64,000 bases of DNA from Tsuneonella troitsensis. GTDB lineage: Bacteria; Pseudomonadota; Alphaproteobacteria; Sphingomonadales; Sphingomonadaceae. Numbering within the stretch: the stretch's first letter is position 1; every line of letters begins with the position of its first letter. A program made the position numbers and the translations under genes. Below the pieces are notes generated by a model. It saw only the letters and a program-made list of their open reading frames with translations. It did no database searches and was not told the origin of the DNA. Where the stretch lies: the NCBI RefSeq assembly GCF_001441535.1, contig NZ_LMAU01000003.1, positions 186,001 to 250,000 of the forward strand, in the 5' to 3' direction. Shown piece after piece: positions 1 to 64,000 of the stretch.

Positions 1-291
1 AGCGTGGAAATCGGCTGGACGTTTCTCGCCCGCCGCCTGTGGGGTACGGGCGCGAACGCCGAGATGAAGCGCCTCATGCTTACCCACGCCCTGGCATCGG
101 TCGAGCGGGTCGTGTTCCGGGTCGGCGAGGACAACATCATCTCGCGCTCCGCGATGGAGAATATCGGCGCCCGGCTGACCAACGCGATCGATTTCACCGA
201 CACCCCGCGCGGGCCCGTCCGTCATGTCATGTACGAGATCGACCGGGCGAGCTTTGCGAGCGGGCTGCTGGTTAACTCCCCTTCGCGGTAA
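1..291 (+). CDS. GNAT-family N-acetyltransferase, C-terminal part (start lies outside the window)
   Basis: Only the last 96 codons are present; the frame is already open at base 1. The visible part reads EIGWTFLARRLWG, then NAEMKRLMLTHAL, then SRSAMENIGAR. These are the strand, the acetyl-CoA-binding helix and the last strand of RimJ/RimL-type GNAT enzymes, which move an acetyl group from acetyl-CoA to an amino group. The substrate cannot be told. The stop is TAA at 289-291. The next gene runs in the opposite direction, so this is a transcription-unit end. Confidence 0.85.
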   Translation, partial: SVEIGWTFLARRLWGTGANAEMKRLMLTHALASVERVVFRVGEDNIISRSAMENIGARLTNAIDFTDTPRGPVRHVMYEIDRASFASGLLVNSPSR

Positions 292-355
292 CGCCGCCCC
301 ATTTTGGTAGGTCCGTCACGATCTTTCCAGGTCGATGGTCAGCCGAATACAAATT

Positions 356-385
356 GGGCGGGCCGTGGCTTCCCACGACCCGCCC
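356..385 (-). terminator. hairpin terminator of the DUF4136 gene
   Basis: Arms of 13 bp (356-368 and 373-385) with one mismatch enclose a CTTC loop. Read on the minus strand the stem is followed by AATTTGTATT, a moderate T-rich tail. It sits 26 bp past the stop of the DUF4136 gene. Confidence 0.65.
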
Positions 386-410
386 GCTCGATGTTCTCCC
401 TGAGGGCGTG

Positions 411-1133
411 TCAGCGGCGCTGGTTGCGCTGGACCGGCATGTTCTCCGGCGCGACCGAGATGCGCTTGGTTTCTCCCGAACGGCCCGGGAAGTCGGTGAA
501 CATCGCCTCGACCAGGTTCGGCACCAGGTACTGCAACCGGTTCGAGGTCGACAGGGCTTCCGCCTTGCCTTCGAACAGGCGCTGGCCGGTGGCGCGGCTG
601 TCGATCTTCAGCTCGATCCCGCTGGTGTAGACGGTGGTGACGTCCAGCCCGTTGTCGAAGAACGGGTCGTAGAAACCGTAGCTCCACGGATGGCCGTAGG
701 CGCGGCCATAATAGCTCGGACCCCAATAACGGCGCGAATAGCCATAGCGGCTGTAGCCGAGCCGGCTGTAGCCGAACCAGGGATCGTAGAACGGATCGCG
801 GAAACCGGTGCGGCGCACCCGCTCGCGGCCCTTGTCGATGCCGTAATCGAACCGGACCAGCAGGTCTGCGTTGTCGGGCGAAGCGGCCTGGGTGTAGCCG
901 ATCCGCGTCAGGTTGTTCTCGACGTAATCGGCATACTGCGCGAACTCGAGACCGCCGGCGAGCGACGGATCGTCGGCCACGACCGCAAAGGTCTGTCCCT
1001 GCGGCGCGGGCAGCGCGCTCTGGAAGCGTTGCACGTCGGCGTTGAACGGGGTGGCGCAGGCGCCCAGCGCGCCGAGAGCGAGCGGCGCGGCGATCAGCTT
1101 CAGCTTGCGCTGCCAATTTGTGAATGTGGACAT
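411..1133 (-). CDS. DUF4136 family lipoprotein
   Basis: A 240-residue envelope protein. The N-terminus is a lipoprotein signal: basic residues, a hydrophobic core, and the lipobox LGAC with the lipidated cysteine at residue 26. The rest matches the DUF4136 pattern (DADVQRF-like start, then a strand-rich region ending in conserved blocks such as LFEGKAEA). The start at 1133 is chosen over an in-frame ATG at 1193 because an AAGGG ribosome site precedes it and it places the signal peptide at the N-terminus. The middle has an aromatic Tyr-Ser-Arg repeat (GYSRLGYSRYGYSRRYWG) rich in Gly, Pro and Tyr. DUF4136 proteins have no defined molecular role. Confidence 0.85.
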   Translation of the reverse strand: MSTFTNWQRKLKLIAAPLALGALGACATPFNADVQRFQSALPAPQGQTFAVVADDPSLAGGLEFAQYADYVENNLTRIGYTQAASPDNADLLVRFDYGIDKGRERVRRTGFRDPFYDPWFGYSRLGYSRYGYSRRYWGPSYYGRAYGHPWSYGFYDPFFDNGLDVTTVYTSGIELKIDSRATGQRLFEGKAEALSTSNRLQYLVPNLVEAMFTDFPGRSGETKRISVAPENMPVQRNQRR

Positions 1134-1282
1134 CTGCGTAACCCTTCGAGTGGCGGGCGAATGCGCCCCTTGCACCGGCATCTTCCGACGCAAGCTGTCA
1201 TCGTTGAGGCAGGGAGTAAAGGATTCGCGGTGAACCGAGTTTGAATGGCCGACTTAGCAAAGATTATGCCAGCCGCCTGGAA

Positions 1283-2326
1283 TCACCGGACAAGACCGAG
1301 CGCGCGATAGGTGGCATCGAGCGTCGGCACGCCGATCTCGCGCGCCCTTGCGGCGCCGCGCGCGAGGATCGCGTCGAGCGCCTCGTGGTCTTCGAGCAGG
1401 TCGCGGAAGCGCGCCGAAATCGGCGCCAGCGTCTCGACCAGCAGCTCGCCCAGCGCGGGCTTGAACGCCCCGAAACCCTGTCCGCCGAACCGCGACAACA
1501 CTGCGTCGGGGTTTTCGCCCGACAAGGCGCCGTAGATCGTGACGAGATTGAGCGCCTCGGGCCGACTCTCGAGCCCCGCCACTTCCGATGGCAGCGGCTC
1601 GGGGTCGGTCTTGGCCTTCTTGATCTTCTGCATGATCGTGTCGGCATCATCGGCCAGTTCGATCCGGCTCATCTCGGACGGGTCCGACTTGCTCATCTTC
1701 TTCGATCCGTCGCGCAGCGACATGATCCGCGCGGCATCGGGCGGAGTGATCGGTTCGGGCAGGGTGAAGACCGGCGCCTCTTCCGAAGCGAAGTCGTTGT
1801 TGAACTTCTGCGCGATGTCGCGCGCAAGTTCGAGGTGCTGCTTCTGGTCGTCGCCCACCGGGACGTGGGTCGCCTGATAGAGCAGGACGTCGGCAGCCTG
1901 CAGCACCGGGTAGGTGAACAGCGCGACCGATTGCCCTTCGCGGTTCTTGCCCGCCTTGTCCTTCCACTGGGTCATGCGGTTTAGCCAGCCCATCCGCGCC
2001 GTTCCGCCGAGCAGCCATTGCAGTTCGGCGTGCGCGGGAACCTGGGCCTGGTTGAACAGGACCGAACGGGCCGGATCGATGCCGCAGGCGACCAATGCTG
2101 CCGTCATCTCGAGCGTGGCGCGGCGCAGTTCATCGGGCGAATGCGGCATCGAGATTGCGTGGAGATCGGCCAGGAAGAACAGGCACTGGCCGTCTTCGGG
2201 AATTTGGTCCTGCATGCGAACCCAGTTGCGGATCGCACCCAGGTAATTGCCGAGGTGCAGGTTGCCGGTCGGCTGGATGCCGGACACGACCCGCATGGTT
2301 TGGGGGTGCATGGTGCTTGGGGGCAT
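1283..2326 (-). CDS. trpS: tryptophanyl-tRNA synthetase
   Basis: Cytoplasmic class I synthetase that attaches tryptophan to tRNA-Trp. The 347-residue length is normal. The HIGH-equivalent signature is QPTGNLHLGNY near residue 20 and the KMSKS loop reads SKKMSKSD near residue 205. Three in-frame ATGs (2326, 2311, 2296) could start it. The first is taken; an AAGAAGG element lies about 13 bases upstream, which is a little far. It follows the murJ stop after 5 bp, so the two are probably one transcript, an order frequent in Sphingomonadales. Confidence 0.96.
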   Translation of the reverse strand: MPPSTMHPQTMRVVSGIQPTGNLHLGNYLGAIRNWVRMQDQIPEDGQCLFFLADLHAISMPHSPDELRRATLEMTAALVACGIDPARSVLFNQAQVPAHAELQWLLGGTARMGWLNRMTQWKDKAGKNREGQSVALFTYPVLQAADVLLYQATHVPVGDDQKQHLELARDIAQKFNNDFASEEAPVFTLPEPITPPDAARIMSLRDGSKKMSKSDPSEMSRIELADDADTIMQKIKKAKTDPEPLPSEVAGLESRPEALNLVTIYGALSGENPDAVLSRFGGQGFGAFKPALGELLVETLAPISARFRDLLEDHEALDAILARGAARAREIGVPTLDATYRALGLVR

Positions 2327-2331
2327 GACGA

Positions 2332-3897
2332 TCAGGATGCCTTCTTGGTGAGGGTAGCGATGCGTTGGCGGTCGACCGCGCCGACCATCCACGCAACGCC
2401 GAAATATACGACGACCGATGCCGTGACGAGCACCAGAAGCGCGAACAGCCGCTCGATCACGCCGGCCGCGAAATATACGGTCAACAGGTCGCGGGCGTAC
2501 CACATGGCCGCACCCATTGCTGCCGCGGCCACGAGCTGGCGGGCGATCCGCAGCACGAGCGCGCCGTGGATCCGGTAATATCCGCGATGGGCCAGTACGA
2601 TGTAGAGATAGGCGACGTTGATCCACGCACCGATAACGCTCGCCGCTGCCACTCCCACCACGCCGAAGCGCTGGAGGAATGCCATGTTGAACGCGACGAA
2701 GACGGCGAGCGATATGAAGGCGGCATAGACCGGCGTTCGCGTGTCGGACCGCGCGTAGAAGTTCGGCACCAGCACCTTGACCAGTACGTATGCCGGAAGC
2801 CCGGCGACGAGCATCGCGAGCACGTCTCCCGTCCGCGCGGCGTCGGCAGCATCGAACCGGCCGCCCTGGAAAATCATCGTCACGAAGGGCGTCGCGCAGA
2901 CGGCGAGCGCAACCGCGGCCGGGATGGTCAGCAGCATGGCGAGCTCGATCGCGTCGGACTGGATTCGGTCCGCCCCTTCGCGGTTCTTGGCTCCCACGAA
3001 CTTCGACAGGGTCGGCAGGATCGCAGTCGACAGCGCGATGCCGATGATGCCGAGCGGCAGCTGGTTCAGCCGGTCGGCATAATTCATGTAGCTGACCGAC
3101 CCGCTTTCGAGCTGGTTGAGGAAGTAAAGCTGGAGCAGGGTGTTGATCTGGTATGCGCCGCCGCCGATCGCCGCCGGCAGCGCGATGATGCCCAGCCGCT
3201 TCACCTCGGGCGTCAGGCGGGGCCACAGGAGTTTGGGCCGGAATCCCTCGACCCGCACCCAGACGTAGAGCCAGATCAGCTGCACCACACCCGCGGCGGT
3301 AACCGTGGCGGCTACGCCATAGGCGACCTGCTCGATGCTCGCGCCGTTGTCGATCGCCCGCTCGCCGACCAGCAAGGCTGCGATCAGCAGGATGTTCAGG
3401 ATGATCGGAAAGCTGGCCCCCGGCGCGAACCGGCTCACCGAGTTGAGCATGCCGGTGAACAGCGTCACCAGGCTGATCACCACGATGTACGGGAACATGA
3501 TCCGCGCGAAATCGACCCCGAGGTCGAACTCCGTCGGATCGACCGGCTTGTCCGACAGCAGCCAGATCACTCCGGGCATCGCCAGCTCGACGATCGCGCA
3601 CAACGCGATGAGGATCGGCAGGAACACGCTGAGCACGTCGTCGGAGAAACTGCGCGCGCTTTCCAGCCCGCCCTCGCCGTGGAGACGCTTGGAAAACATC
3701 GGCACGAACGCCGCCGAGAACGCCCCTTCCGCGAACAGGCGGCGGAACACGTTCGGGATGATGAACCCCTGGAACCACGCGTCGGTGACCGCATTGGCGC
3801 CCAGCACGCGGCTGAAGATCATCTCGCGCGCCATTCCGGCGACGCGGCTGACCATCGTCAGCCCGCCGATCGTCCCGACGTGTCGGAGCAGGCTCAT
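2332..3897 (-). CDS. murJ: lipid II flippase MurJ
   Basis: A 521-residue inner-membrane protein of the MOP superfamily that flips the lipid II peptidoglycan precursor to the periplasmic face. The N-terminus MSLLRHVGTIGGLTMVSRVAGMAREM, with its conserved RxxGxxRE segment, and the following FAEGAFSAAFVPMF motif are diagnostic. About 14 hydrophobic segments follow to the C-terminus. The length is the usual one. It lies 39 bp downstream of secB on the same strand and 5 bp upstream of trpS. Confidence 0.96.
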   Translation of the reverse strand: MSLLRHVGTIGGLTMVSRVAGMAREMIFSRVLGANAVTDAWFQGFIIPNVFRRLFAEGAFSAAFVPMFSKRLHGEGGLESARSFSDDVLSVFLPILIALCAIVELAMPGVIWLLSDKPVDPTEFDLGVDFARIMFPYIVVISLVTLFTGMLNSVSRFAPGASFPIILNILLIAALLVGERAIDNGASIEQVAYGVAATVTAAGVVQLIWLYVWVRVEGFRPKLLWPRLTPEVKRLGIIALPAAIGGGAYQINTLLQLYFLNQLESGSVSYMNYADRLNQLPLGIIGIALSTAILPTLSKFVGAKNREGADRIQSDAIELAMLLTIPAAVALAVCATPFVTMIFQGGRFDAADAARTGDVLAMLVAGLPAYVLVKVLVPNFYARSDTRTPVYAAFISLAVFVAFNMAFLQRFGVVGVAAASVIGAWINVAYLYIVLAHRGYYRIHGALVLRIARQLVAAAAMGAAMWYARDLLTVYFAAGVIERLFALLVLVTASVVVYFGVAWMVGAVDRQRIATLTKKAS

Positions 3898-3936
3898 CGC
3901 CTCATGCCCAGGGCCTCAGCCGAGGCGGGTGAGGCC

Positions 3937-4470
3937 TCAGGCTTCGCCAGCCGGCACTTGCCCGGCAGCCGCAGCCTCTTCCTCGGCGCGTCGCTGGAGT
4001 TGCGACAGGTAAAGACCGTTGAAGTCGATCGGGTCGATCATCATCGGCTGGAAACCCAGGTCGCGCGTCGCATCGGCCACCACGCGGCGGGCGAAGGGGA
4101 ACAGGATGCGCGGCGCTTCGGCATAAAGGAACGCGTGGGCGTGCTCGTCGGGCATGTTGCGCATGCCGACGAGGCCGCAATATGCGAGCTCGACCAGGTA
4201 CAGGTCGCCCTCTTCGGCTTTCGCGGTCAGCTTGATCTTCAGTTCGACTTCGCTGACTTCGTCGCTCACCGTCTCGGCGGCGATGTTGAACTGCAGGTCG
4301 ATGTTGGGAGCACCCTGCCATTGGAAACAGGCCGGTGCGTTGGGGTTCTCGACCGACAGGTCCTTGACGTACTGCGAGATGATGCCCGCGACCGGCTGGT
4401 TGTCGGCGCCGTTGCCCGCGCTTGCGGGGTCCATGTTGAGGTCGGTGAGAACGTCGCCTTCGTCGGCCAT
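3937..4470 (-). CDS. secB: protein-export chaperone SecB
   Basis: Cytosolic tetrameric chaperone that keeps preproteins unfolded and hands them to SecA. The conserved body runs from ISQYVKDLSVENPNAP through YCGLVGMRNMP to FPFARRVVADATRDLGFQP and the IDF region. At 177 residues it is slightly longer than many SecBs because of an acidic N-terminal extension and an Ala/Glu-rich tail. The ATG at 4470 follows an AGGA element. It is divergent from the Tim44-like gene, an arrangement usual in Alphaproteobacteria. Confidence 0.96.
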   Translation of the reverse strand: MADEGDVLTDLNMDPASAGNGADNQPVAGIISQYVKDLSVENPNAPACFQWQGAPNIDLQFNIAAETVSDEVSEVELKIKLTAKAEEGDLYLVELAYCGLVGMRNMPDEHAHAFLYAEAPRILFPFARRVVADATRDLGFQPMMIDPIDFNGLYLSQLQRRAEEEAAAAGQVPAGEA

Positions 4471-4585
4471 GATGATCGGGTATCCTGCTGGTTGGCGCGC
4501 GCCGTCGCGGTGCGCGGAATCGGAGGCGCGCCTAGCACCGTGCGCGACCTGCCGCAACGCTGCACCCGAATGGCGGCTTCGCGCG

Positions 4586-4620
4586 TTGTTCGTTTGTATT
4601 TCGTGCCTATCTAGGGCACG
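4586..4620 (+). promoter_or_regulatory. possible promoter with a small dyad in the secB / Tim44 divergent gap
   Basis: In the 213-bp gap TTGTTC (4586-4591) and TATCTA (4608-4613) are 16 bp apart and point to the Tim44-like gene. A 6-bp dyad CGTGCC/GGCACG (4602-4607 and 4615-4620) brackets the -10 element, so it could be an operator. This is sequence resemblance only. Confidence 0.35.
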
Positions 4621-4683
4621 GTTGTTTGACTGGCGGGCGGCGGATATCGCGCCGATCCGGCCAAAGCGGAAACGGACTGAAAC

Positions 4684-5334
4684 GTGATACTCCAGATCGT
4701 CATTCTCGCCATGATCGCGGCGTTCCTGGGGCTGCGCCTCTACTCGGTGCTCGGCCGCCGTGCGGAGCACGAGGAGCAGCCCGAGCCGACCCGGTTCGAG
4801 TCTCCCGAACTGCCGCCCGCAGGCGCGGGACAGCTTCGTCCGGCCCAGCCGGCTCGCCCTGCGGCGCTCGAAGGCGCGCTCCCGGCTGTGGAGCGCGGCG
4901 TGCGCGACATCGCCGCGGCCGACAAGCGGTTCGACGTGTCGGGCTTCGTCGAGGGCGCCAAGGGCGCATACGGCATGATCCTGGAAGCGTTCTGGGCGGG
5001 CGACCGCGAGACGCTGCGCGAACTGTGCGACGACGACGTCTATGCCGGTTTCGAGGGTGCTATTTCCGCGCGCGAGGCTGCGGGCGAGACACTCGACAAT
5101 CGCCTCGTGCGGATCGAGGATGCGACGATCGACATGGCCGAACTGGTCGGCCCGATCGCCCGCGTTCGCATGCGGTTCATCGCCGACATCGCCGCCGTCA
5201 CGCGCGACAAGGACGGCACCGTAGTCGCCGGCTCGCTCGACGATGCGATCGAGGCGCGCGATCTTTGGACCTTCAAGCGCGACGTGCGCGAGGCCGATCC
5301 GCACTGGCTGCTCGACGAGACCGACGAAGCCTAA
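4684..5334 (+). CDS. Tim44/TimA-like protein
   Basis: A 216-residue protein starting at GTG 4684. An N-terminal membrane helix (MILQIVILAMIAAFLGLRLY) is followed by a Pro/Glu-rich linker, then a Tim44-like domain from about residue 85 (FVEGAKGAYGMILEAFWAGDRETLREL...). Bacterial homologues are membrane-anchored proteins with the fold of mitochondrial Tim44; their role is thought to concern membrane proteins or respiratory complexes but is not settled. It heads a same-strand run with mltA and smr, divergent from secB, which is the common alphaproteobacterial order. Confidence 0.88.
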   Translation: MILQIVILAMIAAFLGLRLYSVLGRRAEHEEQPEPTRFESPELPPAGAGQLRPAQPARPAALEGALPAVERGVRDIAAADKRFDVSGFVEGAKGAYGMILEAFWAGDRETLRELCDDDVYAGFEGAISAREAAGETLDNRLVRIEDATIDMAELVGPIARVRMRFIADIAAVTRDKDGTVVAGSLDDAIEARDLWTFKRDVREADPHWLLDETDEA

Positions 5335-5361
5335 TTTTTCACTGTAGTCGGAGGATTTGGG

Positions 5362-6549
5362 ATGCGGTTGAGGCTTGCGGCGTCGATCGCATTGACGACC
5401 CTTGCGCTCGGCGCCTGCCGAATGGTTCCCGAAACTGCCGCACCGCCGGTGACCGCGCCTCCTGCGCCGGTCGCTGCAAATGCCTTGTCCGCCGGACTCG
5501 TGCCGGGCCCGACGATCGCCTCGCTCGGCATCGGCGCATCGGACGCGTCCGGCGCGCTGGCCAGTTTCCGCGAGTCCTGCCCTAAGCTGCTCTCGCGCGA
5601 CGATGCCAGTGGATTGACCAGCGGTAGCCATTGGGAGCCTGCCTGCACCGCGGCGGCCATGTGGGGTCAGGGTAGCGCGCTGGCGTTCTTCGACCGCTAT
5701 TTCGAAACCGCGCAAGTCGGCGAAGGCACGGCGTTCGCAACCGGGTATTACGAACCTGAGATCGCGGGCAGCCGCACACGGCGTCCCGGCTTCGACGCCC
5801 CGGTCTATAGCCTGCCACCCGAACTTGAACGCGGTTGGCCCGACGAGGTGCCGGAAGGCGAGCGTACGGGGCGACCTCCGCTCGGCCGCCGCGATGCATC
5901 GGGCAAGTTCGTGCCCTTTTACGAACGGTCCGAGATCGAGGCGGGCGCACTCGCCAATCGCGGACTGGAAATCGCCTGGGCCGCGGACCCGGTGGAATTC
6001 TTCTTCCTACAGATCCAGGGCTCAGGCCGGTTGCGCGATCCGGAAGGCCGCGTGGTGCGGATCGGCTATGCCGGCCAGAACGGTCGCGAGTACGTCGGCA
6101 TCGGCAAGCTGCTGCGCGATCGCGGACTGATCGGCGAGGGCACAGGTTATGCCACGTCTATGCAGGGCCTGATGGCCTTCCTGCGCGACCAGCCGGACGG
6201 CGGTGCCGCGGTGATGAACGAGAACAAGAGCTGGATCTTCTTCCGCGAACTGACCGGCGACGGACCGCTGGGTGCGCTCGGCGTGCCGGTACGGCGCGAG
6301 CATTCCGTCGCCGCCGACCCGGCGTTCGTGCCACTGGGCGCACCCGTCTGGCTCGATCTCGACCGGAGCGAGGCCGACGGCATGTGGATCGCGCAGGACA
6401 CCGGGGGAGCGATCAAGGGGGCCAACCGCTTCGACACTTTCTGGGGTGCAGGAGAAGACGCGCGCACAATTGCCGGCGGCATGAGCGCGCGTGGTAAGGC
6501 CCTGCTTTTCCTCCCCAAGGGGACGGTCGCACGCATCAATTCGCGATGA
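5362..6549 (+). CDS. mltA: membrane-bound lytic murein transglycosylase A
   Basis: Outer-membrane lipoprotein that cleaves peptidoglycan glycan strands, leaving 1,6-anhydro-muramic ends. The N-terminus has a lipobox LGAC with cysteine 19. The MltA domain is recognisable from FATGYYEPEIAGS to the substrate-binding block RIGYAGQNGREYVGIGKLL, and the C-terminal 3D domain carries the catalytic-aspartate region QDTGGAIKGANRFDTFWG. At 395 residues it has full length. A GGAGGA ribosome site precedes the ATG. It lies 27 bp after the Tim44-like gene and 10 bp before smr. Confidence 0.95.
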   Translation: MRLRLAASIALTTLALGACRMVPETAAPPVTAPPAPVAANALSAGLVPGPTIASLGIGASDASGALASFRESCPKLLSRDDASGLTSGSHWEPACTAAAMWGQGSALAFFDRYFETAQVGEGTAFATGYYEPEIAGSRTRRPGFDAPVYSLPPELERGWPDEVPEGERTGRPPLGRRDASGKFVPFYERSEIEAGALANRGLEIAWAADPVEFFFLQIQGSGRLRDPEGRVVRIGYAGQNGREYVGIGKLLRDRGLIGEGTGYATSMQGLMAFLRDQPDGGAAVMNENKSWIFFRELTGDGPLGALGVPVRREHSVAADPAFVPLGAPVWLDLDRSEADGMWIAQDTGGAIKGANRFDTFWGAGEDARTIAGGMSARGKALLFLPKGTVARINSR

Positions 6550-6559
6550 GGCCGGTGCG

Positions 6560-7141
6560 ATGAAGCCGCCGCGCGGGCTCAGTGCCGAAGAGGCGGAAGC
6601 CTGGGCGAAGGTGGCCGCGACGGTCGCGCCCCTCGTTCGGCGTGCGGATGCCGTGGAGAGGCTCGCCGCGAAGCCGTCCGCTGCCGCGGCGCCAGCGGAG
6701 AAGGTCGCGGACAAGCCTCCCGCCAGGAAACCGTCGGCACCCGATCGCCCCGCTCAGCGCAAGGCCCTTCCACCCCCTTCGGCGCCTAGGCCTGATCCCG
6801 GGCTCGATTCGCATTGGGACCGGCGTTTTCGCGCTGGTTCGATCGACCCGGACTTCACGCTCGACCTGCATGGGCATACGCTCGACACAGCACACACGCG
6901 CCTGATGGATGGCCTCTCGCAGGCGCGTGCGCTCGGCGCGCGGGTCGTGCTGCTCATTGCAGGCAAGTCGCGGCCCGTGGAGCACGCCGACCGGGGCGAG
7001 CGGCGCGGCGCGATCCGGGCCAAGGTGCTCGACTGGCTCGCATCCTCGAGCCACGCCCCGGCCATCGCCGCGATCCGCAAGGCGCATATTCGCCACGGCG
7101 GGGAGGGCGCCCTCTACATCGTGTTGAGGCGAGGACGCTGA
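6560..7141 (+). CDS. Smr-domain protein
   Basis: A 193-residue protein. The first 85 residues are Ala/Pro/Lys-rich and probably disordered. The C-terminal half is an Smr domain: TLDLHGHTLDTAH (the LDLHG motif), then VLLIAGKSRP, ending in HGGEGALYIVLRR. Smr domains are nucleic-acid-binding or nicking modules found in MutS2 and in small stand-alone proteins such as this one; some stand-alone members cleave mRNA at stalled ribosomes. The actual substrate here is unknown. It is the last gene of the Tim44-mltA-smr run and converges on the next gene. Confidence 0.9.
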   Translation: MKPPRGLSAEEAEAWAKVAATVAPLVRRADAVERLAAKPSAAAAPAEKVADKPPARKPSAPDRPAQRKALPPPSAPRPDPGLDSHWDRRFRAGSIDPDFTLDLHGHTLDTAHTRLMDGLSQARALGARVVLLIAGKSRPVEHADRGERRGAIRAKVLDWLASSSHAPAIAAIRKAHIRHGGEGALYIVLRRGR

Positions 7142-7165
7142 TCGCGACTGCTCGCGAGCCCGGGT

Positions 7166-7900
7166 TCAGCCCAGGCGTCGTCCGTAAGTCCAGGCGAATT
7201 GCCCCGAGAAGCTGAGGATCGGCGTGTAGTCCGATATCGCTTCCGCCGGCAGGACCTTGTCGGTGCGATTGTCCAGCACGACGAGGCGGCCGCCCCGGTT
7301 GACGACGAGAACTGCGTGCTCGGCTTGCCGCTGGTCGCGCAGCAGGACGAGATACATATCGTCGGGTGAGACGCCGAGGGCCAGCAGCAGGCCCATCTTG
7401 GCCATCGCGAAATCCTCGCAGTCGCCGAAACCGCGGCGCAGGGTCTCGGGCGCGGACGCCCATTCGTCGCCCGCAGCATCGTCGCGGAAGCGAACGTGCC
7501 AGTTGACCCACTGGTTCACCATGCCGATCATATCGCCCGATTGCAGGCGGCTCGCTTCCGACAAAAGCTCGTCCCAAGGGCCTCGATGCTCGGCCACCTC
7601 ACCCAGCCGGGCCAGCTCCCATTTCTGTCTTGGTGCCGTGTCGCCGACCGGCAGAGCGACCATGCGGAACAGGCTGGGGGCGGGTGGCCTAATTGGAGGA
7701 GGCGGGGGAGCGGGCTCTGCGCAAGCCGCCTGATCCGGATCGGGTGGAAGCGTGAAAGCTGCCCCGGTCGTTGGCATCACGAATGCTTCGGGTTCGGCCG
7801 GGCAGGCCTCACTGCCGATGCGGGCGACATCGTCCTGCGGCAGCAGCGGGGCCGGCGCCGCGAGAAGCGCGATGGCCGCCAGCGACGGTCTCCAGCCCAC
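7166..7900 (-). CDS. bacterial transglutaminase-like cysteine peptidase (BTLCP family)
   Basis: A 244-residue exported protein of the DUF920/BTLCP family, the group that includes LapG-type periplasmic proteases. The triad is visible: Cys in GFGDCEDFAMAK, His in QAEHAVLVV, Asp in VLDNRTDKV. The start is placed at GTG 7900 rather than at an ATG 111 bases upstream. The GTG has an AGAAGGGG ribosome site 9 bases ahead and directly begins a signal peptide (GWRPSLAAIALLAAPAPLL), whereas the longer form would add an Arg-rich tail before it. A Pro-rich linker precedes the catalytic domain. No LapD- or LapA-like gene is visible nearby, so a biofilm role is only a possibility. Confidence 0.88.
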   Translation of the reverse strand: MGWRPSLAAIALLAAPAPLLPQDDVARIGSEACPAEPEAFVMPTTGAAFTLPPDPDQAACAEPAPPPPPIRPPAPSLFRMVALPVGDTAPRQKWELARLGEVAEHRGPWDELLSEASRLQSGDMIGMVNQWVNWHVRFRDDAAGDEWASAPETLRRGFGDCEDFAMAKMGLLLALGVSPDDMYLVLLRDQRQAEHAVLVVNRGGRLVVLDNRTDKVLPAEAISDYTPILSFSGQFAWTYGRRLG

Positions 7901-8034
7901 GAACGCTATCCCCTTCTCGATCCCGATCCGGCGACGAGGATGCCTCCATCGCCGCTTGCGGGCAATCGAGGCGCCAGCGGCTCGACTCGATTGCGCCACC
8001 GCGCACCGCATTGGGCGTCATCTGCACGCCAACG

Positions 8035-8070
8035 AAAAGGGCCCCCGGCGTTGCCGCCGGAGGCCCCTTT
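8035..8070 (-). terminator. katG terminator
   Basis: A long GC-rich hairpin (AAAGGGGCCTCCGGC stem on the minus strand, loop about GGCAA) ends in CCTTTTCG. It starts 21 bp past the katG stop. Confidence 0.8.
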
Positions 8071-8090
8071 GCGAACCCGGTCGGGCCGGA

Positions 8091-10337
<2,247 letters not shown>

Positions 10338-10424
10338 TCATGCCGCGCGGAAATGATGGCTGCACCCTAGCAAGCGGCGCGCTGCACGGGAAACGCGATC
10401 ATCCGATAAGGTTGAGCGAATAAA

Positions 10425-10442
10425 TCAATCACGCGTGATTGA
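10425..10442. promoter_or_regulatory. perfect 18-bp palindrome upstream of katG
   Basis: TCAATCACGCGTGATTGA is an uninterrupted dyad centred between 10433 and 10434. It has no T-run and so is not a terminator. It lies in the 237-bp gap between a small secreted-protein gene and katG, 124 bp before the katG start. The form suggests an operator for a dimeric regulator. It does not match the OxyR pattern I know, and I cannot name the regulator. Confidence 0.6.
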
Positions 10443-10538
10443 GTGAGCCGGTCGATTAAAGCGTAAGCGCCGATCGGCCTCTCTGGCGACGACAAAGGAC
10501 CGGGCGGGATCGTCCCCAGCAGCCATGCCCAACGTTGG

Positions 10539-10889
10539 CTACCGACTCGCGATCAACCGCCATTTGCCATTGGATTGTTTCAATAAAAATGCGCCGCTTT
10601 GCAGCAAGAAGCCGCCTTTCAGGTATTCGATACGAAGCCGGCAGCCCGTCCGATCCGCACGCAGGAACCGATACAGCGGCAGGTTCGGGTGCAGCATCAC
10701 GTCCGAGCGTTGGTAGGGCGCGCCCTTCTCGGCCATCCGCACCTTCAGCGCAGCCATTGCGTCCGCAGGCAGATCGGCCATCCGCGCATAGGTCTGACGC
10801 TCCTTCAGCGCGCACTCGCTCGCAGCCGAGAGGCCGCTTGCGGCGACCATGACAATCGCGGCCAATCCCAAGGTGGCGAAACGCAGCAT
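10539..10889 (-). CDS. small exported protein of unknown function
   Basis: 116 residues. The N-terminus MLRFATLGLAAIVMVAASGLSAASEC is a clear Sec signal peptide with cleavage after ASG-LSA or SAA. The mature part is about 90 residues with two cysteines (ECALK and TGCRLR) that could form a disulfide, and ends in a strand-like GKWRLIASR. I do not recognise a family. It stands alone between aroC (same strand, downstream) and katG. Confidence 0.7.
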   Translation of the reverse strand: MLRFATLGLAAIVMVAASGLSAASECALKERQTYARMADLPADAMAALKVRMAEKGAPYQRSDVMLHPNLPLYRFLRADRTGCRLRIEYLKGGFLLQSGAFLLKQSNGKWRLIASR

Positions 10890-10940
10890 GGGACCATTCT
10901 ACGCCAATATCATTGGTCCGCAAAGCTTTAGCCCGGGGTG

Positions 10941-12017
10941 CTAGCGCTCCGGGCCGCACTGCGCGCGGTGCAGCAGTTTGTGGTCCGCCAAGACCAGCGC
11001 CATCATCGCGGCGACGACCGGCGTGCCGCGGATGCCGACGCACGGGTCGTGGCGGCCCTTGGTGCGGATCTCGGCGGCGTTGCCGTCGCGGTCGATCGTC
11101 TCGACCGGGGTGAGGATCGAACTGGTCGGCTTGAACGCCACGCGCACCGCCACCGGCTGGCCGGTGGAGATACCGCCGGCGATGCCGCCCGCATGGTTCG
11201 CCTCGAATATTGGTCCATCGCCGCCGGGACGCATCGCGTCCGCGTTCTGCTCGCCGGTCAGCCGCGCGGCGGCGAAACCATCGCCGATCTCGACCGCCTT
11301 GACCGCGTTGATCCCCATCATCGCGCCCGCCAGGTCGGCATCGAGCTTGGCATAGATCGGCGCACCCCAGCCGGCGGGCACGCCGTGCGCCACGCATTCG
11401 ACCACCGCGCCGAGCGATGACCCGGCCAGCCGCGCCTCATCGACCGCCTTGACCCAGCGTTCGGCGGCTGCGCGGTCGGGGCACCAGAACGGGTTGTTGC
11501 CGATCTCGCCTGCGTCGAAGCTCGCACGGTCGATGCCGTCGCCGCCGATTTCCACCACGTAGGCATCGATCCGGACATCGGGGATGACCAGCCGCGCGAC
11601 AGCACCCGCCGCAACCCGCGCGGCCGTCTCGCGCGCCGAACTGCGCCCGCCGCCGCGATAATCGCGAAAGCCGTACTTGGCGTCATAGGCATAGTCGGCA
11701 TGGCCGGGGCGATAGGCTTTGGCGACTTCGGAATAGTCCTTCGACCGCTGGTCGACGTTCTCGATCATCAGGCTGATCGGGGTGCCGGTCGTTTTCCCCT
11801 CGAACACGCCGGATAGCACGCGGACCGCATCGGGCTCCTGCCGCTGGGTGGTGAACTTGTTCTGCCCGGGGCGCCGCGCATCGAGCCAGGGCTGGATATC
11901 CGCCTCGCTCAGGGCCAGTCCGGGAGGACAGCCGTCCACGATCGCACCCAGCGCCGGCCCGTGGCTTTCGCCCCAGGTGGTCATGCGCAATACGCGCCCG
12001 AAGGTGTTCCAGCTCAT
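10941..12017 (-). CDS. aroC: chorismate synthase
   Basis: Last enzyme of the shikimate pathway, converting 5-enolpyruvylshikimate-3-phosphate to chorismate with reduced FMN. The 358-residue length and the signatures [48 protein letters not shown] and [26 protein letters not shown] are all typical. The start [20 protein letters not shown] at 12017 is the family start. The open frame runs far upstream but through unrelated sequence. Confidence 0.97.
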
Positions 12018-12095
12018 GCCGCAACCGGATGCCGCAACTGCGGTCCCAAGTCCATTGGCGGCTGCTAAGGCGGGAGAAAGCCGTGCTTGGCCGCC

Positions 12096-12131
12096 AAAGG
12101 CGGAGGGGCAACACCAGGCCGCCCCTCCGCC
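12096..12131 (-). terminator. hairpin downstream of the 101-residue membrane protein gene
   Basis: Perfect 11-bp arms (12099-12109 and 12121-12131, GGCGGAGGGGC and its complement) are followed on the minus strand by TTTGG. The T-run is short, so read-through into aroC is possible. Confidence 0.5.
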
Positions 12132-12136
12132 GTCGG

Positions 12137-12442
12137 TCAGAAAGCGCGGGCGAGCAGCATATAGGCGAACGCCAGGCCAACGATCGCGATGATCGCGCCC
12201 GTGACAAGATCGCGCGCCGTGAACCGATCGATGTGGTCGTCGCGGAATGCCCGGTATCCGGTTGCAATGGCTTCCTTGCCCGCCATGCTGGCTACGTCGA
12301 ACGCGCTCGCTTCCTTGTGGAACCAGAGCTTGAGATCGTCGATCTCGGCCGCGGTGAGGTCGGGATAACGGGCCAGCATGGCCTCGACGGCATCGAAACG
12401 GTCGCCGCCGATCGCGGCGACGCCCTGTGGGGTATCGGTCAT
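12137..12442 (-). CDS. hypothetical tail-anchored protein, 101 residues
   Basis: The N-terminal 70 residues are soluble and helical, with [37 protein letters not shown] resembling a small zinc-ribbon-less anti-sigma or helix-hairpin segment. The last 25 residues ([23 protein letters not shown]) form a single membrane helix, so the protein would sit on the cytoplasmic face of the membrane. I do not recognise the family. It lies 69 bp after another small gene on the same strand and upstream of aroC. Confidence 0.65.
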
Positions 12443-12511
12443 GGTTTTCAGTCCTGTGATGTCGAAAATGCGTTCGCGCCCACCGGAGCGGGGACGCGCG
12501 GGGTGTCGAAA

Positions 12512-12859
12512 TCAGGACTGCAGGGGAGGCGCGCGGGGACTGGGCCCGCTGCGCAACGGCTCGGGGCGAAGGGGAGGGCCGGTCTGGGGATGCGCCCGCC
12601 AGGCGCTCTGGAGCGCGGGCTGGACCGGCGCGAAAATCGGGATGACGGCCGGGTGATGCGGCTCGGGAGCCGGATCGAGCGCGACCTCGTTTGCCGCCAC
12701 CTCCCTCGCGGCCAGCGCAACGTCGATCGTGCTCGCGCTGAACGCGGAGCCTTGGGTCGGCCGTTCGGGCAGGGAATGAACCGGGATCGCCTGCAGCCCG
12801 ATGACCGCGAGCATCGCAGCCGCCCACAGGCGCAGGGACAGGAACAGGTGGCGGTCCAT
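12512..12859 (-). CDS. hypothetical exported protein, 115 residues, Pro-rich
   Basis: The N-terminus has a membrane or signal segment ([24 protein letters not shown]). The rest is Ala/Pro-rich with little predicted structure. No family is recognised. Frame choice rests on the hydrophobic N-terminus; other frames of this GC-rich stretch are also open, so this is moderately uncertain. It is divergent from ruvA across a 318-bp gap. Confidence 0.5.
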
Positions 12860-13177
12860 CGCGCCCAGATAGGTCGCTTGGCCGGATGCGGCAACCGAAC
12901 GCGCATTTTCCTACTTGCCGATCGGCTGGCATGGTCGGCGCGATGAACCGCCCTGCTTCTCTCGCACCGACCTGCGCCAAGGCGACACCGGCCCCGCTCA
13001 AGGCGACGCGAAATCGCGCAAGGTTACGCCATCGCGCGCAAGGTGACACGTTTCCCCTGGACAGTGTGACAAGCGTGACATGCCCTCGGCGAACGAGCCT
13101 GCGGATGACGCGTCGGCAATGCTGGCCAAACGCGCACGCGTCGGGCAGGAACAAAGCATGATTGCGAACCCCGCCCC
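12860..13177. other. 318-bp divergent gap before ruvA
   Basis: No convincing gene. A 91-codon open frame on the plus strand (12886-13161) has no ribosome site and a composition unlike the neighbours. The gap holds four regularly spaced direct repeats (listed separately) and, at 13066-13080, two copies of GTGACA 9 bp apart. It should contain the promoters of ruvA and of the divergent hypothetical. Confidence 0.6.
12975..13050. repeat. four iteron-like direct repeats at 20-21-bp spacing
   Basis: The core CAAGGYGAC (or GTTAC) occurs with AAGG at 12979, 13000, 13020 and 13040, i.e. spacings of 21, 20 and 20 bp, close to two helical turns. All four point the same way. The spacing is not a multiple of three, so it is not a protein repeat. 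Such regular spacing is typical of tandem binding sites for one DNA-binding protein. Confidence 0.6.
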
Positions 13178-13774
13178 ATGATCGCCAAGCTCAAGGGCAT
13201 TCTCGACGAAACCGGCGCCGACTGGGCGGTGATCGACGTCGCGGGGGTGGGCTATCTTGTTCACTGCTCCTCGAAGACGCTCGCCGCGCTGGGCGAGACG
13301 GGCGAGGGCTGCACACTTTACACGGACTTGCAGGTGAGCGAGAACGACATGCGCCTGCTCGGGTTCGCATCGGGCACCGAACGCGACTGGTTCCGCCTGC
13401 TGACGCAGGTGCAGGGGGTGGGCAGCAAGGTCGCGCTGGCGATCCTCTCCGCCCTATCGCCCGACGAACTCCAACGCGCGTGCGCCGCGCAGGACGCCGC
13501 GACCGTCGCCCGCGCGCAGGGCGTGGGGCCCAAGCTGGCGAGTCGCATCGTCAACGAACTGAAGGACAAAGCCGGCGCGCTGCCCGCCGGTCCGGGCATG
13601 GCTCCCGCGCTGCCCAGGGGCGGGGCGAGTGCCGACGCGGTCAGCGCGCTTCAGAACCTCGGGTTCAAGCCGGCGGTTGCCGCACAGGCCGTGACGCGTG
13701 CGATCGAGGAACTGGGCGAGGGAGCGGGCGAGGGGGACCTTATCCGCGTGGCGCTGAAGAGGGCGGCGGGGTGA
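13178..13774 (+). CDS. ruvA: Holliday junction branch-migration protein RuvA
   Basis: 198-residue protein whose tetramer binds four-way DNA junctions and loads the RuvB motor. The OB-fold N-terminus ([31 protein letters not shown]), the helix-hairpin-helix pair ([17 protein letters not shown] and [21 protein letters not shown]) and the C-terminal RuvB-binding helix bundle ([17 protein letters not shown]) are all present. No ruvC is visible just upstream. Its TGA overlaps the GTG of the inserted gene. Confidence 0.97.
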
Positions 13775-14232
13775 CTGATCAGGTCTCGAAGATGATGGAA
13801 TTTGTTGCCAGTTGTGGGGACGCGAAAAAGCTGCGGCAAATTGCTGAAAATGCCGACATTCGTGGTGTTCCGGATTTGGCGAGAGCCGCTCGATTGAAGC
13901 TCTACAGTATTCTTCCAGGGGAAGACCCCGGCACATTGGAATTCGCCGTTTGGCAGTCCATTTTTGCGTTGGAAGATGTTCTGAAACAAGAACGCGGGAA
14001 AACGATTATGCTTTCTCGCACTCGCCAGAAAATCGGTCGGCAAGGTGTTCAAAAATGTGTTTCCGACCTGATTTTGGGCTCGGCTTCCGAAGGGTTCAAA
14101 ATGCTTCACGATAGAGCATTGCTGGATCTCTCGTTCGAAGCGGTCGCCCTGAAACATCCCGATAGATTTGACGACATTGTGCTGGATGCAGCGCGCATAC
14201 GGCTGGCAGAGGTGGGTTACTCTGTCCCATGA
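13771..14232 (+). CDS. unrecognised gene inserted between ruvA and ruvB
   Basis: 153 residues from GTG 13771. It overlaps the ruvA stop (GTGA) at the front and the ruvB start (ATGA) at the end, so translation of all three is probably coupled. Its base composition is clearly lower in GC than both neighbours (many AAA, ATT, TTT and GAA codons), a sign of transfer. The protein has no signal or membrane helix and looks all-helical: [22 protein letters not shown], then a block around [36 protein letters not shown], then [25 protein letters not shown], ending in a helix with [13 protein letters not shown] have an impression of similar proteins elsewhere in Alphaproteobacteria but cannot assign a function. 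Confidence 0.85.
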
Positions 14233-15263
14233 CCGACAATCCCGACCTCACCCCCAAGCGCCTGCCCGACGACCCGGACGCCGCGCTGCGTCCGAAGTCG
14301 CTCGGTGAGTTCGTCGGCCAGGAGGCGGCGCGGGAGAACCTGCGGGTGTTCGTCGATGCGGCGAAAGCGCGTGGCGAGGCGATGGACCACGTGCTGTTCT
14401 TCGGGCCGCCCGGCCTCGGCAAGACCACGCTGGCGCAGATCGTCGCGCGCGAACTGGGGGTGGGGTTCCGCGCAACATCCGGCCCGGTGATCGCCAAGGC
14501 GGGCGATCTTGCCGCGCTGCTCACCAACCTCGAAGCCAACGACGTGCTGTTCATCGACGAGATTCACCGGCTCAATCCGGTGGTCGAGGAAGTGCTCTAT
14601 CCGGCGATGGAGGACCGCGCGCTCGACCTCATCATCGGCGAGGGACCCTCGGCGCGCAGCGTGCGGATCGACCTGCCGCCGTTCACCCTGATCGGCGCGA
14701 CCACGCGGCAGGGGCTGCTGACGACGCCCTTGCGCGACCGGTTCGGGATTCCGGTGCGGCTGAGCTTTTACACCGTCGAGGAACTGGAACGCGTAGTCAC
14801 CCGCGGGGCGGGATTGCTGGGGCTGGCGCTGGGGCCGGGCGGTGCGCGCGAGATTGCCCGCCGTTCGCGCGGCACGCCCCGCGTCGCCGGGCGATTGCTG
14901 CGCCGGGTCCGCGACTTCGCGCACGTCGGCGGCGACGGTCCGGTCACGGCGAGCGTGGCCGATGCCGCGCTGACCCGGCTCGAGATCGACAACCTCGGTC
15001 TCGACGCGATGGACCGGCGGTACCTGCGGATGATTGCGGGCATCTACAAGGGCGGGCCGGTGGGGGTCGAGACGCTCGCCGCGGGCCTCTCCGAACCGCG
15101 CGACACGATCGAGGAAGTGATCGAGCCTTACCTGATTCAGCTGGGGCTGGTCGCCCGCACCGCGCGCGGGCGCTGTCTCAACGATGCGGGCTGGACCCAC
15201 CTGGACATGCGACCGCCTCCCGCCTCGACCGGCCAGAACGGATTGTTCGATCAGGCAAAATAG
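14229..15263 (+). CDS. ruvB: Holliday junction ATPase RuvB
   Basis: 344-residue AAA+ motor that drives branch migration with RuvA. Walker A is [11 protein letters not shown], Walker B is [13 protein letters not shown], sensor-1 region [13 protein letters not shown] and the arginine-finger/signature [11 protein letters not shown] follow. The C-terminal winged-helix domain contains [21 protein letters not shown]. Length is normal. The ATG overlaps the stop of the inserted gene by 4 bases, so its expression likely depends on translation of that gene. Confidence 0.97.
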
Positions 15264-15524
15264 CGATTCGCGGCTAACGCCGGGTCGTGGTTGGCAGACC
15301 TCGAATTGCGCTTGAACGTTAGGCCGGGTTAGCCAACCGGTGCCGTATTGGCACAGACAGGCCCGATACCCGACCAACGTATCGGAAATCAGCGTCTTAG
15401 CGGCGCATGGCATGGTTAATTTGATTGCCGCCGCCGCGACACTCCCGTTTCCTCGGATGACAGGGGCACGTTTCGACCGGACCCGCCGGCGGACGACCCG
15501 ACGAAGAAATCGAGAGTACAGCTC

Positions 15525-16592
15525 ATGTCGGTCAAAATGGCTCTGGCGAAACTGTCCGCAACCGCTGCCGGGACCGCGCTCCTGGTGGGCGGCGCGGCGC
15601 ACGTGGCCGAAACCCAGGCCGCCGGCCCGAAGCAGATGAAGTCGGTCAAGTCGGTTAAGGCCAAGCCGGTCAAGACGGTGAAATATCGGACCGTGACCAA
15701 GCGCCATGTCGCCAAGCCGGTTCGCCAGAAGGTCCGCACCGTGCGCCGCGAGATCGAGTGCGTGCCCGCCGGTCCGGCCGCGATCGGCGCCTATGGCACC
15801 ACGTCGGGCGCGGCGCAGTCGCTGCCCGATCACGCCTGCCCGCCCACGTTCGCCTATGCGATGGCGCCGATCATGCTCCCACCCCCGGCACCTGTCGGTG
15901 GCGGCAGCAGCGGCGGCGTCACGGTTATCGGTGGTAGCGGAGGTTTCGGCGGCTCTGGCGGCTTCTTCGGCGGATTCTTCGGCGGCGGCGGTTCGAGCGG
16001 CGGCAATGTGACCGTGACGTCGACTACCTCGACCAGCGGCAGTCAGGGCCAGGGGCAGGATATCGATATCGATATCGACAATTCGAACAACGGCGGCTCG
16101 ACCTCTACTTCGACCGGCGGCCTGACGACCTCGACCTCGAGCTCGACTGGCGGGTTCACCTCCACCACGACCGGCGGATCGACTTCGACCTCGACCGGCG
16201 GGTTCACCTCGACGAGCACCGGTGGATCGACCTCGACATCCAGCTCCACCGGCGGCATCACGAGCACCACGACGAGCGGCAACGTCACGAGCACCAGCTC
16301 GTCCTCAGGGGATGTGTCGAGCAGCACATCGGGCAACGTGTCGACCAGCACCTCGACGTCCGGGAACATCACGAGCAGCACGTCGACTTCGTCGTCGACC
16401 TCGAGCAGTTCGTCGTCGAGCACGTCCTCCTCGACCAGTTCGAGCACGAGTTCCTCGAGCTCGAGCTCGAGCGGCGGTCACGGATCGAGCAGCGGCACTC
16501 CGGTGCCCGCGCCGCCGATGACCATCCTGTTTGGTGCGGCCGCTGCTGCCGCGCTGATCAGGCGGAAGAAACAAGCGAAGCAGGCGGACTGA
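15525..16592 (+). CDS. Ser/Thr/Gly-rich exported protein with PEP-CTERM-like tail
   Basis: 355 residues. The first 32 form a signal peptide (KLSATAAGTALLVGGAAHVAETQAAG). A basic stretch follows (repeats of VKSVKAKPVKTVKYRTVTKRHVAKP), then a segment with two cysteines (IECVP and DHACPP). From about residue 125 the chain is Gly-rich, then almost only Ser, Thr and Gly with recurring units STSTGGFTSTSTGG. The C-terminus VPAPPMTILFGAAAAAALIRRKK has the plan of an exosortase sorting signal: Pro-rich motif, membrane helix, basic end. It is probably a cell-surface or matrix protein, heavily glycosylable. No exosortase gene is in the window. Family unknown. Confidence 0.8.
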   Translation: MSVKMALAKLSATAAGTALLVGGAAHVAETQAAGPKQMKSVKSVKAKPVKTVKYRTVTKRHVAKPVRQKVRTVRREIECVPAGPAAIGAYGTTSGAAQSLPDHACPPTFAYAMAPIMLPPPAPVGGGSSGGVTVIGGSGGFGGSGGFFGGFFGGGGSSGGNVTVTSTTSTSGSQGQGQDIDIDIDNSNNGGSTSTSTGGLTTSTSSSTGGFTSTTTGGSTSTSTGGFTSTSTGGSTSTSSSTGGITSTTTSGNVTSTSSSSGDVSSSTSGNVSTSTSTSGNITSSTSTSSSTSSSSSSSTSSSTSSSTSSSSSSSSGGHGSSSGTPVPAPPMTILFGAAAAAALIRRKKQAKQAD

Positions 16593-16616
16593 GCCTCGAA
16601 GCAGCTCCGCCGAGCG

Positions 16617-16650
16617 AAGGGGTGGCTTCCTGACGGAAGTCACCCCTTTT
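16617..16650. terminator. shared terminator between two converging genes
   Basis: Arms 16617-16630 and 16635-16648 (AAGGGGTGGCTTCC and its near complement) enclose TGAC. The plus-strand transcript ends in CCCCTTTTC and the minus-strand one in CCCCTTCGC. It lies 24 bp after the Ser/Thr-rich gene and 4 bp after the rhodanese gene. Confidence 0.8.
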
Positions 16651-16654
16651 CACG

Positions 16655-17079
16655 TTAGTCGGCGAGCGTGAGGCGACCGCCGGCCGATGACCAGGCGATC
16701 GTTCCGCCGGCGAGGTGAACCGCGCTGCCGGTTTCCTCGGCGAGCCGCTGGGCGGCTTCCAGCGACCGCTTGCCCGAACGACAATAGATGACGGTCTGCT
16801 TGTCGGGCACCAGCGGAACTGCCGCAGGGTCGAAACTGTCGAGCGGCATGTTGACCGCCCCTGCAATGTGCCCTTCGGCGAACTCTTCGGGCGTTCGCAC
16901 GTCGATCAGCACGGCCTTGCCACTGGAGACCAGCGTAGCCAGCTGTCCGGCATCCAGCGCGTCGACACCCTGCGCAACTGCCGCAAGCGCGGTGTCGGGC
17001 GTATTGGCCTCCGACACCGTGCAACCCGCAAGCGACAGCGCCAAAAGCACCGTCCCCGCGACGGGCGCGAAACGAGCGA

Positions 17080-17083
<4 letters not shown>
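16655..17083 (-). CDS. rhodanese-domain lipoprotein
   Basis: 142 residues from GTG 17083. The N-terminus is a lipoprotein signal with lipobox SLAGC. The rhodanese fold spans the rest: [24 protein letters not shown], then the active-site loop [14 protein letters not shown] with the persulfide-forming cysteine, then GGTIAW. Rhodaneses carry sulfane sulfur; a lipid-anchored periplasmic form may act in sulfur handling or redox quality control. The GTG overlaps the acnA stop (GTGA), so it is translated from the aconitase transcript. A longer reading upstream lies wholly inside acnA and is rejected. Confidence 0.9.
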
Positions 17084-19755
<2,672 letters not shown>

Positions 19756-19855
19756 GCGTGCGTAAATCCTTGGCCTGAGTGTGCGTAAAAGAAGGTGGTG
19801 ATTGCGCCCGCGCTCCTGCGCGCCCCGTCCGGCGAGGTCAAGGGCGGGGGAGGCT

Positions 19856-20752
19856 TCAGAGGGCGGTCTGTTCGGGTTCCGGCGGCTTGCCGCGGGTGGC
19901 GATCCAGCACCCCGCCACAATCAGGGCGGCGCCCGCGATCGTCGCCCCCGTTACAACCTCGGCAAAGAACACCCAGCCGAACAGCGCCGCCCACAGGAAC
20001 CCGCTGTATTCGAGCGGGACCAGCTTCTGCGTCTCGGCGCGGGCATAGCCCCAGGTGAACAGCGCCGCGCCCGCGAACGACAGGACCGCGCTGATAGCGA
20101 TATCCCGCCAGGTGACCGTTTCTGCGGGTAAGGCGAGAAAAAGCGGTGCGAATCCGACGAGGGCGATGCCCGCTATCGCGCTTTGGAATACGACGACTTC
20201 GAGCGGCTTCGACACGAGCGCCTGCTGGCGCTGCAGCACCAGGTTCCATGCATAGAGCAGCGCAGAACCCAGAACGGCGGCAATCCCGAGCAGCGCGCCG
20301 TCGCCCATGGTTTCGCGCCAGACCTTGCCCGCCAGGATGACCAGCACGCCCGCGAAGCCGAGCAAGGCGCCGATGACCGCGCGCCGACCGATCCTCTCGC
20401 CGAGCAGGATGCTGGCTAGAAACAACGCGATCAGCGGAGAAATGAAGCTGATCGCAATGGCCTGCGCCATCGGCAGATAGGTCAGGCCGAAGAAGAACAG
20501 GAAACCCATCGCGGTTACCACCAGCCCCCGTATCACATGGATCCGCAGCGTTTGCCGGATCGGCCATGAGCCGCCGGTCAAGCGCCAGGCGGGTGCGGCG
20601 AGGAGAAATATGATCGGCGCTCGCAGCAAAAGCGTGCTGTAAGCCCCGATCGCCAGGGACGCCGCTTTCATGAACGCATCCATCAGCGTCAGCAGCCCGA
20701 TCGCCGCGATGGCCGCGAACACGGGAAGCAGGGGATGATCGCGGTTCGGCAT
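19856..20752 (-). CDS. DMT-superfamily (EamA) transporter
   Basis: 298-residue inner-membrane protein with about ten membrane segments arranged as two EamA repeats, the first around [23 protein letters not shown] and [28 protein letters not shown], the second around [34 protein letters not shown]. EamA proteins are mostly metabolite exporters or exchangers; the substrate cannot be read. The ATG at 20752, just before the first membrane helix, is preferred to a TTG 39 bases upstream. It is divergent from the L,D-transpeptidase gene. Confidence 0.88.
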
Positions 20753-20909
20753 CTCCGGCTGGCCGTTCGTGACATTCCCGCCACCGGTCAAGCGGGATTC
20801 AGCCGAGCTTCAGCCTCGTGCGTTGATGGAAAGGGGACAGAGGCGCTATGGCGCGCTGTATCTATTTGGTGAGCGCGTCAGCGCGTTGACGACACAAGGG
20901 GCTATTGCG

Positions 20910-22289
20910 GTGATCGAAGGCAACAAGCGGTTTTGGCTGATCGGTGCGGCGCTGGTGGCGCTGCCGGGCGCCGTGGTGGCGCAGTCGAGCACGCCGGAAA
21001 ACCTTCTCCCGCCCGAATCGCCGACGGCCCCCGCCGCACAGGCGCAGTCGAGCCCCGTCACGCCCGCCGCGACCGTTCAGCAGATCACGCCGATGGTGCA
21101 GGAATGGTCCATCGCGAATGCCCGCGCTCTTGCCGGCGTGATTGCGTCGATCGGAAGTGAAGGTCTCGATCCCAATGACTATATGCCGGGCGAACTCGAC
21201 GCCGCTATTGCGACCGGACCCGGTGAGTCTCTCAACCAAGCGGCAAGCCGCAGCTTCGCCTGGCTGGTCGAGGACCTCCGCGACGGCCGCACGCCGATGG
21301 AAGCGCGCAAGCAGTGGTTCGTCGTCGATCCCGACCCTGATCGCTACCGTACCGCAGATATCATGGCCGAAGCGCTGGCGAACCGGTCGGTCGCCGACAG
21401 CCTGATGGCGCTCGCACCCGAGCATCCCGATTACGCGGCGCTGAAGGCGGAACTCGCGAGCGCCACGAGTCCCGCCAAGCGCAAGCTGATCCGCGCCAAC
21501 ATGGATCGGTGGCGCTGGCTGGCGAAGGACCTCGGACAGCAGTACCTCATCACCAACGTGCCCGAGTACCAGCTTCGCCTGACGGTCAACGACAAGATCA
21601 TCAGCACGTATCGCACGATCGTTGGTAAGCCGGGTCGCACCGCGACCCCGCAGCTTGCCGAGACGGTCGAAGGTGTCATCTTCAATCCGACCTGGACGGT
21701 CCCGCAGTCGATCGTGAAGGGCGAGGGCCTGGGTGCCCGCGTCCTTGGCAACCCGGGTTGGGCGAAGGCCAACGGCTATCGCGGATCGCGCGACGCCAAG
21801 ACCGGGTTCGTGACCGTCGTCCAGCAGCCCGGCGCGAACAACTCGCTCGGGCTGATGAAGCTCGACATGCCCAATCCGCACGCGATCTTCCTGCACGACA
21901 CACCTGCGCGAAACCTGTTCTCCCAGGAAAACCGCGCCCTGAGCCACGGCTGCATCCGTACCGAGCGCGCGCAGGAACTCGCCATCACCCTGGCGATCCT
22001 CGGCAACCTTGCGAACACGCCCGAAGCCCGGAAGGCCGCCGCGGACGAGGCGGTCGCAATTAGTACAAGCGGCAAGTACACCCGCGTGCCGATCCAGAAG
22101 TCGATGCCGGTCTACATCACCTATTTCACGATGGGCCGCGATATCGAGGGCAGGCTGCGCGAATTCAGCGACATCTACGGCCGCGACGCGCCGGTGCTGG
22201 CCAGCTTCGACAAGCCCCGCCAGGCGAACCGCGCCCGCGCGACGAGCGAGGAAGCCGTCGAGATCGTCGACGACCTGCAGACGACCTGA
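20910..22289 (+). CDS. YcbB-like L,D-transpeptidase
   Basis: 459-residue periplasmic enzyme. YkuD domains form 3-3 cross-links in peptidoglycan or attach proteins to it. The catalytic motif is ALSHGCIRTERA (SHGCxR), preceded by HAIFLHDTPARNLF. The N-terminal two-thirds matches the YcbB layout: a helical scaffold, then NVPEYQLRL, which opens the catalytic domain. GTG 20910 is chosen because AAGGGG lies about 9 bases ahead and it directly begins a signal peptide (KRFWLIGAALVALPGAVVAQ). Upstream ATGs would add a 28- to 47-residue extension lacking a signal. Confidence 0.92.
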   Translation: MIEGNKRFWLIGAALVALPGAVVAQSSTPENLLPPESPTAPAAQAQSSPVTPAATVQQITPMVQEWSIANARALAGVIASIGSEGLDPNDYMPGELDAAIATGPGESLNQAASRSFAWLVEDLRDGRTPMEARKQWFVVDPDPDRYRTADIMAEALANRSVADSLMALAPEHPDYAALKAELASATSPAKRKLIRANMDRWRWLAKDLGQQYLITNVPEYQLRLTVNDKIISTYRTIVGKPGRTATPQLAETVEGVIFNPTWTVPQSIVKGEGLGARVLGNPGWAKANGYRGSRDAKTGFVTVVQQPGANNSLGLMKLDMPNPHAIFLHDTPARNLFSQENRALSHGCIRTERAQELAITLAILGNLANTPEARKAAADEAVAISTSGKYTRVPIQKSMPVYITYFTMGRDIEGRLREFSDIYGRDAPVLASFDKPRQANRARATSEEAVEIVDDLQTT

Positions 22290-22298
22290 GATTGCGGT

Positions 22299-22790
22299 TC
22301 AGGTGTATTCCAACTGCTCGCGCAGGACGATGATATTGCGCCGGAATAGATAGCCTGCAGGGAGCGCGAAACAAAGCACAAGCGCGAAAGCTTGCGGCGC
22401 GAACTCGCCTGATCCCAAGAGGCCCAGCTTAGATCCTGTGGTTGCGAAAACAGCTCCTGCGGATGCATCAACGAGCGAGACGCCCAGCGCAACAGGATGG
22501 CGAATCCGGTCGCCGAGCAGCAATGCGACCGGAACTCCGAATATGAATAGGTAGAACGCGACTATGAATGTCGCACCTACCATCCCGACTGCCAGAGCAA
22601 ATGTCAGAAAAACGAGTGAGGCGATGATCTCGCTGGGGCCTCCAACGGGGAATTCGCCGCTGAAAAGGACCAGCCAACCGCCCAAGCAGGCCATTCCGAT
22701 GCCTGCTGCAATGATGCTCGCCGGGACCAGTGCTCCAAAGACGGGTGCGATGCCAAGAGCATTCCCACCAAACGTCGGAACGTATGGCAA
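22299..22790 (-). CDS. hypothetical four-helix membrane protein
   Basis: 163 residues with four hydrophobic segments (FGALVPASIIAAGIGMACLGGWLVLF, IIASLVFLTFALAVGMVGATFIVAFYLF, GVPVALLLG, FALVLCFALPAGYLF). The frame opens at TTG 22790, two bases after the stop of the YkuD_2 gene, with no clear ribosome site, so it may rely on coupling. The base composition is lower in GC than the neighbours. No family is recognised. It is the last gene of the ispG run and converges on the L,D-transpeptidase gene. Confidence 0.65.
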   Translation of the reverse strand: MPYVPTFGGNALGIAPVFGALVPASIIAAGIGMACLGGWLVLFSGEFPVGGPSEIIASLVFLTFALAVGMVGATFIVAFYLFIFGVPVALLLGDRIRHPVALGVSLVDASAGAVFATTGSKLGLLGSGEFAPQAFALVLCFALPAGYLFRRNIIVLREQLEYT

Positions 22791-22791
22791 G

Positions 22792-23505
22792 TTAGAACGC
22801 GCCCGGGACCAGCGGTGGTTGCGGCGCGCCTTCGGGCACGAGGAGGGCTAGGTCCTTCGGCGGTTCGCTGATGGTCGATCCGTCGGGCCCGATGCCGAGC
22901 TTGTCGGCGAAGAGCAGGCGGCCGCCGGCGAGGCGTAGCAGGGTAAGCTTGAAGTCCGCGTCGCTCATTGCAAAGCAGCCGTTCGAGCGGCCGAGTCTGC
23001 CGAACCGCTCGACGTGCGAAGGCTCGGCGTAATCGGCGCGATGCATGACGATCGCGCGGTCGAGCGCGTTCGAGCAACTGGCGTCGAGACCCTCAAGGCG
23101 GACCGAGGTTCCGTAACGCCCGGTGTACCAGCCGAATGTCATGTAGGCGCCCTTGCTGCTGCACAGCGATTCGGGAACGTTGGAAAACCAGTTGAGCCAG
23201 CCGTCGTGCTCGGGGTCCGATCCCATGCCGTGCGCGCAGCGGTAGCTTTCGACTGCGCCCTTCTCGAAATCGACGAAATGCATCCGCGGCTGGCTGGAAT
23301 GGAGACCGTAGTCGACCACGCCGACGAGGTCGCGGTGCCACAAGCCGGCACCGTGCTTGGCCATCTGTTCCTGGGCGATCGCAAACAGTCGGCGGTCGCG
23401 CAGGCTGAGCGACACGGGTGTTGCAGGAACCTGCGCGCGTACGGCAGGGGCCGCCAGCGCCGCGCCGGCGGCCAGCGTTCCTTTGAGGAGATCGCGCCGC
23501 TTCAT
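22792..23505 (-). CDS. murein L,D-transpeptidase catalytic domain protein (YkuD_2 type)
   Basis: 237 residues. The N-terminus [20 protein letters not shown] has the twin-arginine look (RRDLLKG) followed by a signal core, so Tat export is likely. The domain has LVGVVDYGLHSSQPRMHFVDF, a Gly-rich AHGMGSDPEHDGWLNWFSN, RAIVMHRADY and the cysteine motif RLGRSNGCFAMSD, as in the YkuD_2 family. It is presumably a periplasmic peptidoglycan-modifying enzyme. Its ATG overlaps the stop of the preceding membrane-protein gene (ATGA). Confidence 0.88.
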   Translation of the reverse strand: MKRRDLLKGTLAAGAALAAPAVRAQVPATPVSLSLRDRRLFAIAQEQMAKHGAGLWHRDLVGVVDYGLHSSQPRMHFVDFEKGAVESYRCAHGMGSDPEHDGWLNWFSNVPESLCSSKGAYMTFGWYTGRYGTSVRLEGLDASCSNALDRAIVMHRADYAEPSHVERFGRLGRSNGCFAMSDADFKLTLLRLAGGRLLFADKLGIGPDGSTISEPPKDLALLVPEGAPQPPLVPGAF

Positions 23506-24266
23506 GTCGGCACTATGATCCCAGTCTGGCTAACCGAATCTGAACGGTCGTCATCGCCGAGCGGTCGATAGCCATGCTCGATCGCGGTGCCCCAGCCCAC
23601 GGCCAGCAATCCGACGACCAGCGAATCGAAGATCATCAGCGCCCACAACAGTACCGGCGGGGCGCCCATCGCCCACTGGTGGTTCAGCGTATGGAGCCAC
23701 ATCATCGGCGCGATCACCAGTGCGCTGAAGCCGAGAATGCGCAAAGTGGCCGGCCATCCGGTGATATAGACCGACCGAAGGCTGGCCTCGCGATCGCCCG
23801 CGAAACCGGCCACGACAAGGATGATGAGCGGCAGGGTCGCGAGCGTGAACAGCGAGGTGATCGCGAAGGCCGCGGTGTCCGTTAAACCGGCGACTGCGCT
23901 TTCCAGAAGGCTGCCCAGCACGCTGATGGCAATGTTTGCGCCGATGCCCAGTGCGAGTACGCGCCAGGCAATGCCCTTTAGCGACCACCACGATGCGCCT
24001 TGCCGGTGCGCAGCCCATAAGCGGATCGCGGCAAGGATCGCGACTACGAGACCGGCGACCTTGGCATAACCGAACGCCCAGCGGGTCGGATCGTTGGCAA
24101 TCGCGCGGGCCTGCTCGATACTGTCGAACATCCCGAGCCGCACTTCGGCCACGTGCTGCGCGAATTCCGGTAGTACTGCGATCAGTGGGATGACGGGCGC
24201 CAGCCACCAGATGCGAAAGCTGTCGACCGCGACGTCGCGCGTGCGGCGGATCAGGACACCGATCAC
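23502..24266 (-). CDS. hypothetical membrane protein, five to six helices
   Basis: 254 residues from GTG 24266, which overlaps the ispG stop (GTGA); its own stop overlaps the next ATG. Five or six hydrophobic segments are evident ([100 protein letters not shown]). No charged motif suggests an enzyme. The family is not recognised. The tight overlaps with ispG and a Tat-exported YkuD_2 protein suggest coexpression but do not show a shared role. Confidence 0.8.
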
Positions 24267-25408
24267 TCGGCAGCCTCCGCCACTCCGTCGGCGTTTCCGG
24301 CATCGCTCATCGCGGCCTCTATTTCCGTGGCTTTCTTTTCGACGAGGGCGACGATGTGATCGAGCATGTCGTCGGACTGGACGTGATGGTCGGTCACACC
24401 CGACAAATAGACCATGTGCTTGCCCGCGCCGCCGCCGGTCAGGCCGATGTCGGTCTCGCGCGCCTCGCCTGGACCATTGACGACGCAGCCGAGGACGGAC
24501 AGGCTCATCGGGGTCTTGATGTGCTCTAGCCGCTTCTCCAGCGCCTCGACCGTGCGGATGACGTCGAAGCCCTGGCGGCTGCACGAGGGGCACGACACGA
24601 TCCGCACCCCGCGGGTCCGCAGGCCCAGGCTCTTGAGAATTTCGTAGCCGACTTTCACTTCCTGCTCGGGCTCTGCCGAAAGGCTGACGCGGATCGTATC
24701 GCCGATGCCGGCCCAGAGCAGGTTGCCCATGCCGATGCTCGACTTGACGGTGCCGCCGATCAGACCACCCGCCTCGGTAATGCCGAGGTGCAGCGGACAG
24801 TCGACCGTTTCGGCGAGCTGCATGTAGGCGGCGACCGCCAAAAACACGTCGCTGGCTTTCACCGCGACCTTGAATTCGTGGAAATCGTGGTCCTGCAGCA
24901 GCTTGATGTGGTCGAGCGCGCTTTCGACAAGCGCCTCGGGACATGGCTCGCCGTATTTTTCCAGCAGGTCCTTTTCCAGGCTTCCGGCGTTCACGCCGAT
25001 GCGGATCGCGCAGCCGTTGGCCTTGGCGGCGCGGATGACCTCGGCCACCCGTTCGCTCGACCCGATGTTGCCCGGATTGATGCGGAGGCAGGCGGCGCCC
25101 TTGTCGGCAGCCTCGAGCGCGCGCTTGTAGTGAAAATGGATGTCGGCGACGATCGGCACATTCGCGGCGCGCGTGATCCGGTCGAAATGCCGCGTCGATT
25201 CCTCGGTGGGGCAAGACACGCGAATGATGTCGACGCCCGCGTCCTCGCAACGCCGGATCTGATCGATCGTCGCGCCAACGTCTTCGGTCGGTGTGTTGGT
25301 CATGGTCTGGACACTGATCGGGGCATCGCCGCCGACCGGAACCTTGCCGACCATGATCTGGCGCGAATGGCGGCGCGCGATATCGCGCCAAGGACGGATC
25401 GAGGACAT
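24263..25408 (-). CDS. ispG: 4-hydroxy-3-methylbut-2-enyl diphosphate synthase
   Basis: 381-residue [4Fe-4S] enzyme of the MEP isoprenoid pathway, turning MEcPP into HMBPP. The TIM barrel starts at [36 protein letters not shown] and RINPGNIGS follow. The cluster ligands are in [12 protein letters not shown] and [11 protein letters not shown] with the adjacent glutamate. Length is normal for the alphaproteobacterial form. The ATG at 25408 ([10 protein letters not shown]) is the last that gives a standard N-terminus. It leads a run of four genes joined by short overlaps. Confidence 0.97.
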
Positions 25409-25480
25409 GGGCGCGCATATAGTCCGCGCGGCGTGAAGGGGCAATGACAGCTGGGCCAAGTTGCGGCATGGATCGCCGCG

Positions 25481-26503
25481 ATGACACCGCCCAGCGATCC
25501 CACGGACGAACATTCCCCGGATGGGCCCTTGCTGATCGGGCGCGTGCTCGACGGCAAGGGCGGGGGCCGCTTCATATCGTGGCAGGATGCCCAGGACTGG
25601 CAACCTGCCGATCCGGGGGAAGTGCTGTGGCTGCACCTCGACCGAACCGAACCCGGCCGCGCGCATTGGCTCCAGTCCCAGTTCGCCATGCCGCGTACGA
25701 CGGCGGAGATGCTGACGAGCGACGACACGCGTCCGCGGGCCTTTCGCGACGGGGACCAGCTCGTCGCCACGCTGCGCTCGATCAACTTCAATCCCGGCGC
25801 GGATCCCGAAGACATGGTCTCGATGCAGCTCTGGTCTGACGGCAAGCGGGTCGTGACGTTGCGGCGTCATCCGCAGCAAACCCCCAACGACGTGCTGGCA
25901 GAAATCGACGCAGGCAAGGGGCCGGTGGATGCGGGCGCGCTGATAACGTCGCTGGCCCAGCACATGGTCAACCGGATCAGCCGCGTGATCGTCGACATGA
26001 ACGATGCGATCGACCGGCTCGAAGAGTGCGAATTCGACCGCTCGGACAACGAAGAAATGCTGGCGGAGATCGTCGCCATCCGTCGAAGCGCGCTGTCGCT
26101 TCAACGGCACATGGGCCCAGAGCACGTTGCGCTCGAATCGATCAGCCGCGACGCGCCGGACTGGTTCGAGAAGCACGACCGTCAGGAAATAGCAGAGACG
26201 ATCGCGCTACTGCGCCGGTTTATCGACGACATCGACATCAGCAAGGAAAGCGCAGTCGTATTGATGGACGAATTGCGAAGCCGGGCGCTTGCCCGCTCGG
26301 AAAAGACCAACCGGAGGCTGACATTGGTCGCCACGGTCTTCCTGCCGCTGAGCTTTCTTGTCGGTCTGTTCGGGATCAACGTCGGCGGGATGCCGTGGGC
26401 GGACATATCCGGCCATCCATCGGGCTTCTGGTTCGTGACCGCTCTGTGCGCTGCATTCACGATCGTGACGGTCTATCTCTTCCGGCGGTGGAAGTGGATG
26501 TAG
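25481..26503 (+). CDS. zntB: CorA-family zinc transporter ZntB
   Basis: 340-residue inner-membrane protein. A long cytoplasmic N-terminal domain ([13 protein letters not shown]... [38 protein letters not shown]) leads into a long helix and two C-terminal membrane helices. The pore loop reads [10 protein letters not shown]: the GMN of CorA is replaced by the GxN form seen in ZntB. ZntB transports zinc and perhaps other divalent cations. It starts 72 bp from the divergent ispG. Confidence 0.88.
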
Positions 26504-26516
26504 CGCGGCCGCGGCG

Positions 26517-27035
26517 CTAGAGCCGTCGTTCGAGCAGAAACTCGTCGTCGCGGTGGTTGCCCACCCAGAAATGGATGTTCGCAACCTTCGTGAACCCGTA
26601 GCGTTCGTAGAACCGCTGCGCGCCGAAGTTTTCGCTGTAGACCGACAACTGGATCGCATCGCAACCGCGCTCGCGTGCCTGGGCGATCACCGCTTCCATG
26701 AATGCTGCCCCGATGCCGCGTCCGGTCGCCTCGTGCGCGCAATAAAGCTGGCTCAGCATGCACGGATTCGAGGGTTGCGGTTCTGTCCGGCCTTCGAATC
26801 TCTCTCCGAAAAAGGCTACGCAATAGCCGATCAGCTCATCCCCCTCTTCGGCCAGCATGACCGAGGCGTCGGTAGATGCGATATCCGCGGCGAACTTTTT
26901 CGGGTCGCGATGCACGTCGAGAAAGGCGGCCAGGTCGCACAGGTCGTACAGGTGGCCGAATGCATCGGTAAAACTCGCGCGGCTCAGGTCGACGAGCGCG
27001 GGGACATCGGCGGCATTGGCGTGACGCAGGTTCAT
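26517..27035 (-). CDS. GNAT-family N-acetyltransferase
   Basis: 172 residues. The N-terminal MNLRHANAADVPALVDLSRASFTDAFGHLY is the GNAT start; the acetyl-CoA site is LYCAHEATGRGIGAAFMEAVI, followed by LSVYSENFGAQRFYERYGFTKV. Such proteins acetylate amines, with unknown substrate here. The start is placed at ATG 27035; an upstream continuation of the open frame is Arg-rich and lacks family resemblance. It converges on zntB with a 13-bp gap. Confidence 0.9.
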   Translation of the reverse strand: MNLRHANAADVPALVDLSRASFTDAFGHLYDLCDLAAFLDVHRDPKKFAADIASTDASVMLAEEGDELIGYCVAFFGERFEGRTEPQPSNPCMLSQLYCAHEATGRGIGAAFMEAVIAQARERGCDAIQLSVYSENFGAQRFYERYGFTKVANIHFWVGNHRDDEFLLERRL

Positions 27036-27139
27036 GGCTCGCGGGGCTAAGGGATTTACGCCGGATATTGAATAGCGCGGTTCCATCCTCTCGATCGGTC
27101 GTCGTCGACAGCGCCTTGGCGGGCAGCTATCCGCTTGCC

Positions 27140-28183
27140 ATGCGCCTGCATCTACTCGCCCTGTTGGGAATCGCCATGACCTTCGCCGTAGCAGCCTCCG
27201 CGAAAGACACGCCCAACGAGCAGAGTTGGAGTTTCGCGATCCATGGCGGGGCGGGCGTGCTGCAGCGGGCGAACATGACGCCCCAGCAGCAGGCCGACTA
27301 TAGGGTGGCATTGCAGGTGGCGCTCGACGCGGGTGCGAAAGTTCTGCGCGACGGGGGCAGCGCCGTCGACGCGGTCACGGCGGCGATCGTCATCCTGGAG
27401 GACGACCCCAAGTTCAACGCCGGTCGCGGCGCGGTTTTCACTTGGGATGGCGTCAACGACCTCGATGCTTCGATCATGGACGGCAAGGGTCGCAGGGCGG
27501 GCGCGGTCGCCGGCGTTCGCACGGTACGCCATCCGATCCTGCTGGCTGAGGCCGTCATGGAAGAGGGGCGCCATGTCCTGCTGTCCGGACCCGGCGCGGA
27601 AGAATTCGCCAGCGAGCGCGGGCTCGAAATCGTCCCGCCGGAATTCTTCGCCACCGATGAGCGTCGCCGGCAGCTCGAGATGGTGAAGGCCGACAAGCTT
27701 TCCGCCCTGGAGGTAGAATTCAAGTTCGGTACCGTCGGCGCGGTGGCGCGCGATAACACCGGGCGTCTGGCTGCGGGCACCTCGACTGGCGGGATGACCG
27801 GTAAGCGCTGGGGCCGGATCGGCGATGCGCCGTTGATCGGTGCGGGCACGTATGCCGACGACACTGCCTGCGCCGTCAGCGCCACAGGCTCGGGCGAATA
27901 TTTCATCCGTGTGGCGGTCGCCCACACGATCTGCGAGCGCGTACGCTCTGCGCGCAGGTTGACGATCGCAGGGGAGACGCAGGACGTCCCGCTGACGACC
28001 GAAATCCTGCAGGGGATCGTCGACGGCGTGATCGCCGAAGTCGGCGAGCTTGGCGGGAGCGGCGGCGTGATCGTCGTCAGTCCGAGCGGTGAACCGGTCT
28101 TTTCAATGAATTCACAGGGAATGTACCGCGGCCGTGCGACTGCGGCAGGCCTGTCCGAAGTCGCGATTTTCTCCGACGAATGA
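27140..28183 (+). CDS. isoaspartyl peptidase / L-asparaginase, exported
   Basis: 347-residue Ntn-hydrolase precursor. It begins with a signal peptide (MRLHLLALLGIAMTFAVAASAK) and then FAIHGGAGVLQR, the family start. Self-cleavage is expected in FKFGTVGAVARDNTG before Thr198, which then becomes the N-terminal nucleophile of the beta subunit; GRLAAGTSTGGMTGKRWGRIGDAPLIGAG contains the substrate-binding residues. Such enzymes hydrolyse isoaspartyl dipeptides and L-asparagine. The start 72 bases inside the open frame is chosen because the signal peptide begins there. Confidence 0.93.
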   Translation: MRLHLLALLGIAMTFAVAASAKDTPNEQSWSFAIHGGAGVLQRANMTPQQQADYRVALQVALDAGAKVLRDGGSAVDAVTAAIVILEDDPKFNAGRGAVFTWDGVNDLDASIMDGKGRRAGAVAGVRTVRHPILLAEAVMEEGRHVLLSGPGAEEFASERGLEIVPPEFFATDERRRQLEMVKADKLSALEVEFKFGTVGAVARDNTGRLAAGTSTGGMTGKRWGRIGDAPLIGAGTYADDTACAVSATGSGEYFIRVAVAHTICERVRSARRLTIAGETQDVPLTTEILQGIVDGVIAEVGELGGSGGVIVVSPSGEPVFSMNSQGMYRGRATAAGLSEVAIFSDE

Positions 28184-28346
28184 CCTCCCATCGTAGGGGG
28201 GGCAGGCAGGACTCGACTCCTCCCGCCGTCGGAGTAAGGTCCGCCCGCTTGGGGCCGTCCTTTTGCGGTAGGAAACGCAGGGTCGCCCGACTCCAAAGCA
28301 ACGTAGGGGCGCGCTTTTGCGCGGGTCGCTTTGGGGAGAATACACG

Positions 28347-28793
28347 ATGTTGAAATCTGGACTGGCCGCCATTGGTGCGGTCGCAATGGCATTTTCGATT
28401 CCGGCGCTGGCGCAGGACGATCCGTATCCGTTCGATGGGGGGGACTATGTCAGCGTCACGGGCATCGATATCTCCGACGGCGCCGACCTCAAGTATGCCC
28501 TCTGGCTAGCGGGAGAATGGCGCGCGAACGAGGATTTCGCCGTTTCGCAAGGCTGGACCACCCGGTACGAAATCCTGATCAACGAATACCCGCGCAAGGG
28601 CGAACCCGATGTCTATCTGGTGCGCTACTTCCCGAAGTTCGTCGACAATGCCGAAGGCGACCGTCGCCGCCAGGTGATGATGGCACGCTACAAGCGGACC
28701 GAAGAGAAGCTGCAGGAGGAATCGGCGGGCCGCGCGACCTATCGCGAGGTCAACGGCAACATGCTCCTGCGCAAGATGGAATGGAAGAAGTAG
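28347..28793 (+). CDS. hypothetical exported protein, 148 residues
   Basis: Signal peptide MLKSGLAAIGAVAMAFSIPALAQ with cleavage after ALA-Q. The mature protein has YVSVTGIDISDGADLKYALWLAGEWRANEDFAVSQGW and a basic C-terminus, reading like an alpha/beta periplasmic protein. The family is unknown to me. A GGGGAGA ribosome site precedes the ATG. Codon use is like its neighbours. Confidence 0.85.
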   Translation: MLKSGLAAIGAVAMAFSIPALAQDDPYPFDGGDYVSVTGIDISDGADLKYALWLAGEWRANEDFAVSQGWTTRYEILINEYPRKGEPDVYLVRYFPKFVDNAEGDRRRQVMMARYKRTEEKLQEESAGRATYREVNGNMLLRKMEWKK

Positions 28794-28858
28794 ACTAGCC
28801 TGATCGACGACGCCGGGCGGGCTCGGCGTGTGCCGTTCTCGTCCGCCACGGCCACTTC

Positions 28859-29749
28859 CTAGCCTCGAATACGCTCCATCGGATAGGTCCCGAGCATCCG
28901 CAGCTCCTTGCAATGGAACGCCAGTTCCTCGAGCGCGCGATCGACCGCGACCTCACCTGGGGCGCCGATGATGTCAGCATAGAACATCGTCGCCGAGAAA
29001 CTCGCGCCCGCCTGGTAGCTTTCCAGCTTGGTCATGTTCACGCCGTTCGTCGCAAACCCACCCAGCGCCTTGTAGAGTGCGGCGGGCACGTTTTTCACTT
29101 CGAACACGAAGGTCGTCATGGCCGTTCGCCCGATGCCTGTGGGGTCGAGCGCATCCGGCGCCAGCAGGAGGAAGCGGGTCGTATTGTCGGCGGCGTCCTC
29201 GACGTCGTTCTCGACGATTCGCAAGCCGTACAGCTCTGCCGCAAGCGGCGGAGCGATGGCCGCAATGTTCGTCTCGCCGCGTTCGGCCACATGCGCCGCT
29301 GCGCCGGCGGTATCGGCATAGCTCAGCGGGAGGATACCGCGATCGCGCAGGTAGCGGCGCGACTGGCCAAGCGCCTGCGGGTGGCTGTAGGCCGCCTCGA
29401 ACGGGCCATCGGACAGTGCCATGAGGGCGTGGTTGATCCGCAGGAAATGCTCTGCAACGATCCGCAGCCCGCTTTCGGGAAGCAGAAAGTGGATATCGGC
29501 GACCCGCCCGTGCTGGCTGTTCTCGATGGGGATCGCGGCGCATCCGGCCCGGCCCGCCTTCACCGCGTCGATTGCGTCCTCGAAAGAAAAGCACGGCAGT
29601 GGCAGGCAGCCCGGCACCATTTCGAGTGCGGCGCGGTGCGAATTCGCCCCGGGTGCGCCGGCGAATGCCACCGCACGGGCAGGGTCCAGGGCCGCGGACG
29701 CCTGCATCGCATCGACCAATGCGCGTGCCGGGGCGGGAAAGCTGCTCAT
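28859..29749 (-). CDS. pheA: prephenate dehydratase
   Basis: 296-residue stand-alone enzyme converting prephenate to phenylpyruvate in phenylalanine synthesis. The catalytic domain has AFAGAPGANSHRAA, AAIPIENSQHGRVADIHFLL and the TRF motif NTTRFLLLA with the catalytic threonine. A C-terminal ACT domain (TTFVFEVKNVPAALYKALGGFATNGVNMTKLES) allows feedback control by phenylalanine; the ESRP motif is ESYQ here. There is no chorismate mutase domain. It is divergent from the cytochrome c gene. Confidence 0.95.
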   Translation of the reverse strand: MSSFPAPARALVDAMQASAALDPARAVAFAGAPGANSHRAALEMVPGCLPLPCFSFEDAIDAVKAGRAGCAAIPIENSQHGRVADIHFLLPESGLRIVAEHFLRINHALMALSDGPFEAAYSHPQALGQSRRYLRDRGILPLSYADTAGAAAHVAERGETNIAAIAPPLAAELYGLRIVENDVEDAADNTTRFLLLAPDALDPTGIGRTAMTTFVFEVKNVPAALYKALGGFATNGVNMTKLESYQAGASFSATMFYADIIGAPGEVAVDRALEELAFHCKELRMLGTYPMERIRG

Positions 29750-29927
29750 GTCGTCGTCATCCTGACCGGGCGCGTAGCTGTGAGGCCATGCACCCGCAAG
29801 CGATGACCCATGAAAGTGCCAAATTCGCGGGGCCAGAAACCGGATGGACCCTTGCGCGCGCGAACGGTGCTGACTAGAGCGCGGCGCAAACCCGCACGTC
29901 CACTCTTACCCGCGGATCACTGCACGC

Positions 29928-30626
29928 ATGCAAGACAATTTCAACACCGCCTCAGGCTGGGTCCTGTTTTCCGGCATCATCGCTCTCGGGCTCACCAGCT
30001 TGAGCGGGAAGTATTTTCACGCCGACAAGCCGGAACGGCCTGAGACAATGGGTTACCCGATCGAAGGCGTCGTCGAGGAAGGCGAAGGCGGGGCTGACGC
30101 CGGTCCGGACCTCGCGACCCTCCTGGCGTCCGCCGATGTGGCTGCAGGCGAGACGGCGGCGCAGGGCCGCTGCGGCACGTGCCACACCTTCGACCAGGGC
30201 GGTGCTGCCAAGCAGGGTCCGAATCTGTTCGGGGTGATGGGCAAGCCGATCGGCAAGCACGCGGCAGGCTTCGCTTATTCGAGCGCGCTGTCGGGCCATG
30301 GCGGCGACTGGACCTACGAAAACATGGACGCGTGGCTCAAGAGTCCCAAGGCGTTCGCAGCCGGCACCAAGATGAGCTTTGCTGGCCTTTCGAACGCGCA
30401 GGACCGCGCGAACATCATCCTTTACATGAGGCAGCAGGGCGGTGGTCCGGCGCTGCCGACTCCGGCCGCTGCCGAGGCGCCCGCAGCCGATGCCGCCGAA
30501 GCTCCGGCTGCTGGCGATCCGACCGCCGCTGCCGGCCCGGCGACGACGGCTGGTCCCGACGCCGCCGGCGCGGTTGCCGCTCCGGCCGGCGAAGGCGCGA
30601 CCAAGAGCACCGTTCCGGTTCAGTAA
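29928..30626 (+). CDS. cycM: membrane-anchored cytochrome c (CycM type)
   Basis: 232 residues. An uncleaved N-terminal helix (GWVLFSGIIALGLTSLSGKYF) anchors the protein. The haem site is GRCGTCHTF, with the axial methionine in GTKMSFAGLS. This is the class I mitochondrial-like fold that shuttles electrons to a terminal oxidase. The last 60 residues are Ala/Pro-rich and disordered, an odd but common periplasmic extension in this group. The symbol follows the rhizobial membrane-bound cytochrome of this build. Confidence 0.92.
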   Translation: MQDNFNTASGWVLFSGIIALGLTSLSGKYFHADKPERPETMGYPIEGVVEEGEGGADAGPDLATLLASADVAAGETAAQGRCGTCHTFDQGGAAKQGPNLFGVMGKPIGKHAAGFAYSSALSGHGGDWTYENMDAWLKSPKAFAAGTKMSFAGLSNAQDRANIILYMRQQGGGPALPTPAAAEAPAADAAEAPAAGDPTAAAGPATTAGPDAAGAVAAPAGEGATKSTVPVQ

Positions 30627-30653
30627 TCGAGGTCACGGGCGGGCGTTTGGGGT

Positions 30654-30785
30654 CTAGCGACGCCCGCGCCCTTCCCAGATCCTGCGCCGAGCGGCACGCT
30701 TGCGCTGATAGTAGACGATCGTCGTCAAGACGGCAGCCGAGAGAAGCGCGATGAGCGCGTAGGCTATGATCAGCCGGGTTTCCAT
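30654..30785 (-). CDS. 43-residue single-helix membrane protein
   Basis: METRLIIAYALIALLSAAVL leads into a short tail rich in Arg and Lys (YQRKRAARRRIWEGRGRR). One membrane helix with a strongly basic cytoplasmic end is plausible. A GGAG ribosome site lies about 10 bases before the ATG. It sits between cycM (converging) and rlmE (same strand, upstream). No family is known to me. Confidence 0.55.
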   Translation of the reverse strand: METRLIIAYALIALLSAAVLTTIVYYQRKRAARRRIWEGRGRR

Positions 30786-30886
30786 GACTTCGCGACTCCG
30801 ATGAGGCAGGCGGGATTGCTGCACTCGCGCCTCCCGATCCGGGTAGGCGGGCGACCTGAAACCGCTCGCCCCGGTTAATCGTTCCC

Positions 30887-31558
30887 TCAGTCGGGCGCGA
30901 TTCCCTTGAAGCCCTGGGCAATCACATACCATTCGCTCGAGTCCTTGCGACTGGCAGGCGGCTTGGCATGCTTCACGGTTCGGAAGTGCTTCTTCAGCAG
31001 GGCAAGAATGTCGGCGTCGGTGCCGCCTGCGAATACTTTCGCCACAAAGGCGCCGCCCTCGTCGAGATTTTCGACCGCGAACCATGCCGCTGCTTCGACA
31101 AGCCCCATTGTTCGCAGGTGGTCGGTCGCCTTGTGGCCGACGGTATTGGCCGCCATGTCCGACAATATCAGGTCGGCCTTGCCGCCCAGCGCTTCGACAA
31201 GAGCGGCAGGCGCTTCGTCGGCCATGAAATCCATTTCGAGGAACGTCGCGCCTTCGAGCGGCTCGGTCGGCAGCAGGTCGATCCCGACGAGCGCGGCCTG
31301 CGGCCGCTTCTTGCGCACGACCTGCGCCCAACCGCCGGGCGCTACGCCAAGGTCGACCACGCGCTTTGCGCCCCTGAGCAGACCGAACTTCTCGTCGAGT
31401 TCGATCAACTTGTATGCCGCGCGGCTGCGATACCCCTCGGCCTTGGCTTGCCGGACGTATGGGTCGTTCAATTGGCGCGACAGCCAGCGGTTCGAGGAGG
31501 CCGTCCGCCCGCGTGCGGTCTTGACGCGCTTTCCCGGATCCTTTCCGCCGCGGCTCAT
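30887..31558 (-). CDS. rlmE: 23S rRNA (uridine-2'-O)-methyltransferase RlmE
   Basis: 223 residues, FtsJ/RrmJ family. It methylates U2552 of 23S rRNA using S-adenosylmethionine. SAM motif: VVDLGVAPGGWAQV. Catalytic tetrad surroundings: SRAAYKLIELDEKF, LILSDMAAN, FVAKVFAGG and SSEWYVIAQGFK. The ATG overlaps the ppx stop (ATGA), an order common in Sphingomonadales. The N-terminal 30 residues are basic and disordered. Confidence 0.96.
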   Translation of the reverse strand: MSRGGKDPGKRVKTARGRTASSNRWLSRQLNDPYVRQAKAEGYRSRAAYKLIELDEKFGLLRGAKRVVDLGVAPGGWAQVVRKKRPQAALVGIDLLPTEPLEGATFLEMDFMADEAPAALVEALGGKADLILSDMAANTVGHKATDHLRTMGLVEAAAWFAVENLDEGGAFVAKVFAGGTDADILALLKKHFRTVKHAKPPASRKDSSEWYVIAQGFKGIAPD

Positions 31559-32724
31559 CCTGCACGCGCTCCGGTGCGAGCGGGAGCCGGATCGCCGGCC
31601 ATCAGGCTGCGCAGGATGCCCTCGCGGATACCCCGATCCGCCACGCCGAGGCGATCGGCCGGCCAGATATCCATTATCGATTCGAGGATCGCGCAGCCTG
31701 CCACCACAAGATCGGCCCTGTCGTTGCCGATGCAGGGCAGGGCACGTCGGTCCTGCGGCGACATGGTCGACAGACGTTCGCTGATGTCGCGCATCGATTC
31801 GGCAGGCACAATCAGTCCGTCGACCGCGCGCCGATCGTATTGCGGCAGCTCGAGATGCAGGCTGGCCAGCGTCGTGACGGTGCCGCTGGTACCGAGCAAG
31901 CGAATGTCCACCGCACGTGAGGCTTCCGCTACTCTTTCGGCAAACGGCGCGAAACTCTCGGAAACCAGCCGGCGCATTTCGCGATACCGCTCGAGCCGGT
32001 CCTCTTGTGTCGCGCCCTCGCCGCGCCCGACGGTGTCGGTGAGCGACACGACGCCCCATGGCACGCTCGCCCAGTCGATTATCCTCGGCACCCGTTCACC
32101 CGGCTCGATCAACACAAGTTCGGTCGATCCTCCGCCGATGTCGAAGATCACCGCCGGGCCGTGGCCCTGTTCGAGCAGGATATGGCACCCCAGAACCGCC
32201 AGCCGCGCCTCTTCCTGGGCGGAAATGATGTCAAGGACTATCCCGGTCTCGGCGCGGACGCGTTCGATGAAATCGGCGCCGTTCACGGCGCGGCGACACG
32301 CTTCGGTCGCGACAGAGCGCGCCAGGAACACATTCCGGCGCTTCAGTTTTTCCGCGCAGACCTGAAGTGCGCCGAGTGCGCGGTCCATCGCCTCGTCGCT
32401 AAGTCGACCGCTAGCAGCTAGACCTTCGCCGAGTCGCACTACCCGGCTGAAGGCGTCGATCACGGTGAAATTTTCACCTTCGGGGCGCGCAATCAAAAGG
32501 CGGCAATTGTTCGTGCCAAGGTCGAGGGCGGCGTACGCCTGACGGCGCGACGCGTGATCGCGCAGCAAGCCTGCCTGCGGATCGACCGCGCCATTGAGTG
32601 GGGTTTTGGACTGCGAGGGACGTTTGTAGCGGAAATCGGCTACCTTGCCGGACGATCTGCCCCTTTTGCCGCCAGTCTTCCTTCCCGAATTCCTGCTCGT
32701 GTCCGGCGGAGAATGACCCGCCAT
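31555..32724 (-). CDS. ppx: exopolyphosphatase / guanosine pentaphosphate phosphohydrolase (Ppx/GppA)
   Basis: 389 residues. ASKHA ATPase-like fold with AALDLGTNNCRLLIA (phosphate 1), IFDIGGGSTELVLIE (phosphate 2) and LLGTSGTVTTLASL. It hydrolyses inorganic polyphosphate or pppGpp; sequence alone does not separate the two. A 60-residue basic N-terminal extension precedes the domain. It ends overlapping rlmE. Since both polyphosphate and (p)ppGpp relate to stress, coexpression with rlmE ties it to translation control. Confidence 0.92.
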   Translation of the reverse strand: MAGHSPPDTSRNSGRKTGGKRGRSSGKVADFRYKRPSQSKTPLNGAVDPQAGLLRDHASRRQAYAALDLGTNNCRLLIARPEGENFTVIDAFSRVVRLGEGLAASGRLSDEAMDRALGALQVCAEKLKRRNVFLARSVATEACRRAVNGADFIERVRAETGIVLDIISAQEEARLAVLGCHILLEQGHGPAVIFDIGGGSTELVLIEPGERVPRIIDWASVPWGVVSLTDTVGRGEGATQEDRLERYREMRRLVSESFAPFAERVAEASRAVDIRLLGTSGTVTTLASLHLELPQYDRRAVDGLIVPAESMRDISERLSTMSPQDRRALPCIGNDRADLVVAGCAILESIMDIWPADRLGVADRGIREGILRSLMAGDPAPARTGARAG

Positions 32725-32916
32725 TTCAATACTTTCTATTCCTCCCGCCGCACACGATCCAAAGGTGCGCCGGGGACCTGAAACCGATGCTAGCGGCGCG
32801 CGGGCAAGTCGGCAAGCGTGCCGAGCGGTCGTTGAAGCGCGCGGCCTTGACCCGGAAGGCTTGCGAAACTAAGTGCGCCCCCTCGCGATACGGCAGGCCG
32901 CTCGCGACACCGGTGA

Positions 32917-32990
32917 TGCCCCGTCCTCTAATGGTAAGAGAGCGGACTCTGACTCCGTCAATCAAGGTTCGAATCCTTGCGGGGCATCCA
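32917..32990 (+). tRNA. tRNA-Gln (anticodon CTG)
   Basis: 74 nt including an encoded CCA. The acceptor TGCCCCG pairs with CGGGGCA, the D stem CTCT with AGAG, the anticodon stem GCGGA with TCCGT around the loop CTCTGAC (T33, anticodon CTG), and the T arm is CAAGG-TTCGAAT-CCTTG. It lies between divergent ppx and the LOG gene. Confidence 0.98.
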
Positions 32991-33041
32991 ATTCGCGCAA
33001 ACTCGTTGAACCGGCGACGCGCCGCGCCTATCGGACGTTCG

Positions 33042-33914
33042 ATGACCGAACGAGAAGAGCGCGACCTCAGCAGTCGCAAGTTTTATCGGGCCGAGCAGGA
33101 AGCCGCCTTCTCCGAGAAGAGCACTCCCGATACCCCCCAGACCCGTCATCCGGCCTACCGGCTGGCGTTTCAGGATACCGATTTCCTCCTTCGGGAAGAA
33201 CTGCGTCCGATACGGTTCCAGCTCGAACTGCTGAAGCCCGAGATGCTTCTGGACGAGGCGGGCGTGGGATCGACGCTGGTCATGTATGGGTCGGCGCGGA
33301 TTCCCTCGCCCGAACACGCGGACGTTCTGGTCAAGAATGCCGCGCCTGAAAACGCGGCGGTTGCCGAGCGGCTCGCCGCCAAGGCAAAATATTACGACGA
33401 GGCCTACAAGCTGGCCAAGATGGTCAGCGAGCGGGCGATCGTGGAGAACGGCAAGCGCCAGTTCGTGATCTGCTCGGGCGGCGGCCCTTCGATCATGGAA
33501 GCCGCGAACCGCGGTGCGAGCGATGCCGGGGCCGAATCGATCGGCCTCAACATTGTCCTGCCGCACGAGCAGGCGCCCAACCGGTTCGTGACGCCGTACC
33601 TGTCGTTCCAGTTCCACTACTTCGCGTTGCGGAAGATGCACTTCCTCCTGCGCGCGAAGGCAGTCGCCGTGTTTCCGGGAGGGTTCGGTACGTTCGACGA
33701 ATTCTTTGAACTGCTCACGCTGATCCAGACCGGCAAGATTCGTCCAATGCCGATCCTGCTGTTCGGCAAGGATTTCTGGACGCGCGTGATCGACTGGGAA
33801 GCGTTCGCCGAGGAAGGTACGATTTCGAAGGCCGACCTCGACCTCTTCCGCTGGTGCGAGACGGCCGACGAAGCCTGGGCGCACATTCGCGCGTTCTACG
33901 AACTCGGCGACTGA
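33042..33914 (+). CDS. LOG-family protein (TIGR00730-like)
   Basis: 290 residues. The Rossmann-type core holds VMYGSARIPSP, FVICSGGGPSIMEAANRGASDAGAESIGLNI and the signature PGGFGTFDEFFE. Related LOG proteins release cytokinin bases from nucleotides; many bacterial members are annotated only as nucleotide-binding. The N-terminal 65 residues are an extension. The ATG at 33042 is 51 bp past the tRNA; the open frame reaches back through the tRNA and so cannot be all coding. It overlaps the converging thiD end by 19 bp. Confidence 0.85.
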   Translation: MTEREERDLSSRKFYRAEQEAAFSEKSTPDTPQTRHPAYRLAFQDTDFLLREELRPIRFQLELLKPEMLLDEAGVGSTLVMYGSARIPSPEHADVLVKNAAPENAAVAERLAAKAKYYDEAYKLAKMVSERAIVENGKRQFVICSGGGPSIMEAANRGASDAGAESIGLNIVLPHEQAPNRFVTPYLSFQFHYFALRKMHFLLRAKAVAVFPGGFGTFDEFFELLTLIQTGKIRPMPILLFGKDFWTRVIDWEAFAEEGTISKADLDLFRWCETADEAWAHIRAFYELGD

Positions 33915-34717
33915 TTCCTAACGGCTTGGTGCCCTAGCGGCCCGTTGCCCTGGCCGAAGCCGGGTGCGGCAAGGATTGCCCGGCGAACGAACTGCCGGCC
34001 GATCCGCACCGCGTGTTCCAGAGGCAGGCCATGGCCCAATAGGGTCGCGACAGCCGACGACAGGGTGCAGCCGGTGCCGTGAGTGTGGGGTGTGTCGATC
34101 CGCGGGTCGCCGAACGCCGCCGAGCGCTCCTCACCCGGCCCGACGAGCGTATCGATGATGCGCTCGTCGTCGGTATGTCCCCCCTTGGCGAGCACGTGGC
34201 ACGCATAGGTGCGGGCGATCTCGGCAGCGGCATCCGCAACTTCCACGGTGTCGCGCAGCGTTCGGCCGGCAAGGTGTTCGAGTTCGGGCAGGTTCGGCGT
34301 GATCAGCGTCGCCAGTGGAAACAGGCGCGCACGCATTTCGGCGATAGCGTCTTCCGCAATCAGTGTGGCACCGGAAGTGGCAATCATGACCGGGTCGAGC
34401 ACGACCGGAACGTGATCGGGAAGGGCATCGAGCGCCTTTGCGACCGCGGCGATGATCTCGCGGTCGTGCAGCATCCCGATCTTGACCGCGTCCACGCCGA
34501 TGTCGTCGATGCAGGATGCGATCTGTTCGCCAACGACATCGCCGCTGAGTGGAGCGATCGCCTGTACGCCGACGCTGTTCTGCGCGGTCACCGCGGTAAT
34601 CGCGGTCATTGCATAACCGCCGAGCATGGTGATCGTCTTGATGTCGGCCTGTATGCCCGCGCCGCCCGAGCTGTCCGAGCCCGCGATCGCCAGCACACGG
34701 GGAGGAGCGGCGGTCAT
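33896..34717 (-). CDS. thiD: hydroxymethylpyrimidine/phosphomethylpyrimidine kinase
   Basis: 273 residues. Ribokinase-like enzyme that phosphorylates HMP and HMP-phosphate for thiamine synthesis. Signatures: AIAGSDSSGGAGIQADIKT, VLDPVMIATSGATLI, TPNLPELEHLAG and the anion hole THGTGCTLSSAVA. It starts at ATG 34717, overlapping the DUF1272 stop (ATGA), and overlaps the LOG gene end by 19 bp on the other strand. Confidence 0.95.
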   Translation of the reverse strand: MTAAPPRVLAIAGSDSSGGAGIQADIKTITMLGGYAMTAITAVTAQNSVGVQAIAPLSGDVVGEQIASCIDDIGVDAVKIGMLHDREIIAAVAKALDALPDHVPVVLDPVMIATSGATLIAEDAIAEMRARLFPLATLITPNLPELEHLAGRTLRDTVEVADAAAEIARTYACHVLAKGGHTDDERIIDTLVGPGEERSAAFGDPRIDTPHTHGTGCTLSSAVATLLGHGLPLEHAVRIGRQFVRRAILAAPGFGQGNGPLGHQAVRNQSPSS

Positions 34718-34938
34718 CCCTGAAACTTTCGCTCGGTCGAAGCCGGGAACTTCGCTTGCAGCAATTTCGTCCGCGTCGGCCGGTCCATCAGTTCGCCGCC
34801 GCAGTTGGGGCAGCGATCGTCGAGCTGGTCGGCACATTCGGCGCAGAACGTGCATTCGAAGCTGCAAATGAACGCGCCCGGCGCTTCGGCGGGAAGGTCC
34901 GCTCCGCACCGTTCGCAGTCCGGTCGCATGGCGAGCAT
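34714..34938 (-). CDS. DUF1272 zinc-ribbon protein
   Basis: 74 residues. Six to eight cysteines (DCERCGADL, FICSFECTFCAECAD, RCPNCGGEL) match DUF1272, a small zinc-binding protein of unknown role. ATG 34938 shares one base with the glmM stop (TGATG), and its own stop overlaps thiD, so glmM-DUF1272-thiD form one coupled unit. This is an unusual pairing of amino-sugar and thiamine genes. Confidence 0.88.
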   Translation of the reverse strand: MLAMRPDCERCGADLPAEAPGAFICSFECTFCAECADQLDDRCPNCGGELMDRPTRTKLLQAKFPASTERKFQG

Positions 34939-36275
34939 CAGGCAGCCGCCTTCACGGCATCGCAAATGGTATCGACGACTCGCTCGACCTGGGCTGCGTC
35001 GTCGCCTTCCGCCATGACGCGGATAAGCGGCTCGGTGCCCGATGCACGGATGACGAGCCGACCCTTGCCGGCAAGCTCGGCTTCCGCATCGGCGATCACG
35101 GCCTTGACCGCAGTGTTTTCGAGCGGCTTTCCGGCCCCGTAACGCACGTTCTTGAGCAGTTGCGGAACAGGGTCGAACTGATGGAGCAACTCGCTCGCCC
35201 GCTTGCCTGACCGCACGAGGCTGGCCAGCACCCGCAGCGCCGCCACCGTCCCATCGCCGGTGGTGCCGTGATCGAGCAGGATCATGTGGCCCGACTGCTC
35301 GCCGCCGACGTTGAATCCGCCGTCGCGCATCCGTTCGAGCACGTGTCGGTCGCCGACCGCGGTACGCTCGAGGCTAAGGCCATGCGCGGCAAGATGCCGC
35401 TCGAGCCCGAGATTCGACATGACGGTGGCGACGACACCGCCACCGCGCAGCGAACCGCGCTCCATCATCCGCAACGCGATCAGCGCCATGATCTGGTCGC
35501 CGTCGACGGTCTGGCCCTTCTCGTCCACCACGATGAGCCGATCGGCATCGCCGTCGAGCGCGATCCCGATATCGGCGCCCACCTCGATGACCTTGGCCTT
35601 GATCGTGGCGAGCGAAGTCGAACCAACGTCGCGGTTGATGTTGACGCCGTTCGGGTGGACACCCAGCGGAATGACCCGAGCGCCCAGTTCCCAGATCGCT
35701 GCAGGAGCGGCCTGATACGCCGCGCCGTTGGCGCAATCGACCACCACCTTCAGGTCGTCGAAGCGGATATCGCTCGCTACCGCCTGCTTGATAGCATGAA
35801 TGTAGCGCCCGCGTGCGTCGTCGATCCGGCGAGCCCGGCCCACTTCGCTCGCGTCGGCCAGTTCCGGCTCGATGTCGATCAGTGCTTCGATCGCCAGTTC
35901 GTCCTCGTCGGACAGCTTGAAGCCGTCGGGGCCGAACAACTTGATCCCGTTGTCCTCGTACTGGTTGTGGCTGGCGCTGATCATCACGCCCACATCGGCA
36001 CGCAGCTCTCTCGTGAGCATCGCGATGGCAGGGGTGGGTAGCGGGCCGGTCATCACGACGTCCATGCCCACGCTAGTGAACCCGGCGACCAGGGCATTTT
36101 CCAGCATGTAGCCCGACAGACGGGTATCCTTGCCGATGACCACGCGGTGGCGATGATCGCCGCGCAGGAAATGGCGTCCCGCCGCCTGGCCGACGCGCAT
36201 CGCGGTGGCAGCGGTCATGACGCCAGCATTGGTGCGTCCGCGAATGCCGTCGGTGCCGAAATACTTGCGTGCCAT
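34938..36275 (-). CDS. glmM: phosphoglucosamine mutase
   Basis: 445 residues. Converts glucosamine-6-phosphate to glucosamine-1-phosphate for UDP-GlcNAc. Start [16 protein letters not shown] is the family start. The phosphoserine loop is [18 protein letters not shown], the metal loop DGDADRL and the sugar loop GGEQSGHMI. It heads the unit with DUF1272 and thiD and is divergent from the symporter gene. Confidence 0.97.
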
Positions 36276-36371
36276 GTCGTTTGCGAACCTCGTTTTCCTG
36301 ACTGCGGCAATGGCGCGACGCGAGCGCGATGTCACTAGCACAGGCCACGAAACCCGCTATCACCCTGCCGC

Positions 36372-37664
36372 ATGAACGAAGCGGACGGGCGCACCGAGCG
36401 CCAACTAGTGACGGTGCGCATCCCCGCGGGGTGGACGCTGGCGGGATTGATCGCAGGCCTACTGGTCGGGATCGTGCTGTCCCGAGCCGACGTTCTGGAT
36501 GAGGTTCTGGCCGTAACCGCGCCGCTGGGAGCGCTCTGGCTGCGGGCTTTGCAGGCTACGATCGTGCCGCTTGTCGCCGGCTTGCTGGTGATCGGCATCG
36601 CCCAGATGGCGCTCGCCGCACGTGCTGGCGCGGCGGCGCGACGGATGCTTGTCATCGTGGCCGCTGTGCTTGCCTTCTCAGGCTTGATGAGCGCATTCCT
36701 TACGCCGCTGCTGCTCGACCTCTTTCCGCCGCCTGCCGCAGCGGCAGGCGTCCTGTCTACTGGCGGTGAAGCGCAGGAAGTTCCCGGTCTTGCGGCTTTC
36801 GTGGAATCGCTGATCTCCGCAAACGTGATCAAGGCGGCGGCGGATACCGCGATGCTGCCACTGACCCTGTTCTTCGCGGCATTCGCCGTGGCGATCACGC
36901 GGCTGCCGGAAGGGCAGCGGACCACGCTGCTGGGCGTGTTCCGCGCGCTGGCAAACGCCATGCTCATCATCATCGGCTGGGTGCTGTGGGTCGCGCCGCT
37001 CGGGGTTTTCGCACTGGCGGTCGGAGTGGGCGCGGCAAGCGGTGGGGCGGCGTTTGCCACGTTGGCGCATTACATCCTGATCGTCGTGGCGGTGGGCTCG
37101 GTGATCTTCTTCGGCGGTTACCTGCTGGCTTGGATTTCGGGCGGCATTTCGCCGGTACGCTTCGGCAAGGCCCTCTTGCCGGCGCAAACGGTGGCTCTCT
37201 CCACGCAGAGCTCGCTGGCGAGCTTGCCGGCGATGCTCGTCAGTGCGGGACGGTTGAACTTGCGTGAGGAGACCGCGGAATTCGTGCTGCCCCTTGCGGT
37301 CGCCATCTTCCGCGCAACCAGCCCGGCGATGAACATGGCTGTGGCGATCTACGTCGCGCACCTGGCGGGTATCGAACTGTCTCCGGCTGCGTTGATTGCA
37401 GGCGCAGCGGTGGCGGTGGTAATCGCGCTGGGGTCGGTCAGCCTTCCCGGCACCATAAGTTTCGTCGTATCGGTCGGCCCGATCGCCTTGGCGATGGGCG
37501 TGCCGATCGAGCCGCTGGCACTGCTGGTCGCGGTCGAGATGATGCCCGATCTCATGCGAACGCTGGGCAACGTGACGGCCAATGTCGCACTGGCGGCGGC
37601 GGTCGACCGAAAAAAGGACGATGGCGCGCAACCGGAGGCCGGTTCGCGCATTGGTTTCGAGTAA
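36372..37664 (+). CDS. dicarboxylate/amino acid:cation symporter (DAACS family)
   Basis: 430-residue inner-membrane protein with about nine membrane segments. The substrate and cation region shows the SxSSxA hairpin motif (ALSTQSSLASLPAML) and a later helix with ATSPAMNMAVAIYVAHLAG, in the place of the conserved NMDGT segment. It probably takes up an acidic or neutral amino acid or a dicarboxylate with Na+ or H+; the ligand cannot be assigned. It is 24 bp upstream of sodB. Confidence 0.88.
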   Translation: MNEADGRTERQLVTVRIPAGWTLAGLIAGLLVGIVLSRADVLDEVLAVTAPLGALWLRALQATIVPLVAGLLVIGIAQMALAARAGAAARRMLVIVAAVLAFSGLMSAFLTPLLLDLFPPPAAAAGVLSTGGEAQEVPGLAAFVESLISANVIKAAADTAMLPLTLFFAAFAVAITRLPEGQRTTLLGVFRALANAMLIIIGWVLWVAPLGVFALAVGVGAASGGAAFATLAHYILIVVAVGSVIFFGGYLLAWISGGISPVRFGKALLPAQTVALSTQSSLASLPAMLVSAGRLNLREETAEFVLPLAVAIFRATSPAMNMAVAIYVAHLAGIELSPAALIAGAAVAVVIALGSVSLPGTISFVVSVGPIALAMGVPIEPLALLVAVEMMPDLMRTLGNVTANVALAAAVDRKKDDGAQPEAGSRIGFE

Positions 37665-37688
37665 GCACACACCTGACGGGAGTTCATC

Positions 37689-38300
37689 ATGGCATTCAAA
37701 GTTACGCCCTTGCCCTATTCCGACACCGCGCTCGCCCCGGCGATCTCGGCTGAAACCCTGAGCTACCACCACGGCAAGCACCACAAGGCCTACATCGACA
37801 AGACGAACGCCGCGATCGATGGCACCGACATGGCCGATGCTTCGCTCGAAGACGTCATTGCCAAGGCCCGTGGATCGAACCAGGGCTTGTTCAACAACTC
37901 GGCGCAGAGCTGGAACCACGGGTTCTACTGGTACTCGCTGGCGGGCGACACCGGCACTCCGTCGGACGAACTCAAGAGCATGATCGACGATGCCTTCGGC
38001 TCGGTCGATGATCTCAAGAAGCAACTCAAGGAACGCGGCGCCGGCCATTTTGCGAGCGGGTGGGTCTGGCTCGTCGAAAAGGGCGGCAAGCTCGAGATTG
38101 GCGAGACGCATGATGGCGACACCATGGCCGACCAGGATTGCAACCCGCTGCTGGTGATCGACCTGTGGGAGCACGCCTACTATCTCGACCACCAGAACGC
38201 ACGCCCGGCCTATCTCGACGCGGTCGTCGACGGAAAGCTCAACTGGGCGTTCGCGGCGGAGAACCTGTCGCGCGGGACGACCTGGAAGTACCCCGCCTGA
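37689..38300 (+). CDS. sodB: iron superoxide dismutase
   Basis: 203 residues. Dismutes superoxide in the cytoplasm. Metal ligands are His27 (SYHHGKHH), His77 (WNHGFYW), Asp158 and His162 (VIDLWEHAYYLDHQN). Gln73 in SAQSWNH is the position typical of iron rather than manganese enzymes. GGAG precedes the ATG. A strong terminator follows. Confidence 0.96.
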   Translation: MAFKVTPLPYSDTALAPAISAETLSYHHGKHHKAYIDKTNAAIDGTDMADASLEDVIAKARGSNQGLFNNSAQSWNHGFYWYSLAGDTGTPSDELKSMIDDAFGSVDDLKKQLKERGAGHFASGWVWLVEKGGKLEIGETHDGDTMADQDCNPLLVIDLWEHAYYLDHQNARPAYLDAVVDGKLNWAFAAENLSRGTTWKYPA

Positions 38301-38324
38301 CCGACGCAAGTTCGTAGAGACAAG

Positions 38325-38359
38325 CGGCCCGTCCTCCTTTCCCGGAGGGCGGGCCGTTT
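38325..38359. terminator. shared terminator between sodB and the AI-2E-type gene
   Basis: 13-bp arms (38325-38337 and 38344-38356) with one G-T mismatch. On the plus strand TTTCGC follows the stem. It lies 24 bp after sodB and 5 bp before the converging stop. Confidence 0.8.
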
Positions 38360-38364
38360 CGCAT

Positions 38365-39549
38365 TCAGGTGATCTGTTGGGTAATCTCCGCTTCGGTGCC
38401 CAGGGGCGTCTCGGGAAACAATGGCTCACCGAACATGAAGCCGACCAGGTTGGGTTTGCCGACATGGTCGAAGAACGCCGTCAGGGTCAGCAGGATCGGC
38501 ACCGAAAGCAGCGCACCGATCACGCCCCAAATCCAGGTGAAATAGCTGAGCGCCAGCAGGATCAGCACCGGGTTCATCGTGAATCGCTTGCCGAGGACCG
38601 ACGGGGTGACCGCGTTGGATTCCACCGTGTGCAGGGCCAGATAAGCCGCCGCCGGGATGATCCCCAGAAAGACCGTTTCAGCCGTGCCGACCCCGAACAG
38701 CGCCAGAATGGCCACCATCGTCAAAGGGCCGATATAAGGCAGGAAATTGAGGATCGCGGCCAGGCCGCCCCACATCACCGGCGCCTCCAGTCCCAGCGCC
38801 CACGCTCCGAGCGCGACGATCACGCCGACGCCTGCATTGATCCAGGTAACAGTCAGGATATACGCCGCGACGCGGTCCTGCACTTCGCGAATGACCCGCG
38901 CCGCCTTGAGGCTGGCACCGAAATCGCTCCGTTCGAGCAATAGCCGCCGCCGCATACGGACCCGCGCCTCGATCATGAAGAACGTCATCAGGAAAGTCAG
39001 GAAAACTTCCAGCACGACGGTCGGGGTCGCGTAGGCGAATTCCTCGATCATCGACGGCGTGGCGATCACCACCTCGCGACCCGGATCGCCGGTTATCTCG
39101 GCGATCTGGCGATTGGCCTCTCCCAGCCAATAGAACTGGCGCTGCAGCTCGCGGAAGCGTTCGCTCAGCTGCTCGAGGATCGCAGGCAGCGAATCGAACA
39201 GGGTCAGGGCAGGCTGAAGGATCAGAACGCCCGCCAGGATCACGACACCCAGCATGAGCAGCATCGACAGAAGCGAAGCTAGGACATTCGGCAGCCCCCA
39301 ACCTGCCAACCGGTCGGCAAGTGGCGAGAGCACGATCGTCAGGATGAGCGCCGTGACCAGCGGGAGGAAGACGACCGACCCGATCGAAAGCACGAATGGG
39401 AGCGCAAGGAAAAGACCGACGCCCAGAATGACGACCAGTGCCGAGATCAGGCGCAGTTCCTGCGCAGCGAACGTCATCCGCGCGGTGCGCGCCGACTTGC
39501 GCTGGGAAAGGGCCTGTTCGCTTTCGCCGTCAGCGCGCGCGTCGTTCAT
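38365..39549 (-). CDS. AI-2E family membrane protein (PerM/YdiK type)
   Basis: 394 residues with a typical eight-helix layout: two N-terminal helices (LISALVVILGVGLFLALPFVLS), a long amphipathic segment, then VVLEVFLTFLMTFFMI, YILTVTWINAGVGVIVALGAWALGL and the C-terminal block YFTWIWGVIGALLSVPILLTLTAF. The family name reflects one early report on autoinducer-2; many members are of unknown transport function. It is 81 bp downstream of ecfG but has its own ATG and may be a separate unit. Confidence 0.88.
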   Translation of the reverse strand: MNDARADGESEQALSQRKSARTARMTFAAQELRLISALVVILGVGLFLALPFVLSIGSVVFLPLVTALILTIVLSPLADRLAGWGLPNVLASLLSMLLMLGVVILAGVLILQPALTLFDSLPAILEQLSERFRELQRQFYWLGEANRQIAEITGDPGREVVIATPSMIEEFAYATPTVVLEVFLTFLMTFFMIEARVRMRRRLLLERSDFGASLKAARVIREVQDRVAAYILTVTWINAGVGVIVALGAWALGLEAPVMWGGLAAILNFLPYIGPLTMVAILALFGVGTAETVFLGIIPAAAYLALHTVESNAVTPSVLGKRFTMNPVLILLALSYFTWIWGVIGALLSVPILLTLTAFFDHVGKPNLVGFMFGEPLFPETPLGTEAEITQQIT

Positions 39550-39629
39550 GGCAATCGGAACCTCCCGCGGGATACGGCGATCCTGCCGCGAAGCAGGGCC
39601 GCGTTCAAGGCATGGCGCAGCTCTGGGTG

Positions 39630-40241
39630 TTAGCGGGTCGGCTCGCTCACGCCGTGGCCCGACGCAACCGAATCGAGTTCCTCAAGGATCGCGCGGTGCG
39701 CTCCGACATCGTCGATCGATCGCCGGGGCATGTCGCCTTCGTCGAGCATGGTGGTGAGCGCCGCGCGGGCACGCCCCACACGGCTCTTGATCGTGCCAAC
39801 GGCGCAGCCGCAAATCTCTGCCGCTTCCTCGTACGAAAAGCCGCCCGCTCCGACCAGAAGCAGGGCCTCGCGTCGCTCCGGGGGAAGGGTAAGCAAGGCC
39901 CGGCGCATGTCGGCCAAATGGATCGGCTCCTCCTGACCCGCCGGTGCGGTAAGGATACGCTCGGCTACCGACTCGTCGTAGTCGCCGCGAAACCGGTTGC
40001 GTCGCATATCGGTGAGATACGCGTTGCGCAGGATGACGAAGGTCCATGCTCTCATGCTGGTGCCGGGTTCGAACCGGTCCTGCGCCGCCCAGGCCTTGAG
40101 AAGCGTTTCCTGGACGAGATCGTCAGCCATGTCCGGACGCCCGCACAGACCGCGCGCAAATGCGCGCAGGTGCGGGACCACTCCGGTCAATTCGCGTTTG
40201 AAGTCGGCTTTGTCGGACGCCGTGCGCTGATGCGAATCCAT
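39630..40241 (-). CDS. ecfG: general stress response sigma factor EcfG
   Basis: 203-residue ECF sigma factor. Region 2 reads LRAFARGLCGRPDMADDLVQETLLKAW, region 4 LPPERREALLLVGAGGFSYEEAAEICGCAVGTIKSRVGRAR. It has the EcfG/ECF15 features and context: NepR is encoded just upstream with a one-base TGATG overlap. When NepR is held by phosphorylated PhyR, the sigma directs RNA polymerase to GGAAC-N16-CGTT promoters, several of which are in this window, including its own. Confidence 0.96.
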   Translation of the reverse strand: MDSHQRTASDKADFKRELTGVVPHLRAFARGLCGRPDMADDLVQETLLKAWAAQDRFEPGTSMRAWTFVILRNAYLTDMRRNRFRGDYDESVAERILTAPAGQEEPIHLADMRRALLTLPPERREALLLVGAGGFSYEEAAEICGCAVGTIKSRVGRARAALTTMLDEGDMPRRSIDDVGAHRAILEELDSVASGHGVSEPTR

Positions 40242-40429
40242 CAGTTCTTATCGTCCAGCTTCGATAGCAGGTCGTCGAAGATGTCCGGCAGCGGTTCTTT
40301 CACCACCTCATCATACAACTGCTTCAGGCCGTTTGCCCAGCCAGGCGCTTCCTTGCCTGCGGCAGGTGCCTTGCCGTGACCCGTCTGCGCCCCGCGTCGC
40401 GATGCGTCGGCAGGTTTTTTCTTGTCCAA
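40241..40429 (-). CDS. nepR: anti-sigma factor NepR
   Basis: About 62 residues. The helical core WANGLKQLYDEVVKEPLPDIFDDLLSKLD is the NepR signature (LRxxYDxVxxEPxPDxFxxLLxxLD). NepR binds EcfG and is pulled off by phosphorylated PhyR. The start is uncertain: no ATG or GTG is in frame. TTG 40429 gives MDKKKPADAS; TTG 40450 adds seven residues. A 15-codon ATG frame (MQSRGKQGLSDCQGR) overlaps the upstream region in another frame and ends 5 bases before TTG 40429, so translational coupling is conceivable. It overlaps ecfG by one base. Confidence 0.9.
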   Translation of the reverse strand: MDKKKPADASRRGAQTGHGKAPAAGKEAPGWANGLKQLYDEVVKEPLPDIFDDLLSKLDDKN

Positions 40430-40521
40430 TTTAGCTATCGCCCCTGACAATCTGATAATCCCTGCTTTCCTCGGGATTGCATGTGCGCAATCGCCCGGGA
40501 AAGACAAGCCCGTAGAAATGG

Positions 40522-40548
40522 GGAACGTAACCCTCGCGACTTTGTTCC
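40522..40548. promoter_or_regulatory. two overlapping, opposed EcfG promoters
   Basis: Minus strand, toward nepR-ecfG: GGAAC (40548-40544), 16-bp spacer, CGTT (40527-40524), a perfect match. Plus strand, toward the histidine kinase: GGAAC (40522-40526), 16-bp spacer, TGTT (40543-40546), one mismatch. Each -10 lies on the other's -35, so polymerase cannot occupy both at once. This implies autoregulation of nepR-ecfG and GSR control of the kinase gene. Confidence 0.8.
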
Positions 40549-40609
40549 CCTGACACCCTTGGTGTCCGCGGGGCAAAGGTTCAGGACGAATCCGATCGGG
40601 GCGATCGAG

Positions 40610-42292
40610 TTGCATGATACGGTAAAGGACGGCCGCAAGACCCGCCGCTGGCTGGTGGCATATCCGCGTGCCACGCCGCTTGCCATTTTCACGCTCATCG
40701 CCGCCATTACTTCGCTCAGCGTGTTCGCCATCGAGCGCGGCGAAAGGCGGCGTGAAGATGCGCGGCTGACGGCCACCTCGATGTCGATCGCCTCGGCGAT
40801 TGAGCGGCGTGCTAACACGTCGTCGGCCTACCTTCGCGCCGGCGCAGCTTTGTTCGGTACCGTCGACGGTGTGCCTTCCAGCCTGTTCCGCCGCTTCGTA
40901 AGCGAACTCAGGCTCGATTCCGACTATCGAGGAGTCGAGGGCGTGGGATGGGCCGAGGTGATCCGGCCCGAACAGGTCGCTGCATACGAGGCGCGCATCG
41001 GGATGGAGGTGCCGGGCGATCCGCGGGTGCGGCCCAGGCCCGGGCCCGAGCGCGACAGGCTGGTGGTGGTGACTTATCTTCAGCCCGATACCCAGCGCGC
41101 CCGGCGAGCGCTCGCGTTCGACATGTATTCCGATCCCGTTCGCCGCGCTGCGATGGACGAGGCGGAACGGACGGTGCGTCCCACGGCCAGCGGTAGAATC
41201 GTTTTGGCGCAGGAAGGCACCGGGCGACCTCCCGGGTTCCTGATATTCATGCCGGTGTTCGACCAGGTCGGCGGCATGCGCCAGTTGAAGGGCTTCATCT
41301 ACAGCCCGTTCAACGGCCGCGATTTCCTGCGTTCGGCAATCCAAACGGAAAGCCGCAACAGGATCGAGGTGCGGCTGTTCGATGGTGCGACCCCAAGCTC
41401 GGACGCGTTGCTCGCCGAGCTGGGGGATGATCGTTCGGTCGGACAAGTCCGCCGCGAGCGGATCGAAGTGGCGAATCGCACCATGCTGCTCGAGGTCGAA
41501 TCCTCGGGCGGCAATTCGCTGTCGATGTTGTCGATGCTGACCCTGCTGTTCGGGCTGATGGTTGCGACCCTGCTGATGATCGTCGCCCGCTTGCTCACCC
41601 AGCAGGCGGTCGAGGATCAGGCATCGCTCGATTGGCTGGCAGAACAGAATGCCATTCGCGACACCCTCACTCGCGAGCTAAATCACCGCGTCAAGAACAC
41701 CCTCGCCAACGTGCTTTCGATCGTCAGCCTGACGCGTCGGCGTGCCACCAATCTCGACGAGTTTGCCGAAGGACTGGACGGTCGCATTCGCGCGCTGTCG
41801 GCCACGCACGACCTCCTCACCCAGTCGGAGTGGGGCACAACTCCCATACGTGATGTGATCGAGGCGGAACTGGCGCCTTACGCGCAGGCCCGAGGCGTGC
41901 TCGAGCTTGCCGGACCGACCGTGGAACTGGCGCCCAACGATGCGCTGTCATTGGGACTTGCGATACATGAGCTGGCGACGAACGCGACCAAGTATGGGGC
42001 GCTATCCGTCCCCGGCGGCAAGGTGCGGATCACATGGGCGCTCGATCGTGACGACCTGGTCAGCCTTCGCTGGGTGGAGCGGGGTGGACCGCTCGTCTCG
42101 CAGCCTCGTTCACGCGGGTTCGGAACCGACCTGATCGAAAAGATAGTGGCGCACGAACTCCGCCACCCGGTCGAACTGCAGTTCGAGGAGCAGGGTGTGA
42201 CGTGCACACTGTTCGTACCAGTGCGACAGCCGAGCGAATTCGAGATCCGGGCGCGGCGCCGAGCCTTGGCGGCCAATCGCTCGGAAGGCTGA
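40610..42292 (+). CDS. CHASE-domain HWE-family histidine kinase, likely GSR input kinase
   Basis: About 560 residues. A membrane helix (LAIFTLIAAITSLSVFAI) is followed by a periplasmic CHASE sensor (RGVEGVGWAEVI, GRPPGFLIFMPVFD), a second helix (LSMLTLLFGLMVATLLMIV), then the kinase: phosphoacceptor His359 in ELNHRVKNTLANV, N box with IHELATNATKYGALS and the WxE motif in LRWVERGG, which define the HWE/HisKA_2 group. Such kinases phosphorylate PhyR-type regulators, and the position beside nepR-ecfG and phyR fits. No in-frame ATG follows the predicted promoter, so TTG 40610 (GGGG upstream) is taken as start; this is moderately uncertain. Confidence 0.88.
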   Translation: MHDTVKDGRKTRRWLVAYPRATPLAIFTLIAAITSLSVFAIERGERRREDARLTATSMSIASAIERRANTSSAYLRAGAALFGTVDGVPSSLFRRFVSELRLDSDYRGVEGVGWAEVIRPEQVAAYEARIGMEVPGDPRVRPRPGPERDRLVVVTYLQPDTQRARRALAFDMYSDPVRRAAMDEAERTVRPTASGRIVLAQEGTGRPPGFLIFMPVFDQVGGMRQLKGFIYSPFNGRDFLRSAIQTESRNRIEVRLFDGATPSSDALLAELGDDRSVGQVRRERIEVANRTMLLEVESSGGNSLSMLSMLTLLFGLMVATLLMIVARLLTQQAVEDQASLDWLAEQNAIRDTLTRELNHRVKNTLANVLSIVSLTRRRATNLDEFAEGLDGRIRALSATHDLLTQSEWGTTPIRDVIEAELAPYAQARGVLELAGPTVELAPNDALSLGLAIHELATNATKYGALSVPGGKVRITWALDRDDLVSLRWVERGGPLVSQPRSRGFGTDLIEKIVAHELRHPVELQFEEQGVTCTLFVPVRQPSEFEIRARRRALAANRSEG

Positions 42293-42318
42293 ACCGGGTT
42301 TATCGAGCGCGTAAAACG

Positions 42319-42344
42319 AAAAAAGGGGGCGCTTATGCGCCCCC
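42319..42344 (-). terminator. phyR terminator
   Basis: 8-bp GC arms (GGGGGCGC / GCGCCCCC, 42325-42332 and 42337-42344) with a TTAT loop, followed on the minus strand by six T. It lies 52 bp past the phyR stop, in the gap between the converging kinase and phyR genes. Confidence 0.88.
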
Positions 42345-42395
42345 CTTATCGTATCGTCCGTAACCATCTGGATCATGCCCTATCAGGGCCGTTCA

Positions 42396-43190
42396 TCACC
42401 CGATCGGGCGGCTGGATCCAAAGAAAAGAGCCTGACTAATCGCCGCCCGGACCGTCGATTCCTGAAACGGCTTCGTGACCAGATACGTCGGCTCCGGTCG
42501 ATCGCCGGTGAGGAGGCGCTCGGGGTAGGCCGTGATGAAGATCACCGGCACACTGCCGATCGCCAGGATATCGTCGACCGCGTCGAGTCCCGAGGACCCA
42601 TCGGCAAGCTGGATATCAGCCAGAACCAGACCAGGGGTACGCTCGGCCACCACTTCCTGCGCCTGCGTGCGCGTTGCGGCGGTGCCGCAGATTTCATGTC
42701 CAAGCGAACGGACAAGATCCTCGAGCTGCATAGAGATGAGCGGTTCGTCTTCGATGATGAGCACGCTGGTCGCGGATTCGCGGTCGATTTCCTCGACTGC
42801 CTCCTGGACCATCGTCTCCACGTCGGCCGTGTCCATGTCCATGATCTCGGCCGCTTCGGGGATCGAAAAATCCTCGAGCGTGGTCAGCAATAGAGCCTGG
42901 CGGTTGAGCGGAGTGATCGTCCGAAGGCGGTCCTGCGCCATCGTTTCGTGATCCGAACCCGCGTCTTCCGAACTGGCCACTTCCAGATAAGCGCTTGCCC
43001 AGACCTTGTTGAAAGCCTTGTAGAGCGGCACGCGACCTTGCGAGAGCGACTGCTTCAAAGCGTCGTCAGCCAAAGCGGCTTCGAGTGTGGCGCGCACGAA
43101 TGCGTCGCCCGTTTGCTGGGAGCCGGTAAGCGCACGTGCGTACCGACGTAAATAAGGTAGATTTGCGGCGACTTGATCCCCGAGCGACAT
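42396..43190 (-). CDS. phyR: PhyR anti-anti-sigma response regulator
   Basis: 264 residues: a sigma-like N-terminal half (LPYLRRYARALTGSQQTGDAFVRATLEA ... LTTLEDFSIPEAAEIMDMDTADVETMV) and a receiver domain (VLIIEDEPLISMQLEDLV) with phosphoacceptor Asp192 in VLADIQLADG and Lys in VTKPF. When phosphorylated, the sigma-like part binds NepR and frees EcfG. ATG 43190 has AAGGGA 4 bases before it and a perfect EcfG promoter upstream, so the gene is in the regulon it controls. Upstream extensions of the frame are rejected. Confidence 0.97.
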   Translation of the reverse strand: MSLGDQVAANLPYLRRYARALTGSQQTGDAFVRATLEAALADDALKQSLSQGRVPLYKAFNKVWASAYLEVASSEDAGSDHETMAQDRLRTITPLNRQALLLTTLEDFSIPEAAEIMDMDTADVETMVQEAVEEIDRESATSVLIIEDEPLISMQLEDLVRSLGHEICGTAATRTQAQEVVAERTPGLVLADIQLADGSSGLDAVDDILAIGSVPVIFITAYPERLLTGDRPEPTYLVTKPFQESTVRAAISQALFFGSSRPIG

Positions 43191-43222
43191 GCAGTCCCTT
43201 CCCGTAATAATCCTGCGCCCAG

Positions 43223-43247
43223 AACGTGGCTGCGGCGACATGGTTCC
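43223..43247 (-). promoter_or_regulatory. EcfG promoter of phyR
   Basis: GGAAC (43247-43243), 16-bp spacer and CGTT (43226-43223) on the minus strand match the GSR consensus exactly. The -10 is 33 bp from the phyR start. Confidence 0.9.
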
Positions 43248-43319
43248 GGCATCGTTTGACTTTCGCCAAGTCCCCAACATAGTGAGCACAAGGATGCCGG
43301 GGAAGGGGAGCGGGGCACT

Positions 43320-44072
43320 GTGGCGAGCGTGAGCGTTTGGCTGGTGCCCGACTGTTTCCAATGCCCCTTGCGGCCATTGCCCGGTCTCTGCCCTCCCAGT
43401 GACGAGCAGACGGTTACGATCCAAGACCGCAAGCGCGGCGAGCTGCCGGTTCCGCGTGGCGGAGTCCTGATCGCGCAAGGGGAAAACCGCGACGCGATAT
43501 ACACGGTGCTTCAGGGCGTACTGATTCGCTACCGAACGCTGGACGACGGGCGGCGCCAGATCACCAATTTCCTCTTCCCGGGCAATCTGGTGGGATTACA
43601 AGCCGCTTTCGACGAACCTTTCGGGCACTCGGTCGAGGCCCTGATCCCGTCGCGCGTCTGCGTGTTTCATCGCAAGGACTTCACGCCATTGATCGCTGCG
43701 CATCCCCGGCTGGGCTTCGATCTGGTGTGGATGGCCGCCAAGGAAGAGGCGGAACTTGAGCAGCACCTAGTCTCGCTGGGGCAGCGGAACGCGCGCGAGC
43801 GGGTGACCGCGCTTGCCGTGTGGTTGCTAGAGCGTGCCCAGGCGACCGGACTGGCGAGCGATGACAACCGGTTCGAATTTCCGATGACCCAGGTTCAGAT
43901 CGCCGACATGATGGGACTGTCGCACGTCCACGCCAACCGGACGCTTCAGAGCTTGCGCCGGGACGGAATCATCGATTGGCGGCCCGGCGGGTTGCATATT
44001 CCGGACCTGGATCGAGCCAGCGAGTTCGCGCGCCTTGGCCCTCACCTTCCGAAAAAAAGCCCATACATTTGA
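43320..44072 (+). CDS. Crp/Fnr-family regulator with N-terminal cysteines
   Basis: 250 residues from GTG 43320 (GGGGAG-rich ribosome site). A cyclic-nucleotide-type sensor barrel (GVLIAQGENRDAIYTVLQGVLIRYRTL), a dimerisation helix and a C-terminal winged HTH (FPMTQVQIADMMGLSHVHANRTLQSLRRDGII) are present. Cys12, Cys15 and Cys24 (DCFQCPLRPLPGLC) plus a cysteine in SRVCVFH give the C-x2-C-x8-C...C arrangement of oxygen-sensing [4Fe-4S] Fnr proteins, although spacing is not identical to E. coli Fnr. It is divergent from phyR with a 129-bp gap. It may link oxygen or redox state to this locus, but no target is shown. Confidence 0.88.
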   Translation: MASVSVWLVPDCFQCPLRPLPGLCPPSDEQTVTIQDRKRGELPVPRGGVLIAQGENRDAIYTVLQGVLIRYRTLDDGRRQITNFLFPGNLVGLQAAFDEPFGHSVEALIPSRVCVFHRKDFTPLIAAHPRLGFDLVWMAAKEEAELEQHLVSLGQRNARERVTALAVWLLERAQATGLASDDNRFEFPMTQVQIADMMGLSHVHANRTLQSLRRDGIIDWRPGGLHIPDLDRASEFARLGPHLPKKSPYI

Positions 44073-44120
44073 TCATCTTGGGGCGTAACGTAGGCCACAA
44101 AAAAAATTTTCGGACCCGCG

Positions 44121-44145
44121 GGAACGCGTTTTCGGGTTGGGCATT
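44121..44145 (+). promoter_or_regulatory. EcfG-type promoter in front of the small RNA
   Basis: GGAAC (44121-44125), 16-bp spacer, CATT (44142-44145): one mismatch to GGAAC-N16-CGTT. No protein gene follows on this strand for 2 kb, but a hairpin RNA with terminator does. Confidence 0.65.
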
Positions 44146-44151
44146 TTATCA

Positions 44152-44244
44152 TTGTCACCGCCGAGACCCCCCCTCCCGTCCAAGCGGCTGGTGATACGAT
44201 CCCGAAGGGCCTCCGCTCTCTAGAAGAGCGGAGGCCTTTTTTTT
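44152..44244 (+). ncRNA. gsrN: candidate GSR small RNA, GsrN-like
   Basis: About 93 nt, start inferred a few bases after the -10 and end at the T-run. A 5' hairpin pairs TCACC GCCG (44155-44163) with CGGC T GGTGA (44185-44194), nine pairs with one bulged T, and presents a 21-nt loop (44164-44184) containing seven C, T, three C. A short linker leads to a 12-bp terminator stem with eight T. In Caulobacter the GSR RNA GsrN is EcfG-dependent and uses an exposed C-rich loop in its 5' hairpin to pair with mRNA ribosome sites; the design here is the same, and it lies beside phyR-nepR-ecfG. Homology is inferred from architecture, not from alignment. Confidence 0.65.
44208..44244 (+). terminator. strong intrinsic terminator (small RNA / Fnr-type gene)
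   Basis: Perfect 12-bp arms GGCCTCCGCTCT (44208-44219) and AGAGCGGAGGCC (44225-44236) with a 5-nt loop, followed by TTTTTTTT (44237-44244). On the other strand no T-run follows, so it acts only on plus-strand transcripts. Confidence 0.97.
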
Positions 44245-44296
44245 CGGATACGCTCGACGCGGCGTAGCCAATCGAAGTCGAAAGCCGAATGATGGA

Positions 44297-44746
44297 CTAC
44301 GTGGCTGGCTCGCCCTTGGTCAGGGCGTCCTTCAACCGAGCCAGCAGGCCTTCGCGCGGAGGATTGCACAGCGCATCGATCAATTCGGCGTGATCGTACG
44401 GTTTCTCGAGAACGGGACCCAACTCGGCGATTTCGACGGGAATGTCCTGCGGGGACCCGGTGGAAAACACGATCCGCGGAGGGTTCGGGCCGACGGAGTT
44501 GACCAGTTCGGCGATCGCCCATCCGTCGTCCCGATCGGCCAGGTGAACGTCGAGAACAAGTCCGTCCGGTCGCTTGTCGCGCAGCGCGGAAAGCGCGTCG
44601 GCCGTAGTGGTGCAGATCGTCACCGACTTGGCGCCCGCGTCGATCAGCGATCCTTCCAGAGCGACAGCGATCAGCGCATCGTCTTCCACCAGCAAGACGT
44701 GGCCCAGCTTGCGGGCGGGTTTGTTCTTGCCTGGTCGCTTGGCCAC
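44297..44746 (-). CDS. single-domain response regulator
   Basis: 149 residues from GTG 44746 with AAGAAGG 9 bases ahead. A lone receiver: VLLVEDDALIAVALEGSLI, phosphoacceptor Asp in LVLDVHLADRDDG, FSTGS in place of the usual T/S switch block, and LEKPYD with the conserved Lys. The PxxFSTGSP segment resembles the FATGUY receivers (for example SdrG of Sphingomonas) that take part in GSR phosphorelays; this, and its position, suggest a GSR role, by inference only. There is no output domain. Confidence 0.88.
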   Translation of the reverse strand: MAKRPGKNKPARKLGHVLLVEDDALIAVALEGSLIDAGAKSVTICTTTADALSALRDKRPDGLVLDVHLADRDDGWAIAELVNSVGPNPPRIVFSTGSPQDIPVEIAELGPVLEKPYDHAELIDALCNPPREGLLARLKDALTKGEPAT

Positions 44747-44889
44747 ACGCTTGCACCTTCTTGTACTGGCATGTCGATCAGGATGGCCCCGTCGAATCCC
44801 GCTCAGTCATGCCAACAGCGTTCGGCACATGCCAGTTCCCGCCCGATATTGATTGTAAGTACGCGTTGCCTTCAGGACACGCCTCGGAA

Positions 44890-46041
44890 TTACAGGACCT
44901 TGTCGTAAATAACGTATACCCGGTTCACATGGCTGTCGATCGCATCGGCGATCGCGATCATCCCTTGGTTGTCTTCGAGTATCCAGCCGATCTCGCCGCG
45001 CTGCGCGCCATATCGGGTGATGGCGTTGAGGCGGATCTGCTCGATCATCATGAAGGCCAGTTGGCTTGCCATCCGCGAAGATTGCAGCCTCTTCTTTACG
45101 CCCATCAAGGGCACCCGCATCGTCCGGACCGTGGGCCTGCGAAGCCATAGCAGAAGCTTCGCCCATCCGAACGGGAACAAGCTGCCTTTGAGGGGCGCGA
45201 TCGCTTCGTTTAGGTTCGGCAATGTCATCATGAACGCGACCGGCTCGCCGTCGTATTCGGCAATCATGATGAGGTCTTCGAACACCACCGGTTTGAACTT
45301 CTTCCCGGCATAGGCGATCTCGGCCTCCGTGAACGGCACGAAGCCCCAGTTGTCGGACCAGGCATCGTTGAGAATGCCGAGGATCAAGCGCGCCTCCTCA
45401 TCGAAGCGCGACTTGTCGACGTTGCGGATGCGTATTCGATCGTTCTTCTGACCGGCGGCGATTATCCGCTGGATGAGCGGAGGGAACCCCTCAAGAATGG
45501 GCAAGTCGTAAGTGTAGAGCGACTTCGCCCGGGAATAGCCCGCAGATTCGATCCAGCCCACATACCGTTCGGGCTGATGGCCCATCATGATTGTCGGCGG
45601 GTTTTCGTGTCCGCGCACCAGTTGGCCCGGCTCCTCCCAGATCGACAGGCTGAGCGGAGCGAGGACGCGGGTCATGCCCTTGGCACGCAACCATTCTTCG
45701 GCACGCGCGATCAGCAGATGAGCGACTTCTTCGTCCTCCGCCTCGAGCAGGCCCCAATTGCCCGTCCCCGGGCCCATGCCCTGTTCGGGCGGCTGGGCGA
45801 GGGCGAGGTGATCGATGTGCGCCGAGATGCGACCGACGATCCGCCCGTTCTCGCGCGCCAGCATCAGCTCCACGTCGGCGTGGGCGAAGAAGGGGTTCTT
45901 GCCCGGCGTGACGAGCTCGATCGCCTCCATCTTCAGAGGCGGTACCCAGTTGGGCTCCGATGCATTCAATCGATAAGCGAGATCGACGAATTCGCGGCGC
46001 TCGCGCTTGCTGGCTACGGGCGTGATCTCTATCTTGCGCAT
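44890..46041 (-). CDS. GNAT-like acyltransferase, large form (YghO-like)
   Basis: 383 residues. Two GNAT-like halves: FVDLAYRLNASEPNWVPPLKMEAIELVTPGKNPFF with ELMLARENGRIVGRISAHID in the first, and FMMIEQIRLNAITRYGAQRGEIGWILEDNQGMIAIADAIDSHV in the second. Homologues are often listed as dATP pyrophosphohydrolase or N-acetyltransferase without experimental support. ATG 46041 is preferred, though one at 46071 is in frame with a GAGG between them. It is divergent from the desaturase gene. Confidence 0.8.
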   Translation of the reverse strand: MRKIEITPVASKRERREFVDLAYRLNASEPNWVPPLKMEAIELVTPGKNPFFAHADVELMLARENGRIVGRISAHIDHLALAQPPEQGMGPGTGNWGLLEAEDEEVAHLLIARAEEWLRAKGMTRVLAPLSLSIWEEPGQLVRGHENPPTIMMGHQPERYVGWIESAGYSRAKSLYTYDLPILEGFPPLIQRIIAAGQKNDRIRIRNVDKSRFDEEARLILGILNDAWSDNWGFVPFTEAEIAYAGKKFKPVVFEDLIMIAEYDGEPVAFMMTLPNLNEAIAPLKGSLFPFGWAKLLLWLRRPTVRTMRVPLMGVKKRLQSSRMASQLAFMMIEQIRLNAITRYGAQRGEIGWILEDNQGMIAIADAIDSHVNRVYVIYDKVL

Positions 46042-46147
46042 GAAGCGTTTTTGACCTCGTTCATTTCGCATTGTCCGCGAAACCGCTACCTACCGGCATG
46101 AGCCGCAAGGCGGATAGGCCGCGCACACCATTTTTGAAAAGCAGATT

Positions 46148-47293
46148 ATGACCGTTGAAACCCCGATACAGGCGACCGCGCAAGCCCCGCGCCCCTATTC
46201 GGGCGCCCGGAACGAGGACGACAAGGCGCTTCTGCGCGCCGCCGTCGAACTCACCCGCGACATCGGGGAAGCGAAGGCTGCCATCTATTGGCCCGACATG
46301 CTCGGCTCGGCGATCGTCGGCTATGCCGCGCTCGCCGGTGCCATCCTGTCGCCTGCGCTGTGGGTCACGATATTGCTCGGCATGGTCGCGACGCTGGCGC
46401 TGTACCGCGCGCTGCTGTTCATCCACGAACTGACGCACCTCCATCGCGACGCTTTGCCCGGCTTTCGCACTGCGTGGAACCTGATCGTCGGCATCCCGAT
46501 GCTGATGCCCTCGTTCATGTACGAGGACGGGCATACGATCCACCACTCGCGCAAGCGCTATGGGACCCCCGACGATCCCGAATACCTGCCGCTCGCGCTG
46601 ATGAAGCCGTGGAGCCTCCCGGTCTTCATCCTGGTATCGCTGCTCGCCCCGATTGGCTTGGTCATCCGCTACGGCGTCCTGGCGCCGCTGGGCCTGTTGA
46701 TACCGCCGCTTCGCCGGCTCAACTGGGAGCGGTTCTCGACACTGGCTATCAACCCGGATTTCCGCCGGCGGCCCGCCGCGCCCGAAGACCGCCGCCGTTT
46801 CGTCCTCTTGGAAACAGGCGCCGCGATCTGGGGAATGGTGGTGATCGCCAGCGTATTCTGGATCGGCTGGCAGCCGCTGATCGTCGCTCTCGCAGTGTTC
46901 TCTGCAGTCGCGGTGCTGAACCAGTTGCGAACGCTCGTGGCACACCTTTGGGAAAACGACGGCGAACCGATGAGCGTAACCGCGCAGTACCTCGACACGG
47001 TCAATGTGCCACCACCCGGGTTCGTGGCCGCGCTGTGGGCTCCGGTCGGACTGCGGTATCACGCGCTGCACCACTTGCTGCCCTCGTTGCCCTATCATTC
47101 GCTCGGCGAAGCGCACCGCCGGCTTACCGCGCACGAAGTCGGTCAGGCGACCTACAGCTGCGCGCATTACCGCGGCATGGCGCCGCTGGTAGGCAAGATC
47201 GCCTCGAGCACGATGCGGCGTCCGGCACCGGTCGCGCACGAAAAAGGGGCCGCCTCCATGGAAGCGGCCCCCGGAAACGCCGGGCGCGGGTAA
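46148..47293 (+). CDS. membrane fatty acid desaturase-type protein
   Basis: 381 residues with di-iron histidine boxes HELTHLHRD, HTIHHSRKR and HHLLPSLPYH, and membrane helices between (AILSPALWVTILLGMVATLALYRALLF; LPVFILVSLLAPIGLVI; GMVVIASVFWIGWQPLIVALAVF). It belongs to the fatty-acid desaturase / hydroxylase superfamily; the substrate (acyl chain or carotenoid) is unknown. Its last 50 bases also hold a terminator for the opposite-strand gene. Confidence 0.9.
   Translation: MTVETPIQATAQAPRPYSGARNEDDKALLRAAVELTRDIGEAKAAIYWPDMLGSAIVGYAALAGAILSPALWVTILLGMVATLALYRALLFIHELTHLHRDALPGFRTAWNLIVGIPMLMPSFMYEDGHTIHHSRKRYGTPDDPEYLPLALMKPWSLPVFILVSLLAPIGLVIRYGVLAPLGLLIPPLRRLNWERFSTLAINPDFRRRPAAPEDRRRFVLLETGAAIWGMVVIASVFWIGWQPLIVALAVFSAVAVLNQLRTLVAHLWENDGEPMSVTAQYLDTVNVPPPGFVAALWAPVGLRYHALHHLLPSLPYHSLGEAHRRLTAHEVGQATYSCAHYRGMAPLVGKIASSTMRRPAPVAHEKGAASMEAAPGNAGRG
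47241..47272 (-). terminator. terminator of the small lipoprotein gene, inside the desaturase CDS
   Basis: Minus-strand stem GGGGCCGC plus CTTCC/GGAGG around CATG (47246-47272) followed by five T (47245-47241). It lies 52 bp past the lipoprotein stop but inside the last 18 codons of the desaturase on the other strand. Confidence 0.75.
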
Positions 47294-47323
47294 GCGCGGC
47301 CCGGGCGTGACGACTGGTTGAAC

Positions 47324-47611
47324 TCAGTCTTCGACCGTCAGCGTTCCGGCGTTTGTATCGGCCCTTACGCGCGTATCGGCGTCGCCAACGTCGGCGGTTA
47401 CACCATCCGGCCCGATCTCGACTCGATCGGCGGTGTCGGTGGCGGTGCCGTCGACGGGCGTGACCACGGTCGTTTCGGTTGCGGCGGGGGCGGGCGCCAT
47501 CATAGCGGCATCACCTTCGGCAGTGGCCATCGCATCGGTGTTGTCCGGCGTGCTGTCGGCACATGCGGCCAAGGCAAGAGCGGCGAGGGCGGGAACGACA
47601 AACTTCTTCAT
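47324..47611 (-). CDS. small lipoprotein under EcfG control
   Basis: 95 residues. MKKFVVPALAALALAAC is a lipoprotein signal with cysteine 17. The mature part is acidic, Asp/Thr/Ala-rich (TDAMATAEGDAAMMAPAPAATETTV, DADTRVRADTNAG), likely disordered. A perfect EcfG promoter is 33 bp upstream and a terminator downstream, so it is a single-gene unit. Small lipoproteins of this kind are common GSR outputs. No family is recognised. It lies between converging desaturase and the lptG end. Confidence 0.85.
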   Translation of the reverse strand: MKKFVVPALAALALAACADSTPDNTDAMATAEGDAAMMAPAPAATETTVVTPVDGTATDTADRVEIGPDGVTADVGDADTRVRADTNAGTLTVED

Positions 47612-47644
47612 GATGCGATTTCCTTGAAAAGCATTGCCCGTTCA

Positions 47645-47669
47645 AACGGGTAAGCTTCGCCAAGGTTCC
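47645..47669 (-). promoter_or_regulatory. EcfG promoter of the small lipoprotein gene
   Basis: GGAAC (47669-47665), 16-bp spacer and CGTT (47648-47645): exact consensus. Between the lptG stop and the lipoprotein start. Confidence 0.9.
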
Positions 47670-47677
47670 GCCACAAT

Positions 47678-48775
47678 CTATTCCTCGGTGCGGATCAGGA
47701 CCGTTTCGCCAACGAGCGCGAAGAGCAGGAACGGTGCCCACGCGGCAAGCAAGGGGGGATAACCGCCGAAGTTGCCCATCGCGAGCGCGGCATTGTCGAC
47801 GACGAAATACGCAAAGCCCAGCGCCATGCCGATCACCGCACGGACGAAGAGCTGACCCGACCTTGCCAGGCCAAAGGCGGCGACCGCTCCGAGCAGCGGC
47901 ATGAGGACGGACGACATGGGGCTCACCAGCTTGTGCCACCATTTCGTGCGCAGTTCGGCCGTACGGCGACCAGCTTCCTCGTATTCGTCGATCGACTGGC
48001 GAAGCTGCCAGAACGACGTTGCGTCTGGGTCGACACTGGTCAGGGCGACCTGATCGGGGGTGATCTGCCCTCCGAGCACGACCGTGCCCACAGTGGCGCT
48101 GCGGGCACCGGCCACCTCGAAACGGACTGCATCTTCCAGCTTCCACCCTTCGCCTGTCCAGGTGGCGCGGGAACTGCGGATCTGGTCCGCGATCGCGCCG
48201 CTGGGTGCGCGGCGATACCATGTCACGCCGGTAAGCTCGGTCGCATTGCCGGCCCCGGACACCGAAGCCGCCGAAAGGATATCGGACCCCTCGGCGATAT
48301 AGACGTTCGCCCGCACGCCCGAATCCCGCGGCACCGCCTTGAACTCGTTGGCATCCCATGCCTTCAGCGTCGCCGTTGCGCGGGTCACGACCCGCTCGTT
48401 GAACGCAAAGCTGCCGATGCCGACGAGGAATGCCGTCAGCAGAAGCGGGGCCAGAACCTGATGGGCGCTGAGGCCGGCGGCCTTCATGGCGACCACCTCG
48501 CTGTTCTGGTTCAATCCGACGAGGGTGATGATCGTGGCGAGAAGGACCGAATAGGGGAGGAAGCGCGCGACGAGCTGCGGCATCCGGAGCCCCGCATACG
48601 TCAGGATCTCGCCCTGGCCATTGCCCGGCACCGCCAGAATCTTGCCCGTGGCGGTCAGCAGGTCGAGCATCAGAAGGATCAGCACGAGCATCACCAGGAC
48701 CGCCAGGATCCGGACGATGAACATCTTCGCCAGGTACAGCGTCAGCGTTTTGGAGGGAAAGAAGTCCAGTTGCAT
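47678..48775 (-). CDS. lptG: LPS export permease LptG
   Basis: 365-residue inner-membrane subunit of the LptB2FG transporter that extracts lipopolysaccharide. Six membrane segments (KMFIVRILAVLVMLVLILLMLDLL; PYSVLLATIITLVGLNQNSEV; C-terminal LVSPMSSVLMPLLGAVAAFGLARSG and VIGMALGFAYFVVDNAALAMG) flank a periplasmic beta-jellyroll. It starts 4 bp after the lptF stop. Confidence 0.95.
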   Translation of the reverse strand: MQLDFFPSKTLTLYLAKMFIVRILAVLVMLVLILLMLDLLTATGKILAVPGNGQGEILTYAGLRMPQLVARFLPYSVLLATIITLVGLNQNSEVVAMKAAGLSAHQVLAPLLLTAFLVGIGSFAFNERVVTRATATLKAWDANEFKAVPRDSGVRANVYIAEGSDILSAASVSGAGNATELTGVTWYRRAPSGAIADQIRSSRATWTGEGWKLEDAVRFEVAGARSATVGTVVLGGQITPDQVALTSVDPDATSFWQLRQSIDEYEEAGRRTAELRTKWWHKLVSPMSSVLMPLLGAVAAFGLARSGQLFVRAVIGMALGFAYFVVDNAALAMGNFGGYPPLLAAWAPFLLFALVGETVLIRTEE

Positions 48776-48778
48776 GAT

Positions 48779-50011
48779 CTACTCGGCTGGTGCCAGTTCC
48801 GGCTGTCGGCCGGGCGGACGGCGACGGAACAGCTTGCGCACCCGCTTGCCGATCTTGGAGAACGCCGCCTCCAGCGCGCCGATGGCCTGTCCGCCAGGCA
48901 CGTAGGCCACGCGGTAGTACATCCAGATTATCAGAGCCGCGAACAGCGCGAACGGCACCCACAGCGCAAGGGTTGGATCGACCCGACCGAGCGTGGCGTA
49001 GTCCTCCGCGTACTGGTTTATCTTGTGATAGGCGACCACCATCACGATCGACACGAACACCCCCAGCGCGCTGGTCGATCGCTTCGGAGGAATGGCCAGG
49101 GCCACTGCCAGGAGCGGCATCAGGAACATCATGACGACTTCGACCAGGCGGAAGTTGAAACTGGCCTGGCTGCCTGCCTGCTCGGTTCTCGTCTCGGCCT
49201 CGCCTCCCCAGCCGATGCGCAGGAGTTCGGGCAGGATGTACTCGCGCTGTTCGTCGCCGCGGGCTCGGAAGCGCTCCACTGCGGGCAGGTCGATCGGCAG
49301 GTCGTGCCGGGTAAAGCTGAGGACGCGCGGGGTCGAAGTGTTCCCCATGTCCTGAACGATGATCCCGTCGGTCAGGCGCAGGATGATCGTGTCGGGATTG
49401 TCGCTCGTGGCAAGAAACGCGCCCTCGTTGGCCGAGATCGACAGGACCTGCCCCTTTTCGTTCGCGACGCGGGCGAAAATCCCGATCAGGCGCCGACCGT
49501 CGTCCTCGGACCGTTCGATGCGCAGGGCCATCCGGTCCTTGAGGGTCGTGAACTCTCCGACCTTGATCGAGGCACCCAGCGCGCCCGAACGCAGTTCGTA
49601 GTCCAGGCGCTCATACCAGTACCGGCTGACCGGCTGGACGTAGAACACCAGGGCCACATTGACCGCCACGAGGACCATCGTGATCGCGTAGGGAACGCGC
49701 AGCAGGCGTCCATACCCTTGGCCGACTGCGCGCATCACGTCGAGCTCGCTCGACGTGGCCAGCTTGCGGAACGCCATCAGCACCCCGAGCAGAAGTCCGA
49801 GCGGGATGGCCAGACTGGCATATTCCGGCATCATGGTCGCGAGCATCTTGAAGACGACCCCGACCGGACCGCCTTCGACCGCCACGAAATCGAGCAACCG
49901 GAGCATCTTGTCGAGGATCAGCAGCGATGCCGCGAGCACGAAAACTCCCGCCATCGGAACGATGGTCAGCCGCAGGATGTAGCGGTCGATGGCGGGTAGG
50001 AACTTGAACAC
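48779..50011 (-). CDS. lptF: LPS export permease LptF
   Basis: 410 residues from GTG 50011, partner of LptG. N-terminal DRYILRLTIVPMAGVFVLAASLLILDKML, the LATSSELDVMRAVGQGYGRLL coupling region, the periplasmic domain and C-terminal helices (VVMMFLMPLLAVALAI; STSALGVFVSIVMVVAYHKINQYAED) are in order. The GTG is preferred over a TTG 45 bases upstream, since family members begin just before DRYILR. lptF-lptG form an operon. Confidence 0.94.
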   Translation of the reverse strand: MFKFLPAIDRYILRLTIVPMAGVFVLAASLLILDKMLRLLDFVAVEGGPVGVVFKMLATMMPEYASLAIPLGLLLGVLMAFRKLATSSELDVMRAVGQGYGRLLRVPYAITMVLVAVNVALVFYVQPVSRYWYERLDYELRSGALGASIKVGEFTTLKDRMALRIERSEDDGRRLIGIFARVANEKGQVLSISANEGAFLATSDNPDTIILRLTDGIIVQDMGNTSTPRVLSFTRHDLPIDLPAVERFRARGDEQREYILPELLRIGWGGEAETRTEQAGSQASFNFRLVEVVMMFLMPLLAVALAIPPKRSTSALGVFVSIVMVVAYHKINQYAEDYATLGRVDPTLALWVPFALFAALIIWMYYRVAYVPGGQAIGALEAAFSKIGKRVRKLFRRRPPGRQPELAPAE

Positions 50012-50132
50012 GGTCGTGGGCGGTCTTCGCTTGCTGGTAGGCGCCCTTAGCGGCAAATTACCGCGCGGTCATGCCTCGTCGTATGCCAACCCCGAATGCG
50101 CTGCAGATGCGTCCGGTTCCGACAGTATTCCG

Positions 50133-50498
50133 TCAGGCCTTTTCAAGCGTGCACTGCAGGGGGTGCTGGTTCTGGCGGGCGAAGTCCATCACCTGGTTGA
50201 CCTTGGTTTCGGCGACTTCGTAGGGAAATACGCCGCAAACGCCCACGCCGCGCTGGTGGACGTGGAGCATGACGCGGGTCGCCTGCTCAAGGTCCATGCG
50301 GAAGAATCGCTTCAGGACCATCACCACGAATTCCATCGGGGTGTAGTCGTCGTTGAGCATGAGGACCTTGTACTGGCTCGGCTTCTTCGGCTTGGCCCGG
50401 GTCTTGGTGGCTACGCCGACCGCATCGCCGGTATCGGCGTCGTCGTCCTTGCCCGCGGAACGGACAGGCTCATGCTGGGCAGGGAAACGTTCGGTCAT
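50133..50498 (-). CDS. clpS: ClpS adaptor protein
   Basis: 121 residues. Adaptor that delivers N-degron substrates to ClpAP. The fold is marked by [49 protein letters not shown]. The first 40 residues are an unstructured tail, needed in E. coli for ClpA engagement. ATG 50498 is chosen; the upstream part of the frame lies in the phasin terminator. clpA is not in the window. Confidence 0.95.
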
Positions 50499-50567
50499 CG
50501 GACTCGCAATATCGTATCGGACGGCCCCGCCGCAAGATGCGGCGCCACCGGTAAATGCCCGGCAAAC

Positions 50568-50604
50568 GAAAACGGGCCGGACGGTGTGTACCGTCCGGCC
50601 CGTT
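50568..50604 (-). terminator. phasin gene terminator
   Basis: A perfect 15-bp stem (50571-50585 and 50590-50604) with a GTGT loop; the minus strand then reads TTCGTTTG after the stem, including a run GTTTTC. It lies 56 bp past the phasin stop. Confidence 0.9.
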
Positions 50605-50659
50605 GATGTGTCGCGCGCCCGCAAAGGGGGAGAGGTAGGCGCGCGGACTTCGAAGGCGC

Positions 50660-51469
50660 TTAGGCGGCCTTCGAGAACTTCTCGACCGCAACGCTCATGC
50701 GGCTCGACAGCGGAGCGAACGCATCGCCGGCCAGCTTCATCGAGACTTCGGCGTTCTTCGAGAAATGCTTGATCGCGGCGTCGAGGTTGCGACGGGCGAT
50801 TTCGCTCTGCAGCTTGAACAGCTCGGTCGGGCTCTTGACCGCGGCCATCGCCTTCATGTCGGCGGTGGCGGTTTCGAACGCGCTCTTCGCAACGGCGATT
50901 TCGCTACGCGCCATGTCCTGGACGCCGGCGCCGAGAATCTTGCCCGATTCGACCATGGCTTCGACGTTGCCCTTGGTGAATTCGGTCATGTCGCCGGCCA
51001 CGGTCTGCAGCTTGTCATAGGCGGCCTTGGCGCGGGTCTGCGCGTCGGCGGCGAGTTCCTTCGCCTTGGCGGTGTAGTCGGTGTCGACGGTCTTCTTGGC
51101 AGTGGCCATGATCTTGTCCTTCAAATTCGAAACGTTGGTAATGGCGGGCGTGGCAGTGCGCGCAGCCTTCTTGGCGGCGGGCTTCGCCTTCACGACGGTC
51201 TTTTTGGGCGAAGCCTTGGCGACGGCCTTCTTCGGCGCGGCCTTCTTCGGGGTAGCCTTGCGGGTGACCGACTTCTTCTTGGGAGCGGCCTTCGCCTGGG
51301 CGACAGCCGTGTCGATCTTGGGGGTGGCGACCTTCGGCGCTTCGACCTTGGCGGTCTCGGCGACGGGGGCCTTCTTGGCGCTCACTTCGCCAGAAGCGGC
51401 TGCATACGCCTTCTCGGCGGCAGCGTCGGCCTTGGCGGTATCAATCTTGGTCTCGGGCTGGGTAGCCAT
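50660..51469 (-). CDS. phasin with histone-H1-like N-terminal tail
   Basis: 269 residues. The C-terminal 150 residues form the phasin_2 domain: [52 protein letters not shown] and [21 protein letters not shown], amphipathic helices that coat PHA granules. The first 110 residues are Ala/Lys/Pro-rich with repeated KKAAPKK units like histone H1 or PhaF, so DNA or nucleoid contact is possible, as in Pseudomonas PhaF. AGGAG precedes the ATG. The promoter is embedded in an inverted repeat upstream of which lies phaC. Confidence 0.9.
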
Positions 51470-51482
51470 GAAACTTCGCTCC

Positions 51483-51549
51483 TATGTTGCACTGCACAAA
51501 ATAGGCGTTGCAACCGCGAAGTCAAGGATTTTTTGTGCAGTGCAACATA
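51483..51549 (-). promoter_or_regulatory. phasin promoter flanked by a 19-bp perfect inverted repeat (probable PhaR-type operator)
   Basis: Arms TATGTTGCACTGCACAAAA (51483-51501) and its exact complement (51531-51549) are separated by 29 bp. Within lies a sigma-70-like promoter on the minus strand: TTGACT (51525-51520), 16-bp spacer, TATTTT (51503-51498). A further palindrome GTTGCAAC (51507-51514) sits in the spacer. The repeats contain TGCACTGCA, similar to the TGC-rich sites bound by the PHA repressor PhaR. A phasin gene is a classical PhaR target. Confidence 0.8.
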
Positions 51550-51577
51550 ATGCGCGTTCAGCCTCAAGATCAGACGG

Positions 51578-53443
51578 TTAGCGCGTCTTTACGTAGCGAC
51601 CCGGCGCATCCTCGATCACCCTGTCGCCCTTTTCGCCAGGCTTGCGCTTGCCGGTTGCCGGGACCTGCTTGCCGCCACGGCTGTCCAGCCACTTGCGCCA
51701 GTGCGGCCACCAGCTGCCCGGATGTTCGGTCGCGCCAGCAACGAATTCAGCGAGGCTGGCAGCGCCGCTATCGCCGGTCCAGTACTGGTATTTCCCCGCA
51801 TCGGGATGGTTGACCACGCCTGCGATATGCCCCGACCCGGCGAGCACGAACGTGGTGTCGCCGTGTACGTGGCGGGTCATCCGCCAAACGCTTTCCGCCG
51901 GCGCGATGTGATCCTCGCGCCCCGCCTGGATGTAGATCGGCGTCTCGATCCGGGTGAGGTCGATCGGCGTGCCGTCGGCCTCCATCGCATCGGGCACCAC
52001 CAGCTTGTTGCCGCGATACAGGTCGCGCAGGTAGTCGCCGTGCCACTTCGCGGGCAGGTTGGTGACGTCGCCGTTCCAGTGCAGCAGGTCGAACGCCGGG
52101 TAGTCTTCGCCTAGCAGGTAGTTGTTGACCACGTAGTTCCAGATCAGGTCGCGGCCCCGCAGCAGGTTGAAGGTCGCCGCCATGTAGCGACCGTCGAGAT
52201 AGCCGTCCTTGGACACGTTACCGATCATCTCGAGCTGGCCGTCATCGATGAAATGCTTGAGCTCGCCCGCCTTCTCGAAATCGACCTGCGCGGTGAAAAA
52301 GGTCGCGCTGGCCACCTTGTCCGCTTCGTCGCGGCGAGCGAGGATCGCCAGCACCGCGGCAAGCGTGGTCCCCGCCACACAATAGCCGATCGTGTGGACG
52401 GATTTCACGCCCAGCCGTTCGCGGATCACGTCGATCGCTTCGATCTCGGCGCGGATATAGTCGTCCCAGACCACGTCCTTCATGCTCGCGTCGGCGGATT
52501 TCCAGCTCGTCACGAACACGGTCAGGCCCTGATCGACGGCCCATTTGATGAAGCTCTTCTTGGGCGTCAGGTCGAGGATGTAGAACCGGTTGATCCACGG
52601 CGGGAAGATCACCAGCGGGGTTTCGAGCACGGTCTCGGTCGACGGGCTGTACTGGATCAACTGGTAGAGCGGTCCCTCGTGGACAACCTTGCCCGGCGTC
52701 GTGGCGATGTTTTCGCCCAGCCTGAATGCGTCGGCGTCGGTATGGGTGAGCTGGCCGCGCTTCAGGTCGTTGATGAGATGCTGCATCCCCTTCACGAGGT
52801 TTGCGCCCTTCGTCTCGATCGTGCGCTGCATGACGACGGGGTTGGTGGCCAGGAAGTTGTCCGGGCTCATCGCCTCGACCAGCGAGCGGACGGCGAAGGT
52901 CATCTGCTCCTTCTTTTCGGGGTCGATGCCCTCGATCCGTTCGGCTGCTTCGACGAAATACTCCGACAGCAGGATGTATGTCTGGTGCAGCAGCGCGAAC
53001 GCGGGATGGTTGCGCCAGGCCGGGTCCGCGAACCGGCGGTCGGTGCGCGGCAGCTCGGGTTCGTCGCTGCCCCCGGCAAGAGCGTTGGTCATCACGCCCT
53101 GCCACAGCTTCATGCCGTCTTCGGCCAGCTTGGCCTGAGCGGCAAACGTGCCCTGCCACGCGCTTGTCCAGGTTCGCGCCATTCCCTGGCTCATCATCAT
53201 GAACTGCGCCGGATCGAACGAGGTGCCGCCAGAAGCGGCCTTTTCGCCCATGAATTCGATCCACATCGATTGCAGCTTGCCCGCGGTTTCGGCCCACTGC
53301 GAAACCTCGGACCAGTCCTTCATCACCGGGGGCGTGGTGGTCGCCAGGCCCGGAGCTGACTGGCCCCACATTTCGCGCATCGCTTCGCCCTGCATGTCGA
53401 AGAAGGCCGCAAAGGGATCGGTCGGGCGGGAATCGTCGGCCAT
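51578..53443 (-). CDS. phaC: class I poly(3-hydroxyalkanoate) synthase
   Basis: 621 residues. Polymerises hydroxyacyl-CoA into polyester granules. Catalytic Cys355 lies in the lipase-box-like GYCVAG, Asp511 in GREDHIAP and His539 in GSGHIAG. The N-terminal domain has LHQTYILLSEYFVEAAERIEG; VIFPPWINRFYILDL and WKSADASMKDVVWDDY are class I landmarks. ATG 53443 follows AAGGA. The phasin gene lies 109 bp downstream on the same strand with its own promoter. No phaA, phaB or phaR is in the window. Confidence 0.96.
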   Translation of the reverse strand: MADDSRPTDPFAAFFDMQGEAMREMWGQSAPGLATTTPPVMKDWSEVSQWAETAGKLQSMWIEFMGEKAASGGTSFDPAQFMMMSQGMARTWTSAWQGTFAAQAKLAEDGMKLWQGVMTNALAGGSDEPELPRTDRRFADPAWRNHPAFALLHQTYILLSEYFVEAAERIEGIDPEKKEQMTFAVRSLVEAMSPDNFLATNPVVMQRTIETKGANLVKGMQHLINDLKRGQLTHTDADAFRLGENIATTPGKVVHEGPLYQLIQYSPSTETVLETPLVIFPPWINRFYILDLTPKKSFIKWAVDQGLTVFVTSWKSADASMKDVVWDDYIRAEIEAIDVIRERLGVKSVHTIGYCVAGTTLAAVLAILARRDEADKVASATFFTAQVDFEKAGELKHFIDDGQLEMIGNVSKDGYLDGRYMAATFNLLRGRDLIWNYVVNNYLLGEDYPAFDLLHWNGDVTNLPAKWHGDYLRDLYRGNKLVVPDAMEADGTPIDLTRIETPIYIQAGREDHIAPAESVWRMTRHVHGDTTFVLAGSGHIAGVVNHPDAGKYQYWTGDSGAASLAEFVAGATEHPGSWWPHWRKWLDSRGGKQVPATGKRKPGEKGDRVIEDAPGRYVKTR

Positions 53444-53550
53444 CTGACTGTCCTTACTCGAAGCTTGGCAGTTTCGCTGCGGTGCGGAATCGCTTACAGC
53501 CAATTGCGCCGGGACGCACCCGGCTTAACGCAAAGGCCTGTCTGGTTCCG

Positions 53551-54750
53551 ATGGACGACGAATTCTACCGCATCAAGCGCCTGCCGCCCTACGTCATTGC
53601 CGAAGTCAACGGCATGCGGGCCGCCGCGCGCACCGCGGGACGGGACATTATCGACCTCGGCATGGGTAACCCGGACTTGCCGCCGCCGCCGCACGTGATC
53701 GAGAAACTGTGCGAAGTGGCGAGCAAGCCCGACGCGCACGGGTATTCGCAATCGAAGGGCATTCCCGGCCTGCGCAAGGCCCAAGCCAACTATTATGGAC
53801 GGCGGTTCGGCGTCGAACTCGACCCCGAAAGCGAAGTCGTCGTAACGATGGGCTCGAAAGAGGGACTGGCCAGCCTCGCCACCGCGATTACCGGGCCGGG
53901 CGACGTGGTGCTGGCACCCAACCCCAGTTATCCGATCCACACCTTCGGCTTCATCATCGCCGGCGCGACCATTCGCAGCGTGCCCACGACGCCCGACGAG
54001 AATTACTTCGCCAGCCTTGAGCGGGCGATGGCGTTCACGGTCCCGCGGCCGAGTATTCTGGTGGTCAACTACCCGTCCAACCCGACCGCCGAAACGGTGG
54101 ACCTGCCGTTCTACGAGCGGCTCGTCGCCTGGGCGAAGGAGAACAAGGTCTGGATCATCTCCGACCTCGCCTATTCGGAACTGTATTACGACGGCAAGCC
54201 GACCGTCTCGATCCTCCAGGTGCCAGGGGCCAAGGACGTCGCGGTCGAGTTCACCTCGCTGAGCAAGACCTATTCTATGGCCGGCTGGCGGATCGGTTTC
54301 GCCGTGGGCAACCGCAAGCTGATCGCAGCGATGACGCGGGTGAAGAGCTATCTCGATTACGGCGCGTTCACGCCGATCCAGGCCGCTGCCTGCGCCGCGC
54401 TCAATGGGCCGCAGGACATCGTCGAGAAGAACCGCCAGCTCTATCACAAGCGGCGCGACGTGCTGGTCGAAGTCATGGGCCGGGCAGGGTGGGACATTCC
54501 GCCCCCGCCCGCATCCATGTTCGCATGGGCCCCGCTGCCCAAGGCGTTCGCCCATCTGGGGAGCCTGGAATTTTCCAAGCAGATGCTGCTCCACGCCGAA
54601 GTCGCGGTGGCGCCCGGGGTCGGTTACGGCGAAGACGGCGAGGGATATGTCCGCATCGCGCTGGTCGAGAACGAGCAGCGGCTGCGGCAGGCTGCGCGCA
54701 ACATCAAGCGCTGGTTCCAGTCGATGGGGCACAATAGCGACGCGGCCTGA
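53551..54750 (+). CDS. alaC: pyridoxal-phosphate aminotransferase, AlaC-like
   Basis: 399 residues, fold-type I class I/II aminotransferase. N-terminal DEFYRIKRLPPYVIAEVNGMRAAAR, YSQSKGIPGLRKA, NYPSNPTAETV, DLAYSELYYDG and the PLP-binding Lys239 in SLSKTYSMAGWRIG. The pattern is close to glutamate-pyruvate aminotransferase AlaC; other substrates are possible. The symbol is tentative. It begins 107 bp from divergent phaC. Confidence 0.85.
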   Translation: MDDEFYRIKRLPPYVIAEVNGMRAAARTAGRDIIDLGMGNPDLPPPPHVIEKLCEVASKPDAHGYSQSKGIPGLRKAQANYYGRRFGVELDPESEVVVTMGSKEGLASLATAITGPGDVVLAPNPSYPIHTFGFIIAGATIRSVPTTPDENYFASLERAMAFTVPRPSILVVNYPSNPTAETVDLPFYERLVAWAKENKVWIISDLAYSELYYDGKPTVSILQVPGAKDVAVEFTSLSKTYSMAGWRIGFAVGNRKLIAAMTRVKSYLDYGAFTPIQAAACAALNGPQDIVEKNRQLYHKRRDVLVEVMGRAGWDIPPPPASMFAWAPLPKAFAHLGSLEFSKQMLLHAEVAVAPGVGYGEDGEGYVRIALVENEQRLRQAARNIKRWFQSMGHNSDAA

Positions 54751-54840
54751 CGCTGCGGAACCCGTCATTTCTGGCCAAGTTGTCGGCAGCGTAAGGCTGC
54801 GATATGACCCGCGCCTCCAGCGAAGGAGACAAGCCGCACG

Positions 54841-55413
54841 ATGCCGGCCGTTACCCGCCCCAACGTAGCCGCCGAGCGGACGCTAACCGAACGCGAACGC
54901 GCGGTGCTCGATGGAATCGACCGCAGGTTGCCGCTCAAGCTCGTCGCCGCCGAACTCGGGGTTTCGGAATCGCGGGTCAACCAGCACGTCCGGGCGCTGA
55001 AAGAGCGCTTCCAGGTCAACAACCTCTCCGACCTGGTGGACGCCTGGCGCAGCGAAGATGTTGGAATCACTGAAAACACGGACTGCAGAAATCCTGCATG
55101 GAGAAATCCGCAGGTTCCGCTCGCCGCGTCGGACAGCGAAACGAAAAGCCGGGTCGCACCCGGGGAATTCGTTCTCTCCGACGCTGCGCTGTATGCGATC
55201 GAGGCGCCGTGGTCGGTAGAGAGCGGCCCCCGGGTAGTCCCCGGGGTGCTCGACGGTGGTAACGCCGTCCTTCTCCGTCTTGCCGTCATCATCGGGCTCG
55301 CTTTCTGCATAATCGCCGCGATCGTCCTGGTGGTGACGGCCTCGCTCTCCTTGAGCGAGGCGCTTGAGGGAAGGGCCATCGTCCCCGCAGATCAATCGAC
55401 TCCGCCGGGATGA
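54841..55413 (+). CDS. membrane-anchored LuxR-type HTH protein
   Basis: 190 residues. The N-terminal 70 residues are a LuxR/GerE-type HTH: LTERERAVLDGIDRRLPLKLVAAELGVSESRVNQHVRALKERFQVNNLSDLVDAW. A disordered stretch follows, then one membrane helix near the C-terminus (LRLAVIIGLAFCIIAAIVLVVTASL). A DNA-binding domain tied to the membrane from the cytoplasmic side suggests a signal-coupled regulator. No sensor domain is visible. A weak EcfG-like element (GGAAC-N16-AGTT, 54757-54781) lies upstream. The next gene is 34 bp downstream. Confidence 0.8.
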   Translation: MPAVTRPNVAAERTLTERERAVLDGIDRRLPLKLVAAELGVSESRVNQHVRALKERFQVNNLSDLVDAWRSEDVGITENTDCRNPAWRNPQVPLAASDSETKSRVAPGEFVLSDAALYAIEAPWSVESGPRVVPGVLDGGNAVLLRLAVIIGLAFCIIAAIVLVVTASLSLSEALEGRAIVPADQSTPPG

Positions 55414-55447
55414 GCATCGGCGGAAACGTCCGCCGGAGTTTCAACCC

Positions 55448-55786
55448 ATGTCCGAGAAGATCCGCGAAGACGCGCGAAACCTGCGCAAGCTTATTCGCGA
55501 AGCCGAAGGCGTCAGCGACGAAGTCCTCGTTGCCTGCGCACGGCTGAAGCAGGCGATGGTCCGCGCCCGGCAGAACCCGCAAGTCAACGTCGACGCCGGG
55601 CAGCGCGCACTGATGCGGCTGACGCAGGCGGAGAGCCAGGCGCTGTCGCTTTCGACCAGCCTGCTGCGCGTCCACGACGAGCTGAGCAAGGTCGCCCGCG
55701 AGACGATGGGCGGGGACGGGGATGGAAACACGCAGATCGCGCCGAGCGCGATCGGCGAAGAAAATCCTGCGTTGATCGAGGCTTGA
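55448..55786 (+). CDS. hypothetical helical protein, 112 residues
   Basis: An all-helical soluble protein (MSEKIREDARNLRKLIREAEGVSDEVLVACARLKQAMV; LMRLTQAESQALSLSTSLLRVHDELSKVARET). It could be a coiled-coil partner of the preceding HTH membrane protein. GGAG precedes the ATG. The family is unknown to me. Confidence 0.8.
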   Translation: MSEKIREDARNLRKLIREAEGVSDEVLVACARLKQAMVRARQNPQVNVDAGQRALMRLTQAESQALSLSTSLLRVHDELSKVARETMGGDGDGNTQIAPSAIGEENPALIEA

Positions 55787-55805
55787 ATGTTCGTATCACG
55801 GCCTG

Positions 55806-56318
55806 GTGGATCTAACGTCGGCCGATACGCGCTTCTGGCTACAGGCCATTGTTTTCGGCCTCCTTGCCCTGTCCGCATGGCGGTGGGGCGGGGGGCCGGA
55901 ACGCATCCTGGCCGGGGTGCTGATCTGGTTCAGCTTGGGCGATACCCTCAATCACTGGCTTTTCGAGGTCGAGACGCATTACTTGACGGTCGACACCGGA
56001 CACATGGTGATCGACCTGGTGGCGCTGGCGGTTTCCTTCGCCGTCGCGCTTCGCGCTAACCGGCTGTATCCGTTATGGTTCGCAGCGTTCCAGCTCCTTG
56101 CGATGATGGCCCACCTGGCGCGCGACATCGCCCAGGAAGCGTCTCCGATCGCGTATCTCATCATGTATATCGGCCCGTCGTACTGTCAGATCATTGTGCT
56201 GGCGCTGGGCATATGGTGCCATCGACGAAGGGTTTTGCGGCACGGCCCCTATCGGTCGTGGCGGAATTCCTCGCCCCGTTCGCCGGTGACCAGGCGGATG
56301 AACTCGCCGGGCTGCTGA
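55806..56318 (+). CDS. hypothetical membrane protein overlapping radC
   Basis: 170 residues from GTG 55806 with four or five membrane segments (FWLQAIVFGLLALSAWRWGGGP; ILAGVLIWFSLGDTL; MVIDLVALAVSFAVALRAN; LWFAAFQLLAMMAHLA; IAYLIMYIGPSYCQIIVLALGIWC). The C-terminal 35 residues lie inside radC in another frame, an overlap of 106 bp, unless radC starts later. No family is known. Ribosome site unclear, so coupling to the preceding gene is possible. Confidence 0.6.
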   Translation: MDLTSADTRFWLQAIVFGLLALSAWRWGGGPERILAGVLIWFSLGDTLNHWLFEVETHYLTVDTGHMVIDLVALAVSFAVALRANRLYPLWFAAFQLLAMMAHLARDIAQEASPIAYLIMYIGPSYCQIIVLALGIWCHRRRVLRHGPYRSWRNSSPRSPVTRRMNSPGC

Positions 56319-56842
56319 TCGGCCGGTTCGGATCGCTGAACCGAGTGCTGTCGGCAAGCGCACCGCAGCTTAGCGCTGCGGCCGGGGGCCACGAACGGGC
56401 CTGCGCCGCGATCGCCGGAGCGCGCCGACTGGTGGAAGCCGCGCTGGATGAGGAATTCGTCCGCGCGCCCGTCGACGGAGCCGATCCCGCGCTCCACCAT
56501 TACCTCCGCGCGCGACTGGCGACTTCGGATACCGAGCGGCTCCATGTCGTTTATTGTGACGCCGCCCAAGGCTATCTTGCCGACGAGACCGTCGCCGTTG
56601 GCGATGCTGCTCGGATCGAGGCGCGCGCGCGGCCGCTGATCGAACGCGCGCTCGCGCTGGGGGCGGCAGGCTTCCTGCTTGCGCACAACCATCCATCTGG
56701 GGTGTGCCGGCCGAGCGCGGACGATATCGCCGCGACCCGTCGGTTGCGGGAAATAGCCGAGGCGCTCGAAATCACGCTGGTGGATCACCTGATCGTGACC
56801 CGGCGCAGCATCTATTCGATGCGCGCGGGGGGCTGCCTCTAG
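56213..56842 (+). CDS. radC: RadC / JAB-domain DNA repair-associated protein
   Basis: 209 residues. Contains the RadC MPN/JAB domain: ERLHVVYCDAAQGYL, then the metal motif LLAHNHPSGVCRPSADD. Preceded by a helix-hairpin-helix-like part (FGSLNRVLSASAPQL). It is shorter at the front than many RadCs, which lack a defined biochemical role despite the name. ATG 56213 is taken; GTG 56258 would cut the overlap with the upstream gene. The stop overlaps the converging ubiH stop by 4 bp. Confidence 0.85.
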   Translation: MVPSTKGFAARPLSVVAEFLAPFAGDQADELAGLLIGRFGSLNRVLSASAPQLSAAAGGHERACAAIAGARRLVEAALDEEFVRAPVDGADPALHHYLRARLATSDTERLHVVYCDAAQGYLADETVAVGDAARIEARARPLIERALALGAAGFLLAHNHPSGVCRPSADDIAATRRLREIAEALEITLVDHLIVTRRSIYSMRAGGCL

Positions 56843-58053
56843 GCCTTTAGCAATTCGGGCAGCGCGCCCCATACGCCGCGCGCCTCGTCCATGAACCAAG
56901 TCTTGAGCGGCGCCATCCGCTGGACCCCCGCCATGCCGATGCGGCGCACCGCGCTCGCGGCCTTGCCCGGAACCCCGAACAGCCGCGTGAGGCCATCGGT
57001 GGCCAGAGCGACCGAAAACGCGTCGAGGCCACGCCAGCGCTCGTACCGCGCCAGCACCTGCGCATCGCCGGGTTCGAGGCCGAGCCGCATACCCTCGGCG
57101 ATGACTTCGACGAGTGCGCCCACGTCGCGCAGGCCGAGGTTGAGGCCCTGTCCGGCAATGGGATGGATGCCGTGTGCCGCGTCGCCCACCAGCGCCAAAC
57201 GATCATCGACGACTTTCGCAGTGTGATGAAAGCCGAGCGGGTAGGAAGAACGCGGGCCGATCGAGGTGACGTCGCCCAGGACATCGCCCATGCGCTTGAC
57301 CACTTCGGCGTGGAACGCCCGGTCGCCCAGCTTGAGGGTGCCGGCGGCATCCTTTTCGTCTACCGTCCATACCAGCGCGCTGCGGTGGCGGCCCTCGGCG
57401 TCGTCGCGCATCGGCAGCAAAGCGAAAGGCCCGGCGGGCCAGAAGATTTCCCACGCGGTGCCTTCGTGCGGCAGCGAATGGACCAACGACGAGATGATCG
57501 CACGATGGCGATAATCCCAGGTCGCGACGGCCAGCCCGGCATCCTCGCGCGTCGGCGAGCGGCGGCCCTCGGCGGCAACCAGCAGGCTGCCCGCCAGCGT
57601 CCGTCCATCGGCGAGTTGCACGGTTACGCCGTGGGGACCGCGCACGCGCCCGACGACTTCGGTGCGCGGGTGAAACGCGATGAGCGGTTCGCTCTCCGCG
57701 GCCTCGTACAGCGCGAGACGGAGGCGGCGGTTCTCGAACATCCTGCCGAGCGAACCCTCATGCGCCTCTGGCACGAAGTCGATCCGGCCCGGCTTCAACT
57801 GGTCGCTGACCGCGATCCGCGCGATGGGGCAGGCAAAGCTCTCGAGCGCGGGGGCGATGCCGATGTTGGTGAACAGGTTCCAGCTTGCGGTGGAAATCGC
57901 GCTCGCCCGGCCGTCGAAGCCCTCCGCCGTCAATTCGGCGGGGTCGGCGCGGTCGACCACGTGGGTCGAGATGCCTTTCTTTGCCGCGGCCAGGGCCAGC
58001 GTCATGCCGACGAGGCCACCGCCCAGGATCACGAGGTCGCGCTTGTCGTTCAT
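56839..58053 (-). CDS. ubiH: UbiH/UbiF-family FAD monooxygenase
   Basis: 404 residues. Hydroxylates the ring in ubiquinone synthesis. FAD motifs: LVILGGGLVGMTLALAAAKKG (GxGxxG) and LVGDAAHGIHPIAGQGLNLGLRD. The exact ring position (UbiH, UbiF or UbiI/UbiL-type) cannot be set from sequence. ATG 58053 gives MNDKRDLVILGGG. Divergent from the DsbD-like gene by 28 bp. Confidence 0.92.
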   Translation of the reverse strand: MNDKRDLVILGGGLVGMTLALAAAKKGISTHVVDRADPAELTAEGFDGRASAISTASWNLFTNIGIAPALESFACPIARIAVSDQLKPGRIDFVPEAHEGSLGRMFENRRLRLALYEAAESEPLIAFHPRTEVVGRVRGPHGVTVQLADGRTLAGSLLVAAEGRRSPTREDAGLAVATWDYRHRAIISSLVHSLPHEGTAWEIFWPAGPFALLPMRDDAEGRHRSALVWTVDEKDAAGTLKLGDRAFHAEVVKRMGDVLGDVTSIGPRSSYPLGFHHTAKVVDDRLALVGDAAHGIHPIAGQGLNLGLRDVGALVEVIAEGMRLGLEPGDAQVLARYERWRGLDAFSVALATDGLTRLFGVPGKAASAVRRIGMAGVQRMAPLKTWFMDEARGVWGALPELLKA

Positions 58054-58081
58054 GGGGTCACGCCCTAGAGCGCGCAGCACG

Positions 58082-60127
58082 ATGCGCGCAAGGACATTGC
58101 CCCTGCTGGTTGCAATCTTCGCGCTGCTGGCCGTGCTGGTGCCCGGCGCGGCCAGCGCACAGGATCGCAAGAATCACATCGCCGCGCGGCTGGTCGCCGA
58201 AGGCCCCGTCGAACCCGGCAAGACGCTGACCATCGCGATTGCCTTCGATCCGGAGCCGGGCTGGCACGGTTACTGGTCGAACCCGGGCGACGCGGGATAC
58301 GGGATGGAGCTCGACTGGCAGCTTCCGCAAGGTTGGCGTGCCGGAGAGCCGCAATACCCGGTGCCGAGACAGCTGGTCATCGGCGGACTGATGAACCACG
58401 TGTACAAGGGCGCATATGCGGTCCTTGTCGACATCGCCGTCCCTGCGAACGCTTCGGCAAACGGGGACGCGCCCATCGCGGTCGATGCCCAGTGGCTGGC
58501 CTGCACCGACAAGATCTGCGTGCCCGAACAGGCGCGGCTGACGCTCGACCTATCCGCCCCGGCGCCTTCCCCCGGCTCGTTCAATCGCTGGCGCTCGGCC
58601 ATCCCGGCGCTGCTCGACCGGACGGTTACCTACGCGATTGCCGACAAGGAGCTCCGGATCGCGATACCGTTGCCCGCGGCGGTCGAGGTGCCGGGTCCGC
58701 ACGTGTTCTTCGGCCCGCGCGACCTGGTGCGATACGCCGCACCGCAAGCCTTCTTTCGCAAGGGCGACACGCTGATCGCCGAAATCCAGCTCGGCGATCC
58801 GATCGTCACGCCGATCGAATTCACTGGCATCCTGGCGCTTGGAGACGGCAACGGCATTCGTTTCGCGGGTCAACCGGGCACAGTGCCGCGCGGGGGCGAG
58901 CGGCTTTCGCCCGCGACGACCGACGCCGGGCCGCTGTGGCTCCTGCTGCTCGGCGCGCTGGCCGGTGGGCTGCTCCTCAACGTGATGCCCTGCGTATTCC
59001 CGATCCTCAGCCTCAAGGCGCTGAGCCTCGCGCGGGCGGGCGAGAGCGATGCCAAGGCGCGCGTCGAAGGCCTGGCCTATACCGCCGGGGTGATCGCCGC
59101 GACGCTGGCGCTCGGCGCACTGCTGCTTGCACTGCGCTCGGCGGGCGAGATGGTCGGCTGGGCATTCCAGTTGCAGGAGCCGGGCGTGGTCGCGCTGCTG
59201 CTCGTCTTGGCCGTCGCGATCACGGCGAACCTTGCGGGGCTGTTCGACCTGCCCTCTATTTCAGTCACGCGCGGCGGCGAGCCGGCGGGGGTGTTCGCCA
59301 CCGGGCTTCTCGCGGCGTTCGTCGCAACCCCATGCACGGGGCCGTTCATGGCAGCGGCGATGGGGGCGGCTTTGCTGCTGCCACCGGTGCAGGCGCTGTT
59401 GCTGTTCGCCGCCTTGGGCCTGGGCCTGGCGCTGCCGTTCCTCTTGCTCGGGTTCGTCCCGGCGCTACGGCGGATGCTGCCGCGTCCAGGGCCATGGATG
59501 GAGCGGTTCAGGCACTGGATGGCGGTGCCGATGGGTATCACCGCGCTGGCGCTGGTATGGCTGTGCTGGAGGCTGGGCGGTGCATGGTTCGCCGCGGTAT
59601 GCGTCCTTGTCGCGGCTGGGCTCGTGGCGGCGGTCTGGGCCGCCGGTCGGCGCCAGCGGGCGGGGCGGCCTGCCGGACGGACGTTTGCGCTGCTCGCGGC
59701 GCCCTTCGCACTATTCGCCGCCGTGGCGCTGCCCGCCGCCATCGCCAACCGTCCGGCTGCCGAGGCCAGGCAAGGCATCATCCCGGCCGAACCTTTCACC
59801 GAAGCGCGCCTTGCCGAAGCGCGCGCCACCGGCAAACCGGTCTTCGTGTGGTTCACCGCCGACTGGTGCCTGTCGTGCAAGGTCAACGAAGGCGTAGCGA
59901 TCGAACGCGAAGCGACGCGCGCGGCGTTCGAGAAGGCGGGCGTCATCGCGTTGGTCGGCGACTGGACCCGCCGCGATCCCGAGATCACCCGGTTCCTGAC
60001 CCGGCAGGGCGCAGCCGGCGTTCCGCTCTATCTGTGGTATGCGCCGGGCGCAGAGGCCGAGACCCTGCCGCAGGTGCTGACGCCCGATAGCCTCGTCACG
60101 CTGGCGGAGGCGTCTCCGACGCCATAG
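58082..60127 (+). CDS. dsbD: DsbD/ScsB-like thiol:disulfide interchange protein
   Basis: 681 residues. Signal peptide (LPLLVAIFALLAVLVPGAASA), a periplasmic DsbD-alpha-like domain with QWLACTDKICVPEQ, a CcdA-type membrane core with the cysteines in LNVMPCVFPIL and VATPCTGPFMA, and a C-terminal thioredoxin domain with CxxC (TADWCLSCKVNEG). The three parts form the electron relay that keeps periplasmic disulfides reduced. The layout is nearer ScsB than E. coli DsbD. It overlaps the converging lipoprotein gene end by 32 bp. Confidence 0.92.
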   Translation: MRARTLPLLVAIFALLAVLVPGAASAQDRKNHIAARLVAEGPVEPGKTLTIAIAFDPEPGWHGYWSNPGDAGYGMELDWQLPQGWRAGEPQYPVPRQLVIGGLMNHVYKGAYAVLVDIAVPANASANGDAPIAVDAQWLACTDKICVPEQARLTLDLSAPAPSPGSFNRWRSAIPALLDRTVTYAIADKELRIAIPLPAAVEVPGPHVFFGPRDLVRYAAPQAFFRKGDTLIAEIQLGDPIVTPIEFTGILALGDGNGIRFAGQPGTVPRGGERLSPATTDAGPLWLLLLGALAGGLLLNVMPCVFPILSLKALSLARAGESDAKARVEGLAYTAGVIAATLALGALLLALRSAGEMVGWAFQLQEPGVVALLLVLAVAITANLAGLFDLPSISVTRGGEPAGVFATGLLAAFVATPCTGPFMAAAMGAALLLPPVQALLLFAALGLGLALPFLLLGFVPALRRMLPRPGPWMERFRHWMAVPMGITALALVWLCWRLGGAWFAAVCVLVAAGLVAAVWAAGRRQRAGRPAGRTFALLAAPFALFAAVALPAAIANRPAAEARQGIIPAEPFTEARLAEARATGKPVFVWFTADWCLSCKVNEGVAIEREATRAAFEKAGVIALVGDWTRRDPEITRFLTRQGAAGVPLYLWYAPGAEAETLPQVLTPDSLVTLAEASPTP

Positions 60128-60653
60128 GCGCGCCGCCGCTAGACCGGCGGCAGCGTTCGATCAGTTCCGCCGGACGCGGACTTCCCTGCAGCTTGAGCGT
60201 GCCGCCTCCCGGTATCGTGACTTCCAGCCCGCGCCCGCCCGTGAGCGCTTCGAGCCGCGTGTCGGCCGGATCGTATCGCCCCTGCCACAACCACGCGCGC
60301 TTTCCCGCCACCTTCAGGGCGTCGATCTTCAGCCGTTCGACGTGGCCGTTGCCGATCAGCGCCATCATGCCCTTGGCCCCGGCATCGGTCGGCGCGAAGC
60401 GCGTGACCTTGAGCATCGCGCCGCTTGCCGCGCACTCCAGCGCAAAAAGCGGAGCCTGGCCCGGCAGGCCGAACACGATCCGGTCGGGTCCGCCGCCGTC
60501 GGCCCAGATCGCCCCGGTCGTATCCGGCGAAGTCGCCATGACGGTCGGCCCGGCGCTCTCGTCGTCCAATGCCATGCGCTCGACATAGCGATCGCTCGCC
60601 GGCGGACGACACGCGGCCAATACCGCGAGCAGCAGGACGGCGGCGCGCTTCAC
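60096..60653 (-). CDS. hypothetical lipoprotein, 185 residues
   Basis: GTG 60653 gives KRAAVLLLAVLAAC with a lipobox. The mature part contains IVFGLPGQAPLFALECAASGAMLKVTRFAPTDAGAKGMMALIGNGHVERL and GGRGLEVTIPGGGTLKLQGSPRPAELIERC, likely beta-rich. The family is unknown to me. Its GTG overlaps the S10 peptidase stop (GTGA), so both are one unit; the 3' end overlaps the DsbD-like gene by 32 bp on the other strand. Confidence 0.82.
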   Translation of the reverse strand: MKRAAVLLLAVLAACRPPASDRYVERMALDDESAGPTVMATSPDTTGAIWADGGGPDRIVFGLPGQAPLFALECAASGAMLKVTRFAPTDAGAKGMMALIGNGHVERLKIDALKVAGKRAWLWQGRYDPADTRLEALTGGRGLEVTIPGGGTLKLQGSPRPAELIERCRRSSGGAPMASETPPPA

Positions 60654-62146
60654 CGTGCGCGGATGAAATTGCGAATGTCGGCCGACAGCTTCCGGCGGTC
60701 CTCGTCGCGGACGTACATCATGTGCCCTGAATCGTAATACTGGTACTCGATCCGGTCCTGCGGGAAGCCGTTGCGGGTCAGCGCATATTCGGCGGCGAAG
60801 AACGGGGTGGCAAAGTCGTACCAGCCCTGGCCGACGAAGATGCGCATGCCCGAATTCTCGCGCATCGCCTTGCCGAGGTAGGGGGCTACGGTGAGGTAGG
60901 CATTGGTGTCGCGCCCGCCCGCGATCCGCCAGTCCCACGGCTGCACGCTGCCGATCGTGACGTAGCGCTGGTCGGTCTTGTACCCGATCCCGTCGCGCAT
61001 CCACGAATTGATCGCGGCGCTGTATCCCGCGTCGATGCCGTGGAAGCTCGGGTCGTTGTCAGGGTACTCGCCCGCGTTGTCGTAATCCTTGCCGGTATAG
61101 CGTGCGTCGAGCCGGCCCACGGTCAGCCCGCGGTCGCGCAGCAGTTCCTTGTAGAACCGACCGCTCGTCACCCGCAGATCCGCGCGGTCGAGGAATTCCT
61201 GCGACAGGCCGGTGAAGCGGGCAAGCTTGGGCAAGATCGCCGCGCGCTCTTCGGCCGATGCCTTCTGCCCCTTGAGCAGGAACAAGGCATATGGGCCGAT
61301 CGCGAACTGGCGCGCTTCCTCGACGAAGCCTTCGACCGAAGGGGCGCTGGCCTTGCCGTGATAAAGCGCCGTCGCGGCCATGCTGGGCAGCACCGTGATA
61401 TAGCCCAGCTCGGCCCCTTCCGTTTCGGCGCCCGCGCCGAAGTCGAGGATCGTCGAGATCAGCAAGACGCCATTGAGGGCCACGTCGTTGTAGCCGCCCT
61501 CCAACTCGTTGACGACCGCGGCCGCACGGGTCGTGCCGTAGCTTTCGCCGCCGAGGTACTTCGGGCTATTCCAGCGCCCGTTCTTGTCGAGCCACTGGCG
61601 GATCACCTGCGCGACCGAGCGGGCGTCCTTGGTGACGCCCCAGTAATCCTCGCCCTTGGTATCGCCAATCGTGTGGCTGAACCCCGTGCCCACCGGATCG
61701 ATGAACACGAGGTCGGTGACGTCCAGCAGCGAGTCCGGGTTGTCGAGGATGGGATAGGGCGGGGCGCCGTCGTCGCGGGCATCCGAAGGGATCGCCACGC
61801 GCTTCGGCCCGAACGCGCCCATCTGCAGCCAGACCGAGCCGGAGCCCGGACCGCCGTTGAACAGGAACGTGACGGGTCGCGATGGGTCGCGCGGCTCGGC
61901 CACATAGGCGGACGTGACGATCGCTGCCTTCGCTTCGCCCTTGTCGTCCTGGAGCACCTGCTCCTCGACGGTCGCGGTATATCGCATGGAGCGACCGCCG
62001 AAGGTGCCCGACAGGGTTTTCGAGGCACTATTCGCGACGTAATCCTTGGCCGCGACGGGCGGCTTGGCCTTGTCGTCCTGCGCCATTCCAGCGGTCGGAA
62101 CGAATAGGGCGAGCGCGGCACCGGTGGCCAAGATACGGAAAAGCAT
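60650..62146 (-). CDS. S10-family serine carboxypeptidase-like protein
   Basis: 498 residues with a signal peptide (LFRILATGAALALFVPTAGMAQ). Oxyanion region FNGGPGSGSVWLQMG, catalytic Ser in YLGGESYGTTRAA, Asp in GWYDFATPFFAAEY and His in DSGHMMYV make the S10 triad. Secreted, peptide- or ester-degrading; natural substrate unknown. It lies 80 bp downstream of uvrB on the same strand and overlaps the lipoprotein gene. Confidence 0.92.
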   Translation of the reverse strand: MLFRILATGAALALFVPTAGMAQDDKAKPPVAAKDYVANSASKTLSGTFGGRSMRYTATVEEQVLQDDKGEAKAAIVTSAYVAEPRDPSRPVTFLFNGGPGSGSVWLQMGAFGPKRVAIPSDARDDGAPPYPILDNPDSLLDVTDLVFIDPVGTGFSHTIGDTKGEDYWGVTKDARSVAQVIRQWLDKNGRWNSPKYLGGESYGTTRAAAVVNELEGGYNDVALNGVLLISTILDFGAGAETEGAELGYITVLPSMAATALYHGKASAPSVEGFVEEARQFAIGPYALFLLKGQKASAEERAAILPKLARFTGLSQEFLDRADLRVTSGRFYKELLRDRGLTVGRLDARYTGKDYDNAGEYPDNDPSFHGIDAGYSAAINSWMRDGIGYKTDQRYVTIGSVQPWDWRIAGGRDTNAYLTVAPYLGKAMRENSGMRIFVGQGWYDFATPFFAAEYALTRNGFPQDRIEYQYYDSGHMMYVRDEDRRKLSADIRNFIRAR

Positions 62147-62226
62147 GGCAGCCCTATGGCAAAGCGGCGCGCTGGGGTAAATCGTCGCGGCGGTTTATCC
62201 GGCGGCTAACGCCGACGAAAACCTGC

Positions 62227-64000
62227 TCAAGGCTTCCCGCCCATCCGCTTGTAACGGGTCTTGCCGAAGCGGTCCTTGCGGGTGCCCGGTTTGCCTTCGT
62301 TGCTGCGGCCGACGATGGGTACGCGTTTTTCAGCGTCGGGAATGCCGAGTTCGTCGGCCTCGAGACGTCGAATTTCATCACGCAGGCGGCCGGCCTCCTC
62401 GAATTCGAGGTCGGCGGCGGCGGTCCGCATTCGCTTTTCGAGGTCCTGGATGTAGGTGCGCAGGTTGTGCCCGACGAGGTTGTTCCGCTCCGGATCGCCG
62501 GTGTCGACGATCACGCCGTCGCGGCTGGCGGTATGCGCGACTATGTCCTGAATCCCCCGAATGATGGTGGTCGGGGTGATGCCATGCTCGGCGTTGTATT
62601 CCTCTTGCTTGGAGCGCCGGCGTTCGGTTTCCGCCATCGCGCGCTCCATGCTGCCGGTGACCCGGTCGGCATAGAGGATGACCTTGGAATCGACGTTGCG
62701 CGCTGCGCGCCCGATCGTCTGGATCAGCGACGTTTCCGAACGCAGGAAGCCCTCCTTGTCGGCGTCGAGGATACACACCAGCCCACATTCGGGAATGTCG
62801 AGCCCTTCGCGCAGCAGGTTGATCCCGATGAGCACGTCGTAGACGCCCAGCCGCAGGTCGCGGATCAGTTCGATGCGCTCCAGCGTCTCGACGTCGGAAT
62901 GCATGTAGCGCACCCGCACGCCCTGCTCGTGCATGAACTCGGTCAGGTCCTCGGCCATGCGCTTGGTCAGGGTGGTGACGAGCGTTCGATAGCCCTTCTG
63001 GGCGGTGGCCTTACACTCGGCGATGCAATCCTGGACCTGGTCCTCGACCGGGCGGATTTCCACCGGCGGGTCGATCAGCCCGGTGGGGCGAATGACCTGC
63101 TCGGCGAACACGCCGCCGGTCTGCTCCATTTCCCAAGTGCCGGGCGTGGCGGAAACCGCAAAGGTCTGCGGCCGCATCGCGTCCCACTCGTTGAAGCGCA
63201 AGGGCCGATTGTCGATGCAACTCGGCAGGCGGAAGCCGTATTCGGCCAGCGTCAGCTTGCGGCGGTGGTCGCCCTTGGCCATCGCGCCGATCTGCGGCAC
63301 CGTCTGGTGGCTTTCATCGACGAACAGCAGTGCGTTGTCCGGCAAGTATTCGAACAGCGTCGGCGGCGGTTCACCCGGCAGGCGACCGGTCAGGAAGCGG
63401 CTGTAGTTCTCGATCCCCGCGCAGCTTCCGGTGGCGGCGATCATCTCCAGGTCGAAGTTGGTGCGCTGCTCCAGCCGCTGGGCTTCGAGCAGTCGGCCCT
63501 CGGCATGCAGTTCCTTGAGCCGTTCCTCAAGCTCGAACTTGATGGCCTCGCTCGCCTGTTTCATCGTCGGACCGGGCGTCACATAGTGGCTGTTGGCATA
63601 GACACGGACCGAATTGAGGCTCGCGCCCTTCGCACCCGTCAGCGGATCGAACTCGCTGATCTCCTCGATCTCGTCGCCGAAGAAGCTGACCCGCCAGGCC
63701 ATGTCCTCGTAGTGGCTGGGGAAGATTTCGAGGCTGTCACCGCGCACGCGGAAGTTGCCGCGCTGGAAGGCGGCATCGTTGCGCTTGTACTGCAGCGCCA
63801 CGAGCTTGCGGATTGTCTCGCGCTGGTCGACGGTTTCGCCCTTCTTGAGGTCGAAGATCATCGCCGAGTAGGTCTCGACCGAGCCGATACCGTAGAGACA
63901 GCTGACCGATGCGACGATGATCACGTCGTCGCGTTCCAGCAGCGCGCGGGTAGCCGAATGGCGCATGCGGTCGATGGCCTCGTTCACCGAGCTTTCCTTC
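62227..64000 (-). CDS. uvrB: excinuclease ABC subunit B, N-terminus beyond the window
   Basis: The last 591 codons are present. UvrB is the helicase-like damage-verifying subunit of nucleotide excision repair. Motifs include the beta-hairpin region VSCLYGIGS, helicase motif II-like region LFVDESHQTVPQIGAM, motif V/VI block ECGLVCILDADKEGFLRSETSLIQTIGRAARN, and the C-terminal UVR motif DLEKRMRTAAADLEFEEAGRLRDEI. Walker A lies outside. The tail beyond UVR is basic. The frame is open at base 64000. Confidence 0.97.
   Translation of the reverse strand, partial: KESSVNEAIDRMRHSATRALLERDDVIIVASVSCLYGIGSVETYSAMIFDLKKGETVDQRETIRKLVALQYKRNDAAFQRGNFRVRGDSLEIFPSHYEDMAWRVSFFGDEIEEISEFDPLTGAKGASLNSVRVYANSHYVTPGPTMKQASEAIKFELEERLKELHAEGRLLEAQRLEQRTNFDLEMIAATGSCAGIENYSRFLTGRLPGEPPPTLFEYLPDNALLFVDESHQTVPQIGAMAKGDHRRKLTLAEYGFRLPSCIDNRPLRFNEWDAMRPQTFAVSATPGTWEMEQTGGVFAEQVIRPTGLIDPPVEIRPVEDQVQDCIAECKATAQKGYRTLVTTLTKRMAEDLTEFMHEQGVRVRYMHSDVETLERIELIRDLRLGVYDVLIGINLLREGLDIPECGLVCILDADKEGFLRSETSLIQTIGRAARNVDSKVILYADRVTGSMERAMAETERRRSKQEEYNAEHGITPTTIIRGIQDIVAHTASRDGVIVDTGDPERNNLVGHNLRTYIQDLEKRMRTAAADLEFEEAGRLRDEIRRLEADELGIPDAEKRVPIVGRSNEGKPGTRKDRFGKTRYKRMGGKP

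Follow-up and report, generated by a model that had tools for sequence, protein, structure and literature searches.

The region beside phyR in Tsuneonella troitsensis raises the question of whether the general stress response (GSR) of this bacterium includes a small RNA (sRNA), and whether such an RNA is the counterpart of GsrN of Caulobacter crescentus, as had been proposed in a sequence-only reading of the region. The window analyzed in this study, i.e., the whole stretch of 64,000 nucleotides, comprises positions 186001–250000 of contig 3 of the 2.9-Mb host genome. Sequence comparison with related genomes confirmed that the feature at positions 44121–44244 of the window is genuine; it is a conserved, predicted sRNA gene, which possesses an EcfG-type promoter motif and a C-rich loop. 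By direct reading, this segment contains, in order, GGAAC, 16 nt, CATT, 7 nt, a hairpin, an 11-nt linker and a terminator.

Parts of the RNA Gene

The following features were identified on the plus strand:

44099–44110, plus strand: A-tract/T-tract (A8T4) upstream of the −35 box, from conservation
44121–44145, plus strand: EcfG-type promoter GGAAC-N16-CATT, from reading and conservation
44152–44244, plus strand: predicted sRNA of about 93 nt, a 115-bit match to the covariance model
44153–44196, plus strand: 5′ hairpin of 11 bp with one bulged U (44153–44163 paired with 44185–44196), from folding and pair counts
44164–44184, plus strand: 21-nt C-rich loop AGACCCCCCCUCCCGUCCAAG, from reading and conservation
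44173–44181, plus strand: loop core CTCCCGTCC, from conservation
44197–44207, plus strand: conserved single-stranded linker CGATCCCGAAG, from alignments
44208–44244, plus strand: intrinsic terminator with a perfect 12-bp stem (44208–44219 paired with 44225–44236) and T8 (44237–44244), from reading, folding and compensatory changes

Direct reading bore out the previously proposed EcfG-like promoter, with GGAAC at 44121–44125 and CATT at 44142–44145, as well as the perfect 12-bp terminator stem followed by eight T. The 21-nt loop with C7-T-C3 (44167–44177) also stood, and the 5′ stem, which had been given as 9 bp, was revised to 11 bp with one bulged U. The predicted folding energy of 44150–44244 was −45.4 kcal/mol (z −6.2), and none of 200 shuffled sequences was equally low. 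The 5′ end of the sRNA is probably at about 44151–44153, as 141 of 146 loci have the start of the conserved RNA 7 nt past the −10 box. The linker CGATCCCGAAG is possibly a processing site or a second contact site.

Conservation of the Promoter

The motif GGAAC-N16-CRTT occurred five times in the window, compared with a mean of 0.83 when the window was shuffled 200 times with its dinucleotides preserved. Its combination with a terminator within 130 nt was found once in the window and in none of the 200 dinucleotide shuffles. The conservation in relatives described below is, in our view, far stronger evidence than these shuffle statistics.

An exact pattern that covered the loop and the linker and left the promoter untouched identified at least 118 loci, one of which was at a locus edge, leaving 117 readable. 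Among the matches listed, GGAAC was present no more than 100 nt upstream in all 117 readable loci, and CATT or CGTT followed exactly 16 nt past the last GGAAC in 104 of them. The other 13 listed loci had CGTA (7), AATT (2), CTTT (1), a spacing of 17 nt (2) or the last GGAAC elsewhere (1). Given that the search pattern covered the loop and linker rather than the promoter, conservation of the promoter is an independent result.

For footprinting, 171 loci were tried, of which 162 fitted the footprint pattern and 146 were kept as distinct; the nine failing loci were L057–L060, L064, L119, L130, L138, and L172. As GGAAC and the start of the hairpin were required by this pattern, its GGAAC figure is conditioned. 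In the 146 distinct loci, identities of the boxes, the RNA stem, the loop and the linker were mostly above 0.75, while the per-base identity of the spacer between the boxes was 0.27–0.80 and below 0.45 at 12 of the 16 positions. The distance between the boxes was 16 nt in 143 of the 146 loci, and that from the −10 box to the conserved RNA start was 7 nt in 141. At positions −19 to −11 before GGAAC, the commonest base, A or T, was present in 86–123 of 143 loci. The A8T4 tract looks like an UP element.

Conservation of Structure and Loop

In an alignment of 39 sequences (A4), the stated structure kept 94.3% of the base-pair cells, while versions of the structure that were slid along the same sequences were 36–53% paired. 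Two-sided changes were found at 15 of 27 pairs, compared with 9.0 ± 1.4 after shuffling, and none of 500 column shuffles was as high. One of the five pair measures, the number of further pair types, gave no excess in this alignment (37 vs. 35.3 shuffled, with 149 of 500 shuffles as high). As the terminator accounted for most of the two-sided changes (13 of its 16 pairs, vs. 2 of 11 pairs in the 5′ stem), covariation gives modest support to the 5′ hairpin by itself; the hairpin also rests on its near-invariance. The second pair of the 5′ stem varied among G-U (18), A-U (12), and G-C (7).

The C run of the loop ranged from 5 to 9 bases in 144 of the 146 loci and was absent in the other two. In L053 and L054, which represent one lineage, the C run was gone and CUCCCGUCC was retained; thus, the steadiest part in the loci compared appears to be the core CUCCCGUCC and not the C7 run. 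In L058–L060 the loop was retained and the linker was degenerate, and neither the loop nor the linker is absolutely fixed. Free drift of the stem and loop among relatives had been set beforehand as the observation that would count against the RNA; it was looked for and not found.

The Stress Locus and Its Neighbors

The sRNA gene is located among genes of the GSR:

39630–40241, minus strand: ecfG sigma factor (Pfam sigma-70 regions 2 and 4)
40481–42292, plus strand: HWE-family sensor kinase with CHASE domain, PhyK-like (Pfam CHASE, HWE_HK)
40524–40548, minus strand: EcfG-type motif GGAAC-N16-CGTT upstream of nepR-ecfG, from motif search
42396–43190, minus strand: phyR, general stress response regulator, divergent neighbor (Pfam PhyR domains)
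43223–43247, minus strand: EcfG-type motif GGAAC-N16-CGTT of phyR, from motif search
43320–44072, plus strand: Crp/Fnr-type regulator between phyR and the sRNA, from domain search
44297–44746, minus strand: single-domain response regulator, convergent neighbor, from domain search

Synteny was compared in 32 loci of 10 kb with strong covariance matches (L053–L072 and L081–L092), which came from 32 of the 91 genomes with such matches. All 32 contained phyR, transcribed away from the RNA, and 28 also had ecfG inside the fetched stretch. In 28 loci phyR directly adjoined the RNA; in only four did a Crp/Fnr gene intervene, as it does in the window. Given that phyR was present in 32 of 32 loci and the Crp/Fnr gene in 4 of 32, the RNA is tied to the GSR locus and not to the Crp/Fnr gene.

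Another GGAAC-N16-CGTT box of the window precedes a lipoprotein-like gene on the minus strand (47324–47669, 95 aa, no Pfam match), which possibly belongs to the EcfG regulon. A similar small lipoprotein-like frame was found near ecfG in L247, a locus from another genus of the family.

Distribution Among Genomes

By BLASTn, the stretch was present in 21 of 60 relatives, counting its own genome and including all ten other genomes of the same genus; in Tsuneonella litorea (L187), the same gene was found at the same place. A covariance model built from 21 sequences was then searched against 296 genomes of the order. Ninety-one genomes scored at least 61 bits and the next score was 36 bits; with such a jump, the split between strong and weak matches is clean. 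The 91 strong matches all came from the same family, represented by 213 genomes, and the 83 genomes from other families of the order gave none.

The named hosts among the matches listed were mostly Erythrobacteraceae and Novosphingobium, with one Blastomonas and some metagenome bins; the Erythrobacteraceae among the matches listed included Qipengyuania, Erythrobacter, Porphyrobacter, Croceibacterium, Croceicoccus, Tsuneonella, and others. The RNA gene was carried by 22 of the 23 genomes drawn from genus code g49, among which E. litoralis was not identified. This genus code, which includes Erythrobacter cryptus DSM 12079 as well as Porphyrobacter and Altererythrobacter records, most likely corresponds to Erythrobacter in a broad sense.

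At an E-value of 0.01, covariance matches extended to 115 of the 296 genomes, and five of the eight weak ones fetched had no GSR gene nearby. These five (L073, L075, L076, L079, and L080) were judged to be chance matches, as was L078, which lies beside ecfG but resembles a plain terminator. The remaining two, L074 (36 bits) and L077 (33 bits), are located by phyR, and each has GGAAC-N16-CGTT, a like stem and a different C-rich loop. They come from a genus code that includes Novosphingobium and, at about 4990–5096, represent a loop-swapped form of the RNA with stem and linker alike.

Further searches were directed at GSR loci outside the strong matches. In 27 genomes of the order picked for having no strong match, PhyR was found in 12, and no like gene was found within 1500 nt upstream of phyR at their 15 phyR loci. 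A second model, R2, which combined the promoter and the RNA, was searched against 385 genomes of the class, with no Caulobacter identifiable among them, and matched four genomes of the same family and, at 28 bits, one outside it. As R2 scored nine candidates per genome, with low sensitivity, this class search is weak evidence and distant relatives may be missed.

In L247, a candidate of different sequence and the same design was observed on the minus strand (about 1310–1457), directly downstream of phyR on its strand. It consists of GGAAC-N16-CGTT, two hairpins and a terminator, and the loop of its second hairpin, CCCCCCCCACCAUU, is of the C8-A-CC type. This is a single locus.

Comparison With Known RNAs

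In the available portions of its description, GsrN of C. crescentus (ccna_R0081) is a sigma-T-dependent RNA of about 100 nt, whose C-rich 5′ loop pairs with G-rich mRNA stretches, with katG as a proven target (PMC5869019). The same portions report that full-length GsrN depends on Hfq, that GsrN is cut at about nucleotide 53 (C53) to give a 5′ isoform of 51–54 nt, and that most homologs in Caulobacteraceae are linked to GSR genes (PMC5869019). Similar to GsrN as described there, the RNA of the window has a promoter of the EcfG/sigma-T type, a comparable length, an exposed C-rich loop in its 5′ hairpin, linkage to the GSR and an hfq gene in its genome. Different from GsrN, however, its loop has the core CUCCCGUCC with C6–7, pairing with katG was unsupported, and it occurs in a different order. 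Its linker, at nucleotides 46–56 of the RNA, lies near the distance at which GsrN is cleaved according to that partial description, which is suggestive.

The RNA thus carries three GsrN-type marks, i.e., an EcfG-type promoter motif, proximity to phyR/ecfG and an exposed C-rich 5′ loop, and this assignment is by marks and, for the promoter, by motif only. Likened to GsrN by the marks described, it is best filed as GsrN-type by presumed function rather than as a GsrN ortholog. The earlier proposal that it is the counterpart of GsrN was supported in part, namely as regards the conserved sRNA gene, the EcfG-type promoter, the linkage to phyR in 32 of 32 loci and the C-rich loop; katG as a target was unsupported, and outside the family the class search, of low sensitivity, gave the one 28-bit match.

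GsrN-like RNAs of Rhizobiaceae were predicted, as the available portions state, from position at the GSR locus, the EcfG box, the C-rich 5′ loop and transcriptome data (PMC5869019). The RNA of the window shares these described marks with them, whereas their 5′ fold is described differently there and the window RNA is known from sequence alone.

C-rich loops also occur in other RNAs. CcsR of Rhodobacter is an anti-Shine-Dalgarno hairpin RNA with CCUCCUCCC loops. In the portions available, SmelA075 and SmelA099 are described as having three and four hairpins, respectively, each with a CCUCCUCCC loop of the anti-Shine-Dalgarno type (PMC3927594). Similar to these three RNAs, so far as described, the RNA of the window has a hairpin with a C-rich loop whose sequence is complementary to G-rich ribosome-binding sites. 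It was rejected as a member of the CcsR/SmelA075 type, however, as it possesses one non-terminator hairpin with the loop CCCCCCCUCCCGUCC and not several with CCUCCUCCC.

No Rfam family matched the RNA of the window at its gathering score. The highest weak match, RF01521 (CC1840), was similar in layout and was rejected at 22.6 bits vs. a gathering score of 50 bits. Among the matches listed from the open-licence literature, no account of an RNA of this kind in Sphingomonadales was found. The available portions of PMC5830050 and PMC8103513 contained no mention of such an RNA, and none of six sRNA terms occurred in the main text of PMC6599016, on the stress regulon of Sphingomonas melonis.

Search for Targets

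A katG gene is present in the window (PF00141 matches at 8190–10046, minus strand). Pairing of the loop with katG was assessed at MDAKTG-like starts in 12 of 13 genomes, with L262 left out. In all 12 genomes, duplex energies were no better than those of shuffled loops at the 5% level, with 38 to 200 of 200 shuffled loops being as good; the best duplex was that of L268 (38 of 200). The longest perfect complements between loop and katG ranged from 5 to 8 nt and had 6 nt in the katG of the window.

The perfect complements of 8 nt, TTGGACGG, in L266 and L267, and of 7 nt, TTGGACG, in L257 lie 73–81 nt upstream of katG. These three upstream matches count against the negative outcome for katG; they are, however, located in what may be the katG promoter and were absent from the katG of the window. 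The three loci share a TTAATCGATTGGAC stretch upstream of katG, which covers the 7–8 nt complement of CCGUCCAA of the loop. Its role may be that of a promoter or of a site for a regulator; in some species, it may be a site within the leader.

Searches beyond katG were compared with reversed patterns, a control that preserves base make-up only, so that avoidance of sites is not claimed. In the GSR-locus genes of 33 loci, there were 44 complementary 8-mers vs. 102 in the reversed control; near the starts there were 5 vs. 4, with no recurrent place. The genome of T. troitsensis contained 26 complements of the loop with at most two mismatches, vs. 42 in the control. In seven genomes, 28 exact 10-mers complementary to the loop core (35 with the gene itself) were found, vs. 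57 in the reversed control, and none of the 24 of these 28 sites that were compared was at an orthologous place. Targets are probably recognized through short seeds.

Proposed Function and Alternative Explanations

Our preferred reading, to which we assign a probability of about 0.7, is a stand-alone gene for a trans-acting sRNA of the general stress response that is GsrN-like in its working. Under stress, activated PhyR releases EcfG from NepR. EcfG would then transcribe the RNA from its own promoter under stress, likewise phyR and nepR-ecfG, which have the same motif. The 5′ hairpin of the transcript would present the loop C6–7-UCCC-GUCC, followed by the conserved linker and by the terminator, whose U tail would serve Hfq. 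Short G-rich segments of mRNAs, most probably at ribosome-binding sites, would pair with the loop, and such pairing would alter the translation or stability of the paired mRNAs. The gene, its promoter motif and predicted fold, the conservation of these and the linkage to phyR are what the sequences show; the dependence on EcfG, the binding of Hfq, the pairing of the loop and the mRNA targets are what we infer.

Hfq is encoded in the same genome (L317:1276–1962; contig 2, about 157128–157553), as one frame of 228 codons with two Hfq domains in tandem. Two Hfq matches were found in most genomes of the same family (202 of 213) and in 1 of 83 from other families of the order, the tandem order having been checked in the genome of T. 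troitsensis. Given that family genomes have two matches with or without the RNA, the tandem Hfq is uninformative as a cause of the distribution of the RNA.

Two explanations of the conserved segment are hard to sustain. The segment might be no more than the 3′ UTR or terminator of the Crp/Fnr gene upstream, whose end at 44072 lies on the same strand, 49 nt short of the −35 box; of 32 other loci, however, 28 keep the RNA and its promoter with no such gene found. Nor does a leader of a downstream gene fit well, since about 1.9 kb without a plus-strand gene of note follow; the next starts at 46148, which nearly matches the gene-free 2 kb claimed earlier, although the Crp/Fnr gene lies close upstream on the plus strand. 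Either form of this explanation is very improbable. A short conserved protein is least probable of all: although a 72-codon frame starting with TTG crosses the region, bulges appear and disappear and the C run varies from 5 to 9 bases, which would shift any reading frame, and protein coding is thus excluded.

The remaining alternatives concern ancestry and mode of action. The RNA could be a true ortholog of gsrN, descended from one ancestral alphaproteobacterial gene and diverged past sequence recognition. The promoter type, the place by phyR, the C-rich 5′ hairpin and the terminator layout agree with GsrN as far as the available portions describe it, and the linker at nucleotides 46–56 falls where GsrN is cut, at about C53 (PMC5869019). 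Against this stand the single 28-bit match outside the family among 385 genomes, which is weak evidence with nine candidates scored per genome by R2, the lack of a like gene in the 1500 nt upstream of phyR at 15 loci from 12 genomes that have no strong match, and the unlike C-rich-loop candidate that L247 has downstream of phyR, which suggests repeated origin. Orthology is therefore unlikely, while still the most serious of the alternatives. The RNA could also act mainly by titration, sequestering a protein or G-rich RNAs as a C-rich decoy instead of regulating particular mRNAs. A loop nearly frozen in sequence across 146 loci is compatible with such a decoy, as are strict complementary sites that are few and whose place is not conserved. 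However, the C-rich loop of GsrN was proven to pair with mRNA, according to the portions available (PMC5869019), and titration as the main role appears improbable.

Implications for the General Stress Response

The family described here, the form in L074 and L077, and the candidate in L247 tentatively suggest, at somewhat less than even odds, that alphaproteobacterial GSR loci have gained an EcfG-driven RNA with a C-rich hairpin loop by phyR again and again, or retain one whatever the cost in sequence. If so, the GSR would consist of a protein arm and an RNA arm, and the pairing surface of the RNA would be under convergent selection.

GsrN is the sole sRNA of the alphaproteobacterial GSR with a worked-out mechanism that we found. 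In the available portions of the study on GsrN, the legend of Figure 9 marks Erythrobacter litoralis as without an apparent gsrN-like gene (PMC5869019); our results place a conserved candidate in the Erythrobacter lineage, which was marked there as lacking one. The loop that is frozen here and the different C-rich loops in neighbors provide a natural contrast for finding what such loops recognize. With coordinates and a covariance model at hand, post-transcriptional control as a general part of the PhyR/EcfG response becomes testable, and in these bacteria the RNA probably adjusts protein production during stress.
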